Origin: Neisseriales bacterium
GTDB lineage: Bacteria; Pseudomonadota; Gammaproteobacteria; Burkholderiales; UBA11063
Length of the DNA: 64,000 nt
Direction: 5' to 3'
Assembly (NCBI GenBank): GCA_008017155.1
Contig: SSGX01000009.1
Location: 1-64,000, forward strand
The position numbers and the translations under genes were made by a program. A model generated the notes under the pieces. The model was not told where the DNA came from. It did no database searches and worked only from the letters and a program-made list of their open reading frames with translations. This document shows positions 1 through 64,000 of this stretch, in pieces. Each line of letters opens with the position of its first letter. Position 1 is the first letter of the stretch.

Positions 1-209
1 CCAAGAGTAATAAATGGTGATTCTGAATTACAGAAATCATAAATTCTATGGCGAATTTCCATTACGTATCTGTTAATAGAGTTTCGACTTATTCCAGATA
101 AAGTTGCTATTTGCGTTGCTGATAAATCTGCAACAAAATACCTAACTATTTCCCTAAACTTAGCTTCTGAAATTTTTGAACTATTTATATACTTATTTTT
201 ATGAATCAT
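1..209 (-). CDS. IS1595-type transposase, N-terminal part (runs off left edge)
   Basis: The reading frame starts at ATG 209 on the minus strand and stays open to base 1, giving about 69 residues. It begins MIHKNKYINSSKISEAKF and continues with a helix-turn-helix-like stretch (SATQIATLSGISRNSINRY). This is the usual start of IS1595 (ISXO2-like) transposases: a short basic leader, then an HTH, with the DDE catalytic domain further on. The catalytic part lies outside the window, so I cannot say whether the gene is intact. The matching element end is 29 bases upstream at 238-255. Family assignment is by recall of the N-terminal pattern. Confidence 0.72.
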   Translation of the reverse strand, partial: MIHKNKYINSSKISEAKFREIVRYFVADLSATQIATLSGISRNSINRYVMEIRHRIYDFCNSESPFITL

Positions 210-237
210 GACAATATATTAGCACACCTTCAAATGT

Positions 238-255
238 GCTTTGATTGTCTAGCCC
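238..255 (-). repeat. Terminal inverted repeat of the IS1595-type element
   Basis: Read on the minus strand (outside to inside) the sequence is GGGCTAGACAATCAAAGC, just upstream of the transposase start, where the element end should lie. The identical 18 bases recur at 44928-44945 on the plus strand. The opposite end of this element and any target duplication are beyond the window. Confidence 0.6.
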
Positions 256-431
256 ATATTTAATTTCAGAAAGGATTATAGCAAAATACCTAGTTTAAGT
301 AATTGATAAATATTTATTAAAACTGTTGTAAATTTAATTATAAGCTAAGAGACAGTTGGTTTATAGAGGAATATGCATTTTATATGGGGGGTATCTTTAT
401 CGGTACTAGGGATGGTGGCTGGATATAGATG
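256..431. other. Intergenic region, no gene seen
   Basis: AT-rich spacer between the end of the IS element and the putative promoter/operator of the following lipoprotein gene. I see no supported ORF, tRNA or clear hairpin. The minus-strand frame across 345-659 has unlikely composition and overlaps the start of the lipoprotein gene. Confidence 0.5.
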
Positions 432-490
432 ATGTGGATTAATCTGTGGTTTTGAAATTAAAACGACGAATGATATTATCTGCCCTTGCA
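432..490 (+). promoter_or_regulatory. Putative promoter with upstream direct-repeat operator (copy 1)
   Basis: A direct repeat TGTGGAT-N5-TGTGGTT lies at 433-451. It is followed by an extended -10 element (TG at 471-472, TATTAT at 474-479) and CTTGCA at 485-490 near the expected transcription start. The same elements occur at the same relative positions at 4228-4286 before the outer-membrane protein gene. There is no good -35 hexamer; the second repeat unit abuts that position, as expected for an activator-dependent promoter. The pattern is visible; the function is inferred. Confidence 0.5.
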
Positions 491-528
491 TAAAGCATCT
501 AACTTTTCTAATAAGGACTAAATAAGAT

Positions 529-3500
529 ATGCAAAGGCAATATAATATTAAAAACATAGCCAAAATTTCTGCTGTAGCATTAAGTGCGGCAGTAGTTATT
601 GGTTGTGGTGGTGGGACTAACGGTACTACCTCTTCTAATAATACTACTAATGATATCATTGGGAATGGTACTGTTTATCTGGATCAGCTTGGAGTTGTTC
701 CAGTAAGAAATGGTTATAAGTCAACTTATCTGTTGCGAATCAATAACGGCACTGCTAGTAGTTATACAATTGAATCAGTAAAAGTAACGGATATAACAGG
801 AAGTAAAGATCAGTCAGATATAGTTAAGCTAGTTGCTTCGGTAGGTAAAGAGATTCCGGCTAATGGTAGTAGTAGTATCCAATTTAGCCCACAGTTGGCA
901 ATCTCTGGAGATGTATTGTTAACGGTAATATTGAAAGCAGCGGATGGTAAGTCTCAAGTATTACATCAGCTAATCCGGATGAGTGATCAGGTTGGCAGTA
1001 GTGCTGGTGTTGGTGCAATAAATGATATAGGGCAGATAAATAGTAAAGATGGTAGTTATAGTATCTCGGTACCAATTATTCTTACTCAGGATTTTGATAA
1101 AGTTAGTGCTGCAAATGGGAGTGTACTTTGTAGTGCAGCTGGTTTCAAGAGCGGTAATAGCTGTACTTTATTGATAAAAGGTAAGGCGTTGGCTGATCAT
1201 ACAATTGTTAATACTCGTATATCAGGCTACCGCGATGGACATGAAGTTGCCTTTAGTGATGGTGGCGTATTAATTGAAAAAGTTGAAGCTGCTAATTTGC
1301 TGATTTCTCATGGTGTAAAAGTTAAAGCTGATGGCAAAGAAAGTGCTTCAATCACTGTTTTTAACAGTGGCAATTCTCCTGCGACTAATTTACAAGTTAC
1401 TGGATTACAAAAATTAAGCGTTATTAATTCTGATGCATGTTCTCAAGTTGGAGCCGATAATGCTTGTGAATATAAAGTAACAGCAACAAGCGAGGTAAAT
1501 GGTAATGAACCATTTACAGTAAACTATAACGGAAATCAAAACGTAACGACTAATATTGGATATAAAGCTGAAAAGCCACAAATGGACATTACGAATGAAA
1601 TTAATGGTAGTTTAATTAATACACTGATTAATGATGGACCAAATCAGGTTACTATTACACTCACAAATAATTCTAGTCGAAATTTGCAAAACATGAAAGT
1701 TAGCCTTCCAGCTGCAGCTAAAGGTTTTACACTAGGGGGTGACTGTAGTGGTACTATGAAGGACACGTGTGATATAACAGTTGATTATGAGCCAAAGGAT
1801 ATTATTAATGATGCTATATTAAATCTGAATATAACTGGAACTTATACGTCTGTAGATGGAATAGTCAAACAATATTTTACTACCGTTGGTATTCCATATT
1901 CAGCAGTTATACTGGATCATATATTAACAATTACTCCTAACAATGGTAGTGGTGATCTACTGGCTACTATTGGGCAAGGGGCGGAAGCTGATTTTACTAT
2001 CCGTAATACAGCGAAAAAACTCACAGCTGGGGTAGATATGATTAGATTAGAGAAAGCTGTTAAAGGTTTAAGCTTGGAATTTTCTAGCTGTGGCTCGAGT
2101 AAATTCAGTCTTAAAGCTCAAGATAATTGCGGGATTAAGGTTAGATATGCCCTACAACCCAATATCGTAGCTAGAGAAAGTAATGAAATTAGGGTTGATT
2201 ATAATATAAATGGTCAGGCTGTTCTTGGTCGATCTGCACCATTTATTAGTGAGGTGACTGCTGGAGACCGTGCAGCTATTATGACTAAAGTTACAGCAGA
2301 AAATAAGCCAATAGGGATGACTGAGAAAAATGATACTTATCAGTTTACTGCACTTAGTAATAATGCTTTGACACTCAGATACACCTTCAGTAATAAAGGA
2401 AATCAGGATGCCGCTAAATTTAATGTAACAGGGATACCTTTTGAAGCTGAAGTGGTTGATGATAAATGTCATATTACTGGGTCACAGGTTGGTATTATTG
2501 ATAAAAATGGGGCATGCTATATTGATCTCAAAATACCTGCATCCAGCTTTCTGGAACAACAAGCTTCATTCGAAAGTGATGCCCTATTAATGGCAAATGT
2601 CGAATTACCCATTAGATATAGTTATATTGATAATGCTGGTAGTAAACCAAGCGAGCAGCAAATTAACGATATAAAACGAAATGTAAACTTTAATCGAAAA
2701 TGGGCAACAATTGAATCAATTGTTTCTGATGTTGAATTGGTAAGAGATCCGGCTAATGGTGATTATTGGCTTGCTACTTATAAAACGACAGTAAATGTTG
2801 ATCAAAAGATGATAACTGATGGATTGGTTACTTATCCTTTAACTATGACACCATATTGGCAACACAAACCTGATTCAGTTGTGTTTACTGATTGTAAGAT
2901 AAATGACGCTTCTAGCAACAAGTGTATTGCAACTGCTAAATTTCCATTAAGTGTATTTGGCGAACATAAGTTGAAGCTGGAAATAGAGTTAGCCGGTGCA
3001 GGTATGTCTCCGAGTGATAAATTATATGCTCCGGTTTTTACCGAACTAAAAAATATTGCTATGGTGACTTTAAGTAAACCGTTTAGTAGTAATACTCAAG
3101 GCATCGTACCCTATGGGCACTTTAAGGATAAGGTTATTTATGCTCATAATGAAAAATATCCGTTTGAAATGGTATTTGATAAATCTGGGTTAAATAATCA
3201 ATTTCCAGTTAGTGATATAAAGTTTTATACTAATTCTTCATTTCCTAAAAACTTTACTATTAGCCTTGAGGACATCAACTGTAAAGAGGAAGAAAAAAAA
3301 TGTATTCTAGCTGGTAGTTTGCAAATAAGGAAAACTTCGGGAGATTGGCAGGATATAGAAAGTATTGTATTACCAGTATCCTTATCTTATAAACAGGAAA
3401 GCAAAGTATTTAATACTTATCCGGTTAATTTATCAGTGGTTGGAGGTACTATAATTCCAACACTAAGTAATACCATCCCCTCAACAGAGGGTCAGAAAGT

Positions 3501-3981
3501 AACAATATATCCTAATGGACAGAAACAGCCTTATACAGCATATTTTATTCCGTCTGGTGATAATACTGGTGTTATTGCGGCTCCTGATTATAAGCTTACT
3601 GATGGTTGGACAGAAGGAATTAATACGATAAAAATGAATGCTGTTAGTGACTTATTTCCACAAGTTGTACCATTAGATATTTTCATGTCACGAGTAATTG
3701 GGCAGGGGCGTAGATACTTTCTAAGTACATATCATCGTAGTGATCAAGAAAACACTGGTTATAGCGCTGTAGAAGTATTTGTATCTAAAAATATTTACAC
3801 TAGTGAAAAAAGATATAACTATTCACAGACCGCACCGTGGAGTGATGAAGAATATGATGGGCTGAATTCAACTCTTGGATTAGGTACATATCATGTTAAT
3901 TTTTATATGTATGGTCAAGAGTCTGCAAATATGGATCATCAGTATCTTACTTATGTAAAATTAGAATATACTAAAAAATAA
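529..3981 (+). CDS. Large repeat-containing lipoprotein
   Basis: A 1150-residue protein of unknown function. It has a lipoprotein signal peptide ending in VIGC (lipid-attached Cys26) and then a Gly/Ser/Thr/Asn-rich linker, so it should be anchored in the envelope. The rest looks like a series of beta-sandwich modules of roughly 100-150 residues, many closing with a cysteine pair (for example CSAAGFKSGNSC, CSQVGADNAC, CSGTMKDTC, CHITGSQVGIIDKNGAC, CKINDASSNKC). This suggests one disulfide per module. The style resembles CARDB/DUF11 or Ig-like surface repeats, but I recognise no specific family. The start is ATG 529 with AAGGA at 513-517. A strong terminator follows. Could be an adhesin, a surface scaffold or a surface-layer component. 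Confidence 0.85.
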   Translation: MQRQYNIKNIAKISAVALSAAVVIGCGGGTNGTTSSNNTTNDIIGNGTVYLDQLGVVPVRNGYKSTYLLRINNGTASSYTIESVKVTDITGSKDQSDIVKLVASVGKEIPANGSSSIQFSPQLAISGDVLLTVILKAADGKSQVLHQLIRMSDQVGSSAGVGAINDIGQINSKDGSYSISVPIILTQDFDKVSAANGSVLCSAAGFKSGNSCTLLIKGKALADHTIVNTRISGYRDGHEVAFSDGGVLIEKVEAANLLISHGVKVKADGKESASITVFNSGNSPATNLQVTGLQKLSVINSDACSQVGADNACEYKVTATSEVNGNEPFTVNYNGNQNVTTNIGYKAEKPQMDITNEINGSLINTLINDGPNQVTITLTNNSSRNLQNMKVSLPAAAKGFTLGGDCSGTMKDTCDITVDYEPKDIINDAILNLNITGTYTSVDGIVKQYFTTVGIPYSAVILDHILTITPNNGSGDLLATIGQGAEADFTIRNTAKKLTAGVDMIRLEKAVKGLSLEFSSCGSSKFSLKAQDNCGIKVRYALQPNIVARESNEIRVDYNINGQAVLGRSAPFISEVTAGDRAAIMTKVTAENKPIGMTEKNDTYQFTALSNNALTLRYTFSNKGNQDAAKFNVTGIPFEAEVVDDKCHITGSQVGIIDKNGACYIDLKIPASSFLEQQASFESDALLMANVELPIRYSYIDNAGSKPSEQQINDIKRNVNFNRKWATIESIVSDVELVRDPANGDYWLATYKTTVNVDQKMITDGLVTYPLTMTPYWQHKPDSVVFTDCKINDASSNKCIATAKFPLSVFGEHKLKLEIELAGAGMSPSDKLYAPVFTELKNIAMVTLSKPFSSNTQGIVPYGHFKDKVIYAHNEKYPFEMVFDKSGLNNQFPVSDIKFYTNSSFPKNFTISLEDINCKEEEKKCILAGSLQIRKTSGDWQDIESIVLPVSLSYKQESKVFNTYPVNLSVVGGTIIPTLSNTIPSTEGQKVTIYPNGQKQPYTAYFIPSGDNTGVIAAPDYKLTDGWTEGINTIKMNAVSDLFPQVVPLDIFMSRVIGQGRRYFLSTYHRSDQENTGYSAVEVFVSKNIYTSEKRYNYSQTAPWSDEEYDGLNSTLGLGTYHVNFYMYGQESANMDHQYLTYVKLEYTKK

Positions 3982-3999
3982 TTAATCTTCTGACGCATT

Positions 4000-4030
4000 A
4001 AATTGGCAGCTTTATCTGGCTGCCAATTTT
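4000..4030 (+). terminator. Rho-independent terminator after the lipoprotein gene
   Basis: Perfect 11-base stem AAATTGGCAGC (4000-4010) with GCTGCCAATTT (4019-4029), an 8-base loop, and a short T run completing the 3' arm. It lies 19 bases after the lipoprotein stop, so that gene is probably monocistronic. Confidence 0.85.
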
Positions 4031-4227
4031 CTGGCTATTATATTAGGTTAGTCTTACTTTATTTGGGTCATGGTTATAGATAGCCTACCTAACTTGAATA
4101 GCTTCTCTCAAAATATTATCATGGATTATTTATTATGCTGCTGATTTTTTTAAGTAGTTATGAAGTAGTCTAGATAATTATAGTGGGTATATTTATAGGT
4201 ATCTAGCATCACTGGGGTATTTGCTAC
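4031..4227. other. Intergenic region before the barrel gene, no gene seen
   Basis: AT-rich spacer between the lipoprotein terminator and the second promoter/operator module. I see no supported coding frame or RNA gene. Confidence 0.5.
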
Positions 4228-4286
4228 ATGTGGATAGAAGTGTGGTTTTTCTTGATAACTAAGTGGTGCTAATATCATTGCTTGCA
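4228..4286 (+). promoter_or_regulatory. Putative promoter with upstream direct-repeat operator (copy 2)
   Basis: Second copy of the module found at 432-490: direct repeat TGTGGAT-N5-TGTGGTT at 4229-4247, extended -10 (TG at 4267-4268, TAATAT at 4270-4275) and CTTGCA at 4281-4286, all at the same offsets as in copy 1. The predicted start of transcription leaves a short leader with AAGGAG at 4286-4291 before ATG 4303. The intervening bases differ between copies, so this is not a simple recent duplication. Confidence 0.5.
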
Positions 4287-4302
4287 AGGAGATGGCTCAA
4301 TT

Positions 4303-4800
4303 ATGGATATAAATCTTATGAAGTCTTTTTTTAAAAAGTTGTCAATATTAGCACTTTGCGCTTGTGGCTTTTCGGCACTTGCAATTGATAATCCAGTGTT
4401 TCTTGATGCCAATCTTAGCCCTTCAACCTTAGGTGTTAGTTTAAATATAGGTTATAGGTTTAATAACTATCTGGGGCTTGAAGCTGGCGCAATTTATTCG
4501 CCATCATACGCATACTGTGATGGTTCTTGTAAAAGTTACCATATGTTTGATGCAGCAGTAAAGGGAGTCTTGCCTTTGGGGGATTTAGTATCACTCTATG
4601 GCAAATTGGGAGTTGGGCTAAATGAGTATTCTGCTCCAATATCTGGTAGTGGTTATTTAGGTACACAAAATGTCGGTGTTTTACTAGGTGCAGGGCTTGC
4701 GTTTAATCTGTCAACTCATTGGGAATTACATTTGGAAGATGTAATCGTAACTGGGGCAAACCCAAACTTTATTAATCTTGGTATGGAATTTAAATTTTAA
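4303..4800 (+). CDS. Small outer-membrane beta-barrel protein
   Basis: About 165 residues with a hydrophobic signal sequence (KLSILALCACGFSALA) and then alternating-polarity strands rich in Gly and aromatic residues. It ends in EFKF, the C-terminal aromatic signature of BAM-assembled outer-membrane proteins. The size fits an 8-stranded OmpA/OmpX-like barrel. Residues Cys-Asp-Gly-Ser-Cys lie in a putative loop. ATG 4303 is chosen because AAGGAG sits at 4286-4291; ATG 4318 (MKSFFKK) is an alternative. The next gene starts 14 bases after the stop, so the two form an operon. No specific function is recognised. Confidence 0.75.
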   Translation: MDINLMKSFFKKLSILALCACGFSALAIDNPVFLDANLSPSTLGVSLNIGYRFNNYLGLEAGAIYSPSYAYCDGSCKSYHMFDAAVKGVLPLGDLVSLYGKLGVGLNEYSAPISGSGYLGTQNVGVLLGAGLAFNLSTHWELHLEDVIVTGANPNFINLGMEFKF

Positions 4801-4813
4801 GGAGTCATTTAGA

Positions 4814-5458
4814 ATGAATAAATTATTGAATATTACTTGTTGGAAACCATTATTGCTAACGCTAGGCATTGCATCAGTCGGTCAGGCTTATGCTTCAGAC
4901 TTTTTTCTGATTGGGAATCTTAACTCTAGTAAGCCAGCTAAATTTAAACTTTTTGGCGCTAATGGTCGTGAGTTGGTTGTAAGTCTATTTCCAAAAGAAG
5001 CCTGTTTTGTAAATGATTTATCTTATCTACCACGGCAGGGGCAAGAAAAGACCGTGATTATAACTGATATGGATGGTCAAGTAGAATCAATAGTTATTAC
5101 CCAGAAAACTGAGTCTGCTGGGATATTTAACATGATCGCTAATGGGGTAAAAGATTTTAAAGCAATGCCTTTTTATGTACAGGATAATGATACTAAAGAG
5201 TGGCGAACTGTCGGGAAAAATAAGATTTCGCTTGGGACTGATCTTGAAAAGCTAGTTGATGGTAAACAGCAAAAAGATTATTTACTTGGAATTGACAATG
5301 TTTCTACTAATCCTCAATTTCCATCTAACCGCGATTTTTTTAGGCAAAGTATTTTTTCTTGTTATGACAAGTATACAGGTTTTGGTAATGCAGCTAGTCC
5401 AGTTGTACCTAGTGTAATTCATGCAAATATACCTTTTTGGTCTTCTAAAGCTAAGTAG
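4814..5458 (+). CDS. Secreted/periplasmic protein of unknown function
   Basis: About 214 residues starting MNKLLNITCWKPLLL, with a signal peptide probably cleaved after GQAYA. AAGGAG at 4799-4804 overlaps the stop of the barrel gene, which selects ATG 4814 over the longer frame and implies translational coupling. The mature part is soluble-looking, with single cysteines in KEACFVND and FSCYDKY that could pair. I recognise no domain. Sharing an operon with a barrel protein suggests an envelope role, perhaps as its periplasmic partner. Confidence 0.7.
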   Translation: MNKLLNITCWKPLLLTLGIASVGQAYASDFFLIGNLNSSKPAKFKLFGANGRELVVSLFPKEACFVNDLSYLPRQGQEKTVIITDMDGQVESIVITQKTESAGIFNMIANGVKDFKAMPFYVQDNDTKEWRTVGKNKISLGTDLEKLVDGKQQKDYLLGIDNVSTNPQFPSNRDFFRQSIFSCYDKYTGFGNAASPVVPSVIHANIPFWSSKAK

Positions 5459-5552
5459 CTAAATTTATCACTTGAGGTATAAGGCGTCTTTACCTACATT
5501 TATTTCTTCAAGTGACATTTCTAATTTAATCAATCATAAAAGGAGGTATTAG

Positions 5553-6344
5553 GTGAATGTGGATTTAACTGTCAATAATGCCGAAGATCAGATTTATCTG
5601 GAACAATATATTTCAGCATTTAAGCTATTATATGGTACAAATGCTTATATTGGAATTAGTTATATTAAGGATAAGAATTTTAACTATTGTGCAGCTAGTC
5701 AGCAGTTCATCCAACTCTTGGATGTTGTGGGAGAAGAAGGTAAGCTAATTGGTAAAGGTGACTATCAAATCCCAGCGCTGCAATCATATGTCAGTATGGT
5801 TAATACTATTCGCAAGCAAGATATTCAGATATGTGCAGAGCGCAAAGCGCAGAAATTCCTGTATATTACTCCTGATAAATATGCTTACATTGCGCAAAAA
5901 TATCCAATTATAAATCCACATACAAATAATGTAATAGGTGTGCATGGACAATTATCCAAATTCGTATCCCCACATCCATTAAAATATTTATCAAGATTGG
6001 CGGATTCTGCTGATTGTGTTCCACCTCTAACGGCTGACGAGAATGAGCAGATTGCAGCAATTAACAAGCATTTGACTGAACGCAAACACATGATATTATA
6101 TTTATCAATTCAACGTTATTCATACTCTGAGGTGGCTGAAATATTGACCGAGCTTGGCTATAAGATTTCAAAAGAGCGTGTAAATGATCATTTGAATGCA
6201 TTAAAGTATATCTTTGTGGTTACAAGTAAAGATGAATTAATCAATAAGGCAATTGCATTTAATTATCATTGTTGCATTCCAAGAAAATTATTACAAGTAG
6301 GCTCTTATCTACTTGATGATGATTTATTAATTTCAGAGCACTAG
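5553..6344 (+). CDS. PAS-like sensor with C-terminal helix-turn-helix
   Basis: 263 residues starting at GTG 5553, fixed by AGGAGG at 5541-5546. Residues about 20-135 look like a PAS sensory domain (YIGISYIKDKNFNYCAASQQF, then a region ending in IGVHGQL). The C-terminal part (about 170-235: LSIQRYSYSEVAEILTEL through KERVNDHLNALKYIF) reads like a LuxR-type HTH that has diverged. Likely a one-component transcription regulator sensing a small molecule or redox state. It lies next to two envelope transcription units carrying a shared operator-like repeat, and is a candidate regulator of them. Upstream, TCACTTGA near 5468 and TCAAGTGA near 5510 form a spaced inverted repeat that might be its own operator. 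Confidence 0.7.
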   Translation: MNVDLTVNNAEDQIYLEQYISAFKLLYGTNAYIGISYIKDKNFNYCAASQQFIQLLDVVGEEGKLIGKGDYQIPALQSYVSMVNTIRKQDIQICAERKAQKFLYITPDKYAYIAQKYPIINPHTNNVIGVHGQLSKFVSPHPLKYLSRLADSADCVPPLTADENEQIAAINKHLTERKHMILYLSIQRYSYSEVAEILTELGYKISKERVNDHLNALKYIFVVTSKDELINKAIAFNYHCCIPRKLLQVGSYLLDDDLLISEH

Positions 6345-6357
6345 ACTTTGAAAACTT

Positions 6358-6924
6358 TTAAAAGAGTAATTGTTGCTTAATTGGTGCAAAACTAGTTCGA
6401 TGAATACCATGAATTATCCCGTGCTGTTCTATGGCTTTTAGATGTTCTTTAGTTCCATAGCCTTTGTGTTTGGCAAAGCTGTATTGTGGGTACTCTTTAT
6501 CTAATTCAATAAGCTGCCTATCGCGAGTTACCTTAGCCAAAATTGACGCTGCCGAAATTTCAGCAATCAGCGCGTCACCTCCGATTATAGCTTCACATAC
6601 TACATCTGATTTTGGGGTTTTATTGCCATCTATCATTGCTTTATCTGGTGTTATTGTTAATTTGTCAATTGCCCGTGACATAGCAAGCAAACTGGCTTGA
6701 AGAATATTAATAGTATCGATTTCGGCGACACTAGCCTCCGCAATGGCGTAGCATCTGGCATATGTAATTATTTGCTGATATAGGAACTCTCGTTTATTTT
6801 CTAATAGTTTTTTGGAGTCATTTAGTCCTATAATTTGATGACTTGGATCTAAAATTACTGCTGCTGCAACTACATTCCCAGCTAATGGACCGCGTCCAGC
6901 TTCATCGACACCACAAATAATCAT
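6358..6924 (-). CDS. rnhB: Ribonuclease HII
   Basis: Degrades RNA in RNA-DNA hybrids and removes single ribonucleotides from DNA. The N-terminal CGVDEAGRGPLAG motif carries the first two acidic metal ligands. AMIDGNK and the GGDALIAEISAASILAKV segment follow, and the GYGTKEHL motif lies near the C terminus. The length of about 188 residues is normal. I chose ATG 6924 (MIICGVDEAGRG) because GGGAG lies 7 bases upstream; the frame extends to ATG 6939. It converges on the PAS regulator with 13 bases between the stops. Confidence 0.95.
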   Translation of the reverse strand: MIICGVDEAGRGPLAGNVVAAAVILDPSHQIIGLNDSKKLLENKREFLYQQIITYARCYAIAEASVAEIDTINILQASLLAMSRAIDKLTITPDKAMIDGNKTPKSDVVCEAIIGGDALIAEISAASILAKVTRDRQLIELDKEYPQYSFAKHKGYGTKEHLKAIEQHGIIHGIHRTSFAPIKQQLLF

Positions 6925-6939
6925 TTTGATTGCTCCCAT

Positions 6940-7337
6940 TTGTAATAATCTTAATTATAGCTTTACCACTATAGCGAATCCAATAAATATGATCGTCACC
7001 TAAGTTTTTTTAATCTTCTAATTTGCCGTGACATTTTATTTATTCTCGAATGCAGTATCCATATATTTTATCACGTAATCAATCTGATCTACGCTTTTGA
7101 TAGATTAAGATCAGATTAATTTCAGAGTATCCATTAATAAAATTTGGTATCTAAGATGATCCCCCTTCACTAAAAGGTAAAGGAAATATAGGGAAACTTT
7201 AAATTACCTACATAAAATTGCCTGAATTTTCTGTTCAAACTCCTGATGTCTTGCGAGTGAGCGTTTATACTGCAGATTTTAACTATATCTAATGAGAATT
7301 TATAGTAATATAATGATAGATTTAGGAGGGCTTATTA
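6940..7337. other. Intergenic region between rnhB and an MFS gene
   Basis: About 400 bases with no convincing ORF. It holds a perfect 10-base inverted repeat (AATCTGATCT 7081-7090, AGATCAGATT 7108-7117, 17-base loop) with no T run, so it looks more like an operator or RNA hairpin than a terminator. A TATAAT at 7309-7314 lacks a matching -35. I could not fit the region to a known riboswitch. Confidence 0.5.
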
Positions 7338-8570
7338 ATGAGAAATAGCGTTACTTCTATAGCGATCTGGCTATTTGCAAGCTTTTTTGCGGTTTATGAG
7401 CTGTTTATAACCAACGGCTTTTATGGAGTTTCCCTCCAGTTACAGCAGCATGATTTGAACTTATCTGTAAATGCTGTTGGCAGTCTGGCAGCTATTTCAA
7501 GTTTGATATATGCCTTATGTCAAATTCCCGCCGGAATTATGGTGAGTAAATTTTCAATCCGGATAATCCTTACTCTTTCAAGTATTTTGGTAAGTATCGG
7601 AATGCTTATTTATAGTCATGCTAATGATGTTGAACAACTTATATTTGCCCGGGTAGTTATAGCCATTGGTTCTGCATTTGCTTTTGTGAGCATTGCCGTA
7701 CTAATCGGACGCTGGCTAGACAAAGATAAATTTTCACTATTTTTTGGTTTGACTCAATGTATGGGTAATATTAGTGTTGTTAGTGCTAATATGTTTTTAC
7801 CGCAGATTATCAATTTTTTACATGGCTGGAAAAATACTAGTCTAGTCTTGGCAATAGTTGGTTTCATTTTGGCAATTATGATAGGTTTAATTGTTAAGTC
7901 AAATCCAGCTAGCAAATTGTATAGCACACAACAAACGGGGAATAGCGCCAGGACTTTAGCGTTATTTAAACAATTGACGGCGAATAAACAATTTTGGCTA
8001 GTTACGGCTTATGCTGGTTTGTTATTGGGAACTTTATTTAATTTTGGAGCAAATTGGTTAATTGGATTTCAGGGTAATTATGATAGCCATAGTTTGGCGC
8101 ATTCTGCGCTAGTTAATTCGGTGATGTTTCTTGGAGTTGCGGTGGGTAATCCGGTTATTGGTGTATTATCCATAAAGTTGCAAACTAGAAAAAAAATACT
8201 GCTTATGGGAGCACTAACAAGTCTTATTTTGTTAAGTATACTAATTCTTGGACCCAAGTTTCATGTGAGTACTGCACTAATTTTATATTTTCTATTTGGC
8301 TTCTCCTGTAGTAGTGCTATTTTATCCTACTCAGTTATAATGGAAATTGTAGCGCCGCCATTACAAGGGATTGGGGTCGGGGTGTGTAATACGGTGGTTT
8401 ATCTTAGTAGCGCATTATTAAGCACCGCAATTGCCTCTATAATTCGTGGAGAGGGTGCAAGCTCACATAATATATTAACGATAGATAAAATAGCCTTTTC
8501 TTTATTTTGTGTAGCGGTTGCGATTGCTTTTGCGCTAAGTAGTGTTATTAAAGAAAGTTTTCGCAAGTAG
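7338..8570 (+). CDS. Major facilitator superfamily transporter
   Basis: 410 residues with about 12 hydrophobic segments in two halves of six, split by a polar linker near residues 195-220. The loop after TM2 (PAGIMVSKFSIRI) matches the MFS motif A position. GGAGGG at 7325-7330 supports ATG 7338. The substrate cannot be read from sequence. The next gene, 80 bases downstream on the same strand, is an 8-oxoguanine deaminase, so a purine or oxidised purine is a reasonable guess. Confidence 0.85.
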   Translation: MRNSVTSIAIWLFASFFAVYELFITNGFYGVSLQLQQHDLNLSVNAVGSLAAISSLIYALCQIPAGIMVSKFSIRIILTLSSILVSIGMLIYSHANDVEQLIFARVVIAIGSAFAFVSIAVLIGRWLDKDKFSLFFGLTQCMGNISVVSANMFLPQIINFLHGWKNTSLVLAIVGFILAIMIGLIVKSNPASKLYSTQQTGNSARTLALFKQLTANKQFWLVTAYAGLLLGTLFNFGANWLIGFQGNYDSHSLAHSALVNSVMFLGVAVGNPVIGVLSIKLQTRKKILLMGALTSLILLSILILGPKFHVSTALILYFLFGFSCSSAILSYSVIMEIVAPPLQGIGVGVCNTVVYLSSALLSTAIASIIRGEGASSHNILTIDKIAFSLFCVAVAIAFALSSVIKESFRK

Positions 8571-8650
8571 TCAGATAAATATTTTAAGGTACTTATTTTG
8601 CAATTAAACTTAGTGATCAAGTACCGATGTATTTTATTGTAGGAGTTTGG

Positions 8651-9985
8651 ATGAAAACATGGATTAAAAACCCGAAAGCAATTTTAGCGGATAATGCTGA
8701 AAATGGTTTGGTAATTGAAAATGATAAAATTATTGAGCTGGTAGCCAAAGGTGCAACGCCTTCAGTTACTATTGATAAAACTATCGATGCTAGTCAACAT
8801 GTAATAATCCCAGGGTTAGTCAGTACGCACCATCATTACTACCAGACTTTAACTCGTGCTTTTCATGATTCATTAGATAAAGAGCTTTTTGCATGGTTGA
8901 CGACTCTTTATAGTGTTTGGAGTGGTTTGACCCCCGAGTTACTTTATACCGCAAGTAAAACCGCGATGGCTGAATTATTATTGTCAGGATGTACTACTTC
9001 AGCAGATCACCATTATGTATTTCCTAAAGGCTTGGAAAATGGTACTGATATACAGGTTATGGCAGCACGGGAGATGGGCATGCGTTCAATGATTACACGT
9101 GGCTCAATGAATCTTTCACAAAAAGATGGAGGCTTACCGCCAGATTGCGTCGTTCAAAGTGAAGATGATATTCTAGCTGACTGTGAACGCGTAATCAATA
9201 AATACCACGAAACTCATGACGGTGCCATGATTCAGATTGGGTTAGCTCCTTGTTCACCGTTTTCGGTAACCAAATCAATCATGGAAAAAACTGCACTACT
9301 ATCAGAAAAATATAATGTGCGAATGCATACGCATTTATCTGAAACCGAAGATGAAAATAAATTCTGTGAAAAAATGTTTGGTTGCCGTCCAATAGATTAT
9401 CTAGAAGAGGTTGGCTGGCTAAATGATCGTACTTGGCTTGCTCATGCGATTCATTATACTGATATAGAATTAGCAAGACTTGGTAAAGCCGGGGTAGGGA
9501 TGAGCCATTGCCCATCTTCAAATATGATTCTATCATCTGGAGTATTTAGAAGTGTAGTGGCTGAAAAAGCTGGTTGTAAAGTAAGCATTGCGGTGGATGG
9601 CTCAGCGTCAAATGATCATTCGAATATGATGTTAGAGTTAAGGCAAGCATTTTTATTACAGCGCTTACATAATAGCTCTCAGGTCAGCCATAAGGATATT
9701 CTTCGCTGGGGAACTCTTGGTGGCGCACAGGCACTTGGACGGAATGATATTGGTGAATTAAAAATTGGTAAACAAGCAGATATAGCAATGTTCAAACTAG
9801 ATGATATTCAGTTTTGGGGTGCTGATGATCCATTAGCCGCATTGATTATTTGCGGTGCAACTAAAGCTGATATGGTCTATGTTGCTGGCAAAGTCAAGGT
9901 AGAAAACGGTATGCTGGTTGGGATTGATATGCCGCAATTACGTCAGGAGCAACGAAAGGCTCAACTAGAGTTGATAAAACGCTAA
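8651..9985 (+). CDS. 8-oxoguanine deaminase (amidohydrolase)
   Basis: Zinc amidohydrolase predicted to convert 8-oxoguanine to urate plus ammonia. 444 residues from ATG 8651, selected by AGGAG at 8641-8645; the frame extends 8 codons further up. Metal-binding signatures are clear: STHHHYYQTLTRA (HxH), MHTHLSET, LAHAIHY and VDGSASNDHSN. Long stretches (AELLLSGCTT, ADHHYVFPKGLE, LAPCSPFSVT, HCPSSNM) match the 8-oxoguanine deaminase branch rather than atrazine chlorohydrolase or S-adenosylhomocysteine deaminase, as I recall it. It would clear oxidised guanine or allow its use as a nitrogen source, with the upstream MFS protein as possible importer. Confidence 0.85.
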   Translation: MKTWIKNPKAILADNAENGLVIENDKIIELVAKGATPSVTIDKTIDASQHVIIPGLVSTHHHYYQTLTRAFHDSLDKELFAWLTTLYSVWSGLTPELLYTASKTAMAELLLSGCTTSADHHYVFPKGLENGTDIQVMAAREMGMRSMITRGSMNLSQKDGGLPPDCVVQSEDDILADCERVINKYHETHDGAMIQIGLAPCSPFSVTKSIMEKTALLSEKYNVRMHTHLSETEDENKFCEKMFGCRPIDYLEEVGWLNDRTWLAHAIHYTDIELARLGKAGVGMSHCPSSNMILSSGVFRSVVAEKAGCKVSIAVDGSASNDHSNMMLELRQAFLLQRLHNSSQVSHKDILRWGTLGGAQALGRNDIGELKIGKQADIAMFKLDDIQFWGADDPLAALIICGATKADMVYVAGKVKVENGMLVGIDMPQLRQEQRKAQLELIKR

Positions 9986-10001
9986 AAAGATTTTATACTT
10001 C

Positions 10002-10025
10002 GCCGGGGCATTTATAGTTCCCGGC
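10002..10025. terminator. Possible terminator hairpin between convergent genes
   Basis: GCCGGG (10002-10007) and CCCGGC (10020-10025) form a GC-rich stem between the deaminase stop and the lpxB stop. There is no clean T run on either side, so termination is only plausible. Confidence 0.4.
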
Positions 10026-10037
10026 ACTTAATCAGTA

Positions 10038-11189
10038 CTAATCATTAATTTTATTTTGAATTAAATCTAGCACGGCTTTGGCACCCTCAGTGCTGCCATC
10101 TTGAAGTAGGGTATAGTGGAGCTTATAAAACTCGTCAATCATTGCCTTACGCTTTTGCTGATTATTAAATAATTCAAATATGTATTCACTCATAGAATCA
10201 GGATTGGCATCTTCCTGAAGGAACTCTTTAACTATCTCCTTGCCAGCAATAATATTTGGCTGACCAACATAGTCAATAGTTACCATTCGTCTAAGCATCC
10301 ATTCAGTAAATTTATTGATTTTATAACAAATCAGCATCGGCTTTTTGCATAGTGCAGTTTCGAGACTTACCGTACCACTTTTGGCAATTACCATATCACT
10401 AGCTTTGATTGTATCGCGAGTCTGATTTAATACTAGTTTATATTCAAAACCTGGTTTATTTTCATTTAGGTATTTATCCATGATTGCGAGAGTATGTTGA
10501 CTGGCAAAAGGATAGATGAAAAGACAGTTAGGTATTCTTTCTGCTATTTTGTGACAGGTTTGGCTTAAAATTTCAGCAAGGCTATTAACTTCGCGAATCC
10601 GGCTACCACTAAGAATAGTAATAATCGTTTTATCTTCAGGCAGATTCAATAATTTACGATACTTTAAAGTATCGATATTTAGTTCAATATCATTAGCCAT
10701 TGGATGTCCAATGAATTTTGCAGCCATTCCAACTTTGTGATAAATTTCTTCTTCAAAAGGGAAAATGCATAGCATTAAATCAGTCGATTTTTTTATTTTG
10801 AAAATACGTTTGTAGCGCCAAGCCCAGATCGTTGGACTAATATAATGTACAGTTTTTATACCAGCCTCTTTAAGCTTGTTTTCTATGAAGAAATTAAAAT
10901 CAGGTGCATCTACACCAATAAAAACATCGGGCTTATATTCTAGAAGCTGCTTTAAAACAGAATAGCGAACTTTTAATATGTCAGGCAAGGATTTTATGAC
11001 TTCAACATAACCCATTACTGATAGAGTTTCCATCTTATGCCAAGACTTAAAACCATTATCCTGCATCATTTTACCGCCAATGCCAACAAATTCAACTTTA
11101 CCCGGATATTGATTTTGGATGGCTCTAATTAAAGAAGAGGCCAGCATATCGCCTGAAGCCTCTCCTGCAATCATCGCAATTTTAAGCAT
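10038..11189 (-). CDS. lpxB: Lipid-A-disaccharide synthase
   Basis: Glycosyltransferase (GT19) joining UDP-diacylglucosamine to lipid X at the inner membrane. 383 residues. It shows the N-terminal AGEASGDMLASSLIRAI, then VEFVGIGGKMMQ, VFIGVDAPDFNF, the YISPTIWAWR segment and the LSGSRIREV region of the nucleotide-sugar site, and AKSGTVSLETAL near the C terminus. Length and motif order match the family. Its ATG overlaps the lpxA stop by one base (TAATG), so it is the distal gene of the lpxD-fabZ-lpxA-lpxB run. Confidence 0.97.
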   Translation of the reverse strand: MLKIAMIAGEASGDMLASSLIRAIQNQYPGKVEFVGIGGKMMQDNGFKSWHKMETLSVMGYVEVIKSLPDILKVRYSVLKQLLEYKPDVFIGVDAPDFNFFIENKLKEAGIKTVHYISPTIWAWRYKRIFKIKKSTDLMLCIFPFEEEIYHKVGMAAKFIGHPMANDIELNIDTLKYRKLLNLPEDKTIITILSGSRIREVNSLAEILSQTCHKIAERIPNCLFIYPFASQHTLAIMDKYLNENKPGFEYKLVLNQTRDTIKASDMVIAKSGTVSLETALCKKPMLICYKINKFTEWMLRRMVTIDYVGQPNIIAGKEIVKEFLQEDANPDSMSEYIFELFNNQQKRKAMIDEFYKLHYTLLQDGSTEGAKAVLDLIQNKIND

Positions 11190-11968
11190 TAGCGGACAAT
11201 GCCACGAGTTGACTGATTAAAGAAGCTAACAAAAGTTTGTAGCTCAGGATGACCAATAGCCATTTCTTCAATGATTGCTTTTGCTTCACTGTAAGAAAGT
11301 CCATTACGATATAGGATTTTATATACTTGTTTTACGTTCTCAATTTGTTCTAAGCTAAAACCACGGCGTTTCATACCTTCAATATTTACACCTTTAGGCT
11401 CAGAACGATAACCAGAAGCTAGAACATAAGGAGGGATATCTTGATTTACTGCAGATTGTCCACCAAGCATTGCATGTTCACCAATTAGACAAAATTGATG
11501 GATTGGTGATAAGCCACCCAAAATCGCCCAATCTTGAACTGTTACGTGTCCGGCAAGTGTAACTCCGTTGGCAAGAATGGTATTATTTTGAACAATACAG
11601 TCATGTGCAATATGTACATATGCCATGATCCAGTTATTATTCCCAATTACCGTTTGACCATTACCTTGAACTGTACCAGTATTAAATGTACAATATTCAC
11701 GGATGGTATTATTATCACCTATGATTAGCTTAGTATCTTCGCCATTGTATTTTTTATCTTGTGGTGCTTCACCAATAGATGCAAAATGGTAAATTTTGGT
11801 GTTTTTACCGATATTCGTATTACCCGTCAAATTAACATGGTTACCCACGAAACAACCATCTCCAAGAACAACCTTGGGACCTACAATTGAATATGCGCCA
11901 ATTTCAACATCTTCACCTAATATGGCATTATTATCAATAATTGCGGTAGGATGTATTTTTTTTGCCAT
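11189..11968 (-). CDS. lpxA: UDP-N-acetylglucosamine acyltransferase
   Basis: First step of lipid A synthesis: transfer of a 3-hydroxyacyl group from ACP to UDP-GlcNAc. 259 residues (E. coli 262) forming a left-handed beta helix of hexapeptide repeats (IIDNNAILGEDVEIGAYSIV onward). The catalytic His is in AYVHIAHDC, and the C-terminal helical part begins around GMKRRGFSLEQI. It lies one base after fabZ and overlaps lpxB. Confidence 0.97.
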   Translation of the reverse strand: MAKKIHPTAIIDNNAILGEDVEIGAYSIVGPKVVLGDGCFVGNHVNLTGNTNIGKNTKIYHFASIGEAPQDKKYNGEDTKLIIGDNNTIREYCTFNTGTVQGNGQTVIGNNNWIMAYVHIAHDCIVQNNTILANGVTLAGHVTVQDWAILGGLSPIHQFCLIGEHAMLGGQSAVNQDIPPYVLASGYRSEPKGVNIEGMKRRGFSLEQIENVKQVYKILYRNGLSYSEAKAIIEEMAIGHPELQTFVSFFNQSTRGIVR

Positions 11969-11969
11969 T

Positions 11970-12428
11970 TTAAACCTCTCTTCTGGCGATCATGATTTCA
12001 GCTTCAGCTGCTACCTGTCCTTCTACTGTGGCTACTGCCTGAAATTTTGCAATGCCACGGGTTACTTTTAGTAATTCAATATCAAAAATTAGTTGATCTC
12101 CTGGTATAACCTGTCTTTTGAAGCGGGCTTTATCAATTGAAGCAAAAAATGATTGTTCATTTTCTTTTTGCATACCGTAGATTAACCCGAAAAGTATTCC
12201 TGAAACTTGTGCCATCGCTTCTATCATCAATACTCCTGGCATTACAGGAAAATTAGGGAAGTGTCCGGTAAAAAACTCTTCATTCATGGTGACATTTTTT
12301 AATGCCTTAATGTGTTTCGTACCATCATGACTGATTACTTTATCAACTAATAATAATGGATATCTATGTGGTAGCCACTTCATAATTTCCAATATGTTTA
12401 ATTCGGTCGAAGTATTTTCACTCATCAA
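11970..12428 (-). CDS. fabZ: 3-hydroxyacyl-ACP dehydratase FabZ
   Basis: Hot-dog-fold dehydratase of fatty acid elongation. 152 residues. The catalytic His is in WLPHRYPLLLVD and the catalytic Glu in PGVLMIEAMAQ; the GHFPNFPVMPG loop is intact. Its start overlaps the end of lpxD by 11 bases. ATG 12425 is equally possible as start. The position between lpxD and lpxA is the usual one in proteobacteria and links fatty acid and lipid A supply. Confidence 0.97.
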   Translation of the reverse strand: MMSENTSTELNILEIMKWLPHRYPLLLVDKVISHDGTKHIKALKNVTMNEEFFTGHFPNFPVMPGVLMIEAMAQVSGILFGLIYGMQKENEQSFFASIDKARFKRQVIPGDQLIFDIELLKVTRGIAKFQAVATVEGQVAAEAEIMIARREV

Positions 12429-13455
12429 GCTTGCTCCCTATTTTGTCAAAATTTGCTTGTAAATCACGAACTTTAGTATTTAATTTATCCAAATTACGAA
12501 TGTGAACAAATATCTTTGCCCAATCGCGATATTCCATCGCTGTCATACCATTTGAATATAATGCAGGCTTAGTGATGTCTTTTCCAACATTGCTGCTGGC
12601 ACCAATTACAGTAAAGTCACAAATTGAAACATGATCGGCAATTCCTACATTACCAGCAAGCATACAATGCCTACCAATTTTGCTGTTTCCAGCAATTCCA
12701 ACCTGAGATGCAATACCTGTATGTGCACCAATTTTTACATTATGCGCGATCTGTACCAAATTATCAATTCGGACACCATCTTCGATAATTGTCGGCTCAA
12801 ATGTACCACAGTCTATAGTAGTATTTGAACCAATTTCGACCCGATTACCAATTTTTACACCACCAATTTGTGGAATGCGGTGATATTGATGTTTTTCATC
12901 TTTAGCATTACCAAAGCCATCTGAGCCAATTGCACAACCGCTATGAAAAACACAATCATTTCCAATCGATACTTTATCATAGATAGTCACATTTGGGTAA
13001 ATTGTTACATTGTCACCAATAACCACGTCATTACCAATGACAGTGTTGGCAAATATCTGGCAATTATTGCCAATTATTACATTATCACCAATAACCACAT
13101 TGTGTGCAATTGCCGGATTGCTACCTAGTTTTGCAGAGTCACTAATAAACGCTGATTTTGCAATTCCAAATGCTATTTTCCTTCGTGGGTGAAACAGATT
13201 ACTAACTTGGCTAAAATAATAGTATGGGTTAGGTGTGATAATTTTTGGTATATTTATATCGCTAGCATCTGCCTCACTTATGATTATTGCTGCTGCTTTA
13301 CAATCTAATAAGTGTTTTTTGTATTTACTATCAGAAAGAAAGGTTATTTGAGTTTCATTTGCTAGATTAGTTGGCGCGATATCGTGAACTTCAATATCAG
13401 CACCTTCCAACTTGCCTCCAAATAAATCAATTAATTGAGAAAGTTTATATGCCAT
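12418..13455 (-). CDS. lpxD: UDP-3-O-acylglucosamine N-acyltransferase
   Basis: Third lipid A step: N-acylation of UDP-3-O-acylglucosamine. 345 residues. The N-terminal uridine-binding domain (LSQLIDLFGGKLEG onward) is followed by a long hexapeptide-repeat helix (about residues 100-300), with the catalytic His in VQIAHNVKIGAHTG and a C-terminal helix (NLDKLNTKVRDLQANFDKI). Length and domain order match E. coli LpxD. It sits 18 bases after skp and overlaps fabZ. Confidence 0.97.
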   Translation of the reverse strand: MAYKLSQLIDLFGGKLEGADIEVHDIAPTNLANETQITFLSDSKYKKHLLDCKAAAIIISEADASDINIPKIITPNPYYYFSQVSNLFHPRRKIAFGIAKSAFISDSAKLGSNPAIAHNVVIGDNVIIGNNCQIFANTVIGNDVVIGDNVTIYPNVTIYDKVSIGNDCVFHSGCAIGSDGFGNAKDEKHQYHRIPQIGGVKIGNRVEIGSNTTIDCGTFEPTIIEDGVRIDNLVQIAHNVKIGAHTGIASQVGIAGNSKIGRHCMLAGNVGIADHVSICDFTVIGASSNVGKDITKPALYSNGMTAMEYRDWAKIFVHIRNLDKLNTKVRDLQANFDKIGSKLDE

Positions 13456-13473
13456 CTATTTCACCACTCATAT

Positions 13474-14112
13474 TTATTTAGAAGGGGCTGTAGTTGGAGC
13501 TGGTGTAGCTGCACCTGTACCTGGTTTACCTAGTGGAGCTGGAATAGTCTGTGGGCTATTTAACTGTTTGATAATATCAGTAGCATCAATTGTATTTAGC
13601 TGATCCATTACCTGATCTGTTAAATCATATTTAGCTTTTGCAAATACTAATTGATTAGAGGTAAGAACTAAATCGTAACCTTTTTTATCACTAATGTCTT
13701 TAAGGATAGCATTAGTTTTAGTCATTAAAGATCCTAAAGCAAATTCTTGAGATTTTTGTAGGTTTTGTTGGAATGTCATATATTGTTGCTGAAATTGTCC
13801 TTGGTCTTTACGATATTTATCCTCTAGATTTTTTAGCTGAGACTGATCTGATTTACTAAGTTTATCAAAACTAGGTGCTTTATTTGCAATTTGCTGCATT
13901 TGTTGTTGTTCAGCAATAATATTGTTATTCATAGTCTCAAGTTGTTTTTGCTGTGGACCATACTTATCTTTTAATGCTTGTTGGATTGCTTTTGCTGGTT
14001 TTGCTTCTGTAAAAACACGATCAACATTGATATAACCTAATTTAAAATCATCCGCAAATGCTACTGAACTCATGCAAGCCAAGCCAAGAAGTGCAAATTT
14101 CATTTTTTTCAT
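13474..14112 (-). CDS. skp: Periplasmic chaperone Skp/OmpH
   Basis: Holds unfolded outer-membrane proteins in the periplasm on their way to BAM. 212 residues with a signal peptide ending SVAFA, KLGYINVDRVF at the start of the mature protein, and a long Gln/Lys-rich coiled-coil segment (about residues 45-130) forming the tentacles. It is longer than E. coli Skp (161) owing to a Pro/Ala/Thr-rich tail after residue 185. GAGGAAA 8 bases upstream supports ATG 14112. Its place between bamA and lpxD is the standard one. Confidence 0.92.
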   Translation of the reverse strand: MKKMKFALLGLACMSSVAFADDFKLGYINVDRVFTEAKPAKAIQQALKDKYGPQQKQLETMNNNIIAEQQQMQQIANKAPSFDKLSKSDQSQLKNLEDKYRKDQGQFQQQYMTFQQNLQKSQEFALGSLMTKTNAILKDISDKKGYDLVLTSNQLVFAKAKYDLTDQVMDQLNTIDATDIIKQLNSPQTIPAPLGKPGTGAATPAPTTAPSK

Positions 14113-14202
14113 AGTGTATTTCCTCGTAAAATTAAATTGACTAAACCATAATCAGTTAGTTACTTTACAATAACTTCAACTATTTATGTTAAATAATTAT
14201 AT

Positions 14203-16509
14203 CTAGAACATTGAACCAAGTGTAAACTGGAAGTTCTGAATATTGTCGTTTGGTTGATTAAACATCGGTATCGCATAACTGATCTGGATCGGTCCCATTG
14301 GTGATATCCAGACTAATCCAACACCATAGCTGGCACGTACCGCTTGTAATGGATTAATTCCAAAAGGGTCACCACCATATAATGTACCAATATCATAAAA
14401 AGCACTCATACGAACTGTTTTATCATCTTTTACCCCGGGCATAGGGAATAATAGATTATTACTTAAAAATGCCCAACGCGTTCCACCTAGTGATGAGCCA
14501 TCCGTATCTTTTGGACCTATACTACCAATGTAGTAACCGCGAATAGAGTTAGGACCTCCTTCAATGAAGTTTTGATAGAATGGAACAATTTGCCCATCCC
14601 CGTAAGCATTAATGAACCCAAGTTCACCATTGGTTTTCCAAGTTAAATCTTGTGAAAGAGGGAAGTACCAAGCATCTTTCGAGTCAAATTTATAGTATTG
14701 CGCTCCCACACCCGGTGCTGTAATAGTGAAACTAGTATTATAGGTAGCACCACTAGTTGGCCATAATGTGCTATCTGATGTATTTCGTGCCCAGCTAACA
14801 GTTACTGGAATAGCATTTACTGAGCTACCATATTGGTTGGTAAATTGGATAAATCTGAGTGGCGCAGTATTATTATTAATACTAATTTGATTATTTTCAA
14901 AGCCAAGACTTAGGTTAATTCGATCAAACTCAGATACTGGAACTGAAGTACGAACTCGGGCACCAAGTGTTTGTGTCGAATACGGACTAATACCTACCAG
15001 ATTTGGTGTAAAGGTAGTATCGTAAATATCATAACCTAGACTTGTTCCATTAGCGAGATAGTATGGGTCAGTGAATGATAAAGAGATGCTACTATTTAAT
15101 TGGCTATACGATGCGTTGATAGAAGCAGATTTACCTGAACCAAATAGATTACTCTGTGAAATACCACCATTTAAGATGATACCCTGACCTTGGGCAAAAC
15201 CAACTCCAAAATTAATACTACCTGTATTAGTTTCTTTTACTTTAACATTTAAATCAACCTGATCATTAACCCCTGGAACTGGTGTAGTAGTTATATCAGT
15301 TGTTTTAAAATAACCAAGTACATCTAAGCGATCTTTTGAACGTTTAATAGCATCTGCATTATAAATTCCTGCCTCTTCTTGACGAAATTCACGACGAATT
15401 ACTACATCTCGAGTCTTTTCATTACCACTTATATTAATGTTGCGGACATAGATTTTTTTACCCGGATCTATGAAGAGGGTGTAAGCAACCGTGTTATTTT
15501 TAGTATCGATATCTGGTACCGGATTAATAGCGGCAAAAGCGTAACCATATTTACCCATAGCAGTTTTTATTGATTGAATATCTTTATCAAGTTTTTCCTG
15601 ATTAATTATTTGCCCGGGTTTAACGGTGATTAGTTTTTGTAATTCTGCTGGTGGAATATCTTTATAGTCTCCAGCGATTTTTATATCGCGAAAGCGGTAT
15701 TGATTACCTTCTTGGATATTTACCGTAATGTATACTAATTTCTTATTTGGTGTCAGTTGCACTTGCACCGAGTTCATGCGATATGTAATATAACCTTGAT
15801 TTTGATAAAAAGCTTTTACGGTTTCAAGGTCACCATTTAATTTATCACTTGAATATTGATTATCTTTATACCAGAAACTAAGCCAGTTTCCAGTTGTCAG
15901 GAACATTTGCTTTTGAAGCTTATTTGAACTAAAGGCTTGATTACCAGTAAATGCAATTCCACCGATCTTGGCGGTAACACCTTCTGAGATAGTTATTTGG
16001 ATGTTAACACGGTTTCGTTCAAGTTGGGTGACAGTAGGCGTAATCATTACTGAATATAAACCACGGTTATAATATTCAGTTTTTAAGCTCATGACAGCGT
16101 TATCAAGAATACTTTGGTCAAAAATTAAGCCATCAGACAGTCCGTTTTCTTTTAGCGATTTTACTAGCTTATCGTGGTCGAATTCATGATCACCACTAAC
16201 AGATATCCGAGCAATAACTGGACGCTCTTCAACATCAACAATTAGAGTATTTCCCTGTTGCTCGACACGAACGTCTTGAAAAAAACCAGTGCTGTATAAT
16301 TTATGAATAATATCATCTGCTTTGCTGGTAGTAAGGGTATCTCCTACCTTAACTGGTAAATAACTATATACTGTACCCATCTCAATTCGCTGTAAGCCAT
16401 CAATACGGATTTGTTGGATTACAAAGCCAGAGTCATCAGCGTAGATATAGCTACTATTAGCCATAAGTAACAAGTATATGATACCAAGTAATTTCAGTCG
16501 CAATTTCAT
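14203..16509 (-). CDS. bamA: Outer membrane assembly factor BamA
   Basis: Core Omp85 subunit of the beta-barrel assembly machine. 768 residues. A signal peptide (LKLLGIIYLLLMANSSYIYA) is followed by five POTRA domains (residues about 25-420, beginning FVIQQIRIDGLQRI) and a 16-strand barrel. Characteristic barrel motifs are GGPNSIRGYYIG and the C-terminal FTLGSMF with terminal Phe. Length is normal. The start overlaps the last base of rseP, so rseP, bamA and skp are probably co-transcribed. Confidence 0.97.
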   Translation of the reverse strand: MKLRLKLLGIIYLLLMANSSYIYADDSGFVIQQIRIDGLQRIEMGTVYSYLPVKVGDTLTTSKADDIIHKLYSTGFFQDVRVEQQGNTLIVDVEERPVIARISVSGDHEFDHDKLVKSLKENGLSDGLIFDQSILDNAVMSLKTEYYNRGLYSVMITPTVTQLERNRVNIQITISEGVTAKIGGIAFTGNQAFSSNKLQKQMFLTTGNWLSFWYKDNQYSSDKLNGDLETVKAFYQNQGYITYRMNSVQVQLTPNKKLVYITVNIQEGNQYRFRDIKIAGDYKDIPPAELQKLITVKPGQIINQEKLDKDIQSIKTAMGKYGYAFAAINPVPDIDTKNNTVAYTLFIDPGKKIYVRNINISGNEKTRDVVIRREFRQEEAGIYNADAIKRSKDRLDVLGYFKTTDITTTPVPGVNDQVDLNVKVKETNTGSINFGVGFAQGQGIILNGGISQSNLFGSGKSASINASYSQLNSSISLSFTDPYYLANGTSLGYDIYDTTFTPNLVGISPYSTQTLGARVRTSVPVSEFDRINLSLGFENNQISINNNTAPLRFIQFTNQYGSSVNAIPVTVSWARNTSDSTLWPTSGATYNTSFTITAPGVGAQYYKFDSKDAWYFPLSQDLTWKTNGELGFINAYGDGQIVPFYQNFIEGGPNSIRGYYIGSIGPKDTDGSSLGGTRWAFLSNNLLFPMPGVKDDKTVRMSAFYDIGTLYGGDPFGINPLQAVRASYGVGLVWISPMGPIQISYAIPMFNQPNDNIQNFQFTLGSMF

Positions 16510-17849
16510 TACAGATTGAGTAGTTTCAGAAAGTCATTATATAACGCCAAGAATGTTACCCCAAGCACAAAAATCATCCCAAATTTGAATAGTAATTGTT
16601 GTATATCTACAGCCATTGGTTTTCCCGTAAGCCATTCAATAGCATAAATTAGTATGTGACCACCGTCCAAAACTGGAATTGGTAATAAGTTCATGATTGC
16701 TAAACTTAGGCTAATTAATGCTAGAAAATCAACAAACGATTTTATACCTTGATGCATCGCTACTTTAGAAGCTTTAGCTATTGAAACAGGGCCACCCAAA
16801 TTATGCCATGACACATTGCCACTTAGCATTAACCCAAGCATGGCAATATTGTTATATGCCAAGTTTAAACAGGCAGTATAAGCATAGCCTAAGCTATTTA
16901 GGGGGTTGTAGTGTTTTATAAAGCTGTTTTTTTCAATTAAGCTATTATCTAAGGTAGGCATTATACCAATTTTACCAATTATTTGTCCATCTTCGTCAGT
17001 CACTGAATCCGGGATAATTGATAGAGTTATTTCTTGGTCATTTCTTTTGACTATAAAGATAAGTTTTTCACTTGGTGAGGACTTTATTAATTTACTAACC
17101 TGAAACCAGTTACTGATAACTTGTCCATTTATTTTTAAGATTTCATCACCTTCTTTTAAGCCTGCTTTAACAGCGGCAGATTGTGGCTCGGTATAAGCGA
17201 CTATTGGTAGATATTTAAATGGATATAAGCCTAAGTCGGTAAGTGAATATTCACTGGCATTGTTTTTATATTTGTTGAAGTCTAATTGTATTTGATAAAT
17301 TTTCGACTCATTAAGTAAAGATAAATTAATTTTATCAGCTCGTGTAAGATCTTTACGAAATATTTCTTCAGCCTCACTCCAGCTGTCTATTTGCTGATTA
17401 TCTATTTTTATAATGGTACTATTTGGTGTTATCTTTTCAAGATTTTGTACTAATGGAGTTGGATTAATTGTGCTAATTACAGGTTTTAAGTTGTAAACTC
17501 CATAGAGACCAATAAAATAGTAAGCGATAAACGCGAATAAGATATTAAACAATGGGCCAGCAAAAGCAATAAGGAGCTTTTGGAATGGGGGCTTATTGTT
17601 GAATGCTAAGTGCTTAAACTCTGGGGCAACAGGAGCTTCTCTTTCATCAAGCATTTGTACATAGCCACCAAGTGGAATTGCACCTATTTTCCACTGATTA
17701 TTTTTGCCTTGCCACGAGATTATTTTTGGACCAAAGCCAATTGAAAAAGTTAAAACTTTTACTTTAAATAATCTTGCAAAGAGGTAATGTCCAAACTCAT
17801 GGATAACTACCAAAATTCCTATTGTTAGTAAAAAACCCAGTAATGCCAA
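16509..17849 (-). CDS. rseP: Site-2 intramembrane metalloprotease RseP
   Basis: M50 zinc protease that cleaves anti-sigma factor and signal-peptide remnants in the inner membrane. 446 residues. HEFGH at about residues 17-21 is the zinc motif, and NLLPIPVLDGGH near the C terminus supplies the third ligand. Two PDZ-like regions lie between (about 110-290, including AGLKEGDEILKINGQ). Four hydrophobic segments fit the family. It is the first gene of the minus-strand rseP-bamA-skp-lpxD-fabZ-lpxA-lpxB series, and is separated from lon by a terminator. No dxr, cdsA or uppS precedes it, unlike many relatives. Confidence 0.95.
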   Translation of the reverse strand: MALLGFLLTIGILVVIHEFGHYLFARLFKVKVLTFSIGFGPKIISWQGKNNQWKIGAIPLGGYVQMLDEREAPVAPEFKHLAFNNKPPFQKLLIAFAGPLFNILFAFIAYYFIGLYGVYNLKPVISTINPTPLVQNLEKITPNSTIIKIDNQQIDSWSEAEEIFRKDLTRADKINLSLLNESKIYQIQLDFNKYKNNASEYSLTDLGLYPFKYLPIVAYTEPQSAAVKAGLKEGDEILKINGQVISNWFQVSKLIKSSPSEKLIFIVKRNDQEITLSIIPDSVTDEDGQIIGKIGIMPTLDNSLIEKNSFIKHYNPLNSLGYAYTACLNLAYNNIAMLGLMLSGNVSWHNLGGPVSIAKASKVAMHQGIKSFVDFLALISLSLAIMNLLPIPVLDGGHILIYAIEWLTGKPMAVDIQQLLFKFGMIFVLGVTFLALYNDFLKLLNL

Positions 17850-17886
17850 AGCTATTTTTCCAGAAATTTTAAATATATAAAAATTA

Positions 17887-17919
17887 AAATGGTAGTACTA
17901 ATTGAGTACTACCATTTTA
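17887..17919 (-). terminator. Strong terminator hairpin after lon
   Basis: Perfect 14-base inverted repeat AAAATGGTAGTACT (17887-17900) and AGTACTACCATTTT (17906-17919) with a 5-base loop. Read on the minus strand it is followed by a T-rich tract, so it terminates lon and isolates the rseP operon. Being symmetrical it could act in both directions. Confidence 0.88.
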
Positions 17920-17942
17920 TCAGGTCAGATATTATACACTAT

Positions 17943-20405
17943 CTAGGCATTAACCCGCAGCCCAGATTTTTTTGCTTTAGTGGGCTTCTTCTTTAATGGT
18001 TCTTTTCCTGTTGATGTATCCAATATGGTCTGTTGATCCCATGGTATTGGCTTATATTCTAGCGCAATTTCAAGCACCTGATCAACTGTTTTAACTGGGA
18101 TAACTTCAAGTTGCCCTTTAATTTCATCTGGAATTTCATCCAAGTCTTTAACATTTTTCTCAGGAATTAACACTGTTTTTATGCCAGCACGAAGTGCCGC
18201 TAGCATTTTTTCTTTGAGTCCACCGATTGGCAAGACTTCACCATAAAGAGTTACTTCACCTGTCATTGCAACGCTAGACTTAATTGGTACGTGGTTCAAG
18301 CTTGAGGCTATAGCTGTGACCATGGCAATACCTGCTGAAGGACCATCTTTAGGAGTTGCACCTTCTGGTACATGAACGTGGATGTCTCTATTCTCATAGA
18401 ATTTCTCATCTATCCCAAGAAGATTACTGCGGCTACGAACTAAACTTATTGCAGCCTGAATCGATTCTTTCATTACATCACCAAGCTGTCCGGTACGGAT
18501 AATATTTCCTTTACCCGGAATGGCAATTACTTCAATTGTAAGAATATCTCCACCGATTTCTGTCCATGCAAGACCCGTAACCCTTCCAACACGATTTTCT
18601 TTAGCACTGATACCAAAATCATTAATTGGAATACCTAGAAAATCTTTTAATGTGTCTTTTGTAATTTTAATTTTCTTGCCTGTAACTTTTTTAGTATCAA
18701 GCATCGTTACCACTTTACGGCAAAGTTTACCTATTTGTCGATCTAGACTTCGTACACCAGCTTCGGCAGTGTAATACCGAATTACATCCAGAATGGTTTC
18801 GCTATCAACTACAATTTCTGCTGGTTTTAAGCCATTGTTCTTGATCTGGCGTGGCAATAGGTATTGCTCGGCAATTTTTAATTTTTCTTGTTCGGTGTAG
18901 CCAGATAAACGAATTATTTCCATCCGGTCGCGTAGCGGACCAGGAATGTTCATTGAATTAGACGTACAAACAAACATTACCTGCGATAAATCAAATGCTA
19001 CCTCAGTGTAGTTGTCAACAAATGCGCGGTTTTGTTCTGGATCTAGTACTTCCAGTAGGGCTGCTGCTGGATCACCACGATGATCTGCACCAATTTTATC
19101 AACTTCATCAAAAAGCAATAATGGATTTTTAACGCCGATTTTACTTATATTTTGTAAGACTTTACCCGACATCGCGCCAATATAGGTTTTACGATGCCCA
19201 CGGATTTCTGCTTCATCATGTAAGCCGCCAAGTGCAATTCTTACATACTTACGGTTTGTCGCTTTGGCAATTGATTCACCTAAGGAAGTTTTACCAACTC
19301 CTGGAGGACCAACGAAACACAGGATTGGTGATTTATTATTTTCAGTACGACGTTGAACTGCAAGATATTCAATAATCCGTTCTTTAATTTTATCTAGCCC
19401 ATAATGATCTTTATCAAGAATTTTTTGTGCCTTATCAAGATCTGAACTTACCTTAGTAGTTTTATTCCATGGTAAATCTGCTAAATGTTCGATATAGTTT
19501 CTTACTAAAGCACTTTCAGAAGACATTTGCGGCATCATTTTTAATTTTTTTAATTCAGCAAGGGCTTTTTTCTCAGCTTCTTCTGGCATTTTGGCTTTGT
19601 GAATTTTATTTTCAAGTTCTTGAATTTCGTTTAATTCTTCGATTTCGCCCAATTCTTGCTGAATTGCACGCTGTTGTTCATGCAAGTAATATTCTTTCTG
19701 GTTTTTCTCAATCTGTTGCTTAACGCGCCCTTGAATTTTTTTCTCAACGGTAAGAATTTCAATTTCACGATTTAATTCTTTAAGAAGCATGGTTAAACGT
19801 TTTTTAAGTGATGATGTTTCAAGTAGTTCTTGGCGAATTGTCAAATCCATAATTACATGAGTAATAATCACATCTGCAAGCTGTTCTATATTAGCTATTT
19901 TTGCAATGATTGATACAACTTCATCTGGCACTTTCTGATTTAATTTGGCAAACTCATCAAATAACTGAATTATTTCACGGCGTTCTGCTTCCTGTTCTAT
20001 CTTACTTATGTCTTGCTTAGTCTGGATTTCCTGAATTTCAGTTGCTAAGAAACCGTCTTTTTCAATTATTTTTGTTGCTTTAGCACGGATTTTGCCTTCA
20101 ATTAGAACTTTTTTAGTACCATCTGGTAGTTGCAAAATTTGAAGTATTTTAGCCAGTGTTCCAGTAGTATGAAGATTTTCTTCTGTTACTTCATTGTCTG
20201 TTGGGTTTTTTTGGCTAAGTAATATAACCTGCTTGTCTTTTTTATCAGCAATTTCAAGGGCGTTGATTGATTTTTGCCTACCAACGAATAATGGAACTAC
20301 CATATTTGGGAAGATTACCACATCTTTCAGCGGGATTATTGGAACTAGATTGTCTGACAGTTCTATTTCATTGGTTTTATCATTAGAGTTGTTATTGGTA
20401 ATCAT
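17943..20405 (-). CDS. lon: ATP-dependent protease Lon
   Basis: Cytosolic AAA+ serine protease for misfolded and regulatory proteins. 820 residues. N-terminal substrate domain ([20 protein letters not shown]), a coiled linker, Walker A (GPPGVGKTS, near residue 370), Walker B ([11 protein letters not shown]), and a C-terminal protease domain with catalytic Ser in [10 protein letters not shown] and Lys in [15 protein letters not shown] Lys-rich tail ends the protein. It appears monocistronic, with its own promoter and terminator. clpX/clpP, often upstream in other bacteria, are not here. Confidence 0.97.
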
Positions 20406-20466
20406 TGCATTTTCCTTAATCTATGGTGCTTATACTAAATAATGAACCGTATCTGAATTCATACTG

Positions 20467-20494
20467 CATATACTTGTTTTAATGTTTCTGTCAA
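20467..20494 (-). promoter_or_regulatory. Putative sigma-70 promoter of lon
   Basis: On the minus strand a perfect -35 TTGACA (20489-20494), a 16-base spacer and -10 TATATG (20467-20472), about 60 bases before the lon start. I found no convincing heat-shock promoter beside it. Confidence 0.55.
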
Positions 20495-20563
20495 TTTTTT
20501 TATAGCTCAATGCTACTACAATCGTTGATATCATTCAATTAAACACGTATGCTATATTGTAAC

Positions 20564-22687
20564 CTAACTACGCGTTGCTTTTATGACAAAATCGTTCTCT
20601 GCTATATTAGATAGCAAATCATCTACTTCTTTTGCGGTAGAAACACTGATAGTAAGCTTAACTACAACTACACTATGGTTGTCACTGCGCTCCTGAAATA
20701 TCTCTTCCATATTGATCTGACGTTCGGCTATGATTGCTGATAACTTATTGAATACTCCGGGTAAATTATCAATCGTTATCGTCAATTTTGACAGGAACTG
20801 TGCCTCGGTGTCATTAATGAGAATGGCTGGAACAAGCTTATCAAGTCCGATTGTTTTATTTTTGCGACAGTCATAGCTATGTAGCTCAAGTTCACCCTTA
20901 CGCGTGAGCTTTGCATATATTTTCTCATCTGGTAATGGACAACAAATGTCATCTTGAATTATTGGTAAATTACAATTACTCAGCTTTAATTTTAAAGGTT
21001 TCCCAGCATTTATATCAAGTAATTCGCTTACTATTCTAAGAGCCGGGATTTCATTAACACCAATTTTTTGCTCAAAATCAGTAAGGTTAAAGCGTTCTGC
21101 ATATTGTGTATTAATAAGGTTTTCTAATAATTCATCAGTTACAACAGTATCGCTACCAGCAATGTGAAGCCCAATATTAAGTAAATTTACGCCATTACTT
21201 ACATCTTCATCATATTTTTGTTCTTTTAGATACTGCTTGATTTTACTGATTGCACGCCCGGTAATTACCGAGTTTAACCAGTTTTCATCTGGTTCGCTAA
21301 ATTGAGATGTGCTAACTTCAATTACATCACCATTTTGCAGTCGATGATCGTGTTCAACTGAGCGTTGATTAACTCGTGCTCGATTAAAATGATCGCCAAT
21401 GTCCGTATGTATTGCATAGGCAAAATCAACTGGTGTTGAGCCCCTAGGTAAGTGAATGATTTTACCTTTAGGAGTAAACACATAAATGTTTTTGGGCGAA
21501 AGATCCTTTTTAATGTTTTCAAGGAAATCACTGGCTGAAAATGTGCTACTTTGAATTTCAAGAATGTTATTAATCCAGTTGGCTGTATGCTGTTTAGCAC
21601 TGCTACCATAATCAATTCCACGCTGCTGTTTTAGTAAATGACTAATAATTCCATGTTCAGCGATATCTTCCATTTCCGTTGTTCTGATGTGTATTTGTAA
21701 TGGTGCTCCGGTGGGGCTCATCATCGTTGAATGTAAGGACTGATAACCATTACTTTTAGGTATTGCAATGTAATCTTTAAATTTGCCTGGAATTGGCTGA
21801 TAAAGATTATGAATTACACCAAGTGTAAGATAGCAATCACCAATAGTTTCAACAATTATTTTAATCTCAAAAATATCATAAATTCGATCAAATGATTGTT
21901 GTCTTTTTAACATTCTATTGTAAAGGTTAGAGATCGTTCGCTGACGATATTTAAATTCTGCTTTTATTCCATTTGATTTAAGTGCATTACTGATGTTGTT
22001 GAGGATTTCTTCAGTGAGTGGTAAACGATTTTTTTGTGCAGCCTCTACCGCTGAATTTATTACTTTATAACGCATTGGGTAGAGATGTTTAAAACTTTCT
22101 TCAGCAAGTTCAAGGTGTATTTTATGTAGTCCAATCCGGTTTGCGATTGGGACATAGATTTCCATCGTTTCCATAGCGATTTTACGACGCTTTTCTGGTC
22201 GCATTGAGCCTAGTGTCAACATATTGTGCATTCGATCGGCTAGTTTGATCAAAATTACGCGAATGTCTTTCGCCATTGCTAAAACAACTTTTCTAAAGTA
22301 TTCAGCGTGAGCTATTTCTTCAGACTCAAAGTGTAGTTTATCTAATTTGGTTACGCTATCTACCAGTTCTGCAATACTAGTGCCGAATATTCTGGTTAAT
22401 TCTTCTTTACTTACGGGGGTATCTTCAATTACATCATGCATTAATGCACCAGCAATTGTTTGTTCGTCAAGTTCCCAGTCGGCAATTAATGTTGCTACTT
22501 CTATCGGATGGGTAATGTACGGTTCACCACTCTTACGGAATTGACCATAATGTGCATGGTTTGCCACCTGAAAGGCTAGATCAATGGTTTCTATTTTTTT
22601 GCCGTGAAGGTGTCTTCGGGCGGTTGAGAGCAAGGTTCTTCTAAGGTCATCTACAAGTTTTTGATATTCGCCGTGATTGATTTCCAT
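20564..22687 (-). CDS. spoT: Bifunctional (p)ppGpp synthetase/hydrolase
   Basis: Makes and degrades the stringent-response alarmone. 707 residues. HD hydrolase domain at about 30-180 (YITHPIEVATLIA, MHDVIEDT, KLADRMHNM all intact); synthetase domain at about 230-360 (SNGYQSLHSTM); TGS domain near 390-450; C-terminal ACT domain. The synthetase carries KFKD, the basic type that I recall for bifunctional SpoT/Rel enzymes, whereas monofunctional RelA has an acidic EFDD. With an intact HD site this supports dual activity. The order gmk-rpoZ-spoT is the conserved proteobacterial one. Confidence 0.95.
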   Translation of the reverse strand: MEINHGEYQKLVDDLRRTLLSTARRHLHGKKIETIDLAFQVANHAHYGQFRKSGEPYITHPIEVATLIADWELDEQTIAGALMHDVIEDTPVSKEELTRIFGTSIAELVDSVTKLDKLHFESEEIAHAEYFRKVVLAMAKDIRVILIKLADRMHNMLTLGSMRPEKRRKIAMETMEIYVPIANRIGLHKIHLELAEESFKHLYPMRYKVINSAVEAAQKNRLPLTEEILNNISNALKSNGIKAEFKYRQRTISNLYNRMLKRQQSFDRIYDIFEIKIIVETIGDCYLTLGVIHNLYQPIPGKFKDYIAIPKSNGYQSLHSTMMSPTGAPLQIHIRTTEMEDIAEHGIISHLLKQQRGIDYGSSAKQHTANWINNILEIQSSTFSASDFLENIKKDLSPKNIYVFTPKGKIIHLPRGSTPVDFAYAIHTDIGDHFNRARVNQRSVEHDHRLQNGDVIEVSTSQFSEPDENWLNSVITGRAISKIKQYLKEQKYDEDVSNGVNLLNIGLHIAGSDTVVTDELLENLINTQYAERFNLTDFEQKIGVNEIPALRIVSELLDINAGKPLKLKLSNCNLPIIQDDICCPLPDEKIYAKLTRKGELELHSYDCRKNKTIGLDKLVPAILINDTEAQFLSKLTITIDNLPGVFNKLSAIIAERQINMEEIFQERSDNHSVVVVKLTISVSTAKEVDDLLSNIAENDFVIKATRS

Positions 22688-22719
22688 TAAAGTACCTCGC
22701 TATTTTATTCTGAAATTAT

Positions 22720-22926
22720 TTATTCAACACGACCTAAAATTTGTTGGTCAACCTTACGATCAGCTATTTCACGCAATGCAATTACGGTTGGCTTATCACC
22801 TTCTTCGTGTTCAATCATGATATCACTACCTTTTTCAATTTGGCGCGCGCGTAACGCAGCGGCAATTGTCATATCAAAACGATTATTAATAGTTTCCATG
22901 CAGTCTGCAACTGTAAAACGTGCCAT
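22720..22926 (-). CDS. rpoZ: RNA polymerase omega subunit
   Basis: Small RNA polymerase subunit that assists beta-prime folding and forms one ppGpp-binding site in proteobacteria. 68 residues starting [19 protein letters not shown], with [10 protein letters not shown] and the [13 protein letters not shown] helix typical of the family; betaproteobacterial length. It sits 32 bases after gmk and 32 bases before spoT. Confidence 0.95.
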
Positions 22927-22958
22927 TTTTACTCCTGAAAAAATAAGTTCTTGATTTA

Positions 22959-23597
22959 TTATATTCGTGCCAGCCCATCGCCGGCTCCTATATTGAGATT
23001 GAATTTTTGCTTTATGACTTCAAGCTTTCGAGCTGTCTTGTTGCGAGCAGCTCTTATTATACTACAGAGATCCTGCAACGCAGTATTGAAATCATCATTA
23101 ATTACAATGTAGTCGAATTCTGCTACATGGCTTACATCTTCCATTGCCATGCTTAATCTTTTTTCGATAACTTCAAGACTGTCCGTTTTACGGTCGCGAA
23201 GACGTTGCTCAAGTATCTCTAATGATGGTGGAGCGATAAATATAAGTACTGCGTCATTGAATAGCTTGCGAATTTGCCTTGCTCCTTGCCAGTCAATTTC
23301 AAGAATGATGTCTTTGCCAGTTGCAAGAAATTCTTTAATGGTATTAATGTTGGTACCGTAGAAGTTGCCATAAACTTCAGCATACTCAAGAAAATCGTTG
23401 TTTTCAACCATTTTTTGAAACTCTATGGTGCTAACAAAGAAATAGTTTACGCCATTTTTTTCACCAGGGCGGATGCCCCTTGTGGTGTGCGAAACTGAAA
23501 GTTGAACCCCGTCATCTAATTTACACAGTGCATTTACTAAAGTTGATTTACCAGCTCCAGATGGGGCAGCAATAACATAAATTTTTCCTCGACTCAT
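22959..23597 (-). CDS. gmk: Guanylate kinase
   Basis: Phosphorylates GMP to GDP. 212 residues. P-loop PSGAGKST at about 12-19, then the GMP-binding [22 protein letters not shown] region and [13 protein letters not shown], all diagnostic. First gene of the minus-strand gmk-rpoZ-spoT unit. It diverges from tatD across about 145 bases that should hold both promoters. Confidence 0.97.
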
Positions 23598-23741
23598 GCC
23601 TGATGGGCTTCCTTTTTCGTAATTATAAGCTGAATTGTTGTTTGTAGATGTCAGAAATCGTAATTTTCTTTAGTGTAGCACTATGGTAAAATCAAGGGCT
23701 TCTTGCTAAAGGGTAATATTTTAACAAAAGAAGGTAGTTTT

Positions 23742-24536
23742 ATGTTGATTGATTCTCATTGTCATATAAATTTTACAGAGCTATCTACAAATCTTGATGC
23801 TTATTTGCAACAAATGGCTGATAATGATGTTCGTTATGGATTGTGTGTAGCAACAAGACCAGATAATATAGATGAGGTAATTAGACTTGCTGAAGCTAGG
23901 AATAACATCTTTGCCACTGTAGGTATCCACCCCGATGAAAAATTACCAGAATTTGAACTTACAGAAGACTTTCTTTTTAAACATTCCGGGCATCCTAAAG
24001 TGGTAGCCATCGGCGAAACTGGGCTTGACTATTACTGGAATAAGGATATAGACATGAGTTGGCAACACAATCGGTTCAAGACTCATATCAATGTTGCTAA
24101 ACGCTCGGGGTTGCCTCTTGTGATTCATACTCGTGAGTCAGCGGAAGACGCATGGAAAATGCTTGCTGAAAGTGGAATTGATGGATGTGGTGCTGTAATC
24201 CACTGTTTCACCGAAAACTTGGATTGGGCGCGTAAATTTCTGGATATTGGTTGTTATATTTCGTTTTCTGGAATCGTGACATTTAAGAGTGCCAAAGATA
24301 TTCAGGAGGCTGCTAAATACGTTCCTTTGGATCGTCTTCTTGTGGAAACTGATGCTCCATATCTTGCGCCTGTACCGCACCGTGGTAAATTAAATCATCC
24401 TGCGCTTGTTCGGCATACGGCGGAATTTATTGCAGATTTGCGTCAAGTAAAGATCGATGTAATTGCTGAAGCAACTAGTAATAATTTTTTTAATTTATTT
24501 ACAAAAGCCAAAAGCTATATAAATGGAGGTAATTAA
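23742..24536 (+). CDS. tatD: TatD-family metal-dependent hydrolase
   Basis: TIM-barrel hydrolase (3'-5' DNase-like or D-aminoacyl-tRNA deacylase-like activity is reported for the family). 264 residues from ATG 23742, selected by an AAGAAGG site; the frame extends 13 codons upstream. IDSHCHINF supplies the HxH pair; AIGETGLDYYW, PLVIHTRESAED, HCFTENLDWA and LVETDAPYLAP give the other metal ligands. It ends five bases before the cmk start. Which of tatD, ycfH or yjjV it corresponds to cannot be settled here. Confidence 0.9.
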   Translation: MLIDSHCHINFTELSTNLDAYLQQMADNDVRYGLCVATRPDNIDEVIRLAEARNNIFATVGIHPDEKLPEFELTEDFLFKHSGHPKVVAIGETGLDYYWNKDIDMSWQHNRFKTHINVAKRSGLPLVIHTRESAEDAWKMLAESGIDGCGAVIHCFTENLDWARKFLDIGCYISFSGIVTFKSAKDIQEAAKYVPLDRLLVETDAPYLAPVPHRGKLNHPALVRHTAEFIADLRQVKIDVIAEATSNNFFNLFTKAKSYINGGN

Positions 24537-24540
24537 TTTG

Positions 24541-25194
24541 ATGGTTCCTGTGATTACAATCGATGGTCCTGCTTCGTCAGGGAAGGGTACAGTAGCTAAA
24601 TTGTTAGCTAAAGGGCTTGGTTTTCACTACCTTGAGTCTGGAGCGATTTATCGTGCGCTTGGATTATGGGTTTATCGTAACTATGGTGATACTTCTGTTG
24701 ATGAGAGTGAAGTGGTTAAATTGATTGCAACTATGAAGCTTCAATTTACTGAAGTAGGTATCATTCTCAATGGTGAAAATGTTACTGATACACTTCGCGA
24801 GGAGTTTGTTGGTATGCTGGCATCAAAATATGGTTCAATTCCAGATGTTCGTACTAGACTTCTACAGTTTCAACGCGATTTTGCCAAAGAGCCAGGGTTG
24901 GTAACTGATGGGCGGGACATGGGGAGCGTAGTTTTTCCAACCGCAAAACTAAAGGTTTTTTTGACTGCTTCAGCCGAAAAGCGTGCTGAGCGGCGCTATA
25001 AGCAGTTGCAATTATTTAATAAATCTGCTACAATTGAGGCTATTTTGCAAGATATCAAGACACGAGATGAACAAGATTCGAATAGAAGTGTTGCTCCTTT
25101 GTCATATGATTCTTCATTTAATGTTCTGGATAATTCTGATTTAAGCATTGAAGAAACCATTGCGGCTATTTCTAATTTGTATCAGAAATCCTGA
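24541..25194 (+). CDS. cmk: Cytidylate kinase
   Basis: Phosphorylates CMP and dCMP. About 217 residues. P-loop near the N terminus (ITIDGPASSGKGTVAKLLA), LESGAIYRAL, VTDGRDMGSVVFP and the KRAERRYKQL lid are all diagnostic. ATG 24541 is taken as start because GGAGGT at 24525-24530 precedes it; ATG 24523 would place the core motif unusually far in. The order cmk-rpsA-ihfB is conserved in proteobacteria. Confidence 0.95.
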   Translation: MVPVITIDGPASSGKGTVAKLLAKGLGFHYLESGAIYRALGLWVYRNYGDTSVDESEVVKLIATMKLQFTEVGIILNGENVTDTLREEFVGMLASKYGSIPDVRTRLLQFQRDFAKEPGLVTDGRDMGSVVFPTAKLKVFLTASAEKRAERRYKQLQLFNKSATIEAILQDIKTRDEQDSNRSVAPLSYDSSFNVLDNSDLSIEETIAAISNLYQKS

Positions 25195-25202
25195 TTTGTG
25201 GT

Positions 25203-25242
25203 GTTATAAAATATATAGATTTATAACGAGTTTTAATTTTTT
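25203..25242 (+). terminator. AT-rich hairpin in the rpsA leader
   Basis: GTTATAAA (25203-25210) and TTTATAAC (25220-25227) form a perfect 8-base stem followed by a T-rich tract. It lies between the cmk stop and the rpsA start. It could be a weak terminator/attenuator or a structured leader for S1 autoregulation; the stem is AT-rich, so strength is doubtful. Confidence 0.4.
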
Positions 25243-25265
25243 ATTTTTTTAAATGGTCCTAAATA

Positions 25266-26936
25266 GTGGAAAATTTTGCAAGCTTATTTGAACAACACTT
25301 AGCACAACTTGAAATGCGTGAGGGTGAAGTTATTGACGCAACAGTTGTAGCTGTTGATAATAAATATGTAACAGTAACTGCTGGTCTAAAATCTGAATCA
25401 TCAATCGCACTTGGTGAATTTAAAGATGAATTAGGTAATCTTGAAGTTAAAGTTGGTGACGTAGTAAAAGTTGCGATTGAAGCAATTGAAGATGGTTATG
25501 GCGAAACTCGTTTGTCGCGTGACAAAGCTCGTCGTATCGCAGCTTGGGAAGAATTGGAAGGTGCGTTGGAGCGTGGTGATGTTCTAACTGGTGGTGTATA
25601 TGGTCGCGTAAAAGGTGGTCTTGGTGTTATGTACAAAAATGTACGTTTATTCTTGCCAGGTTCACTAATTGATGTACGTACTGTACGTGATTTCACTCCA
25701 TACGAAACTAAGCCAGTAGAATTTAAAGTTATTAAAGTTGATCGTCGTCGCAATAATATCGTTATTTCACGTAAAGCTGTTCTTGTTGAGCGTAATGGTG
25801 AAGATAGTAAAGCTATCGCTGAGAAAATGCAAGAAGGTAATGTTGTTCAGGGTATCGTTAAAAATATCACTGACTACGGTGCATTCGTTGATCTTGGCGG
25901 AATTGATGGCTTGTTATATATTACTGATCTTTCTTGGAAACGTGTTAAACATCCGTCTGAAGTGTTGACTGTTGGTCAGGAAATTGAAGCTAAAGTATTG
26001 AAATTTGATCAAGAAAAACATCGTGTTTCTCTAGGGTTGAAACAACTTTCAAATGATCCTTGGTTTGGTGTTGCTGAACGCTTCCCTGTTGGAACTCGTT
26101 TACATGGCAAGATTTCAAATCTTACTGATTATGGGGCATTTGTTGAGCTTGAGCCGGGTATTGAAGGTTTGGTTCACGTATCTGAGATGGATTGGACTAA
26201 TAAAAACGTTAATCCTTCTAAGTTGGTTAAACTTGGTGATGAAGTTCAAATACAAATTCTTGAAATTGATCCAGAAAAACGCCGTATTAGCTTAGGTATG
26301 AAACAATGTCAAGCTAATCCTTGGGTTGAATTTGCAGAGAAAAACCAGAAGGGTGATCGTGTCGCTGGACAAATCCGCTCGATAACTGACTTTGGTCTAT
26401 TTATTGGTCTAGCTGGTGGTATCGATGGTCTAGTTCACGTATCTGATATTTCATGGACATTGTCTGGTGATGCAGCTATCCGTAACTATAAAAAAGGTCA
26501 GGATATTGAAGCGGTTATCTTATCAGTTGATATTGAGAAAGAGCGTATTGCTCTAGGCATCAAACAGCTTGATAACGACCCATATGCTAATTTCCTAAAT
26601 CTTAATGATAAAGGTTCAATTGTTAAAGGTACAGTTAAAGAAGTTGCTGCTGAGCAAGCAGTTCTTGAATTAGCTTCTGAAATTGATGCTGTTCTTCCTG
26701 CTCGTGAATTTTCATCTGAGCGTGTTGATGATTTAACTAAAGTAGTTAATGTTGGTGATGAGCTTGAAGTTATGATTACAAATATTGATCGTAAATCTAG
26801 AGTTGTTACTGTATCAGTTCGTGCTAAAGATTCAAAAGATGAAGCTGAAGCAATCAAGAAAGTTAAACAAGCAGATAAAACTGCTGGTACAACTAACTTG
26901 GGTTCTTTACTACAGGATAAATTGTCACAAGGATAA
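25266..26936 (+). CDS. rpsA: 30S ribosomal protein S1
   Basis: Binds mRNA at the small subunit and helps unfold it for initiation. 556 residues with six S1/OB domains (repeated patterns such as [39 protein letters not shown] and [17 protein letters not shown]). The start is GTG 25266 ([12 protein letters not shown]), matching the conserved N terminus. No Shine-Dalgarno sequence is visible upstream, which is usual for rpsA, whose product controls its own translation. Followed after two bases by ihfB. Confidence 0.97.
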
Positions 26937-26938
26937 TT

Positions 26939-27226
26939 ATGAATCGCTCAGATATTATTAAGAGAATCTCTGAGCTTTATCCCAAGCTAAGTCGTAAAGA
27001 AATTGAAGCTATTGTTAAAGAATTATTTGCTACAATGGCTTCTAGTATAGCAACGGGTAAGCGTATAGAGATTCGTGGATTCGGGTGCTTTTCACTAAAA
27101 CATCGTGCTGCTGGTAAAGTTCGTAACCCACGTCATGGGGTTGCGATTGATTCTGGTGAACGTCATGTAGTTTATTTCAGAGCCGGGAAAGAGCTACGTG
27201 AGCGTGTTGATGTATTTAGTCGTTAA
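26939..27226 (+). CDS. ihfB: Integration host factor beta subunit
   Basis: DNA-bending subunit of the IHF heterodimer. 95 residues starting MNRSDIIKRISELYP. It has the beta-arm RNPRHG and a GKRIEIRGFGCF segment diagnostic of IhfB rather than HU. It is two bases from the rpsA stop, so co-transcribed with it, and is followed by a terminator hairpin. Confidence 0.97.
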   Translation: MNRSDIIKRISELYPKLSRKEIEAIVKELFATMASSIATGKRIEIRGFGCFSLKHRAAGKVRNPRHGVAIDSGERHVVYFRAGKELRERVDVFSR

Positions 27227-27234
27227 TTTTACGT

Positions 27235-27261
27235 AAAAGTCTCGTGATAAGCGAGGCTTTT
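27235..27261 (+). terminator. Terminator after ihfB
   Basis: AAAAGTCTCG (27235-27244) pairs with CGAGGCTTTT (27252-27261) with one G-T wobble and a 7-base loop, ending in a T-rich run. It closes the cmk-rpsA-ihfB unit. It ends only five bases before the next small reading frame. Confidence 0.75.
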
Positions 27262-27266
27262 CCTTT

Positions 27267-27500
27267 ATGACTAATAACTACCCACAAAAAATTGAACCAA
27301 TTAGTGTTAGGCAATTATCTATTAGTTTGCTTATATTAATTATTTGCTTAGTCTTGATTGGTTTTTTAGTATATAAGCATCAACAAAATAAAAAAACCAC
27401 CTATTCAAAAATTATAATTCCCAAAATAATTAAACACAAAATAACTTCATCTCCTGACAGTATGGAGTCTACTACTTTTGTGATTCCTTTAGTTAAATAA
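27267..27500 (+). CDS. Small single-pass membrane protein, uncertain
   Basis: 77 residues with one strong hydrophobic helix (about 17-36: LSISLLILIICLVLIGFLV) and then a Lys-rich tail. It occupies the place where lapA (a small LPS-assembly membrane protein) follows ihfB in many proteobacteria, but it has one membrane segment instead of two and I cannot align it with LapA. The start lies right against the terminator and has no Shine-Dalgarno site, so expression from this ATG is questionable. Possibly a diverged lapA or a lineage-specific ORF. Confidence 0.4.
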   Translation: MTNNYPQKIEPISVRQLSISLLILIICLVLIGFLVYKHQQNKKTTYSKIIIPKIIKHKITSSPDSMESTTFVIPLVK

Positions 27501-27558
27501 CCAGTATAATAAAAATTCTGTTAAAATCCAGTTTAGAGTTTGTATTGAAAGAGTCTCT

Positions 27559-28878
27559 ATGATTGGATTCCTGAAGCCTGCCAAGTTTATTAATCAAATC
27601 CCAGCAAATCAGATTGATGTAAATTATAAACGTTATCGTTTGCAATTGTTTTTAACTGCCTATATTGGCTATATGGCGTATTATTTTGTTCGAAGTACTT
27701 TAGCATTAGCCAAACCATATCTACTTAAAGATGGGTTTTCTATTGAGCAAGTTGGTTATTTGGGTTCAGCGCTTGCGGTTACTTATGGTTTAAGTAAATT
27801 TATAATGGGTAATGTTTCTGATCGTAGTAATCCAAGATATTTTCTTGCGCTGGGATTAATTCTCTCCGCACTTACTAATATTCTTGCTCCATCATTTCTC
27901 ACTTTTGGCGCTTTATTTGGCTTAATGCTCTTAAATGGCTGGGTACAAGGAATGGGTTGGCCGCCATGTGGCAGAATAATGACACACTGGTTTTCTGATT
28001 CCGAACGTGGTACCAAAATGTCAATCTGGAATACTGCGCATAATGTTGGTGCTGGATTATTACCGTTTATTGTTGCAATCGGAGTTGGTTTATTTAGTAA
28101 CTGGGATGGTTTATTTTATCTGCCGGCTATGGTTGCAATTGTAATTGCTTGTGGGGTTCTATTCTTTGGAAGAGATGTCCCACAGTCAGTAGGTTTACCT
28201 CCGATTGAAGTGTACCGTAATGATTTTCCATTAGCTGAAGTTGAACATGATCTTAAAGATCGCGAACAGGAGATGACAACTAAACAGATTCTGTTTGATT
28301 ACGTGTTAGTTAATAAGAATGTCTGGTATATGGCATTAGCCAATGTATTCGTTTATTGTGTGCGTTATGGAGTCCTAAATTGGGCACCTACTTATCTAAA
28401 TAAAGTCAAACATTTTAGTAATGTTTATAGTAGTATGGGCTTTGCCTTCTTTGAATTGGCAGCGATTCCTGGTACTATTCTTGTTGGTTGGCTATCGGAT
28501 AAATATTTTTCTGGACGGCGTTCGCCACTTGGTGTTATAACTATGGTATTGATTTTCTTTGGGTTGATTGTTTATTGGCAATCAACTAATCAATGGGTTA
28601 CGATAGCAGCCTTGGGTGTAATAGGTTTTCTTATTTATGGACCAGTAATGTTAATCGGTGTTGCTGCACTCGATTTAGTACCTAAAAAAGCTGGTGGAAC
28701 AGCGGCTGGGTTTACTGGGCTATTTGGCTATTTCTTTGGAACTATGGGGGCTGAAGCGCTAATGGGGTATCTGGTACAAAATCATGGCTGGGATAGTGGT
28801 TTTATTATGCTTTTAATTTCAAGTGTATTGGCAATATTTTTCTTTGCAATTACTTGGAATATTCATAAACGTAGTTAA
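27559..28878 (+). CDS. glpT: Glycerol-3-phosphate:phosphate antiporter
   Basis: Inner-membrane MFS antiporter of the organophosphate family. 439 residues, 12 membrane segments. Near-identical stretches to GlpT as I recall it: AYYFVRSTLALAKPYL, GNVSDRSNPRYFLALGL, GWVQGMGWPPCGR, FLIYGPVMLIG and GTAAGFTGLFGY. The Arg in YYFVRS is one of the phosphate-binding arginines; the second should lie in the C-terminal half near VYCVRYG. UhpT is less likely because of the match across the central loop. No glpK or glpD is adjacent. Confidence 0.88.
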   Translation: MIGFLKPAKFINQIPANQIDVNYKRYRLQLFLTAYIGYMAYYFVRSTLALAKPYLLKDGFSIEQVGYLGSALAVTYGLSKFIMGNVSDRSNPRYFLALGLILSALTNILAPSFLTFGALFGLMLLNGWVQGMGWPPCGRIMTHWFSDSERGTKMSIWNTAHNVGAGLLPFIVAIGVGLFSNWDGLFYLPAMVAIVIACGVLFFGRDVPQSVGLPPIEVYRNDFPLAEVEHDLKDREQEMTTKQILFDYVLVNKNVWYMALANVFVYCVRYGVLNWAPTYLNKVKHFSNVYSSMGFAFFELAAIPGTILVGWLSDKYFSGRRSPLGVITMVLIFFGLIVYWQSTNQWVTIAALGVIGFLIYGPVMLIGVAALDLVPKKAGGTAAGFTGLFGYFFGTMGAEALMGYLVQNHGWDSGFIMLLISSVLAIFFFAITWNIHKRS

Positions 28879-28887
28879 AATGGTAAG

Positions 28888-30648
28888 ATGGTTATGCGTT
28901 GGTTTTTAGGGTTCTTGTTTGGTATAGTAGCAATTTTTTGTCAAGCTAGTGATTTTTTGCCAGCTTGGCAAGCATTTCAAGTATCAGCTAAAGCTGAGAG
29001 TTCAGCTGCTATCTGGCTTAATTTTAATATTGCTGATGAATATCATATTTATCAAAACAAGATTAAGATTATTCCAGAGCAAACTAGTAATGTCAAACTG
29101 GGTGAACCAGTTTTTCCTGATCCAATTGTTCTTAAAGATCAGGATCTTGGTGAATTTAAAGTCTATGAACATAAAACTTCGATTCGGATTCCAGTTACTG
29201 ATGCTGGAAATGGTATTTTAAAATTAAAAGTTAATTATCAAGGGTGTAAAGGTCTTGATTTATGTTATCCCGAACAATCTGCTATTCTTGATATACATTT
29301 AACTAATGCTTCTGGTAAGATGAATAATCAGCAAATAGATGGTCCAAAACTCGATAATCAAAGCTCGGGAATTTTTACCGCAGATAGCAGCTCTGAAAAA
29401 ATTACCAGCTATTTTCAAAATAGTCCAATTGTAGTTATTGCCAGTTTTTTTGTCTTGGGCTTATTGATTGCTTTTACACCATGCGTGTTTCCTTTATTAC
29501 CAGTTTTAGCTGGGGTTATTGCGGGAAATAATATTTCAACAAAGAAAAGTTTTTTCCTTGCATTTTCCTATATAGTTGGGGGAGCTGTTTCTTACTCCAT
29601 TGGTGGAGTAATTGCGGCAGTTTTTGGTTATAATCTTTCAGTTTTTTTGCAAAATACTTGGGTTATTTCGGCCATTGCCATACTATTTATGACTTTTGCT
29701 TTGTCGCTTTTTGGTGCATTTGAGTTACAATTACCAAGCGGATTACAAAATAAAATTAATAGCCGCTTAAATAAATATAATAGCCATTCATTTTTTGGTG
29801 CTTTTCTGATTGGTGCTATTTCAACACTGATTTTATCACCGTGTGTGACTGCGCCATTAGCCGGTGCGTTAGTTTATATTAGTAGCACGGGGAATGTCTG
29901 GCTAGGCGGTAGCAGCCTTTTTGCCATGGGTATGGGAAGTGGGTTGCCATTAATGCTAATTGCGGTATTTGGCAAAAAATTATTGCCAAAAGCTGGATTA
30001 TGGATGCTACTTATTAAAAGATTACTTGGTATGGTTATGCTTTTAATGGCAATTTACATGCTCGGGCGGGTTATTCCAGAAATGTATAGCCATATTCTAT
30101 ATCTGATTTGGAGTATCGCATTGATTCATATCATTGCTCATGGCATTCATATGAAAGAGTTATTAAAGTACTCTCTAGCTAGTGTTGCGAGTATTCTAGT
30201 TTTGGCGATAACAGTTAATTTAGGGTATTTTCATCATGTTGAGCAAGATTCAAGATTTACGGTTATTGATAATCAGACTGATTTAAGCCACTTATTACAA
30301 TCAGCTGAATATCAACATCAGCCAGTAATGCTTGATTTTTATGCAAATTGGTGCATTGCCTGTAAAGAGATGGATTTGAAAACTTTTAGTGACGCAAAAG
30401 TTAATCAATTAATGAGTAAATTCAAGCTGATACGAATTGATGTTAGCAAAAATAATCAAAGTAGTCAGGCTTTATTGGAGAAATATAAAGTACTTGCACC
30501 ACCTTCGATAGTATTTCTTGATAGAAATGGAATTGATATGAAGGATTATCAGGTTACTGGTTTTATTACTAATGATAAACTATCAGCAAACCTCGAAAAG
30601 TTGCATCAAGAGATGAAATTCGAAGATTGTTCTGGGCTAAAATGTTAA
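28888..30648 (+). CDS. dsbD: Thiol:disulfide interchange protein DsbD
   Basis: Carries reducing power from cytosolic thioredoxin across the inner membrane to periplasmic DsbC/DsbE. 586 residues. Signal peptide; periplasmic alpha domain with Cys120 and Cys126 (QGCKGLDLC); eight-helix membrane domain with the Cys in FTPCVFPLLPV and LSPCVTAPLAG; C-terminal thioredoxin domain with WCIAC. All six redox cysteines are present. The start is uncertain between ATG 28888 and ATG 28894. It begins nine bases after glpT. Confidence 0.95.
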   Translation: MVMRWFLGFLFGIVAIFCQASDFLPAWQAFQVSAKAESSAAIWLNFNIADEYHIYQNKIKIIPEQTSNVKLGEPVFPDPIVLKDQDLGEFKVYEHKTSIRIPVTDAGNGILKLKVNYQGCKGLDLCYPEQSAILDIHLTNASGKMNNQQIDGPKLDNQSSGIFTADSSSEKITSYFQNSPIVVIASFFVLGLLIAFTPCVFPLLPVLAGVIAGNNISTKKSFFLAFSYIVGGAVSYSIGGVIAAVFGYNLSVFLQNTWVISAIAILFMTFALSLFGAFELQLPSGLQNKINSRLNKYNSHSFFGAFLIGAISTLILSPCVTAPLAGALVYISSTGNVWLGGSSLFAMGMGSGLPLMLIAVFGKKLLPKAGLWMLLIKRLLGMVMLLMAIYMLGRVIPEMYSHILYLIWSIALIHIIAHGIHMKELLKYSLASVASILVLAITVNLGYFHHVEQDSRFTVIDNQTDLSHLLQSAEYQHQPVMLDFYANWCIACKEMDLKTFSDAKVNQLMSKFKLIRIDVSKNNQSSQALLEKYKVLAPPSIVFLDRNGIDMKDYQVTGFITNDKLSANLEKLHQEMKFEDCSGLKC

Positions 30649-30665
30649 TTCTTAACAAAAAAGGT

Positions 30666-30691
30666 GACCTGCATGGCAGATATTGCAGGTC
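30666..30691 (+). terminator. Hairpin downstream of dsbD
   Basis: GACCTGCA (30666-30673) and TGCAGGTC (30684-30691) form a perfect 8-base stem with a 10-base loop, 17 bases after the dsbD stop. No T run follows. A second AT-rich stem, TTGGAAAT (30756-30763) with ATTTCCAA (30774-30781), is followed by T residues and may do the terminating. Confidence 0.5.
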
Positions 30692-30878
30692 AATTTAAAT
30701 ACAAGGTAATCCTTAGCCTTAGCTTAATCAAAACCTTGAAGTCGTTATTATAGGGTTGGAAATTATTTAATTTATTTCCAATTTTGCATAGTTTATTCCC
30801 ATTTTTGTTAATTAATTGTTTTATTTAATTTTATAAATATTTTGATGTTTGTATATAAATCATTTAGAGGTCAAATTT

Positions 30879-31277
30879 ATGTCAATTAAATCAATTCCTG
30901 CTGAAGGTGAGCTGGTTATCCAAACAATTGCCATGCCAGGTGATACCAATGCCAATGGCGATATTTTTGGTGGTTGGGTCTTATCCCAAATGGATTTGGG
31001 CGGAGCTATTGTTGCCAAGTCTTTATCATCATCAGGGCGAGCGGCTACAGTTGCGATAGAGGGAATGTCATTTATCAATCCGGTGAAAGTTGGAGATTTG
31101 GTTGCTTGTTATGCCAATATAATTAAGCGTGGGCGGACTTCAATCCAAGTTAGTTTACAAACTTGGACATATAACTATACTACTAGGGAATCGAAGCTGG
31201 TTACTAAAGGAATCTTCACCTACGTAGCTATAGATAATAATGGAAAACCTATTCCACTGAAAATGGAAGAAAACTAA
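30879..31277 (+). CDS. yciA: Acyl-CoA thioesterase, YciA type
   Basis: Hot-dog-fold thioesterase hydrolysing acyl-CoAs. About 132 residues from ATG 30879, which has GAGG at 30866-30870; the frame extends 10 codons further up. AMPGDTNANGDIFGGWV with catalytic Asp and ATVAIEGMSFINPVKVGD are typical of YciA. Its stop overlaps the ATG of the dipeptide epimerase (TAATG), so the two are translationally coupled. Confidence 0.9.
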   Translation: MSIKSIPAEGELVIQTIAMPGDTNANGDIFGGWVLSQMDLGGAIVAKSLSSSGRAATVAIEGMSFINPVKVGDLVACYANIIKRGRTSIQVSLQTWTYNYTTRESKLVTKGIFTYVAIDNNGKPIPLKMEEN

Positions 31278-32377
31278 TGCAGATTACCGAGATTTCAATT
31301 GCTAAATTACAAATTCCATTGATTCGTCCGTTTATTACCGCCTTACGTAGAACAGAACATGTTGAGGATATCGTGGTTATTCTTAAAACTGATACCGGAC
31401 ACATTGCTTATGGTTCGGCAGCATCAACCCCAGTGATCACTGGGGATAGTCAGGAATCAATAATTGGCGGACTACAGTTATTAGCAAATAAATTTTTGGG
31501 TGCTAGTCTTGATAGCTATGAAAATATTCTACGTGAGATAAATATTTCTCTTGTAAATAATAACGCTGCGAAAGCTGCCTTTGATATTGCGATTCATGAT
31601 CTGGTTGCTAAAGGAATGGGGATACCTCTTTATAAATTCCTTGGTGGTGGCAAAGCTGAAGTAAAAATTCTGACGACCATCAGTGTCAAGGATGTATCTG
31701 AAATGGTTGCTGATGCTAGACTCTTTATTAGTCAGGGTTTTGAAACTCTCAAGATTAAAGTTGGTTTGAACCCATATGAAGACATAATCCGCATTAAGTC
31801 AATTCGTGATGCTGTTGGTGGTGAGATTAATATTGTTACTGATGCCAATCAGGGTTGGGATGCTAAATCTGCACTTAATATCATTGAACAGCTGGTGTTA
31901 GGTAAAGTCAATATTGCTATGGTCGAACAGCCAGTTAAAGCGTGGGATTATGCTAATTTGAAATATGTCCGAGATAATTCTAAATTACCAATTTATGCTG
32001 ATGAGTCGGTATTTGGTATTCGTGATGCAGTAAGGATTATTAGTGAGGGTTTGGCTGATGGTATCAATATCAAATTAATGAAATCAGCTGGAATTTATGC
32101 TGCGCGTGGGATTTATGACCTCGCTACTAGCCATAACATTCCATGTATGGCAGGTTGTATGCTGGAATCACCAATTGGGCTAGCAGCAATGGCAAGTTTT
32201 ATTGTTAGTCGCGCGAACATCCGCTTTGTTGATCTTGATCCAATTACCATGATTAAAACTAATCCAGTTACCGGTGGAGTTACACTAAATGGAGCTACTC
32301 TGAGTCTCTCAGAGAGTCCTGGTCTTGGAATAGAACATATTGATGGACTTCAAATTGTGGCTACAAGAGTACTATAG
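31277..32377 (+). CDS. L-Ala-D/L-Glu (dipeptide) epimerase
   Basis: Enolase-superfamily enzyme of the muconate-lactonising subgroup, predicted to epimerise L-Ala-D-Glu from peptidoglycan to L-Ala-L-Glu in the cytosol. 366 residues. Capping domain about 1-125; barrel with TLKIKVG (catalytic KxK), VTDANQGW, VEQPV, YADESVFG and INIKLMKSAG, giving the two catalytic lysines and three acidic metal ligands. AALRRTEHVEDI at the N terminus fits YcjG/YkfB enzymes. A different dipeptide or succinylamino acid specificity cannot be excluded. A secreted NlpC/P60 peptidase lies nearby. Confidence 0.85.
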   Translation: MQITEISIAKLQIPLIRPFITALRRTEHVEDIVVILKTDTGHIAYGSAASTPVITGDSQESIIGGLQLLANKFLGASLDSYENILREINISLVNNNAAKAAFDIAIHDLVAKGMGIPLYKFLGGGKAEVKILTTISVKDVSEMVADARLFISQGFETLKIKVGLNPYEDIIRIKSIRDAVGGEINIVTDANQGWDAKSALNIIEQLVLGKVNIAMVEQPVKAWDYANLKYVRDNSKLPIYADESVFGIRDAVRIISEGLADGINIKLMKSAGIYAARGIYDLATSHNIPCMAGCMLESPIGLAAMASFIVSRANIRFVDLDPITMIKTNPVTGGVTLNGATLSLSESPGLGIEHIDGLQIVATRVL

Positions 32378-32409
32378 ATTAGATATAAATTTACTACTTG
32401 GGGGTAAAA

Positions 32410-33702
32410 ATGGATTGGCACTTTTATTTACAGTTAGCAAGTCTTTCTGTGATTGTTATCTATGCAATTTTAGTATTTAGGAATGTTGAACCTCTAGTTG
32501 CAACCGCAATTTGCGTTGGAATCGGTTTTATTTTTAACTGGTCATCACCACTTGAAATTGGTAAGGTAATGGAAAGTGCACTGGGCTCATTTCTGGCACT
32601 GGTTGGTTTTATAATCATGCTTGGTCGTGGTCTTGGTGAAGTACTTAATGAGACTAAAGTTAGTCATACTATGGTACATAAAATTGTTTATGGCATTGGG
32701 GTAAATACCCAGACTAGGGTAAAAATTGGTGTGGTTTTATCTTCGGTAGTTATCGTTGCTGTATTAGGAACTCTGGCCGGTGGATTAGCAATACTAGCGC
32801 CAATTTTACGCCCAATAGCGGCAAGTGTCGGATTGTCTCGTCCAAGTCTGGCAGTATTGATGCAGGCAGCTGGTGAGGAAGCTTTAATTCTAGGTCCATT
32901 TGCACCACCCGTGGTTGCCTTACTTGGTGTTACTAGTATCAGTTATGGTGTAATGCTTACTCATGCGGCGATTCCGATTGCCTTAGTTACGCTTATTACT
33001 ACTTGGGTTATGGCTGGGAAATTACAAAGCCAATATAGTCATGAAGTTTTTTATCATGATCCGAATGAAGAACGTTTTATCCCAACTAAACGCCAAAATC
33101 TAGCAACAATAATTTTTATTTTGGCTTTTATTGCCTGCGTAGTTTATGGTTTGACGTTTAAGGCAAAAACTTCTTTTGTAATATTTGTTATGCTATTTTT
33201 GGCGCTGATTACTGGTCTATCTGGTGGAGTAAAATTAAGTAGAATTTTTGAACTATTGGTCGAAGGGATGAAAAAGAATTTTCATTTATTTTTCATTTTT
33301 GTTTTATTGGGTCCAATGCTAGATCTAGTACAAAATGCTGGCGGGTTTAAAGCTTTAACTGAATTATTTATTCCTCTTGAGAAGTTTGGTGGTAAATCCA
33401 TGCTTTCAATATTGATTGGCTTAACCGGAGCTTTTGGGATGCCTGCTGCTTCAGCTGCAGTGATTAAGATGTTGCATGAAATGTTCTCACCTGCTGCAAT
33501 TGAAATGCAATTAACAGCTACTACCTTTGCTTTTAGTATGCTTTTGGCAACTAGAATTACTAATTTTGCTTATCCGGGTGCAAATATGTTTGCAGCAATG
33601 GGTTTTGCGGAGAGTGAAAATATCAAAGCTATGATCAAAAATGGTTTGACAGTTACGGTAGTGCAGGTAGTTTTTCTAATTGCCTATAGTATTATTTTAT
33701 AA
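32410..33702 (+). CDS. GntP-type permease
   Basis: About 430 residues with about 12 hydrophobic segments. Patterns such as LAGGLAILAPILRPIA, QAAGEEALILGPFAPPVVAL and GAFGMPAASAAVIKML fit the GntP/ion-transporter superfamily (gluconate and other organic acid:H+ symporters). ATG 32410 is chosen because a GGGGG tract precedes it; a TTG at 32398 extends the frame. It lies 32 bases after the epimerase and 10 before the bestrophin. The substrate is unknown: an organic acid or short peptide from the adjacent pathway is possible. Confidence 0.75.
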   Translation: MDWHFYLQLASLSVIVIYAILVFRNVEPLVATAICVGIGFIFNWSSPLEIGKVMESALGSFLALVGFIIMLGRGLGEVLNETKVSHTMVHKIVYGIGVNTQTRVKIGVVLSSVVIVAVLGTLAGGLAILAPILRPIAASVGLSRPSLAVLMQAAGEEALILGPFAPPVVALLGVTSISYGVMLTHAAIPIALVTLITTWVMAGKLQSQYSHEVFYHDPNEERFIPTKRQNLATIIFILAFIACVVYGLTFKAKTSFVIFVMLFLALITGLSGGVKLSRIFELLVEGMKKNFHLFFIFVLLGPMLDLVQNAGGFKALTELFIPLEKFGGKSMLSILIGLTGAFGMPAASAAVIKMLHEMFSPAAIEMQLTATTFAFSMLLATRITNFAYPGANMFAAMGFAESENIKAMIKNGLTVTVVQVVFLIAYSIIL

Positions 33703-33712
33703 GCTATAAATT

Positions 33713-34579
33713 ATGTCAGAGAATAGTTACACCCCATTATCATTATTTAAAAGTTTATTCTTTTTGCCGAAACAAGAGCTTTTCAAAAAGCTAAAAAAGA
33801 CTCTAATTTTTATGATATTTTACTCGGCACTGATAGGTATTCTTGATTATAAGCATAATATTATTAAAGATAATACCGAGCTTGGGCAGTTTCATCTTTT
33901 ATTTAGTTTCTGTTTGTCTATAATAATCAGTTTTAGGATAAATGCAGCTTATAATCGTTGGTGGGAAGCTCGTACCTTGTGGGGCAGTCTCGTCAATAAT
34001 ATGCGAAATATTACAATTAAGCTAAATGCATATATCGGCATAGAAAATGATCAAAAACTTAAATCCTATTTAAGAAGTTTTCCATTAATTTTAAAGCATC
34101 ATTTGCGTCATGATCTTGATGCAAATCGAAAAATTTTATTAGAGCTTGGATTGGATGAAGATAGTCAGTTCCCACCAACTGTATTAATGACAACGGTAAT
34201 TAGTAAGATAAATTATTATCATAATGAAGGTAGAATTAAATTTGAACAATTTATGGTACTTGATAATCACTTATCAATGATGACCGATATTATTGGCGGG
34301 TGTGAACGAATTTTGAATACACCTCCACCAGCTGGATTTAGTCTGTTTACACGATTTGCCTTATTATTTTATATGTTGATCTTTCCTTTTGGGTGGATTA
34401 ATAGTTTTGGTTTCTTAATTACGCCAATTATTATGGTACTTATTTATGTTTTGTTGGGACTCGAAATTTTGGCTGAAGAAATTGAAGAACCATTTGGTTG
34501 TGATGCTAATGATCTGCCAATTGATAATATAGCTGAGCGTTTAGTATTACAGATTGATGAAATAATACAAACATCATAA
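33713..34579 (+). CDS. Bestrophin-family ion channel
   Basis: 288 residues matching bacterial bestrophin homologues (YneE/RFP-TM): FRINAAYNRWWEARTLWGS followed by VNNMRNI is the family signature, and a Pro/Gly-rich LNTPPPAGFSLFTRF precedes the third and fourth membrane helices. EEIEEPFG, with the acidic cluster, lies near the C terminus. These pentameric channels pass anions in animals and cations in some bacteria. It probably shares a transcript with the upstream permease, so charge compensation for that transport is a possible role (inference). Confidence 0.85.
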   Translation: MSENSYTPLSLFKSLFFLPKQELFKKLKKTLIFMIFYSALIGILDYKHNIIKDNTELGQFHLLFSFCLSIIISFRINAAYNRWWEARTLWGSLVNNMRNITIKLNAYIGIENDQKLKSYLRSFPLILKHHLRHDLDANRKILLELGLDEDSQFPPTVLMTTVISKINYYHNEGRIKFEQFMVLDNHLSMMTDIIGGCERILNTPPPAGFSLFTRFALLFYMLIFPFGWINSFGFLITPIIMVLIYVLLGLEILAEEIEEPFGCDANDLPIDNIAERLVLQIDEIIQTS

Positions 34580-34773
34580 GGTAGAGTATTTTACACGAGG
34601 CATAATTAGGGCTGTTTTCTTAGTTAAATAGTGTTAGTTTTATTGTATAAGCCAATTTCTAATTAAATTATTATCCGTATTGCATGTAATTCATATATGA
34701 ATCTTTCTACTTTTTTGTATGAAGTTTTATATCGACTAGGTCTTATTTTGAAATAATTATTTTGTGGATAAGT

Positions 34774-36234
34774 ATGAAAAAAATTATCATTTGTTTTATG
34801 GCAACGAGTATCTTACTCGTGGGTAGGGTAGTTGGACAAGATACTATTAATCTATTCCCGATTGAACATTATGATCAAAATATTGATAACTGGATTAGCC
34901 CGGCTAGCCCAAATTATGATAAGCCCTTGGCTAGTGCCGATTATCAGGAGCAACGCTTAGCAGATTTTTATCGTCATTACTATTCAGATGCTAATGATGA
35001 TTTATCACCATGGAGTAAAGATTATGTAAATAAAGAGTTAACTCAGGCAAATAGCAGGGGAATAATTAACTATGAGTCGCAGTTAACTACAAGTTTTTAC
35101 TTACATGATGGTAAGCAAAATAAAACCCCATATGCACTAAATTATCGCCCGTATACTTATCAGCAATTTCAGAATATTGCTAATAATATGGATTTCGATG
35201 ATCATATGACCTTTACTTACGCTTCAGGAAATCGGGCAATCGCAATTGATAATCTTGATCTACGAGCATTACCGACCGCTGAACCGTTATTTTATAACCA
35301 TAATATTGCAGGTGAAGGCTATCCATTTGATAATTTACAGACAGCCGCAGTTTTTACTGGGATGCCATTATATGTCGTAAAAGAAAGTAAAGATAAAATT
35401 TGGTCGCTAGTAGTTAGTAGTGATGCGATTGGCTGGGTAAAAACAGCTGGCATTATTAGAGTGAATGAGCCTTTTATTAAGAAATGGTTAAATGCAGCAA
35501 ATCATGGCTTGGTGGCTATGACCAAAGAACAGGCAATCACCAATAATAAAAATGTAAATTACGGTGTAGCTTATAATGGAAGTACTTTGCCACTGATTGC
35601 AGAAACAGATGATGCTTATCAAGTTTTAATTCCTATTCGCGGTAATAATGGTTATGCTAGTACAAAAGAGGTTATTCTAAGTAAAAATAATTCTGTAAAA
35701 ATGCCGCTGCAATTAACACCACATAATATGATTGCTATTATCAAAAATCAGATTGGCAAACCATATGGTTGGGGTAGTCAACTCTTTAATTATGACTGTT
35801 CGGCAGAGACAAAAGCATTATTTACGCCATTTGGATTTTATTTACCACGAAATTCGCAGGATCAAGCTGAAGCTGGTAATAAAGTAGCAATTCTCGATAA
35901 ATTGAGTAGTCAGGAACGTGAAGCGTATCTCCTTAAAAATGGACATGGATTTATGACTTTAGTACAGATTCCCGGACATATTTTACTCTATTTAGGAAAT
36001 TATCCAAATCCGAGTAGTCAAAATCATGAAATGGTACCGTTAAGTTACCAAAATATTTGGGGTATGAGAACTGCGGCGAATGATTCGCGTAGCGTCATCG
36101 GTGGCGCGGTGATTTTACCATTATTATCAGCTTACCCTGAGAATAGTAGCCTATTATCATTTTTTAATAGTGAACATAGATCAAAATTCAGGCTCATATA
36201 TCTAGATAACGAATCTGATAACAAATCAGATTGA
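34774..36234 (+). CDS. Secreted NlpC/P60 peptidase with SH3 domains
   Basis: About 486 residues. Signal peptide (KKIIICFMATSILLVGRVVG), an N-terminal NlpC/P60-associated region, SH3-like parts (for example NLDLRALPTAEPLF near 165-180 and IGWVKTAGIIRV near 220) and a C-terminal NlpC/P60 domain with catalytic Cys in FNYDCSAETKALF and His in IPGHILLYLG. The layout resembles YkfC-type gamma-D-glutamyl-diamino acid endopeptidases, which release L-Ala-D-Glu from murein peptides. Pairing with the epimerase at 31277 supports that. ATG 34774 is used instead of the TTG at 34762. Located in the periplasm or outside. Confidence 0.85.
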   Translation: MKKIIICFMATSILLVGRVVGQDTINLFPIEHYDQNIDNWISPASPNYDKPLASADYQEQRLADFYRHYYSDANDDLSPWSKDYVNKELTQANSRGIINYESQLTTSFYLHDGKQNKTPYALNYRPYTYQQFQNIANNMDFDDHMTFTYASGNRAIAIDNLDLRALPTAEPLFYNHNIAGEGYPFDNLQTAAVFTGMPLYVVKESKDKIWSLVVSSDAIGWVKTAGIIRVNEPFIKKWLNAANHGLVAMTKEQAITNNKNVNYGVAYNGSTLPLIAETDDAYQVLIPIRGNNGYASTKEVILSKNNSVKMPLQLTPHNMIAIIKNQIGKPYGWGSQLFNYDCSAETKALFTPFGFYLPRNSQDQAEAGNKVAILDKLSSQEREAYLLKNGHGFMTLVQIPGHILLYLGNYPNPSSQNHEMVPLSYQNIWGMRTAANDSRSVIGGAVILPLLSAYPENSSLLSFFNSEHRSKFRLIYLDNESDNKSD

Positions 36235-36335
36235 ACCTAAAAATAGAAGTGAGCTATCTAAAAATAGCTATATATCTAGGCAGACAACCTCAGATATAAT
36301 ATTGACAAGCATAAATATCAATTGGAGATATGTTA

Positions 36336-37982
36336 ATGAAATTTATTCAAAATCAGTTACTCAAAAAGGAGACTTTGGCAACTGCCAGTAAGCTCCTTGA
36401 GGGCAAATGGTTAAAGGATAGCACTAAGCTTCCTTTATTATTTGAAGAGATAATTAAGCCTCATAATCGGGTTTGTCTAGAAGGGGATAACCAGAAGCAG
36501 GCAGTATACCTAGCAAAAGGATTGTGTAAGGTCAACCCGCAAATAGTTAATAATTTACATATTGTTCAATCCTGTCTGTCTTTACCTGAACACGTTGAGA
36601 TCTTTGAGCGTGGAATAGCCAGTAAGGTTGATTTCTGTTATTCTAGCGGACAAGGCGCACGCGTCATGAACCTTGCTGCCGAAGGTAAGATTGAGATGAA
36701 AGCAATTCATACCTATCTCGAGCTATTTTCGCGTTATTTTCTTGATCTTACTCCCAATGTAGCGTTATTAGTTGCGGAGAAAGCTGATCGGGCTGGGAAT
36801 CTTTATACTGGCGCAAACACCGAAGAAACTCCAGCTATTGCCGAAGCTACTGCCTTTAAGGATGGTATTGTAATTGTTGAAGTAAATGAAATAGTCGATG
36901 AATTACCCCGAGTTGATATTCCTGCATCTTGGGTTGATGTACTAGTCCATAGTCCTACGCCACAGATGGTTAAACCATTATTTACCCGCGATCCAGCAAA
37001 AATTGATGAAGTGAAAATCCTGATGGCAATGATGGCAATCAAGGGGATTTATGCCAAATATGGTGTAAATCGGCTTAATCATGGTATTGGTTATGCTACT
37101 TCGGCAGTTGAATTGCTGTTACCAACCTATGCTGAATCATTGGGTTTAAAAGGGAAAATCTGCCAATACATGGTGATAAATCCCTGTCCCACGCTTATTC
37201 CAGCGATTGAATCTGGGTTTATAAAAACCATCTGTTCGCCGGGCGGTGAAGTTGGGATGAATGAATACGTTCGTGCACATGCTGATATTTTCTTTAATGG
37301 TAGTGATGGTTCGCAACGTAGCAATCGAGCATTTGCCCAGCTTGCTGGTTTATATGCGATTGATATGTTTGTTGGTGGCTCATTACAGATTGATCTAATG
37401 GGAAATAGTTCTACCGCAACAATAGAGCGTATGACTGGCTTTGGTGGTGCACCAAATCTTGGTAGTGATATTAATGCCAGACGACATAGTTCTGATACTT
37501 GGCTTAAAGCCGGAGCGGAATATGCACAAACGCAGGATAAAACACTTCTAAAAGGGCGTAAGCTCGTGGTGCAAATGGTTGAAACCTTTCAGGCAGCTGG
37601 TCAGCCTACTTTTGTTGAAGAGCTTGATGCTCTTACCTTACAGAAAAAAATGAAGATGCCACTTCCGCCAATCATGATTTTTGGTGATGATGTTACACAT
37701 ATTGTTACTGAGATTGGAATTGCTAACTTATTGCTATGTAAAGATCTTGCTGAACGGGAACAGGCAATTCGCGCCGTTGCTGGATATACTCCAGTGGGCC
37801 TGGCTAAAGATCCACAAAAAGTAGCCGAATTACATAAGCGTGGGGCAATTCAGTACCCTGAAGATTTAGGGATCAGGTTTAGTGATGCTACCCGCGATTT
37901 ATTGGCGGCAAAATCAATCAAAGACTTGGTGGAAATTTCCGGTGGGCTTTATAATCCACCATCAATGTATCGGGACTGGTAA
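36336..37982 (+). CDS. mdcA: Malonate decarboxylase alpha subunit
   Basis: Malonyl-S-ACP:acetate ACP transferase subunit of the biotin-independent malonate decarboxylase. 548 residues from ATG 36336, selected by GGAG 8 bases upstream; ATG 36330 is too close to it. Conserved blocks include CLEGDNQKQA, GADRAGNLYTG-like EKADRAGNLYTGANTEETPA, INPCPTLIPAIESGF and GGSLQIDLMGNSSTATI. Length matches the family (about 550). First gene of the mdc operon; one base separates it from the next gene. Confidence 0.95.
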   Translation: MKFIQNQLLKKETLATASKLLEGKWLKDSTKLPLLFEEIIKPHNRVCLEGDNQKQAVYLAKGLCKVNPQIVNNLHIVQSCLSLPEHVEIFERGIASKVDFCYSSGQGARVMNLAAEGKIEMKAIHTYLELFSRYFLDLTPNVALLVAEKADRAGNLYTGANTEETPAIAEATAFKDGIVIVEVNEIVDELPRVDIPASWVDVLVHSPTPQMVKPLFTRDPAKIDEVKILMAMMAIKGIYAKYGVNRLNHGIGYATSAVELLLPTYAESLGLKGKICQYMVINPCPTLIPAIESGFIKTICSPGGEVGMNEYVRAHADIFFNGSDGSQRSNRAFAQLAGLYAIDMFVGGSLQIDLMGNSSTATIERMTGFGGAPNLGSDINARRHSSDTWLKAGAEYAQTQDKTLLKGRKLVVQMVETFQAAGQPTFVEELDALTLQKKMKMPLPPIMIFGDDVTHIVTEIGIANLLLCKDLAEREQAIRAVAGYTPVGLAKDPQKVAELHKRGAIQYPEDLGIRFSDATRDLLAAKSIKDLVEISGGLYNPPSMYRDW

Positions 37983-37983
37983 A

Positions 37984-39171
37984 ATGGAAAAACTACAATA
38001 TAATTTTAGCTCAAAAACAAATAAATTGAGTGAATTTGGTATAACTGCGGGCGTAGTTAATTCAGGTAATCTCGAAATTCTCCTTGAGAAACATGATAAG
38101 GTAGATGAGCTTTTTATTGAAATTAATACTACAGTTCCCGGATTTGCAGCAGTCTGGCAGGCAGTAATTAGTGATTTTGTCGCTAAATATGCCGTCGGTG
38201 CATGTAAATTCACTATAAATGATTGTGGCGCAACACCAGCAATAGTTTCTTTACGTTTACGTCAGTTATATGAGCTAGCAGCTAGTGGTAATCAGGGTAA
38301 TGATTATAGCAATAGTCGCTATCTTGAATTAAATGCTAGAGAGCGAATTAATGCTTTGGTCGATGGTGGGAGTTTTACTGAAATCATGCCAGCAATTAAT
38401 AAAATAGTTTCTCCGCATTTGGGGCAACTTGATTTACCTGTAGAATTTGATGATGGTGTAATTATTGGAACAGCAAAAATTTCAGGTAAGCCAGTTTATA
38501 TTGCATCGCAAAATTATGCCTTCATGGGTGGTGCGGTTGGTGAAGTTAATGGTGCTAAATTAAGTGGCATCTGTCTTAAAGCACTTAAAGATAAAGTTTC
38601 AGCCATGATCTTTCTTCTTGATAGCGGCGGAGTAAGACTACATGAAGCTAATGCTGGTGAAATTGCGATCAGTGAGCTAATTGCTGCAATTATCCAGTTA
38701 AAGCTGGCTTCTATTCCGGTAATTGGTATCGTTGCTGGTAGAAATGGTGCTTTTGGTGGAATTGGCATTGTGTCACAATGCTTGGATGCCATAATTGTAA
38801 CTGAAAATGCACGAACTAGTGTTAGCGGACCAGAAGTGATTGAGACAGTGATGGGTGTCGCGGAATACGATTCATCTGATCGGGCACTGGTTTGGCGAAC
38901 TTGCGGCGGACGACACCGTTCTATTATGGGTGATGCATTCTATTCTAGTAAGCAAATTGGTGATATTCGGCAAAAACTATTGGAGTTACTAGATAAACCA
39001 ACTTTATTTAATGAGAAAACTTTGCTCGATGAATATCAGCAACTTGAGCAAAGATTGATTGATAATCAAAATAGTCGTGATGGTATTGATGTTTGGGCTA
39101 TAGCTGGACTTAGTAATCCACAACAGATACCCGATTTGTCGGATAGTGATTTCATGGAGTTATTAAAATGA
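37984..39171 (+). CDS. mdcCD: Fused malonate decarboxylase acyl carrier (MdcC) and beta subunit (MdcD)
   Basis: 395 residues. Residues about 1-100 match MdcC, the acyl-carrier delta subunit: VVNSGNLEILL has Ser27 at the position that carries the phosphoribosyl-dephospho-CoA group, and DCGATPAIVSLRLRQ is the family signature. After a short Asn/Ser-rich linker (about 100-115), MdcD, the decarboxylase beta subunit, begins at LELNARERINALVDGGSF and includes VYIASQNYAFMGGAVGE and LLDSGGVRLHEANAGE. In the systems I know, mdcC and mdcD are separate genes. No internal stop or plausible restart lies at the junction. Starts one base after mdcA; overlaps mdcE. Confidence 0.92.
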   Translation: MEKLQYNFSSKTNKLSEFGITAGVVNSGNLEILLEKHDKVDELFIEINTTVPGFAAVWQAVISDFVAKYAVGACKFTINDCGATPAIVSLRLRQLYELAASGNQGNDYSNSRYLELNARERINALVDGGSFTEIMPAINKIVSPHLGQLDLPVEFDDGVIIGTAKISGKPVYIASQNYAFMGGAVGEVNGAKLSGICLKALKDKVSAMIFLLDSGGVRLHEANAGEIAISELIAAIIQLKLASIPVIGIVAGRNGAFGGIGIVSQCLDAIIVTENARTSVSGPEVIETVMGVAEYDSSDRALVWRTCGGRHRSIMGDAFYSSKQIGDIRQKLLELLDKPTLFNEKTLLDEYQQLEQRLIDNQNSRDGIDVWAIAGLSNPQQIPDLSDSDFMELLK

Positions 39172-39872
39172 AGTATCAGGATTTATTGCAACAATTATTT
39201 GGTAACGAAATTAATTATTCCGTCGATAATAATGTTCTACTTGGGGATGCTGCTTTTGATAATCAGCAATTTAGCCTTTGTGGGATAGTAGATGCTGCCC
39301 AGCTTGATAATGTAATGAGCCTTAAATTAGCAAAATTTATTTTAGATAAAGTAAATTTAGATCCTAAGTTTAATTTACTAATTTTCATTGATACTGGTGG
39401 GCAAAAAACAAGTCGTCAGGCGGAGTTACTTGGCTTAAATCGTTATTTTGCTCATTTGATTAAGGTAATTCATTATGCTCGCGCAAAAGGGGCTAGAGTA
39501 TTTAGTCTAGTTTATGGTAGTGCTTTGGGTGGTGCATTTATTGCTGCCGGACTTAATGCTGAAAAGGTATATGCACTGGCAGAAGCGCAAATTGCCGTTA
39601 TGTGGCTAGAAGCAATGTCACGGGTAACCAAGATTCCATTAGTAAGGCTTGAAGAGCTTAGTAAAAGTTCAGCAATTTTTGCACCCGGTGCTGAAAATTT
39701 TGTGAAGCTTGGTGTGATTGATAAAATTATTGATCCAGCAGCATTTCTTCCACAAATTATTAGCGATATTGGGGGTGCAGCTCCTTCAATCAATCATTGG
39801 CGCGAGCTTGCTGATGTAAGAGGAGGGCGAACCTTAGCTAATAAAATTGTTAGCCAAGTTATCAATGACTGA
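39168..39872 (+). CDS. mdcE: Malonate decarboxylase gamma subunit
   Basis: Crotonase-fold partner of MdcD in the carboxyltransferase-like decarboxylase core. 234 residues. Recognised by IDTGGQKTSRQAELLGLNRYFAHL, YGSALGGAFIAAGL and AVMWLEAMSRVTKIPL; FAPGAENFVKLGVIDKI lies near the C terminus. Four-base overlap with mdcCD (ATGA) and eight-base overlap with mdcG imply tight translational coupling. Confidence 0.92.
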   Translation: MKYQDLLQQLFGNEINYSVDNNVLLGDAAFDNQQFSLCGIVDAAQLDNVMSLKLAKFILDKVNLDPKFNLLIFIDTGGQKTSRQAELLGLNRYFAHLIKVIHYARAKGARVFSLVYGSALGGAFIAAGLNAEKVYALAEAQIAVMWLEAMSRVTKIPLVRLEELSKSSAIFAPGAENFVKLGVIDKIIDPAAFLPQIISDIGGAAPSINHWRELADVRGGRTLANKIVSQVIND

Positions 39873-40491
39873 ATATTTTCGCCATGATTTGATCTGGCGG
39901 GGTAATGAAAATTTACCCTATGTGGTAACCCGCCAGCCAGCAATTAGTTTGGATAAGCTACTGGTTGCCAGAAGTCTAGGTCCAGATAAATCAGTTCTTT
40001 CACGGCAAACTTTCTTAATTGATACTTCTGAAGTCACAAACCATACCATGCCTATTAAGCTTATTGATATTCTTAATAAGCCAGAATTAAGAGAAAAAAT
40101 TATAGCTAGTGGTAAGCAGACATTTATTTTATCCTTGCTAGATAAATTAACTAACACTATTTCGGTTTGTTGTTATGGTTCTTTTAGCTGGGAATACCTA
40201 ACTAATAAAATCTATACTACGGCTACTTCTGATCTTGATCTTTTGTTCTATGTTAAGAATGAGGCGGAGCTATCGGGAATTGCAGATTTATTTGATAAAC
40301 TAAATTCATGCGCTAAATTGCCTATTGATGGTGAAATTATATTTAATCGCAAATGTTCGGTTGCAATTCGCGAATGGTTTAATTTAAATTTAGCTTCCAG
40401 TGAAAAAATATTAGTTAAAACTAGTCATGAGGTAAATCTTTTAACCCAAAGGGAAGTCTTCCAATATGCAGGAATTAGCCCAGCAGCTTAG
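39865..40491 (+). CDS. mdcG: Phosphoribosyl-dephospho-CoA transferase
   Basis: Attaches the 2'-(5''-triphosphoribosyl)-3'-dephospho-CoA prosthetic group to the MdcC serine. About 208 residues. The nucleotidyltransferase core CCYGSFSWEYLT followed by TSDLDLLF has the metal-binding Asp pair; the N-terminal HDLIWRG is typical. ATG 39865 is preferred over the longer frame because it overlaps the mdcE stop in the compact way of this operon. It overlaps mdcB by 26 bases. Confidence 0.9.
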   Translation: MTEYFRHDLIWRGNENLPYVVTRQPAISLDKLLVARSLGPDKSVLSRQTFLIDTSEVTNHTMPIKLIDILNKPELREKIIASGKQTFILSLLDKLTNTISVCCYGSFSWEYLTNKIYTTATSDLDLLFYVKNEAELSGIADLFDKLNSCAKLPIDGEIIFNRKCSVAIREWFNLNLASSEKILVKTSHEVNLLTQREVFQYAGISPAA

Positions 40492-41278
40492 TAATTTAGC
40501 AAAGCTTGCATTATATCAGGAACTCGAGACTTATCCAAAGCCAGGATTGGTTAGTCATATTGATAATGGTAGCCATACTGATATGGATCATGCTATATTT
40601 CTTAGAAGTATTGATGCTTTGGGTAGCTATTTTCATGAGTTGGTGATGGCTGGAATAAATAATGTCAGCTTTGATGAATTAAAATTACTGGCAATTGCAG
40701 CTGAAACTAGAATGCTTAAAGCAACAAATGGTATTAATACTCATCGTGGTGCAATTTTTATTTTTGGATTATTGATCCCTGGACTTAGCTATTTGATTTC
40801 AAGAGGGTTAGATTCTGAAACTCTTTCGGCTACAATCATTAAAAATTACTCTGCTGATCTTTCAACTCACAAGCCAAATCCAGCTAGTCACGGTAGTAAA
40901 ATACGTGAGCAATATCAGCTTGAAGGCATTATTGATTCCGCAGGTAAAGGGTTCCCACTTATTTTTGCAGCACTTGAGGAGCTATCTTCATATATGCAAC
41001 TCTATACTAATGAAACATATATACGGCTAAAATTGTTTTTTTATATCATGCAGCATCTGGATGATACCAATCTAGTCTATCGTGGCGGGATTGATGCCTT
41101 AAAATATGCTAAAATTGAAGCAGCACAATTATCTAAAATTGAGTGTAATAAAATGCAGTATGATGCTGCTCTATCTTTACATCATGATTTTATCCGTAAG
41201 AATTTAAGTCCAGGTGGTAGCGCCGATGTATTTGCTGCCGTAGTTTTTCTTGATATGGTTAGACAGATATGGGATTAG
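40466..41278 (+). CDS. mdcB: Triphosphoribosyl-dephospho-CoA synthase
   Basis: CitG-family enzyme making the MdcC prosthetic-group precursor from dephospho-CoA and ATP. 270 residues. ETYPKPGLVSHIDNGSHTDM, GINTHRGAIF and NLSPGGSADVFAA are the family motifs. In other mdc operons this gene is commonly second; here it is fifth, between mdcG and mdcH. It overlaps both neighbours. Confidence 0.92.
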   Translation: MQELAQQLSNLAKLALYQELETYPKPGLVSHIDNGSHTDMDHAIFLRSIDALGSYFHELVMAGINNVSFDELKLLAIAAETRMLKATNGINTHRGAIFIFGLLIPGLSYLISRGLDSETLSATIIKNYSADLSTHKPNPASHGSKIREQYQLEGIIDSAGKGFPLIFAALEELSSYMQLYTNETYIRLKLFFYIMQHLDDTNLVYRGGIDALKYAKIEAAQLSKIECNKMQYDAALSLHHDFIRKNLSPGGSADVFAAVVFLDMVRQIWD

Positions 41279-42195
41279 CTATTATTTTTAGTGGGCAAGG
41301 TAATCAGCATAAGCAGATGTTTGCTAGATTTCAGAGCGAATTAGATCTATCGCTAATTAAGACTGTGGAAAAGAATATCTCGTGTTCATTATTACCTGAA
41401 ATTACACTTGACGATAACGATTTTTTCTCAAATCAATATGCCCAGCCGATAATTTCCAGCTATGAATATATCCTCTGGCAGACAATACACGATAAGTTAC
41501 CAGAACCAGTTGCTGTTGCAGGCTATAGCTTAGGCGAAATAACTGCCATAGCTGCTGCAATTAGTCTAGAATTAAATGAGTTACTAGTCCTTACTAAGGC
41601 TAGAGCAAGTCTCATGGCTACTTCAAAGCCAAGCGGACTAGTTGCAGTTAGCGGAATACGATCTGATCAAATTGATCTTATATTGGTAAAGCATAATTGT
41701 TATTTGGCGATAAAAACATCTGAGCAGAGTTTTATTGTCGGTGGTTATAGTAAAGATTTATTGCAGTTAGAAGCGGAACTAAAATCGTTACCCGGAATGC
41801 TAAGTATACATTCTTTAAAAGTTAGTGTTGCCGCACATACTCCTCTATTAACTGATAAAGTAGCTCCATTTGTTTCGCTATTTAATAATTATTCGCATAA
41901 ATTACTTAATTTAAGAGTGGTATCAGGTACTAACGCTGCGGTACAATATAGTACTAGTGCTGCGATTAATGCTGCATGTAACCAACTGGCTCAAACAATA
42001 AATTTTGATCGGTTAGTTAATGTTCTTGTTGAATTGGGTGCAACAACGGTACTTGAAATAGGACCAAGTAAGGCAATCCAGAATATTGTGCATAAGCTTA
42101 ACCCAAGGGTAAAAGTTAGGTCTATTGAAGACTTTAGATCATTAAGCGAAGTGGTGGAATGGGTCTCCAAAATGGGGGAAATGAATAGTTATTGA
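41269..42195 (+). CDS. mdcH: Malonyl-CoA:ACP transacylase of malonate decarboxylase
   Basis: Charges the MdcC carrier with malonyl to start the catalytic cycle. 308 residues. Acyltransferase fold with IIFSGQGNQHKQMF at the start, nucleophile Ser in AGYSLGEITAIAAA, catalytic His in VSVAAHTPLL, and VLEIGPSKAI. FabD is the housekeeping paralogue; the operon context identifies this copy as MdcH. Overlaps mdcB by 10 bases and is 17 bases from the next start. Confidence 0.9.
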   Translation: MGLAIIFSGQGNQHKQMFARFQSELDLSLIKTVEKNISCSLLPEITLDDNDFFSNQYAQPIISSYEYILWQTIHDKLPEPVAVAGYSLGEITAIAAAISLELNELLVLTKARASLMATSKPSGLVAVSGIRSDQIDLILVKHNCYLAIKTSEQSFIVGGYSKDLLQLEAELKSLPGMLSIHSLKVSVAAHTPLLTDKVAPFVSLFNNYSHKLLNLRVVSGTNAAVQYSTSAAINAACNQLAQTINFDRLVNVLVELGATTVLEIGPSKAIQNIVHKLNPRVKVRSIEDFRSLSEVVEWVSKMGEMNSY

Positions 42196-42212
42196 TAGTT
42201 TTTGAAGGAATT

Positions 42213-43790
42213 ATGATAGTGAAGGTGAAATTGTTAACATCCCTATGTATTGGTACATTAATTACTGGGAGCGCGCTAGCCTGCACAACCATTCTTGTTG
42301 GTAATAATGCAACTACTGATGGCTCAATTATAGTAGCTCGTAATGATGATACTAGTAATGCTTTAAAAACCTTTGCAATTATGAATCATCCTCAAACTAT
42401 TAATTCGAGTGGTAAACTTTATCGTTCGAATGCAAATAATTTTACTTATACACTACCAGCAATTTCACTTGCTTATACTGCATTACCTCGCTCATTTAGC
42501 AAAAGTAAGCCAAATTTCTCCATGGAGGAAGTTGGTATAAATGAATCTGGGGTTGCTATTTCGGCAACAGAAACTATTTTTAACTCTGCTAATGCCCTAA
42601 AGATAGATCCATATCTGGAAGAAAGTGGTATTAATGAGGATTCCATTCCTAGTGTAATTCTGCAGTCAGCACATAGTGCTCGCGAAGGTATTATGCTTTT
42701 AGGTTCGATTATTGAAAAACAGGGGGCTGCAGAAGGCTTTGGAGTAGCAATTAGTGATAAGACTGACGGCACTTGGTATCTGGAAACAGCTAGTGGTCAC
42801 CGCTGGGTAGCATGGCGCTTACCAAATGATAGTTTTTTTGTTTCAGCCAATCAGGGGCGAACTCAGAAAGTAAATCTACGTGATGCGAATAATTTTATGG
42901 GTTCAGGTGATTTAATTAAGTTCGCAGTCGATAATGATTTGTATTCCCCAAAATCGCGTGGTTTTTGGGACTGGCTAACTGGCTCGAATGAAGTAAATCC
43001 AGAAGAAAGCTTTAATTTCTTTAAAGTATATGTAGAAAATGGTGAGCACGATAAAACCTATAATTATCCAAGGATCGAATCATTAGAGCAGCTTTATACT
43101 GGGAGTAGTTATACAGTAGGAGATGGCTTATTTCCTGTCTGGGAAACCCCAACTAAAAAACTTAGTGTAGCTGATGTCGCGGCTGGGTTGAGGTTACATT
43201 ATCAGGGCACAGAATATGATCCATACACTACACAGAATCCTAAAGCACCATATCGTCCAGCTTCCGTAATGCGTGCAATATTTTCGCATATTACCCAAAT
43301 TCGTCCTAATTTGCCAGATGATATTGCTTACGTTGAATATGTTGCAATTGGAATGCCTGATTTATCAATCTATATTCCATTTTATCGTGGTCTACCAGAA
43401 ATCCCGACATCATATCAAACGGCAGTTGATGCAATCCCAGATAATACTTCTGAATACTGGAAATATCGTAAGCTTCAAGCACTAGTTATGCAAAACTATC
43501 CAAAATATGCACCGATGGTTCATGAACAGTTTAACCAATTTGAAAGTGAAATGTTTGTCAAACAGGCTGCAGTGGAAGAAACCTATCTGAAACTATACGA
43601 AATGGATCCCAAACAGGCAGATAAACTCTTACAGCAGTTTACCGAGATACTGATTTCGCAGGCAGATGTTTTGGTGAGTAATTTAACTAAAAAAATTGCT
43701 AATGATCTGAAAATGAATAATCTTAGTAATGCTGATTATGCAAAATTAATCGATAAAACCGAAAAAGAGTATCACTATGGTGGGGCATAA
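42213..43790 (+). CDS. Secreted C69-family dipeptidase
   Basis: N-terminal-nucleophile dipeptidase related to PepD. 525 residues from ATG 42213 (GAAGGAA upstream). Signal peptide ends ALA, and the next residue is Cys24 (CTTILVGNNATTDGS), so cleavage by signal peptidase would itself expose the catalytic N-terminal Cys. IIVARNDDT and MEEVGINESGVAISATET are family patterns. It sits in the mdc operon, 17 bases after mdcH, although dipeptide cleavage is unrelated to malonate. It could cleave dipeptides such as those made by the NlpC/P60 enzyme upstream. Confidence 0.88.
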   Translation: MIVKVKLLTSLCIGTLITGSALACTTILVGNNATTDGSIIVARNDDTSNALKTFAIMNHPQTINSSGKLYRSNANNFTYTLPAISLAYTALPRSFSKSKPNFSMEEVGINESGVAISATETIFNSANALKIDPYLEESGINEDSIPSVILQSAHSAREGIMLLGSIIEKQGAAEGFGVAISDKTDGTWYLETASGHRWVAWRLPNDSFFVSANQGRTQKVNLRDANNFMGSGDLIKFAVDNDLYSPKSRGFWDWLTGSNEVNPEESFNFFKVYVENGEHDKTYNYPRIESLEQLYTGSSYTVGDGLFPVWETPTKKLSVADVAAGLRLHYQGTEYDPYTTQNPKAPYRPASVMRAIFSHITQIRPNLPDDIAYVEYVAIGMPDLSIYIPFYRGLPEIPTSYQTAVDAIPDNTSEYWKYRKLQALVMQNYPKYAPMVHEQFNQFESEMFVKQAAVEETYLKLYEMDPKQADKLLQQFTEILISQADVLVSNLTKKIANDLKMNNLSNADYAKLIDKTEKEYHYGGA

Positions 43791-43792
43791 AT

Positions 43793-44854
43793 TTGAAGAA
43801 AGATCTTAATCAAAGAAATAATCTCATCCTCTGGGGGATAGTGACGGGTCTATCCTTCTTTATAATCTTGGGTGTTATTATTTCAATGATTGATTTAGAG
43901 ATTTTTCGTAATAAAAACCTAATTAAAGATTGGCATATAAGAGTCGGTCTTTTTTTTCTTGCACTCCTTGCTGCTATAAAAATTACTAATTGGGTCATAA
44001 AACTGCTGGCAGAGCGGCTTAATGATAAGTATCTTGAGCGGTTTCATTTTTTACCCGAATATCAGAGTTTTAGTGAGGCTCGCTGGCGGTTTAATTTTGG
44101 CGAGAAAAGGTATAAGCATGCGGTTTTGTTGCTTCATGGGTTTTCTGGATCAACACAGGAGTTTCAATTCCTGATTCCCAAATTAGAAGAGTTAGGGATT
44201 CCCTATATTGCACCAGCAATACTTGGTTTTGGTAATACCAAAACAGTCATTCTAAATAAGGCAACTCGTAAAGATTGGTATCGTCTTTCTTTGGCTTATT
44301 TTGATTGTCTTTCCTCTGTAGCTGAGAAGGTGAGTATTGTTGGACATTCTATGGGTGGTATTTTGGCTAGTTATATTGCAGAACACCGTCAGACCAATCA
44401 TCTGATCTTGTGTAGCCCAGGAATTTACTGCGCCAAAACAGATGTTAAATATCGTAAATTATTAATGAATCCGTTTTTTGCTTATTTTTATATCCGGCTT
44501 ATTCCATATTTACCGAAGACAATTCGTCCTGGGCGAGATACCTGTAGTGATACATTAGATGGTGAATATGCCAAAAATATCTTTCAATATCTAGCTATTC
44601 CAATAAAAAGCTTGCGTGAGCTTTTTTTCGCTCAGGAAGATGTTAATCTAGCTAAAATGAAATGCTTTAGCTTATCAATTTTATATGGTAAATATGAGTT
44701 AACTGTTGATATTGATAAATTATTTCAAATGCTTGGTAAAAATCAAATCAAATATTATAGCTATTGTTTTGAAAATTCTGCACATAATGTACTTGAAGAC
44801 TTTGATCGTGAGCGAAGTTGTCAATTAGTTGTAGATATTCTTACTAGTAAATAG
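43793..44854 (+). CDS. Membrane-anchored alpha/beta hydrolase
   Basis: 353 residues. Two N-terminal hydrophobic helices (about 10-33 and 47-68), then an alpha/beta hydrolase with oxyanion motif LLLHGFSGS, nucleophile Ser in VGHSMGGILASY and a C-terminal His in ENSAHNVLEDFDRE. Similar to carboxylesterase/monoacylglycerol lipase-type enzymes; substrate unknown. The start is TTG 43793, two bases after the dipeptidase stop, with GGGG upstream. Last gene of the mdc transcript. Confidence 0.75.
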   Translation: MKKDLNQRNNLILWGIVTGLSFFIILGVIISMIDLEIFRNKNLIKDWHIRVGLFFLALLAAIKITNWVIKLLAERLNDKYLERFHFLPEYQSFSEARWRFNFGEKRYKHAVLLLHGFSGSTQEFQFLIPKLEELGIPYIAPAILGFGNTKTVILNKATRKDWYRLSLAYFDCLSSVAEKVSIVGHSMGGILASYIAEHRQTNHLILCSPGIYCAKTDVKYRKLLMNPFFAYFYIRLIPYLPKTIRPGRDTCSDTLDGEYAKNIFQYLAIPIKSLRELFFAQEDVNLAKMKCFSLSILYGKYELTVDIDKLFQMLGKNQIKYYSYCFENSAHNVLEDFDRERSCQLVVDILTSK

Positions 44855-44926
44855 CTTAAATAAGAAAACTTATTTGATAATCATTACTCCCGGGTTGTCA
44901 ATCCTTCTTGCTTGATAAATAAAATT

Positions 44927-44945
44927 GGGGCTAGACAATCAAAGC
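44927..44945 (+). repeat. Orphan insertion-sequence end
   Basis: GGGGCTAGACAATCAAAGC. The last 18 bases are identical to the terminal repeat of the IS1595-type element at the left window edge (238-255, minus strand). Its orientation points rightwards, towards the broken recombinase. I found no partner end and no transposase remnant to its right, so it looks like the residue of a decayed or deleted element. Confidence 0.5.
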
Positions 44946-45021
44946 GGATTATTTCTAACCAATTTTAATATTATAGCATAGAGATTATCATTCCGATAAT
45001 TGAACCTAAACTCACATTCTT

Positions 45022-46116
45022 TTGTATAATGGCGTTGAATGCAAGGAAACATTACATATACCACCGACAAAAGAAAACCTCCGACGGGCGGAGTTTAAAA
45101 GAAATCAAATTTTAGTAGAAATTGATAGTGGCAAATTTAATTATGCGGAACACTTCCCAAACTCATCAAGAATAAAATTGTTTTGCAAACCTCTCCAACA
45201 AAAAATAACAATAGGCGAATTGCTTAATAAACAATTATCTGATTATACTTTGATGTATGAGAAAGGTAATTTATCTATTTCTACATTAACGGGCTATAAA
45301 AAAATTACTAACCATTTACTAAAATATTTTAGCAATATTTACATTCAAGACTTGTCAGCTACGGATGTTAAAGAATGGCTATTACAGCTTGGTTTAAGTG
45401 ATATAACCGCTAAAACAGTCTAAAATCGCTTGTCATTGTTAAAAGCATTGATAAATGACGCAGTCATTAATAAATACATAACCAAAAATGTTTTTGATGA
45501 AATCCAGTTGTCAAAAGAACTAAATAAAACGGCGGTAAAAAGTGAATATGAAGTTAACCCATTTACTGATGCTGAAAAAAATATTATTATTGATACAGCA
45601 GAGGGGCAAGTTAAAAATTTAATTCAATTTAACTTCTGGACTGGGTTAAGAACGTCTGAAATAATAGCGCTAAAATGGGAAGATGTTAATTTTGATGATG
45701 AAATAATACTCATAAAGCGAGCAAAGGTTGAGGGTGAAATTAAAACGACTAAAACAAAGGCTGGTATTAGAAAAATATTATTGCTTCCAAAGGCTCTTGA
45801 AGCTTTGATTAATCAACGCCAGTTTACCGGGAACGATGAGTTTATTTTCAATAACCCAAATACTAATAAACCGTGGCATAGTTCAAATAAATTAGCCGAT
45901 GCGTGGAAAAAGGTAATTGATAAAACTGCGGTTGATTATCGAAATCCCTATCAGATGAGGCACACTTATGCCAGCACGTTATTAAGTAATGGTGAAAATA
46001 TTTTTTGGTTGGCAACGCAATTGGGGCACGAAAATACAGAAATGATATTTAAACATTACGGTAAATGGATACCGCAAGATGCAAAAAACGGTTATAAATT
46101 TGTAGGTAAATATTAA
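45022..46116 (+). pseudogene. Tyrosine recombinase (integrase), interrupted
   Basis: Two pieces in the same frame, split by TAA at 45421-45423. The first (45022-45420) holds the Arm-type DNA-binding domain (GVECKETLHIPPTKENLRRA, FNYAEHFPNSS) and the start of the core-binding domain. The second (45424-46116) continues it and holds the catalytic domain: Arg in TGLRTSEIIALKWED, MRHTYASTLLS, QLGHENTEMIFKHYGKW with the Tyr nucleophile. An in-frame TAA at 45007 and the lack of the usual N-terminal beta-strands suggest the 5' end is lost too. It is next to the 3' end of ssrA, a common integrase target. Readthrough is possible but unlikely. Confidence 0.85.
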
Positions 46117-46218
46117 GAAAGTTAGGAATATTTAAGGATTTGTCGGTGTTTAAATCGAACCTGTGTCGAACTTGTTAATTTTCGCCACTTAAAATCTGTT
46201 ATAAATCAATAAATTATG

Positions 46219-46568
46219 TGGTGGAGATGGGGGGAATTGAACCCCCGTCCGAAAGCCCGCTATAACGAGTCCTACATACTTAGGAAGGTCTATCTTTATT
46301 CGCCCGAATTCCGCCGGCCTACCAGGCAAAACTCGTGACTAACCACTAAAGGCTTAATCTAGATCAGTGGTCGACCTAAATCAAAGTTTGTTTAAATGGC
46401 GTTACGATCTAACCAACAAACAAGTTAGGGTAACGAGAGCAGACTTAAGCTGCTACTGCGAATGAATCGTCGTTTGCGATTATATTTAGTTCAGCGTTTT
46501 GCGTGAAACTGAGATCACGGTATGCACTCTAATTACGTTGTAACCCCCGTCGAAGCCATGTCATCCCC
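46219..46568 (-). ncRNA. ssrA: Transfer-messenger RNA (tmRNA)
   Basis: Rescues stalled ribosomes and tags their products. On the minus strand it begins GGGGATGACATGGCTTCGAC and ends CCCCATCTCCACCA with encoded CCA. The 7-base acceptor stem (GGGGATG with CATCTCC) pairs with one G-U, and the T-arm GGTTCAATTC is intact. The tag frame (46477 down to 46445) reads ANDDSFAVAA then TAA. About 350 nt, one-piece form. Its 3' end lies 102 bases from the recombinase pseudogene. The gene itself looks undamaged. Confidence 0.97.
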
Positions 46569-46584
46569 GGTAGTTAAGGCTATT

Positions 46585-46614
46585 ATTATACTCCAGATAG
46601 TGGATTATTATCAA
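46585..46614 (-). promoter_or_regulatory. ssrA: Promoter of ssrA
   Basis: On the minus strand TTGATA (46609-46614), an 18-base spacer and TATAAT (46585-46590), 16 bases before the tmRNA 5' end after allowing for processing. A near-consensus sigma-70 promoter, squeezed between the htrA stop and ssrA. Confidence 0.75.
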
Positions 46615-46629
46615 ATATAATAAATAAAC

Positions 46630-48147
46630 TTATTCTCCAAGCAGATTTATAGTTATAAACATTTGTTGCCCGCCTCGATCAATAAGTAGGGCAACTTGTT
46701 TGGTATTGCCTAGATAACTATTCAATTCACTGACACTATTAATTTTTCTATTATTTACCATGAGAATTACATCACCACGTCCGATCCCGGCTGCGGCAGC
46801 TACATTATTGGCATCAAGCACGACTACACCATATTTCGCACGAACTTTTCCGGTAATTCTTGGATCATTTACATTTAAAACCTGTAAGCCGAATTTTTCA
46901 ATATTTTCAGTATGTTGCTTGTCTAACTTTGGTGTTTTATCTACATTTAACAACGGCTGTTCATCTTCAGGTTCATTTCCTTTGCCTAAAGTAACTTTTA
47001 GATTACTAATACTACCATTACGAAGTACTGATAGGTCAATAATATCACCGGGCTTTTTGCTACCAATAATAATTGGTAAATCAGAGGCTTTTATTATTTC
47101 CTTACCTTCAGCTTTTAATATAATATCACCAGCTTGAATTCCAGCTTTAGCTGCACCAGAGTCAGCTGATACATTTGCCACCAGTGCCCCTGATGGTTTA
47201 CTTAGTCCAAAAGATGCTGCTAATTCAGGTGTTACTTCCTGAATATTTATCCCTAGTTGTCCATGATATACTTTACCATTTACTTTTAATTGATCGGCGA
47301 TTTTCATCGCAATGTCAATCGGGATCGAGAAACTGATTCCCATAAAACCACCACTGCGGCTATATATTTGTGAGTTAATGCCCACAACTTCACCTTTAGT
47401 GTTAAATAATGGTCCACCAGAATTACCCGGATTGATAGCAACATCAGTCTGAATAAATGGAACATAATTTTCACTAGGCAAATTGCGCCCTTTGGCTGAG
47501 ACTATCCCCGCAGTGACAGTATTATCAAGCCCGAATGGTGCACCGATTGCGACAACCCATTCCCCAACTTCTAGACTTTCAGGGTTACCAATTTTAGCTG
47601 CAATCAACCCTCCAGATTCAATCTTGAGTAGGGCAATATCAGTTTTAGTATCAAGCCCGACTAGTTTAGCATTAAATGCTTGCTTATTATGGGTGGTTAC
47701 GCTAATCTTAGTCGCCTTATTTACTACATGTGCATTAGTAAGTACATAACCATCATTACTAACGATAAACCCAGAGCCAGATGCCCGGCTTGGTTTTTGT
47801 TGCTGTGGCTGAACTCCAAAATAACGATATAGTTGAGCTAACGGATCATTTGGGTCAATTCCTAAATTTGCATTTCTTTGCGTTGGATTTATTTCAGCAC
47901 TTATATTAACAACACTATCACCAACCTGTTTTACTAGATTAACAAAGTTTGGTCCACCAAGTGTACAATTTGCCATAGATGAGGGATTATTTTGGTCGAT
48001 TGTTGTTTCCTGCTGTTTCGCAAGGGTTGCATGTTCTGTATTATTGTTGTTATTTTGTGCTTGTGTTTCAGGATGATTAGAGCAGGCTGTAATTGATAAA
48101 ATCAAAATAGTGATTAATTTCTTTTTGGTAATTAGTCTTTTTAGCAT
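46630..48147 (-). CDS. degP: HtrA/DegP-type serine protease, predicted lipoprotein
   Basis: Envelope protease/chaperone for misfolded proteins. 505 residues. Trypsin-like domain with His in LTNAHVVN, Asp in TKTDIALLK and Ser in INPGNSGGPLF, then two PDZ domains (about 290-380 and 420-500). The N terminus ends in a lipobox (ILSITAC, Cys22) followed by an Asn/Gln-rich linker, so it is probably lipid-anchored, whereas DegP and DegQ are soluble and DegS has a transmembrane anchor. Ser at +2 would favour sorting to the outer membrane. No rseA/rpoE genes are adjacent. Confidence 0.93.
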   Translation of the reverse strand: MLKRLITKKKLITILILSITACSNHPETQAQNNNNNTEHATLAKQQETTIDQNNPSSMANCTLGGPNFVNLVKQVGDSVVNISAEINPTQRNANLGIDPNDPLAQLYRYFGVQPQQQKPSRASGSGFIVSNDGYVLTNAHVVNKATKISVTTHNKQAFNAKLVGLDTKTDIALLKIESGGLIAAKIGNPESLEVGEWVVAIGAPFGLDNTVTAGIVSAKGRNLPSENYVPFIQTDVAINPGNSGGPLFNTKGEVVGINSQIYSRSGGFMGISFSIPIDIAMKIADQLKVNGKVYHGQLGINIQEVTPELAASFGLSKPSGALVANVSADSGAAKAGIQAGDIILKAEGKEIIKASDLPIIIGSKKPGDIIDLSVLRNGSISNLKVTLGKGNEPEDEQPLLNVDKTPKLDKQHTENIEKFGLQVLNVNDPRITGKVRAKYGVVVLDANNVAAAAGIGRGDVILMVNNRKINSVSELNSYLGNTKQVALLIDRGGQQMFITINLLGE

Positions 48148-48350
48148 ACAGATGACTCCAATTTATAAATAATCGTAAATATATTTTGTCGAAGATTTGA
48201 TTTATTAGTAATTTATGGTTATTTATTATAAATTTCAAGTGGATTGGCACTTTTATAAGTAAAAAATAATTCAGAAAGAGTTATATTTTATCAAAAGTGA
48301 TATAAATATCTCATATGGTTAGATGGTTTTAATAGCTCAGATCGTAGAAA

Positions 48351-48998
48351 TTAGTGTGGGTAGTAATCACAATATTCCGTAATCTGACATTTTTCGCATT
48401 CTGGCTTACGTGCCTTACAAATATAGCGTCCATGCAAAATTAGCCAGTGATGTGCATCAAGCAGATATTCTTTCGGTACTACTTTAAGTAATTTTTGTTC
48501 AACTTCTAGAACTGTTTTTCCTTTGGCTATTCCAAGACGATTTGATAGCCTAAAGATATGGGTGTCAACAGCCATTGTTGGTTGACGATATAATGTATTT
48601 AATACAACATTTGCCGTTTTTCTGCCAACTCCCGGTAATGCTTCTAGCTCTTCACGAGTTTTTGGTACTTCACCATTATATTTTTCATTAAGAATCGTAG
48701 CCATAGCTATCACATTCTTGGCTTTAGTTTGGTATAGTCCGATAGTTTTGATAAACGGAATGATACCTTCTACCCCCAAAGCTGCGACTTTAGCTGCGGT
48801 ATTTGCTACTGGAAATAATTTTGCCGTAGCTTTATTTACACCAACATCAGTTGCTTGCGCTGAAAGAATTACCGCGGTTAATAGCTCAAATCCATTTGAA
48901 TAGTTTAGCTCTGTTGTTGGGTTTGGATTAGCTTGTTGCAAGATTGAAAAAATCTGCTTTGCTTGTTCTTTACGTTTGATCGACGTGCTAATGTTCAC
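48351..48998 (-). CDS. nth: Endonuclease III
   Basis: Base-excision glycosylase/AP lyase for oxidised pyrimidines. About 215 residues. HhH motif with catalytic Lys (EALPGVGRKTANVVLN), catalytic Asp in AVDTHIFRLSNR, and the 4Fe-4S ligands CKARKPECEKCQITEYC (C-x6-C-x2-C-x5-C). LLTAVILSAQATDVGVNKAT is near-invariant. I take GTG 48998; the frame extends to TTG 49025. Either start overlaps the end of dnaB. Confidence 0.95.
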   Translation of the reverse strand: MNISTSIKRKEQAKQIFSILQQANPNPTTELNYSNGFELLTAVILSAQATDVGVNKATAKLFPVANTAAKVAALGVEGIIPFIKTIGLYQTKAKNVIAMATILNEKYNGEVPKTREELEALPGVGRKTANVVLNTLYRQPTMAVDTHIFRLSNRLGIAKGKTVLEVEQKLLKVVPKEYLLDAHHWLILHGRYICKARKPECEKCQITEYCDYYPH

Positions 48999-50370
48999 TT
49001 TCCCATTCGTAAGCAAGATTTTCAAATCTGGTGTATTGGTTTAGGAATGCTAGCTTTACTGTTCCAGTTGAGCCACTCCGGTTTTTAGCAATATTTAATT
49101 CGGCAATCCCTTTTTCCTTACTATCTTCGCGATTATAATAATCATCGCGATATAATAATAGGATAATATCCGCATCTTGCTCTAGGGCACCAGACTCACG
49201 TAAATCTGAAATATTTGGACGTTTATCGGTTCTACTTTCTACATCACGGTTAAGTTGGGATAATAGAATGATTGGTACATCCAGTTCTATTGCTAGAGTT
49301 TTTAGTGAACGCGAAATTTCAGCAATTTCCTGTGCCCGATTAGAACCCGGACCAGTACTGATTCCTGTCATAATCTGAACATAATCAATTACGATTAATC
49401 CAAGTTTACCAACACGATCAGATAGCCTCCGGGCGCGCGCTCTTAGATCAATTACATTAATTCCAGAAGTTTCTGCAATATGAATTGGGGCATTTTTTAG
49501 CTCATTCATGGCAATATAGATTTTTTCCATATCATCATGAGTAACATCACCACGCTTCATTTGGCTTTGATCCACACGCGCACACGAGCTAAGCATCCTT
49601 TGTACCAATTGAACGGCTGGCATCTCGAGCGAAAATACCGCAACTGGCATTTTATTCCGAATAGCGATATTTTCAGCTACATTTAGCGCAAATGAGGTTT
49701 TCCCCATCCCCGGGCGCCCGGCAACGATAATTAATTCACCACGTTGTAAGCCTGAAGTATAACGATCAAGCTCACTATAATGGGTTGCAACTCCAGTAAT
49801 TCCATCTTTATCATCGCGTTGGGCGGCTTCCATCATTTTGGCAATTACTTCATCGAGCAAGTCTCGAAATTGTGAAAATTGCTTATTACTGGCGTTTAGG
49901 TCTTTAATATTAAAGATTTTTTGTTCTGACTCATCGAGAATCTGATCGACATTGCGTCCTTGCGGTGCGTAGGCAGTATCGGCAATTACATTACTCGCAC
50001 TAATCAATTCACGGAGGATAAAACGTTCACGGATAATTTCTGAATAGCTCTGAATATTAGTTGAAGAAACCGTTGATTCAACCAAATTATGTAGATAATC
50101 AATTCCACCCGTGAATTCAAGTTGATTGTTTAATTTTAGTGACTCGGCAACAGTGATTGCATCAACATTTTTATTATCAGCTTTTAGTTTACTTATGTGC
50201 TCAAAAATTATCTGGTGTTCTTTACGGTAAAAATGCTTGGGAAATAAAGAACCTCCAATATAATCAAAAGCATTCTCATCAAGTAGAATCCCGCCTAGAA
50301 GGAATTGTTCCGCTTCTATTGAATGTGGCGGAGTTTTGAGCGCAGTTAAAGTATTATCAGAAATAGCCAT
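48988..50370 (-). CDS. dnaB: Replicative DNA helicase
   Basis: Hexameric 5'-3' helicase at the replication fork. 460 residues. N-terminal domain starts at PPHSIEAEQFLLGGILLD; RecA-like domain with Walker A AGRPGMGKTSFAL, Walker B LIVIDYVQIM, and the LLSQLNRDVESRTDKRP and SDLRESGALEQDAD motifs. Length is typical and there is no intein. Overlaps nth. Confidence 0.97.
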   Translation of the reverse strand: MAISDNTLTALKTPPHSIEAEQFLLGGILLDENAFDYIGGSLFPKHFYRKEHQIIFEHISKLKADNKNVDAITVAESLKLNNQLEFTGGIDYLHNLVESTVSSTNIQSYSEIIRERFILRELISASNVIADTAYAPQGRNVDQILDESEQKIFNIKDLNASNKQFSQFRDLLDEVIAKMMEAAQRDDKDGITGVATHYSELDRYTSGLQRGELIIVAGRPGMGKTSFALNVAENIAIRNKMPVAVFSLEMPAVQLVQRMLSSCARVDQSQMKRGDVTHDDMEKIYIAMNELKNAPIHIAETSGINVIDLRARARRLSDRVGKLGLIVIDYVQIMTGISTGPGSNRAQEIAEISRSLKTLAIELDVPIILLSQLNRDVESRTDKRPNISDLRESGALEQDADIILLLYRDDYYNREDSKEKGIAELNIAKNRSGSTGTVKLAFLNQYTRFENLAYEWESEH

Positions 50371-50673
50371 TATGTTTTATTCTTATTTATAATTTCAAGA
50401 TATCCATTTTATCATGCTAACCGATCGTCAGAAGGTATCAATTCATAATGAAAATAATTCTAATCACAAGCTCCTAACCTCATTTACTCTACTATAAGTC
50501 TTATCTTGGTCAAGTTAATCAATGCTTAATTTTTATATGAACCTATTAGCTGAATCAATAATGTATTTGCTATCTAGATGATAAAATTAATACTTGGTTT
50601 ATCTCTGTAATTAACCTTATAATGAAAGTATTCTTTTGCAATTAATAATTTTGATTTTAGAAGTTTTCTAAGT
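50371..50673. other. Intergenic region between dnaB and dusB
   Basis: About 300 bases between divergent genes with no supported ORF. It should hold both promoters. The dusB promoter is listed separately; I could not pick out a clear one for dnaB. Confidence 0.5.
50594..50623 (+). promoter_or_regulatory. Putative promoter of dusB
   Basis: TTGGTT (50594-50599), an 18-base spacer and TATAAT (50618-50623), about 50 bases before the dusB start. Confidence 0.5.
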
Positions 50674-51651
50674 ATGCAACTGGTTGTTTCACCGATGGCA
50701 GGAGTTACTGATGCTCCATTTAGGACGCTAGCAATCAAAAATGGTGCGGATTACGGTATTTCAGAAATGATTACTAGCCAAACACATCTTTGGGATAGCA
50801 ATAAAACCCGTCAACGACTAAAATCGTCTAATCGTGGCGAACCTAAATCAATAATCCAGATTGCTGGAGCATCACCAGATGTAATTGCTGAAGCAGCGTT
50901 AGCTTGTAGTAAATTTAAGTCTCTAGATGCAATTGAAATAAATATGGGCTGTCCAGCAAAGAAAGTCTGTAATGTCTTAGCTGGTTCTGCGCTATTAAGA
51001 GATAGTAAGCTTGTTGAAAGTATTTTAAATGCTGCGGTTAATGCAGTGCGTATTCCGATCTTTCTTAAAACTCGGCTTGGCTGGGATCATGATAATAAAA
51101 ATATTACCAATATTGCTTTAATAGCTGAAAACTCTGGGATAAAATCTCTTGCAATTCATGGTAGAACCAGAGCTGATATGTATAATGGTGAAGCTAGTTA
51201 TGACCTTATTGCTAAAGTAAAGAAATCAGTTTCTATTCCGGTATTTGCTAATGGTGACATTGACTCTCCCGAAAAAGCAGCGATGGTTATTGATTTGGTA
51301 AATCCTGATGGTTTATACATCGGACGTGGCGCTTTAGGTAAACCATGGCTATTTCAACAAATAAAAGATTATCTTAGCGATGGACATTATTATCAGATTG
51401 ATGATATTAATTATTTACTAGATTTAGTTTTAGAGCATATTCAGACAATCCATGAACATTATGGTGAAGTCCAGGGAGTTAGATTTGCCCGGAAGCACTT
51501 TAAGTGGTATCTTGAAGCTAATGCGCCACTATTTAATAATCAACATAAATCAATATTTCAAGGCTTTAGCCAGATTGAAACAGCTGATTTACAGTTTGAG
51601 TATATTTCAAACATAAGAAATTACAATCATTCGCAAATTTTGTTTATTTGA
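50674..51651 (+). CDS. dusB: tRNA-dihydrouridine synthase B
   Basis: FMN-dependent enzyme reducing uridine in the tRNA D-loop. 325 residues. SPMAGVTDAPFRTLA at the start, the catalytic Cys in EINMGCPAKKVC, FLKTRLGWD, LAIHGRTRADMYNGEA and GLYIGRGALGKPWLF all fit the DusB branch. fis, the usual downstream partner in enterics, is absent; ppc follows after 57 bases. Confidence 0.93.
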   Translation: MQLVVSPMAGVTDAPFRTLAIKNGADYGISEMITSQTHLWDSNKTRQRLKSSNRGEPKSIIQIAGASPDVIAEAALACSKFKSLDAIEINMGCPAKKVCNVLAGSALLRDSKLVESILNAAVNAVRIPIFLKTRLGWDHDNKNITNIALIAENSGIKSLAIHGRTRADMYNGEASYDLIAKVKKSVSIPVFANGDIDSPEKAAMVIDLVNPDGLYIGRGALGKPWLFQQIKDYLSDGHYYQIDDINYLLDLVLEHIQTIHEHYGEVQGVRFARKHFKWYLEANAPLFNNQHKSIFQGFSQIETADLQFEYISNIRNYNHSQILFI

Positions 51652-51708
51652 TTATTAAAATACCAGTTATAATATTCTATTAGTTAACAAAATTACTGGG
51701 ATATTAAA

Positions 51709-54261
51709 ATGCGTAATCTAGCCCATGAGTCAGTAAAAACCAAACTCGAATCTTATCAAAGTGAAGTTGTTCTAAAATACCAGATTTATAACGGTCTATT
51801 TCTTGGTCTACCTTTTGCTGATTCGGACCAGGCAGGTGCTAGATTACCAATTTTTAGTAAAATGTGTGAGGATTGGCTAAAAGAAGGTAAAACTCCTCCC
51901 GAAGCGGTTGCTAGATATCTTGAAGTTGTTCCGATTCCTGAAGAAAGAAAACCCGGGCTATTGATCAAATTTTTGCAATTTGTCGAACGGCAAGTGGTGC
52001 TCTTTGATGCACTTGAAGATGCAGCCTTCAGTAAGATAAATGATATGTCTGGCTTTGGTACAATTGACTATATGCTACAAAAAGTCAATAATGAGCAACT
52101 AAAGTACCATAAGCATCTTCAAAGTTTACTAAAAAACTATAAAACCCGGCTAGTATTAACCGCACATCCAACCCAGTTCTATCCAAATGTTATCTTGGCG
52201 ATCATTGTTCAATTAGGTAAAGCAATCGAAAATAATGATCTGGATAAAGTCCGTGATTTATTTTTGCAAATGGGGTTAACTCGCTTTGCTAATAAAGCCA
52301 AACCAACGCCAATTGATGAAGCTTTAAGTATTATTTGGTATTTGGAACATGTTTTTTATAATGTAGTACCACGCGTTCAGTCAAAGCTTTCTTCTGAAAT
52401 GGTTAATCTTGATATTGGTTTCTGGCCAGGTGGTGATCGAGATGGAAATCCCTATGTTACAGCCGATGTTACAATTGAAGTTGCTGATCGTTTGCGTAAT
52501 TCCTTAATGCGCCTTTACTATCGAGACATACAGGATTTACGATTAAGATTAACCTTTGATGGGCCATATGATGATCTTGGTAAAATTGCATTAAAAATCA
52601 AAAAAGATCAGTATAGAAACTATTCTGAGTTAATTAATGATCTTAATTCCGTGATGGTAGAACTGAAAGAGAAATATCAGGGGCTTTTCAGTGAGCTGGT
52701 ACGTGATGTAATCTTAAAAATTAATATCTTCAAATTCCATTTTGCTAAAATTGATATTCGCCAAAATAGTGCTATTCATAGAAACGTGGTACATGAAATT
52801 TTATCTGCTAGTGGAGTATATCATGACTACAAATCGCTAGCTGGCAATGAGAAATTAGATCTACTAGTTGCTAATTGGAATATTAATCTTAATTCAGCAA
52901 ATTTAACCGATGAAATGGCAAATGAAGTATTAAATACTATTCGGGCAATCGCCAAAGTTCAGAAATTAAATGGTAAACAGGCCATTGAACGCTATATTAT
53001 CAGTAATACTGATTCAGTAGCTAGCGTAGTCGAAGTTTTATGGCTAGTGAACTTGATTAATCAGGAACTTGATAGTGAGAGCAAAATTCTGATCGAAATT
53101 GTGCCATTATTTGAAACTGTAGATGATTTAGATAATTCCTATTCCATAATGGAGCAATTATATAATTTGCCAGTCTATGCTAGTAATTTGAAAGCCTTGT
53201 CTAATCAACAGACTATCATGCTCGGGTTTTCTGATGGTACTAAAGATGGTGGTTATTTAATGGCTAATTGGGCTATTTTTCTTGCTAAGAAAAAATTAAG
53301 TCTCCTTGCCAGTAAATATTCAGTTAATGTAACCTTTTTTGATGGTCGTGGTGGTCCTCCATCGCGTGGTGGTGGTAATACCTATGCCTTCTATCAGAGT
53401 CTGGCACAAGAGATTGAGGCACATGAAATTCAGCTTACTATTCAAGGGCAAACGATTTCGGCTAATTTTGGCACGCACGACTCAGCTATTTTCAATATGG
53501 AACATTTACTTAGTGCTGGTATTTCCGGACAATTATTTACTACTGAAAGTTCAATTATTGAAAAAGATGAAGAAGAATTGATTAATCAGATGGCTGAGTA
53601 TTCACTTGAGTACTACCTTCAATTGAAAAATGATCCGATCTTTCTTGATTATTTGCAGGAGATTACACCGCTTAATTATCTTGCCGCAGCGAATATTGGT
53701 TCACGTCCGGCAAAACGGAATAAAGGTAGCGAATTAAAACTCGAAGACCTCCGAGCAATTCCTTTTGGTGGGGCATGGATGCAGATGAAACAAAATATCC
53801 TTGGTTATTATGGTGTTGGTAGTGCAATCCAAAAATTACTTAGTCAAGATCGAATGGCAATGCATAAATTACAGCACCTATATCAACATTCATTATTTTT
53901 CAAAGGGCTTGTAGATAATTCAATGCAGAGTCTTGCGACGACTAATTTTGAGATTACCAAACATCTACGAGATGATCCAAAATTTGGTGTTTTTTGGCAA
54001 AAACTTTATGATGAGGCGGAGTTAACCAAAGAATTATTACTTTATATATCAGGGCATGATAGCCTGATTGCTGATAATCCAGTCAAGGATCTGTCAACTG
54101 AGTTTCGTGAGCAGATCATTTTGCCATTATTATTAATTCAGCAATATGCGATGGATAAATTACGCAAAATGGATAGTAATGATAAAAGTTACGAAACATA
54201 TGAGCATTTGGTGAAAAAATCACTTGCCGCGAGTATAAATGCAAGTAGAAACTCAATCTAA
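51709..54261 (+). CDS. ppc: Phosphoenolpyruvate carboxylase
   Basis: Forms oxaloacetate from PEP and bicarbonate to refill the TCA cycle. 850 residues, slightly shorter than the usual 870-930. Catalytic His in LTAHPTQFYP, PEP-binding GGDRDGNP, GFSDGTKDGGYL, FFDGRGGPPSRGGG and SRPAKR are all present. The C terminus (LAASINASRNSI) is a variant of the usual NGIAAGMRNTG ending. Probably transcribed from the dusB promoter or its own weak one. A strong terminator follows. Confidence 0.96.
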   Translation: MRNLAHESVKTKLESYQSEVVLKYQIYNGLFLGLPFADSDQAGARLPIFSKMCEDWLKEGKTPPEAVARYLEVVPIPEERKPGLLIKFLQFVERQVVLFDALEDAAFSKINDMSGFGTIDYMLQKVNNEQLKYHKHLQSLLKNYKTRLVLTAHPTQFYPNVILAIIVQLGKAIENNDLDKVRDLFLQMGLTRFANKAKPTPIDEALSIIWYLEHVFYNVVPRVQSKLSSEMVNLDIGFWPGGDRDGNPYVTADVTIEVADRLRNSLMRLYYRDIQDLRLRLTFDGPYDDLGKIALKIKKDQYRNYSELINDLNSVMVELKEKYQGLFSELVRDVILKINIFKFHFAKIDIRQNSAIHRNVVHEILSASGVYHDYKSLAGNEKLDLLVANWNINLNSANLTDEMANEVLNTIRAIAKVQKLNGKQAIERYIISNTDSVASVVEVLWLVNLINQELDSESKILIEIVPLFETVDDLDNSYSIMEQLYNLPVYASNLKALSNQQTIMLGFSDGTKDGGYLMANWAIFLAKKKLSLLASKYSVNVTFFDGRGGPPSRGGGNTYAFYQSLAQEIEAHEIQLTIQGQTISANFGTHDSAIFNMEHLLSAGISGQLFTTESSIIEKDEEELINQMAEYSLEYYLQLKNDPIFLDYLQEITPLNYLAAANIGSRPAKRNKGSELKLEDLRAIPFGGAWMQMKQNILGYYGVGSAIQKLLSQDRMAMHKLQHLYQHSLFFKGLVDNSMQSLATTNFEITKHLRDDPKFGVFWQKLYDEAELTKELLLYISGHDSLIADNPVKDLSTEFREQIILPLLLIQQYAMDKLRKMDSNDKSYETYEHLVKKSLAASINASRNSI

Positions 54262-54265
54262 AAAT

Positions 54266-54295
54266 AAAAGGTCAGATAAAAATCTGACCTTTTTT
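54266..54295. terminator. Bidirectional terminator between ppc and the aminotransferase
   Basis: Perfect 12-base stem AAAAGGTCAGAT (54266-54277) with ATCTGACCTTTT (54282-54293) and an AAAA loop, with T runs on both strands. It serves both convergent genes. Confidence 0.92.
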
Positions 54296-54304
54296 AATCA
54301 ATAA

Positions 54305-55687
54305 TTAATTGCTGGTATATTCACGATGGAAATTTTCTAGCTGCTGTACTAATTCCAGAATTGCTTCTTTAGGTGGCAGGAAAGTCGTCCGGAAATGTAA
54401 CGTACCCGGATGTTGTCCAAAGCCAGAGCCAGGCACCACACAGATGCCAGTTTTTTCGAGTAACGCCAAGCAATATGCCTCGTCTGGTGCAATATCAGCT
54501 GTATTTAAGCGATATTCCGGTAGAGTAATATTCACAAATGCGTACATTGCTCCTTCAGGAATATTTACTTTTATACCATCAATTTTATTTAGAGCCTCGC
54601 CAATAATCAAAGACTTTTCTTTAAGGTCATTTAGGATGCTTGTACGTTCATGAATATATAATTCATAGCTAGCATCGCCGGGGTGGGGTGGGGTAACCAT
54701 CAAATAGGTAGCCATCTGACCAACTAAGTTTGCACATAGATTGATGGATTGTAATTTTACCAGCTGGGCAAACATTTCATCACTCACATTTCTGACTTCA
54801 AGATAGCCAGAACGATGCCCGCACTCACCATAAAATCCTTTTGACATTGAATGAAAGCTAAAGAGTGAAACATCTTTAATTTTCATATCATCCATTACTT
54901 TAGCAAACGAATGGAAACTTGAAGATTTACTATAAATATTTTCCTGATATACTTCATCTGCTAAAATTGCCAGATTATGCTTACGTGCAAAATAAATTAT
55001 CATTTTGATATTTTCATATGATAATACTGCACCAGTTGGATTTCCCGGATTGATCACAGTGATTGCCAACGGATTAATACCCTGTTTAACAGCATTCGCA
55101 TAGCTAGTATGTAGTGCATGTTCATTTAATTGCCAGTGGTTTTCTTCGTCCAGATAATAACCGATTGAGTGTCCACCAAGAAGTGTCATCGTTGCACTAT
55201 ACATCGGATATTGTGGAATTGGGAGCATTATTCCATCTTTATCATTTTTGATAATTGCTGTTAGCACGGTTTGAGCAGCTTTACTTGCACCATCAGTAAG
55301 GATGATCCGATCCGGATTACTACTTATTCCGTCGCGATTATTAATAAATTTTGCTACTGCTTCGCGGACGAAACTAACTCCGCTACTTTCCGAGTATGCG
55401 CCAAGCCCCTCTGGCATTTGTTTAAGGATGTGTTTTGCCCGACTAATTGAATCACTATGAAATAGATCGCCTAAATCTTTTTCAAGAAGCTGGGGAAACT
55501 CAAGAAGGCTCAAAACTTCACGAACATAACTTAGCGGTTTTTGGTTAAATGTATGTGGATTTCCAATATTACAGTAGGTAATCTTACGTCCTTGACGTTC
55601 GAGCTCCTGTGCACGAATGGTTATACGTCCACGAACAGCATACTCTGCTTTTAATAATTTTGGACTGATACTTTCTATTGTTAACAT
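54305..55687 (-). CDS. Alanine aminotransferase, eukaryotic-type
   Basis: PLP enzyme interconverting alanine plus 2-oxoglutarate with pyruvate plus glutamate. 460 residues. Blocks match eukaryotic ALT/GPT as I recall it: EYAVRGRITIRAQELE, LGAYSESSGVSFVRE, LPIPQYPMYSAT, VINPGNPTGAVLS, LADEVYQENIY, FHSMSKGFYGECGHRSGYLEV (PLP Lys283) and TGICVVPGSGFGQHPGTLHFR. The length also fits eukaryotic ALT rather than bacterial AlaA/AlaC (about 405). The start is near the eukaryotic catalytic core, without organelle extension. It lies 22 bases after nadC and probably shares its transcript. Confidence 0.9.
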   Translation of the reverse strand: MLTIESISPKLLKAEYAVRGRITIRAQELERQGRKITYCNIGNPHTFNQKPLSYVREVLSLLEFPQLLEKDLGDLFHSDSISRAKHILKQMPEGLGAYSESSGVSFVREAVAKFINNRDGISSNPDRIILTDGASKAAQTVLTAIIKNDKDGIMLPIPQYPMYSATMTLLGGHSIGYYLDEENHWQLNEHALHTSYANAVKQGINPLAITVINPGNPTGAVLSYENIKMIIYFARKHNLAILADEVYQENIYSKSSSFHSFAKVMDDMKIKDVSLFSFHSMSKGFYGECGHRSGYLEVRNVSDEMFAQLVKLQSINLCANLVGQMATYLMVTPPHPGDASYELYIHERTSILNDLKEKSLIIGEALNKIDGIKVNIPEGAMYAFVNITLPEYRLNTADIAPDEAYCLALLEKTGICVVPGSGFGQHPGTLHFRTTFLPPKEAILELVQQLENFHREYTSN

Positions 55688-55709
55688 AATCTTTTATTCC
55701 TGTCAGAAT

Positions 55710-56555
55710 CTAAATAAATCGCATTGATAAATCAATGGCCTGAATATTTTTGGTCAGACTGCCGATTGAAATGCGATTTACTCCACATAATGCATAATCT
55801 TTGACATTGGCTAGATTTACATTACCAGATACTTCAAGGATGACATCCTTATCTTTACAGTAACTAACACATTCAAAAATTTCGGCAGTTGACATATTGT
55901 CAAGAAGAATTAACTTAGCCCCATGGGCGACTGCCTGTTTTAATTCAGTAAAGTTTTCAACTTCAATCTGAATTGGAATATATGCTGGTGTTATTTTGAA
56001 TGCATGCTCCAGAACAGCCTCAATTCCACCATGAGCAATGATATGATTTTCCTTGATTAGTACTCCATCAAAGAGCCCAATACGTTGGTTATATCCACCA
56101 CCAACTTGTACTGCATATTTTTGTGCATAGCGGAGCCCCGGAATCGTTTTACGTGTATCCATGATTTGAGTATCAAGATTAGCAATTGCTTTTACATATT
56201 CACGGGTGATAGTTGCAGTAGCGGATAATGTCTGTAAAAAATTTAAAGCAGTACGTTCAGCGGTTAAGAGTCCGCGTGCATTGCCTTCAATAGTGCATAA
56301 TTGAGTACCAGCTTTTATGCTATCTCCCTCATTAACTAACCAACTGATTTTATGATCGGGAGTGGTTTGCCGAAGAGCCGTTTCAACGAATTGTATTCCG
56401 CATATAACCATATCTTGATTGGTTTTTATAATTGCTTTGGCAGTACTATCCTTGCTAATCAGATTTGCAGTCCAATCTGGTGTATTATTTAGGTCTTCGG
56501 CTAAAGCTTCAGCAACCAGTTTATTTATTAGATAATTAGGTAGTAAGTGTTTCAT
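55710..56555 (-). CDS. nadC: Quinolinate phosphoribosyltransferase
   Basis: Makes nicotinate mononucleotide from quinolinate and PRPP in NAD synthesis. 281 residues. LTAERTALNFLQTLSATAT, MDTRKTIPGLRYAQKYAV, GGGYNQRIGLFDGVLIKENHI (substrate-binding Arg/Lys/His) and ILLDNMS are diagnostic. nadA and nadB are not in the window. Six bases after map. Confidence 0.95.
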   Translation of the reverse strand: MKHLLPNYLINKLVAEALAEDLNNTPDWTANLISKDSTAKAIIKTNQDMVICGIQFVETALRQTTPDHKISWLVNEGDSIKAGTQLCTIEGNARGLLTAERTALNFLQTLSATATITREYVKAIANLDTQIMDTRKTIPGLRYAQKYAVQVGGGYNQRIGLFDGVLIKENHIIAHGGIEAVLEHAFKITPAYIPIQIEVENFTELKQAVAHGAKLILLDNMSTAEIFECVSYCKDKDVILEVSGNVNLANVKDYALCGVNRISIGSLTKNIQAIDLSMRFI

Positions 56556-56561
56556 TTATTA

Positions 56562-57368
56562 TTAATTTATAAAATCGGGTTTTACTGGCATATTTGGTGA
56601 AACAGTTAATACCTCATAAGCTGTCTCAGTAACCAAAACTGTATGTTCAAACTGTGCGGAGAGGCTACGATCTTTGGTTACAGCAGTCCAGCCATTACTC
56701 ATAAAACGAATTTCACGTTTACCTTGATTAATCATTGGTTCAATCGTAAAAATCATTCCTGGCTTTAGTTGTGGACCTGTTTTTGGTTTGCCATAGTGAA
56801 GGACTTGGGGATCCTCATGGAAAATCTTGCCTATCCCATGTCCACAAAACTCACGTACTACACTGTAATAGTTTTTTTCTGCATGGGTTTGGATTGCATG
56901 TCCAATATCACCAAGATAGTTGCCCGGTTTAACTTGATTAATTCCTAGCCACATTGATTCGTAAGTAACTTGTACTAGTCGCTTTGCCTGTGGGCTTACT
57001 TTTTCCCCAACCAAAAAAGTTCTAGATGTATCACCATGGTAGCCATTTTTATATACTGTAATGTCAACATTAATAATATCGCCATCTTTTAGCTGACGCT
57101 CATTTGGGATTCCATGACAAATTTCGCTATTTACTGAGGTGCAGATAGAGTTAGGATAAGCTGGACCTCGTGGGTCTGGCTGATAGTTTAATGGTGAAGG
57201 GTATGCCTGCTGCACATTAACAATATAATCATGGCATAATTTATCTATCTCAAGGGTAGTAATGCCAGGCTTAACAAATGGTTCGATATAATCAAGAACT
57301 TCTGCCGCAAGTTTACAGGATATGCGCATAAATTCAATGTCTTGAGTGTTTTTAATGGTAATATTCAT
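56562..57368 (-). CDS. map: Methionine aminopeptidase, type I
   Basis: Removes the initiator Met from new proteins. 268 residues. Metal ligands are in NVDITVYKNGYHGDTSRTF (two Asp), GHGIGKIFHEDP (His), FTIEPM (Glu) and QFEHTVLV (Glu); the substrate His is in SEICHGIPNE. Type Ia without an N-terminal extension. It lies 14 bases after trpS; rpsB, the frequent neighbour of map, is not here. Confidence 0.96.
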   Translation of the reverse strand: MNITIKNTQDIEFMRISCKLAAEVLDYIEPFVKPGITTLEIDKLCHDYIVNVQQAYPSPLNYQPDPRGPAYPNSICTSVNSEICHGIPNERQLKDGDIINVDITVYKNGYHGDTSRTFLVGEKVSPQAKRLVQVTYESMWLGINQVKPGNYLGDIGHAIQTHAEKNYYSVVREFCGHGIGKIFHEDPQVLHYGKPKTGPQLKPGMIFTIEPMINQGKREIRFMSNGWTAVTKDRSLSAQFEHTVLVTETAYEVLTVSPNMPVKPDFIN

Positions 57369-57382
57369 AATTAATAACTATT

Positions 57383-58585
57383 CTAATAATTAATATTCAT
57401 TGTTTGTTTAATTTCTTTTAGTGTATCACTGGCAACATCTCTAGCACGATTACAACCATCGGTAATAATTCGTTTTACTAGTGTAGGGTCTTCTTCATAT
57501 ATTCGTGCATTCTCGCGAAGCTCTGATTGTTGCTCATTTATCTTATCAATCAGTGGTTGTTTACAATCCAAGCAACCAATTCCAGCTGAAATACAGCCCA
57601 TCTCCGCCCACTCTTTTACTTCCTTATCACTATAGACTTGGTGTAGCTTCCATACTGGACAGCATTCAGGATTACCTCTATCGGTTCTTCTTATCCGTGC
57701 AGGGTCTGTTGGCATTGAACGAATCTTTTTACTAACTTCTTCTTCACTTTCACGTAAATAAATACAGTTATTTGCCTTATTTGACATCTTTTGTCCATCA
57801 ACACCCATAATTATATTCGATTTATCAAAAATTGCCTGTGGTTCATTAAAGATTACTTTACTTTTATTTTCAAGAAAAGCGAATAGGCGTTCACGATCAC
57901 CGTGTGCCAAATTTAATGCGTCCTGTAGGAGGAATCTAGCGCGTTCTAAAGATTCTTCGTTACCTTCTTGCTGATATTCCATCAATAATTGTTCATAAAT
58001 TTCAGCTTTTTTACTACCCAATTTCTTTATTGATAGTTGAGCTTTTTCTTCAAACCCTTCTTCTCTACCAAAAAGATGATTAAATCTCCGCGCTACTTCT
58101 CTTACAAATTCAATATTTGCTAATTGTTCTTCATTGATTAAAACAAATTTACTATTATAGGCTAAGATATTAGCAGCCTGTAGCAAGGGTAAACCAAGAA
58201 AACCATAGGTACTTAGATCGGTATGTTCAAGTTCATCAATCTTTTCTTTATATGATGGTACTCGTTCAAGCCAGCTTAATGGTGTAACGGCAGCTAGTAG
58301 AGTGGATAATTCAAAGTGCTCTGGAACTTTTGATTGAATAAATATTGTTGCTTGTGAAGGGTCAATTCCACTAGCCAGCCAGTCAATCACTACTGTTTCT
58401 ATCAACTCTTCTAGATTTAATTCTGGGTTATATTGGTTGGTAAGTGAGCTAATATCAGCTAACATAAAATAGCTTTCATACTCATATTGGTATTTACGCC
58501 AGTTTTGTAAAGCGCCAAAATAATGACCAAGATGTAACCTTCCACTTGGTCGCATAGTTGAAAATAGTTTGGGGTGTGAGTTCAT
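57383..58585 (-). CDS. trpS: Tryptophanyl-tRNA synthetase
   Basis: Charges tRNA-Trp; class I synthetase. 400 residues versus 334 in E. coli, because of an insertion near 180-250 and a Cys-containing C-terminal part (GIGCLDCKQP). Signature HIGH-type motif GRLHLGHYFG at about 16-24. The second signature, normally KMSKS, reads KMSNK (residues 266-270), an unusual change next to the catalytic Lys. The rest of the protein (LLQAANILAYN, NPECCPVWKLHQVY) looks intact. Seven bases after the M50 protease gene, an arrangement common in betaproteobacteria. Confidence 0.93.
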   Translation of the reverse strand: MNSHPKLFSTMRPSGRLHLGHYFGALQNWRKYQYEYESYFMLADISSLTNQYNPELNLEELIETVVIDWLASGIDPSQATIFIQSKVPEHFELSTLLAAVTPLSWLERVPSYKEKIDELEHTDLSTYGFLGLPLLQAANILAYNSKFVLINEEQLANIEFVREVARRFNHLFGREEGFEEKAQLSIKKLGSKKAEIYEQLLMEYQQEGNEESLERARFLLQDALNLAHGDRERLFAFLENKSKVIFNEPQAIFDKSNIIMGVDGQKMSNKANNCIYLRESEEEVSKKIRSMPTDPARIRRTDRGNPECCPVWKLHQVYSDKEVKEWAEMGCISAGIGCLDCKQPLIDKINEQQSELRENARIYEEDPTLVKRIITDGCNRARDVASDTLKEIKQTMNINY

Positions 58586-58592
58586 TGAATGA

Positions 58593-59252
58593 TTAATTTA
58601 ATAAAGATAAAATTGTTGTTACTAAAAAATTATATAGTGGGCTCATAATAAAGTTTAGCCCTCCAAAGAGAATTAGTATAATCAAGATCCACATTCCGTA
58701 TTGCTCAGTTTTTGCATAACTAATAGCTTGCTTATCGGGCAATAGAGAAAAAACAATTCTTCCGCCATCTAATGGTAAGACTGGTAGTAGATTAAGTATA
58801 AATAAGCTTATATTTATACTGATACCAGCTTGAGACATAAGATTTAGTGGGATACCAAAATAACCACCGACATACATTGATAGTTTTAGGATTAACGCCC
58901 AGATAAGTGCCATTGCAAGATTTGCCGCAGGTCCAGCCAATGCTATCCAGCGAAGATCTTTCTTTGGGTTATGTAGCTTACTAAAGTTAATTGGAATTGG
59001 TTTTGCCCAGCCAAAAATAAATCCCGCTCCACCTGCCATGCTACCAAGAACGATACTTATTAATGGAAAAACTACGGTACCAATTGGGTCAATGTGGTGC
59101 ATTGGATTTACTGATAACCGACCATAAAGCTTCGCTGTATTATCACCATGCTTATGCGCAACATAGGCATGTGCTGCCTCATGAAGCGTGATAGCAAAAA
59201 TTAGCGGTATAATGTATACCGCTACTGTTTGAATTACTGACAGACCACCCAT
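58593..59252 (-). CDS. Site-2 protease family (M50) membrane protein
   Basis: 219 residues, about six hydrophobic segments. HEAAH in ITLHEAAHAYVAHKHGD is the zinc motif; NLLPVLPLDGGRI gives the third ligand; FGWAKPIPINF is typical of the short PDZ-less group. Natural substrate unknown. Distinct from RseP elsewhere in the window. Its place beside trpS is conserved in betaproteobacteria. Confidence 0.9.
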   Translation of the reverse strand: MGGLSVIQTVAVYIIPLIFAITLHEAAHAYVAHKHGDNTAKLYGRLSVNPMHHIDPIGTVVFPLISIVLGSMAGGAGFIFGWAKPIPINFSKLHNPKKDLRWIALAGPAANLAMALIWALILKLSMYVGGYFGIPLNLMSQAGISINISLFILNLLPVLPLDGGRIVFSLLPDKQAISYAKTEQYGMWILIILILFGGLNFIMSPLYNFLVTTILSLLN

Positions 59253-59292
59253 TATTGACGCCTGTCACAAATAATTATTTGCATATTAATAC

Positions 59293-60663
59293 CTAAAAAT
59301 CTACATTTTTTACATGTTTGTTAAGAATTGTACGGAATTGATCCTGAATTCTTTTTAAAGCACTACTGGTATTTGCTTCAAATCTTAATACTAACACTGG
59401 AGTTGTATTAGAAGCACGTACCAAACCAAATCCATCAGGATATTCAACTCTCAATCCATCAATGGTGATAACTTCCTTCGCTCCAGCAAATTTTGCTGTT
59501 TTAAGTAATTTCTCAATTATCTTATGTTGTTCACCTTCGGCTACTGGAATATTAAGTTCTGGAGTTGAAATGCAGTTTGGTAGAGCATTTAGTAATTCTG
59601 ACGGATTATCTACCATAGATAATATCTCTAAAAGTCTAGCTCCAGCATATACACCATCATCTACACCATACCAACGATCATTGAAAAATATATGTCCCGA
59701 CATTTCACCTGCAAGTAGTGCGCCAGTTTCTTTAATTTTTGCCTTAACAAGCGAATGACCTGTCTTACACATAATAGGTTCACCACCGTGTTCTTTTATC
59801 CATTCAGCAAGAAGCCTTGATGATTTAACATCATAAATTATTTTTGCCTTAGGGTTTTTACTGATTATATCAGCTGCAAATAGCATCATTTGACGATCAG
59901 GGTAGATAATATTACCATTTTTGGTTACTACACCAAGGCGATCACCGTCACCATCAAAGGCAAAACCAACTTCAGTATCCGTTACTTTTAACGCTTCTAC
60001 AAGGTCTTTTAGGTTTTTAGTTTGTGATGGATCTGGGTGATGATTTGGAAAATTACCGTCAACTTCACAATATAAACCTAATACCTTACAGCCAAGTCGA
60101 CGATATAGTATAGGCGCATATTTACCTGCTGCACCATTACCTGCATCAATTATTAGAGAAATTTTTCGGCTAAGTTTTATATCGCTCGTAATTTTATTAT
60201 AATAGGCATTAGTTATATCTTCGTGGTAATGGGTTCCATCCCCAGAAACATAATTTTTTTGTTCGATTCTTTGTCTAATTTGTTGGATTTTGTCACCAGA
60301 CAAAGTTTCACCACCAACAACCATTTTTAACCCATTATATTCAGGTGGGTTATGGCTTCCAGTAATCATAACTCCAGACAATGTTTTTAATTCAAAATTA
60401 GCAAAGTAGACCATTGGTGTAGTTACTTGACCTATTTCATATACATTGCAGCCAGTACTTAAAATTCCCTTTATCAGATACTTAGCTAGTTCAGGACTCG
60501 AAAGTCTGCCATCATAACCAACAGTTAAACCTTTTGCCTTTGCTTCAATAGTCATTGTACCTAATACTTTACCGATAAGCTCTACCGTTTCAGGTGTCAG
60601 TTGTGTAGCGACTACTCCACGGATATCGTACGCTTTAAATATTTCAGGAGCCAGTTTTTTCAT
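59293..60663 (-). CDS. algC: Phosphomannomutase/phosphoglucomutase
   Basis: Interconverts hexose 1- and 6-phosphates for LPS and exopolysaccharide precursors. 456 residues. Phosphoserine loop ITGSHNPPEYNG, metal loop FAFDGDGDRLG, sugar loop GEMSGHIFFNDRWYG, and phosphate-binding RASNTTPVLVLRFEA. Matches AlgC/ManB in length and motifs. The neighbouring yhdP is divergent across about 150 bases. Confidence 0.95.
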   Translation of the reverse strand: MKKLAPEIFKAYDIRGVVATQLTPETVELIGKVLGTMTIEAKAKGLTVGYDGRLSSPELAKYLIKGILSTGCNVYEIGQVTTPMVYFANFELKTLSGVMITGSHNPPEYNGLKMVVGGETLSGDKIQQIRQRIEQKNYVSGDGTHYHEDITNAYYNKITSDIKLSRKISLIIDAGNGAAGKYAPILYRRLGCKVLGLYCEVDGNFPNHHPDPSQTKNLKDLVEALKVTDTEVGFAFDGDGDRLGVVTKNGNIIYPDRQMMLFAADIISKNPKAKIIYDVKSSRLLAEWIKEHGGEPIMCKTGHSLVKAKIKETGALLAGEMSGHIFFNDRWYGVDDGVYAGARLLEILSMVDNPSELLNALPNCISTPELNIPVAEGEQHKIIEKLLKTAKFAGAKEVITIDGLRVEYPDGFGLVRASNTTPVLVLRFEANTSSALKRIQDQFRTILNKHVKNVDF

Positions 60664-60814
60664 GGCAGATAATTCCCCTAAGTCTTAAAAACCACTGCTA
60701 TACTAGTACGCAGGATGGTATAATCTATAATTAATTAGCGCTATTTTAGCATATGCCCCTTACTTTCTATATAATATTTATTTTGCTGCAAAAATGAAAA
60801 GAATTTGACCTATA

Positions 60815-63800
60815 ATGAATTTACTTTCCAAGCCTTTTTCCTTGCGGCACTTATTAGTAAAAATTATTGCCTATGTAGCTGGATTTTATATCCTTTTGAT
60901 GACGGCTTCCGTAGCTATTACAGGATATATCTTTCTCAACCTTGAAGGATACCGAAGCCGGATTGAAACCACGGTTTACAAACATACAGGCTATAAGCTT
61001 AATGTAAAGTCAATTGAAACAAAGCTAAATAGCTCTTTCCTGCCTGAAATTACTATTACTGATGTTAATCTGGTCAACCCAATAAATAGCAAGCAAAAAG
61101 TACATGTTGATAAACTTGATTTTGTTTTTTCCTATTCTAGTATTTGGGATCTTGAACCGATTTTTAATAAAATCTTGATTGATGGTACTAATATTGATAT
61201 TGAGTATGATCCATCAGGCAATATTTTCGTTAATGGCATTAATGTAAATAATCCTGATAAGCAGACTCTTGAAAATACTAAGAATAGTCCAATTGATCTT
61301 GAACGTTGGGTACTAAAACAGCATCAAATAGTCTTAGATCACATTAACTTATCTTATCTTGATTCTAAAAATGATATTCCTCTTGTCCGTTTAAATAATA
61401 TACGACTTGGTCTTGAAAAGAAAATATGGTCTAAACATTATCTTTATCTTGATATTTATGGCAAGACTTATCAGAATATGCTTAAAGCAGAGCTAGACTG
61501 GGAAGGTGGCAAATTTGAAGATTGGCAAAATTGGAATTCAGCAAAACTAGTGGTAAAATCAATAAATGGTAACGATAATCTTGTTAATACTTTGCAACAG
61601 TACGTGCCACAAATTTCGCCAGTAAATGAGTTTAATGCGACAACTGCTCTTGAAGCCAACATTCAAAAAGGGAAAATTGAAAATCTTAATGCAAATTTTG
61701 ATGTGAATAATTTCAGAGTTGCAATGGCAGATGCTAATTTGGTCAACTTTCCAAAGCTTGGCGGAAATATAAAAATAAGATTATTAAATAATCAATACTA
61801 TACCATCAATGCTAAAGACTTAACGATAGTAACTGGAGCCGGGGCATTATTTAATAACGCTAGTGTTACTGGTGGTTACGACGTTGGTAAATCAGGTCAA
61901 ATTGAATTAAGTAATACGAATTTGGTCGCTATCAATAATTTTTTAAGCCTATTTAAGGCAACAGACGGAATTAGTATCGATGGTACTATTCAGTCAGTAA
62001 AGTATAACTGGGATGGTTACTTTCTTAAACCACGTGATTTTCAAGTGTATGCAGCATTTAATGATATTTCTCTTGATTCTACTAAAGATAGTTTACCAAG
62101 TATGAGTCATGTCAGTGGTGATATTTCTATCAGAAAGGATGCTGGTAGTCTTAATTTAAAGCTTAAAGATAGTGTACTTAATTATCCTCATTTATTCTTA
62201 ATTCCATATGTTTTCAAAAATTTTGATAGTAATATCACGTGGAATATTGAGTCACATGGTAAGGTAAACGTGGTTTTACATAAAACGAATCTTGAGACTA
62301 AGGATTTTAAAGGTTGGGCAGAAGGGAACTATCATACTGAACCGGATAATCCAGATAGTGTCGGCTATATGGCACTTAAAGCACATTTAGAGCGAACGCC
62401 AGTTCACGCTGTTGGTTATTACCTGCCAAAATCAATTCCCATGTCTGTTTTGGAATGGTTACAAATGGGGTTAGCAAGTGGCTATGCAAACAATGCAGAT
62501 TTGAACATGTATGGTGGATTGAATGATTTTCCTTATAAAAATGGTAAGGGGCTTTTTTACATTACAGCAGATATTGATAATGCAAAGTTGAATTATGTTA
62601 AAAATTGGCCTGCATTAGAAAATATCAAAGGTAAATTTACCTTAAAAAATACTAGTATTATTGTAGATGCAGCTTCTGCAACCATTGAAAATAATCATCT
62701 CGATATGGCCCATGTTGTTATTCCTGATTTTTCTTCTGAATCCGGAGTTTACCTTACTGCTCTTGGTAAGGCACATGGTTCAACAACAAACTTCCTAAAT
62801 TATATTGCAAAAACACCGATAGATAAGATAATTGGCGGATTGTCTGAAAAGCTTATCGCCGAGGGTAATGGGAATCTCGACTTATACCTTAAAGTTCCAT
62901 TTTCAGAACCAGCATTAACTGAAGTCAAAGGTACCTATAGGCTTATCAATAATCGTGCTTTATTTAAAATGCCTATACCATTGTTAAATGCTGTTAACGG
63001 TGATATAAATTTTTCTAATCATGGGGTTGACATCAAGTCGCTTCGTGCGGAAGCTTTTGATTCACGAGCTATAATTGCAGCAAAGACAGAGTCAGGCGGC
63101 ACAATTCATTTTAATGTAAATGCCCCAAAAGTTGACTATCGGAAGCTTGCTCAATTTTATTTACCTCCAATCGAAGAACTTATTGAAGGGAAATCTGATA
63201 CACAAATCAGGTTTGATATAAATAAACAGGGAATTAGTAATTTTAATGCCTCAAGCTCTCTAGTTGGTGTTATGTGTAGTGCTGCTGAACCATTGAAGAA
63301 AGCTGAAAGCATACCCGCAGCAATTAACTTTAATCTAAAACCCATGAGCCATGGTACTTATCTTGCTAGTTTTAAATATGCTAATCGTCTTAATGGTCAG
63401 GTAATTTTAGGTGCAACAAATATTACCAATCGAGTTAAGTTGGCAGTTGGTGATGCTGGTTTTATGACTGATCCAGATCCTGGAGTAGTAATGACGATTA
63501 ATGCTAATCCTGAGACGACCAATATTCTAGACTGGCTTTCAACTATTAAAAAAATGATATTAGGAATAAATGAAGGTAAAGAACTTAAAGCCGACGAATC
63601 TAGAGTCCCATCCTACTTTAGAAAAGCAATTACTAGTAACACTACTGTCAAGGCTGAGCAAATGGTTTTTCCTGCTCAACTACAGCTAAGTAGTAGTGAT
63701 ATAAAGTTTGGTAAGATTAGTCTTGAAGCTGGAACTGCAAATGTGTTCATAGATAAAACAAGTGCATATTTTAATATTTATACTCCAATAGTAAGTGGCG

Positions 63801-64000
63801 TAGGAAATTATAACTATAAAGAGAATAATCTTCTGCTAACTCTAGATAAGTTTATGTTATTCAAGAAAGCTCCGAAAAAGCTAGAAAGTGGTCCGATAAA
63901 TTTTGAGAATGGAACGGAAAGTGCTGTCAACATGAAGGTACCTTCAATGAAGATTGCTGTAAATAATTTATTTTATCAGAATCATAATTTAGGTAAACTT
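60815..64000 (+). CDS. yhdP: YhdP/AsmA-family protein, N-terminal part (runs off right edge)
   Basis: Open frame from ATG 60815 to the end of the window, 1062 codons. One N-terminal transmembrane helix (about 20-45: AYVAGFYILLMTASVAITGYIFL), then a very long beta-rich periplasmic region including YKLNVKSIETKL and a DUF3971-like part. This is the architecture of AsmA-like bridge proteins (YhdP, TamB, YdbH) that carry phospholipid to the outer membrane. The length already exceeds AsmA; YhdP (about 1270) is the best match, TamB less so. The C terminus is missing. Confidence 0.82.
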   Translation, partial: MNLLSKPFSLRHLLVKIIAYVAGFYILLMTASVAITGYIFLNLEGYRSRIETTVYKHTGYKLNVKSIETKLNSSFLPEITITDVNLVNPINSKQKVHVDKLDFVFSYSSIWDLEPIFNKILIDGTNIDIEYDPSGNIFVNGINVNNPDKQTLENTKNSPIDLERWVLKQHQIVLDHINLSYLDSKNDIPLVRLNNIRLGLEKKIWSKHYLYLDIYGKTYQNMLKAELDWEGGKFEDWQNWNSAKLVVKSINGNDNLVNTLQQYVPQISPVNEFNATTALEANIQKGKIENLNANFDVNNFRVAMADANLVNFPKLGGNIKIRLLNNQYYTINAKDLTIVTGAGALFNNASVTGGYDVGKSGQIELSNTNLVAINNFLSLFKATDGISIDGTIQSVKYNWDGYFLKPRDFQVYAAFNDISLDSTKDSLPSMSHVSGDISIRKDAGSLNLKLKDSVLNYPHLFLIPYVFKNFDSNITWNIESHGKVNVVLHKTNLETKDFKGWAEGNYHTEPDNPDSVGYMALKAHLERTPVHAVGYYLPKSIPMSVLEWLQMGLASGYANNADLNMYGGLNDFPYKNGKGLFYITADIDNAKLNYVKNWPALENIKGKFTLKNTSIIVDAASATIENNHLDMAHVVIPDFSSESGVYLTALGKAHGSTTNFLNYIAKTPIDKIIGGLSEKLIAEGNGNLDLYLKVPFSEPALTEVKGTYRLINNRALFKMPIPLLNAVNGDINFSNHGVDIKSLRAEAFDSRAIIAAKTESGGTIHFNVNAPKVDYRKLAQFYLPPIEELIEGKSDTQIRFDINKQGISNFNASSSLVGVMCSAAEPLKKAESIPAAINFNLKPMSHGTYLASFKYANRLNGQVILGATNITNRVKLAVGDAGFMTDPDPGVVMTINANPETTNILDWLSTIKKMILGINEGKELKADESRVPSYFRKAITSNTTVKAEQMVFPAQLQLSSSDIKFGKISLEAGTANVFIDKTSAYFNIYTPIVSGVGNYNYKENNLLLTLDKFMLFKKAPKKLESGPINFENGTESAVNMKVPSMKIAVNNLFYQNHNLGKL

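Follow-up and report, generated by a model that had tools for sequence, protein, structure and literature searches.

A putative promoter module shared by two adjacent surface-protein units beside a VqmA-like regulator gene in a Neisseriales genome

Introduction

Response regulators of the OmpR/PhoB type read direct repeats over the -35 element, and activators of this kind typically use direct repeats about one helical turn apart beside a poor -35. The quorum-sensing receptor VqmA reads palindromes of the form GG-N6-CC or GG-N9-CC (PMC8284805). Here, we analyse a locus that resembles each of these systems in part. It lies in a stretch of 64,000 nucleotides, which we call the window, from a Neisseriales bacterium that we take to be a member of the genus Aquella. 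An earlier note had described in it a promoter module before two envelope genes and had suggested that this module might define a regulon of surface proteins. We followed up these claims in the 2.47-Mb assembly of the same organism (estimated 81% complete) and in 23 Aquella genomes; the complete genome in the comparison is that of A. oligotrophica P08T (G017), a single chromosome.

Results

The locus reads, in order, lipoprotein, hairpin, second copy of the module, barrel gene, exported protein and regulator (table 1). The large lipoprotein had no match in Pfam.

Table 1. Features of the locus, with positions in the window.
Feature	Position	Strand	Basis
Distal shared box, copy 1: TAT-N4-GGTAT-N-TTTAT-N-GGTA, GGTA repeat with 12-base period	383..405	+	sequence, ungapped alignment
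Tandem operator-like repeat, copy 1: ATGTGGAT-N5-TGTGGTTTT	432..453	+	sequence, genome pattern search
Core promoter, copy 1: TTGAAA-16-TATTAT, TG-N ahead of the -10	452..479	+	consensus match only
CTTGCA block, copy 1, at the predicted transcription start	485..490	+	sequence
Large lipoprotein, 1150 aa, lipobox ...VVIGC	529..3981	+	open reading frame; related proteins in 6 of the 23 Aquella genomes
Terminator-like hairpin separating the two units	4000..4029	+	folding: -20.6 kcal/mol for 3990-4040, z -5.3
Distal shared box, copy 2	4179..4201	+	sequence, ungapped alignment
Tandem operator-like repeat, copy 2	4228..4249	+	sequence, genome pattern search
Extended -10, copy 2: TG-C-TAATAT	4267..4275	+	sequence
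CTTGCA block, copy 2, at the predicted transcription start	4281..4286	+	sequence
Small outer-membrane beta-barrel protein, 165 aa	4303..4800	+	Pfam OMP_b-brl E 3e-11
Exported protein, family not assigned, 13 bases past the barrel gene	4814..5458	+	putative operon with the barrel gene
VqmA-like PAS-LuxR regulator, candidate local regulator	5553..6344	+	model, fold matches, profile match to VqmA E 3e-14

We concentrated on the regions upstream of the lipoprotein and barrel genes. Every element that the earlier note had listed is in place in both copies, with a fixed geometry. ATGTGGAT lies at 432-439 in copy 1 and at 4228-4235 in copy 2, and GTGGTTTT, also written (T)GTGGTTTT, at 446-453 and 4242-4249. 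The similarity is wider than had been noted and takes in the additional distal box: positions 383-490 and 4179-4286 align without a gap, with 62 of 108 bases identical and an offset of 3796 throughout. Under an ungapped score that gives more weight to the rarer G and C, this pair ranks first among the 1176 pairs of upstream regions in the window (34.7, with a runner-up at 28.4), which corresponds to a Gumbel p of about 1.3e-6 per pair and of about 1.5e-3 across all 1176 pairs. By plain identity over 100 columns, the pair ties for first and is not singled out. The core of copy 1 is a fair match to a sigma-70 promoter by comparison with the consensus, with TG-A-TATTAT at 471-479 as extended -10. 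We found no good -35 in copy 2. If transcription starts about 7 bases past the -10, the two repeats would occupy approximately -53 to -47 and -41 to -35. Activators in contact with the polymerase commonly sit there. The tandem would thus lie over and upstream of the -35 in a class II-like position, in agreement with the earlier suggestion that the spacing suits an activator over this region.

These observations must be weighed against an old duplication, in which the upstream region would have been copied from one gene to the other, most of the resemblance would be shared descent, and the core promoter alone would work, with no dedicated regulator. A gapless match of 108 bases at constant offset does resemble a copied stretch, and the identical positions are weakly clustered in blocks (permutation p 0.03). 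Yet, the coding regions behind the two copies are unrelated to each other, and of the 17 positions of the -35/-10 spacer (454-470 in copy 1, 4250-4266 in copy 2) only 3 are shared, whereas 8 and 9 of 9 consecutive positions are retained in the repeats. Since the block clustering is weak, the pair by itself cannot separate constraint from an old duplication. The view of the earlier note, that the conservation is functional and not a fresh duplication, draws weak support from the pair alone.

A regulon spread over the genome, which had been proposed on the motif TGTGGAT-N5-TGTGGTT, was not found in this assembly. The exact motif occurs twice in the assembly, both times in the window. With up to two mismatches, the motif had 51 matches and its reversed control pattern 69, so that the looser matches are at chance level, and the anticipated excess of sites before exported-protein genes is absent. 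When the tandem was searched together with the -10, with up to three mismatches, the same two sites were the only ones retrieved in this assembly, and the distal box also has two exact occurrences in this genome (background rates of the motifs were taken from pattern searches and from selected stretches). A profile built from the two copies, R1, yielded no convincing third copy in the 23 Aquella genomes, scanned on both strands; an old duplication would be consistent with this result. The module was not seen upstream of the relatives of the barrel gene in other genomes, in a look that was partial for loci on the minus strand. Hence, a dispersed regulon on the window motif is absent, as far as an assembly of this completeness tells, and the module is confined to two adjacent transcription units.

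Two candidates for further copies were set aside. The third-best R1 match in the organism's own genome (C5:14611) falls within a conserved permease gene and is coding. The region upstream of a lipoprotein gene that adjoins the closest relative of the regulator, in genome G014 (L226:4508-4555), scores 8.7 bits with E 0.14, and we retain it as a lead only. Only two sites exist, and sequence conservation is therefore weak evidence.

Several lipoprotein genes related to that of the window are preceded by a different conserved module of about 100 bases. It comprises the palindrome CCACC(C/T)AAA-TAT-TTTGGGTGG, TTGTGTGATTTTA, (C)GGGTTT, TATACAAT and CTCCCGTA; in its layout, the palindrome precedes TGTG-N12-GGTTT, and the -10 box follows 21 bases further on. 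A profile of this class built from seven sites, R2, found an eighth site, outside the training set, before a large lipoprotein gene of A. oligotrophica (1374057; E 3e-20). It also gave a weaker match ahead of a G014 lipoprotein gene (E 7e-5); further matches near E 1e-4 include one that falls inside coding sequence. The exact palindrome has eight matches in the 23 genomes, two of which are both readings of a single site. All are upstream of exported-protein genes, bar one inside coding sequence, and the reversed control pattern has no match in these genomes. On contig C8 of the organism's own genome, as in the window, a barrel gene (OMP_b-brl) and two lipoprotein genes related to 529-3981 have one promoter in common. 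The window lipoprotein has an orthologue in A. oligotrophica, 45% identical over nearly its whole length, and the promoter there is of the palindromic type, which suggests that the type of promoter goes with the locus and not with the coding gene. The literature that we searched held no description of a palindromic class of lipoprotein promoters. There is a wider family of predicted surface-protein promoters in Aquella, with a distal operator unlike that of the window.

The window module and the palindromic class have several traits in common. Both precede the same type of target gene and include a conserved block at the predicted start, and their TGTG and GGTTT lie at near-equal distances from the -10: TGTG is 41 bases upstream in the window and 42 in the palindromic class, GGTTT 26 in both. 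They differ in that neither window copy has the palindrome of the class (no exact match to CNCCNAAA-N3-TTNGGNGGTA upstream of the -10, and no match of R2 at either copy) and in that the start block is CTCCCGTA in the class and CTTGCA in the window. The pattern TGTG-N(10-13)-GGTTT-N(20-22)-TANNNT recovers both window copies, six lipoprotein or barrel promoters of the palindromic class, and one unrelated place in the Aquella sequence examined. A -10-anchored matrix of the class, applied to the TGTG..GGTTT block, scored both copies above shuffles, with p 0.0015 for copy 1 and p 0.019 for copy 2. The patterns of shared spacing were loosened and shaped post hoc, and the members of the palindromic class are related to one another; read in this light, the common spacing of TGTG, GGTTT and -10 is suggestive of a kinship between the two classes, with p about 1e-3. 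The promoter class of Aquella surface lipoproteins probably includes the window module as a divergent local form; its other members carry a palindrome distally. The recurrence of the proximal spacing in independent lipoprotein promoters speaks against an old duplication as the whole account of the pair, and we regard that account as rather unlikely.

We then turned to the gene at 5553-6344. Searches of Pfam and NCBIfam, and a single-sequence search of the PDB, gave nothing firm for its product. Its AlphaFold2 model (pLDDT 84) has an N-terminal PAS domain and a C-terminal LuxR-type HTH, which is the arrangement of VqmA. With this model, the top Foldseek matches are all VqmA, from V. cholerae and phage VP882 (E 6e-12), and the comparison with VIA gives Z 18.1 over 210 residues, with an rmsd of 3.1. 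A profile of 21 family members against the PDB retrieves no chains other than those of VqmA below E 0.01, with E from 3e-14 to 5e-11. On the predicted fold and these profile matches, the product is a full-length homologue of VqmA. In V. cholerae VqmA, K101 and F99 are ligand-contact residues; a lysine is invariant at the first position in the Aquella family (K116), while the second is an alanine in the window protein and V, H or others in its relatives. With regard to a possible response to DPO, most Aquella genomes encode a full-length Tdh, and the incomplete genome of our organism gives weak dehydrogenase matches only. The regulator family has 14 matches in this genome and 31 in A. oligotrophica, counts that include fragments and double matches in one gene, such that the true numbers of genes are lower. 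Our search of the literature for VqmA in Neisseriales, or in connection with lipoproteins, found nothing relevant.

Relatives of the lipoprotein lie near regulator paralogues on contig C8 of the organism's own genome, on contigs C80 and C108 of G014, and at 1.838 and 2.599 Mb in A. oligotrophica. In the latter genome, the association is of modest strength: of the three strongest lipoproteins, two are within 3 kb of a regulator paralogue (p 0.014), and the p value is 0.05 when six are considered. The protein encoded at 5553-6344 is the likeliest regulator of the module, because its gene is just downstream and its paralogues also adjoin related lipoprotein loci; even so, this assignment is the weakest step of our account, and we consider it less likely than not. 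Another regulator may be at work, since VqmA reads palindromes (PMC8284805), in contrast to the direct repeat of the window; neither GG-N6-CC nor GG-N9-CC occurs in 383-490 or in 4179-4286. The module could then be bound by a regulator encoded elsewhere, for instance an OmpR/PhoB-type response regulator, for which direct repeats beside a poor -35 would be fitting. However, a global regulator should have more sites than the two that exist, the period of the repeats is 12 bases instead of the usual 10-11 of OmpR/PhoB sites, and no gene for such a response regulator was seen in the opening 9 kb of the window; we consider this explanation improbable. It is very improbable that the repeats are DnaA boxes linking both genes to replication (TGTGGATAA is the complement of TTATCCACA): repeat 1 is one mismatch away from the box in both copies, and one of the closest other tandem matches in the genome, at C27:125826 with one mismatch, belongs to a group of DnaA-like boxes that includes two with a spacing of 12 bases, but repeat 2, TGTGGTTTT, has three mismatches in both copies despite being the better conserved repeat, box positions 8-9 of repeat 1 differ between the copies, and the sister palindromic class (TGTGTGATT, TGTGTAATT) does not fit.

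Discussion

We find it an evenly balanced proposition that an activator-type promoter module, probably a divergent form of the Aquella class, is present here in two paralogous copies and co-regulates the two units, perhaps under the control of the VqmA-like protein. In such a module, the tandem TGTGG(A/T)T site, at about -53 to -35, would be bound by a regulator that recruits RNA polymerase to an extended -10 preceded by a poor -35. A second, locus-specific contact may come from the distal box. Two adjacent and separately terminated units, the lipoprotein (529-3981) and the barrel with the exported protein (4303-5458), would then respond together.

Activator-controlled promoters are ordinary. 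What makes this one of interest is that a single promoter architecture is common to unrelated surface genes at one locus and has related forms at other lipoprotein loci, which would give a handle on the choice of surface coat. A broader scenario, which we consider doubtful, is that Aquella employs an enlarged repertoire of VqmA-like receptors, as many as about 30 in a genome and in part encoded beside large surface lipoproteins, and that locus-specific modules turn on lipoprotein genes in concert with barrel genes. These modules would be palindromic in most loci and tandem in the window. If this were true, several cassettes of signal receptor and surface coat would coexist in one cell. A VqmA-type family expanded many-fold beyond Vibrio would broaden a signalling system that few organisms are known to have, and it could be tested in cultured A. 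oligotrophica, in a genus that is poorly studied.

The comparison with described systems gives partial matches. The locus resembles the VqmA/vqmR system of Vibrio cholerae, and that of phage VP882 with VqmA and qtip, in that its regulator gene encodes a predicted full-length PAS and LuxR-HTH homologue and in that the proposed mode of action is an activator working at a promoter. It differs from them in the many paralogues per Aquella genome and in the candidate targets, which are surface proteins, where the known systems control a small RNA and a phage antirepressor. It also differs in the putative operators: a direct repeat in the window, a CC..GG palindrome in the sister class, and in neither case GG-N6-CC or GG-N9-CC. 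Class II promoters of the OmpR/PhoB type have in common with the window a direct repeat that overlaps a poor -35 at its upstream edge, together with a usable extended -10, whereas the window stands apart by its 12-base period, by having two sites in the genome and by a neighbourhood in which no linked two-component gene was seen.

Regulators and palindromic promoters in Aquella

VqmA-like PAS-LuxR regulators have strongly multiplied in Aquella: we counted 14 matches in the window's own genome, which includes the gene at 5553-6344, and 31 in A. oligotrophica, some of them grouped in twos or threes. At its start (5543-5576, GAGGTATTAGGTGAATGTGGATTTAACTGT), the window gene shows similarity to a section of module copy 2, the promoter region preceding the barrel gene (score 21.0). 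This stretch may be a site of self-regulation, or the likeness may be due to chance.

Upstream of large lipoprotein genes and one barrel gene lies a palindromic promoter module that is conserved and roughly 100 bases long. In another Aquella genome, the palindrome CACCCAAAAGATTGGGTGGTA separates two divergent genes for exported proteins (G022:C28:19427-19447, stretch L278).

Positions of the palindromic promoter module
Genome	Contig	Positions
Window's own genome (G000)	C8	17267-17369, 20379-20481, 27218-27320
A. oligotrophica (G017)		1374057, 1386108, 1388927, 1842381, 2599970

Repeats, DnaA-like boxes and a probable insertion sequence

At the contig end, the window encodes the N-terminal part of a transposase-like protein (3-209, minus strand). 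Because a full-length similar gene lies at L222:3773-4459, the contig break probably falls inside an insertion sequence. Elsewhere, CTACCCCCAGATATTGGGGG followed by TGTGGATAAGT forms a near-identical stretch at L004:200-250 (C51) and L030:1470-1520 (C26), adjoined in both places by similar genes; it is a small repeated element. DnaA-like boxes are clustered at L003:1440-1533 (G000 C27, near 125826), with a recC-like gene on one side and a transporter gene on the other; two of these boxes lie at a distance of 12 bases from each other.
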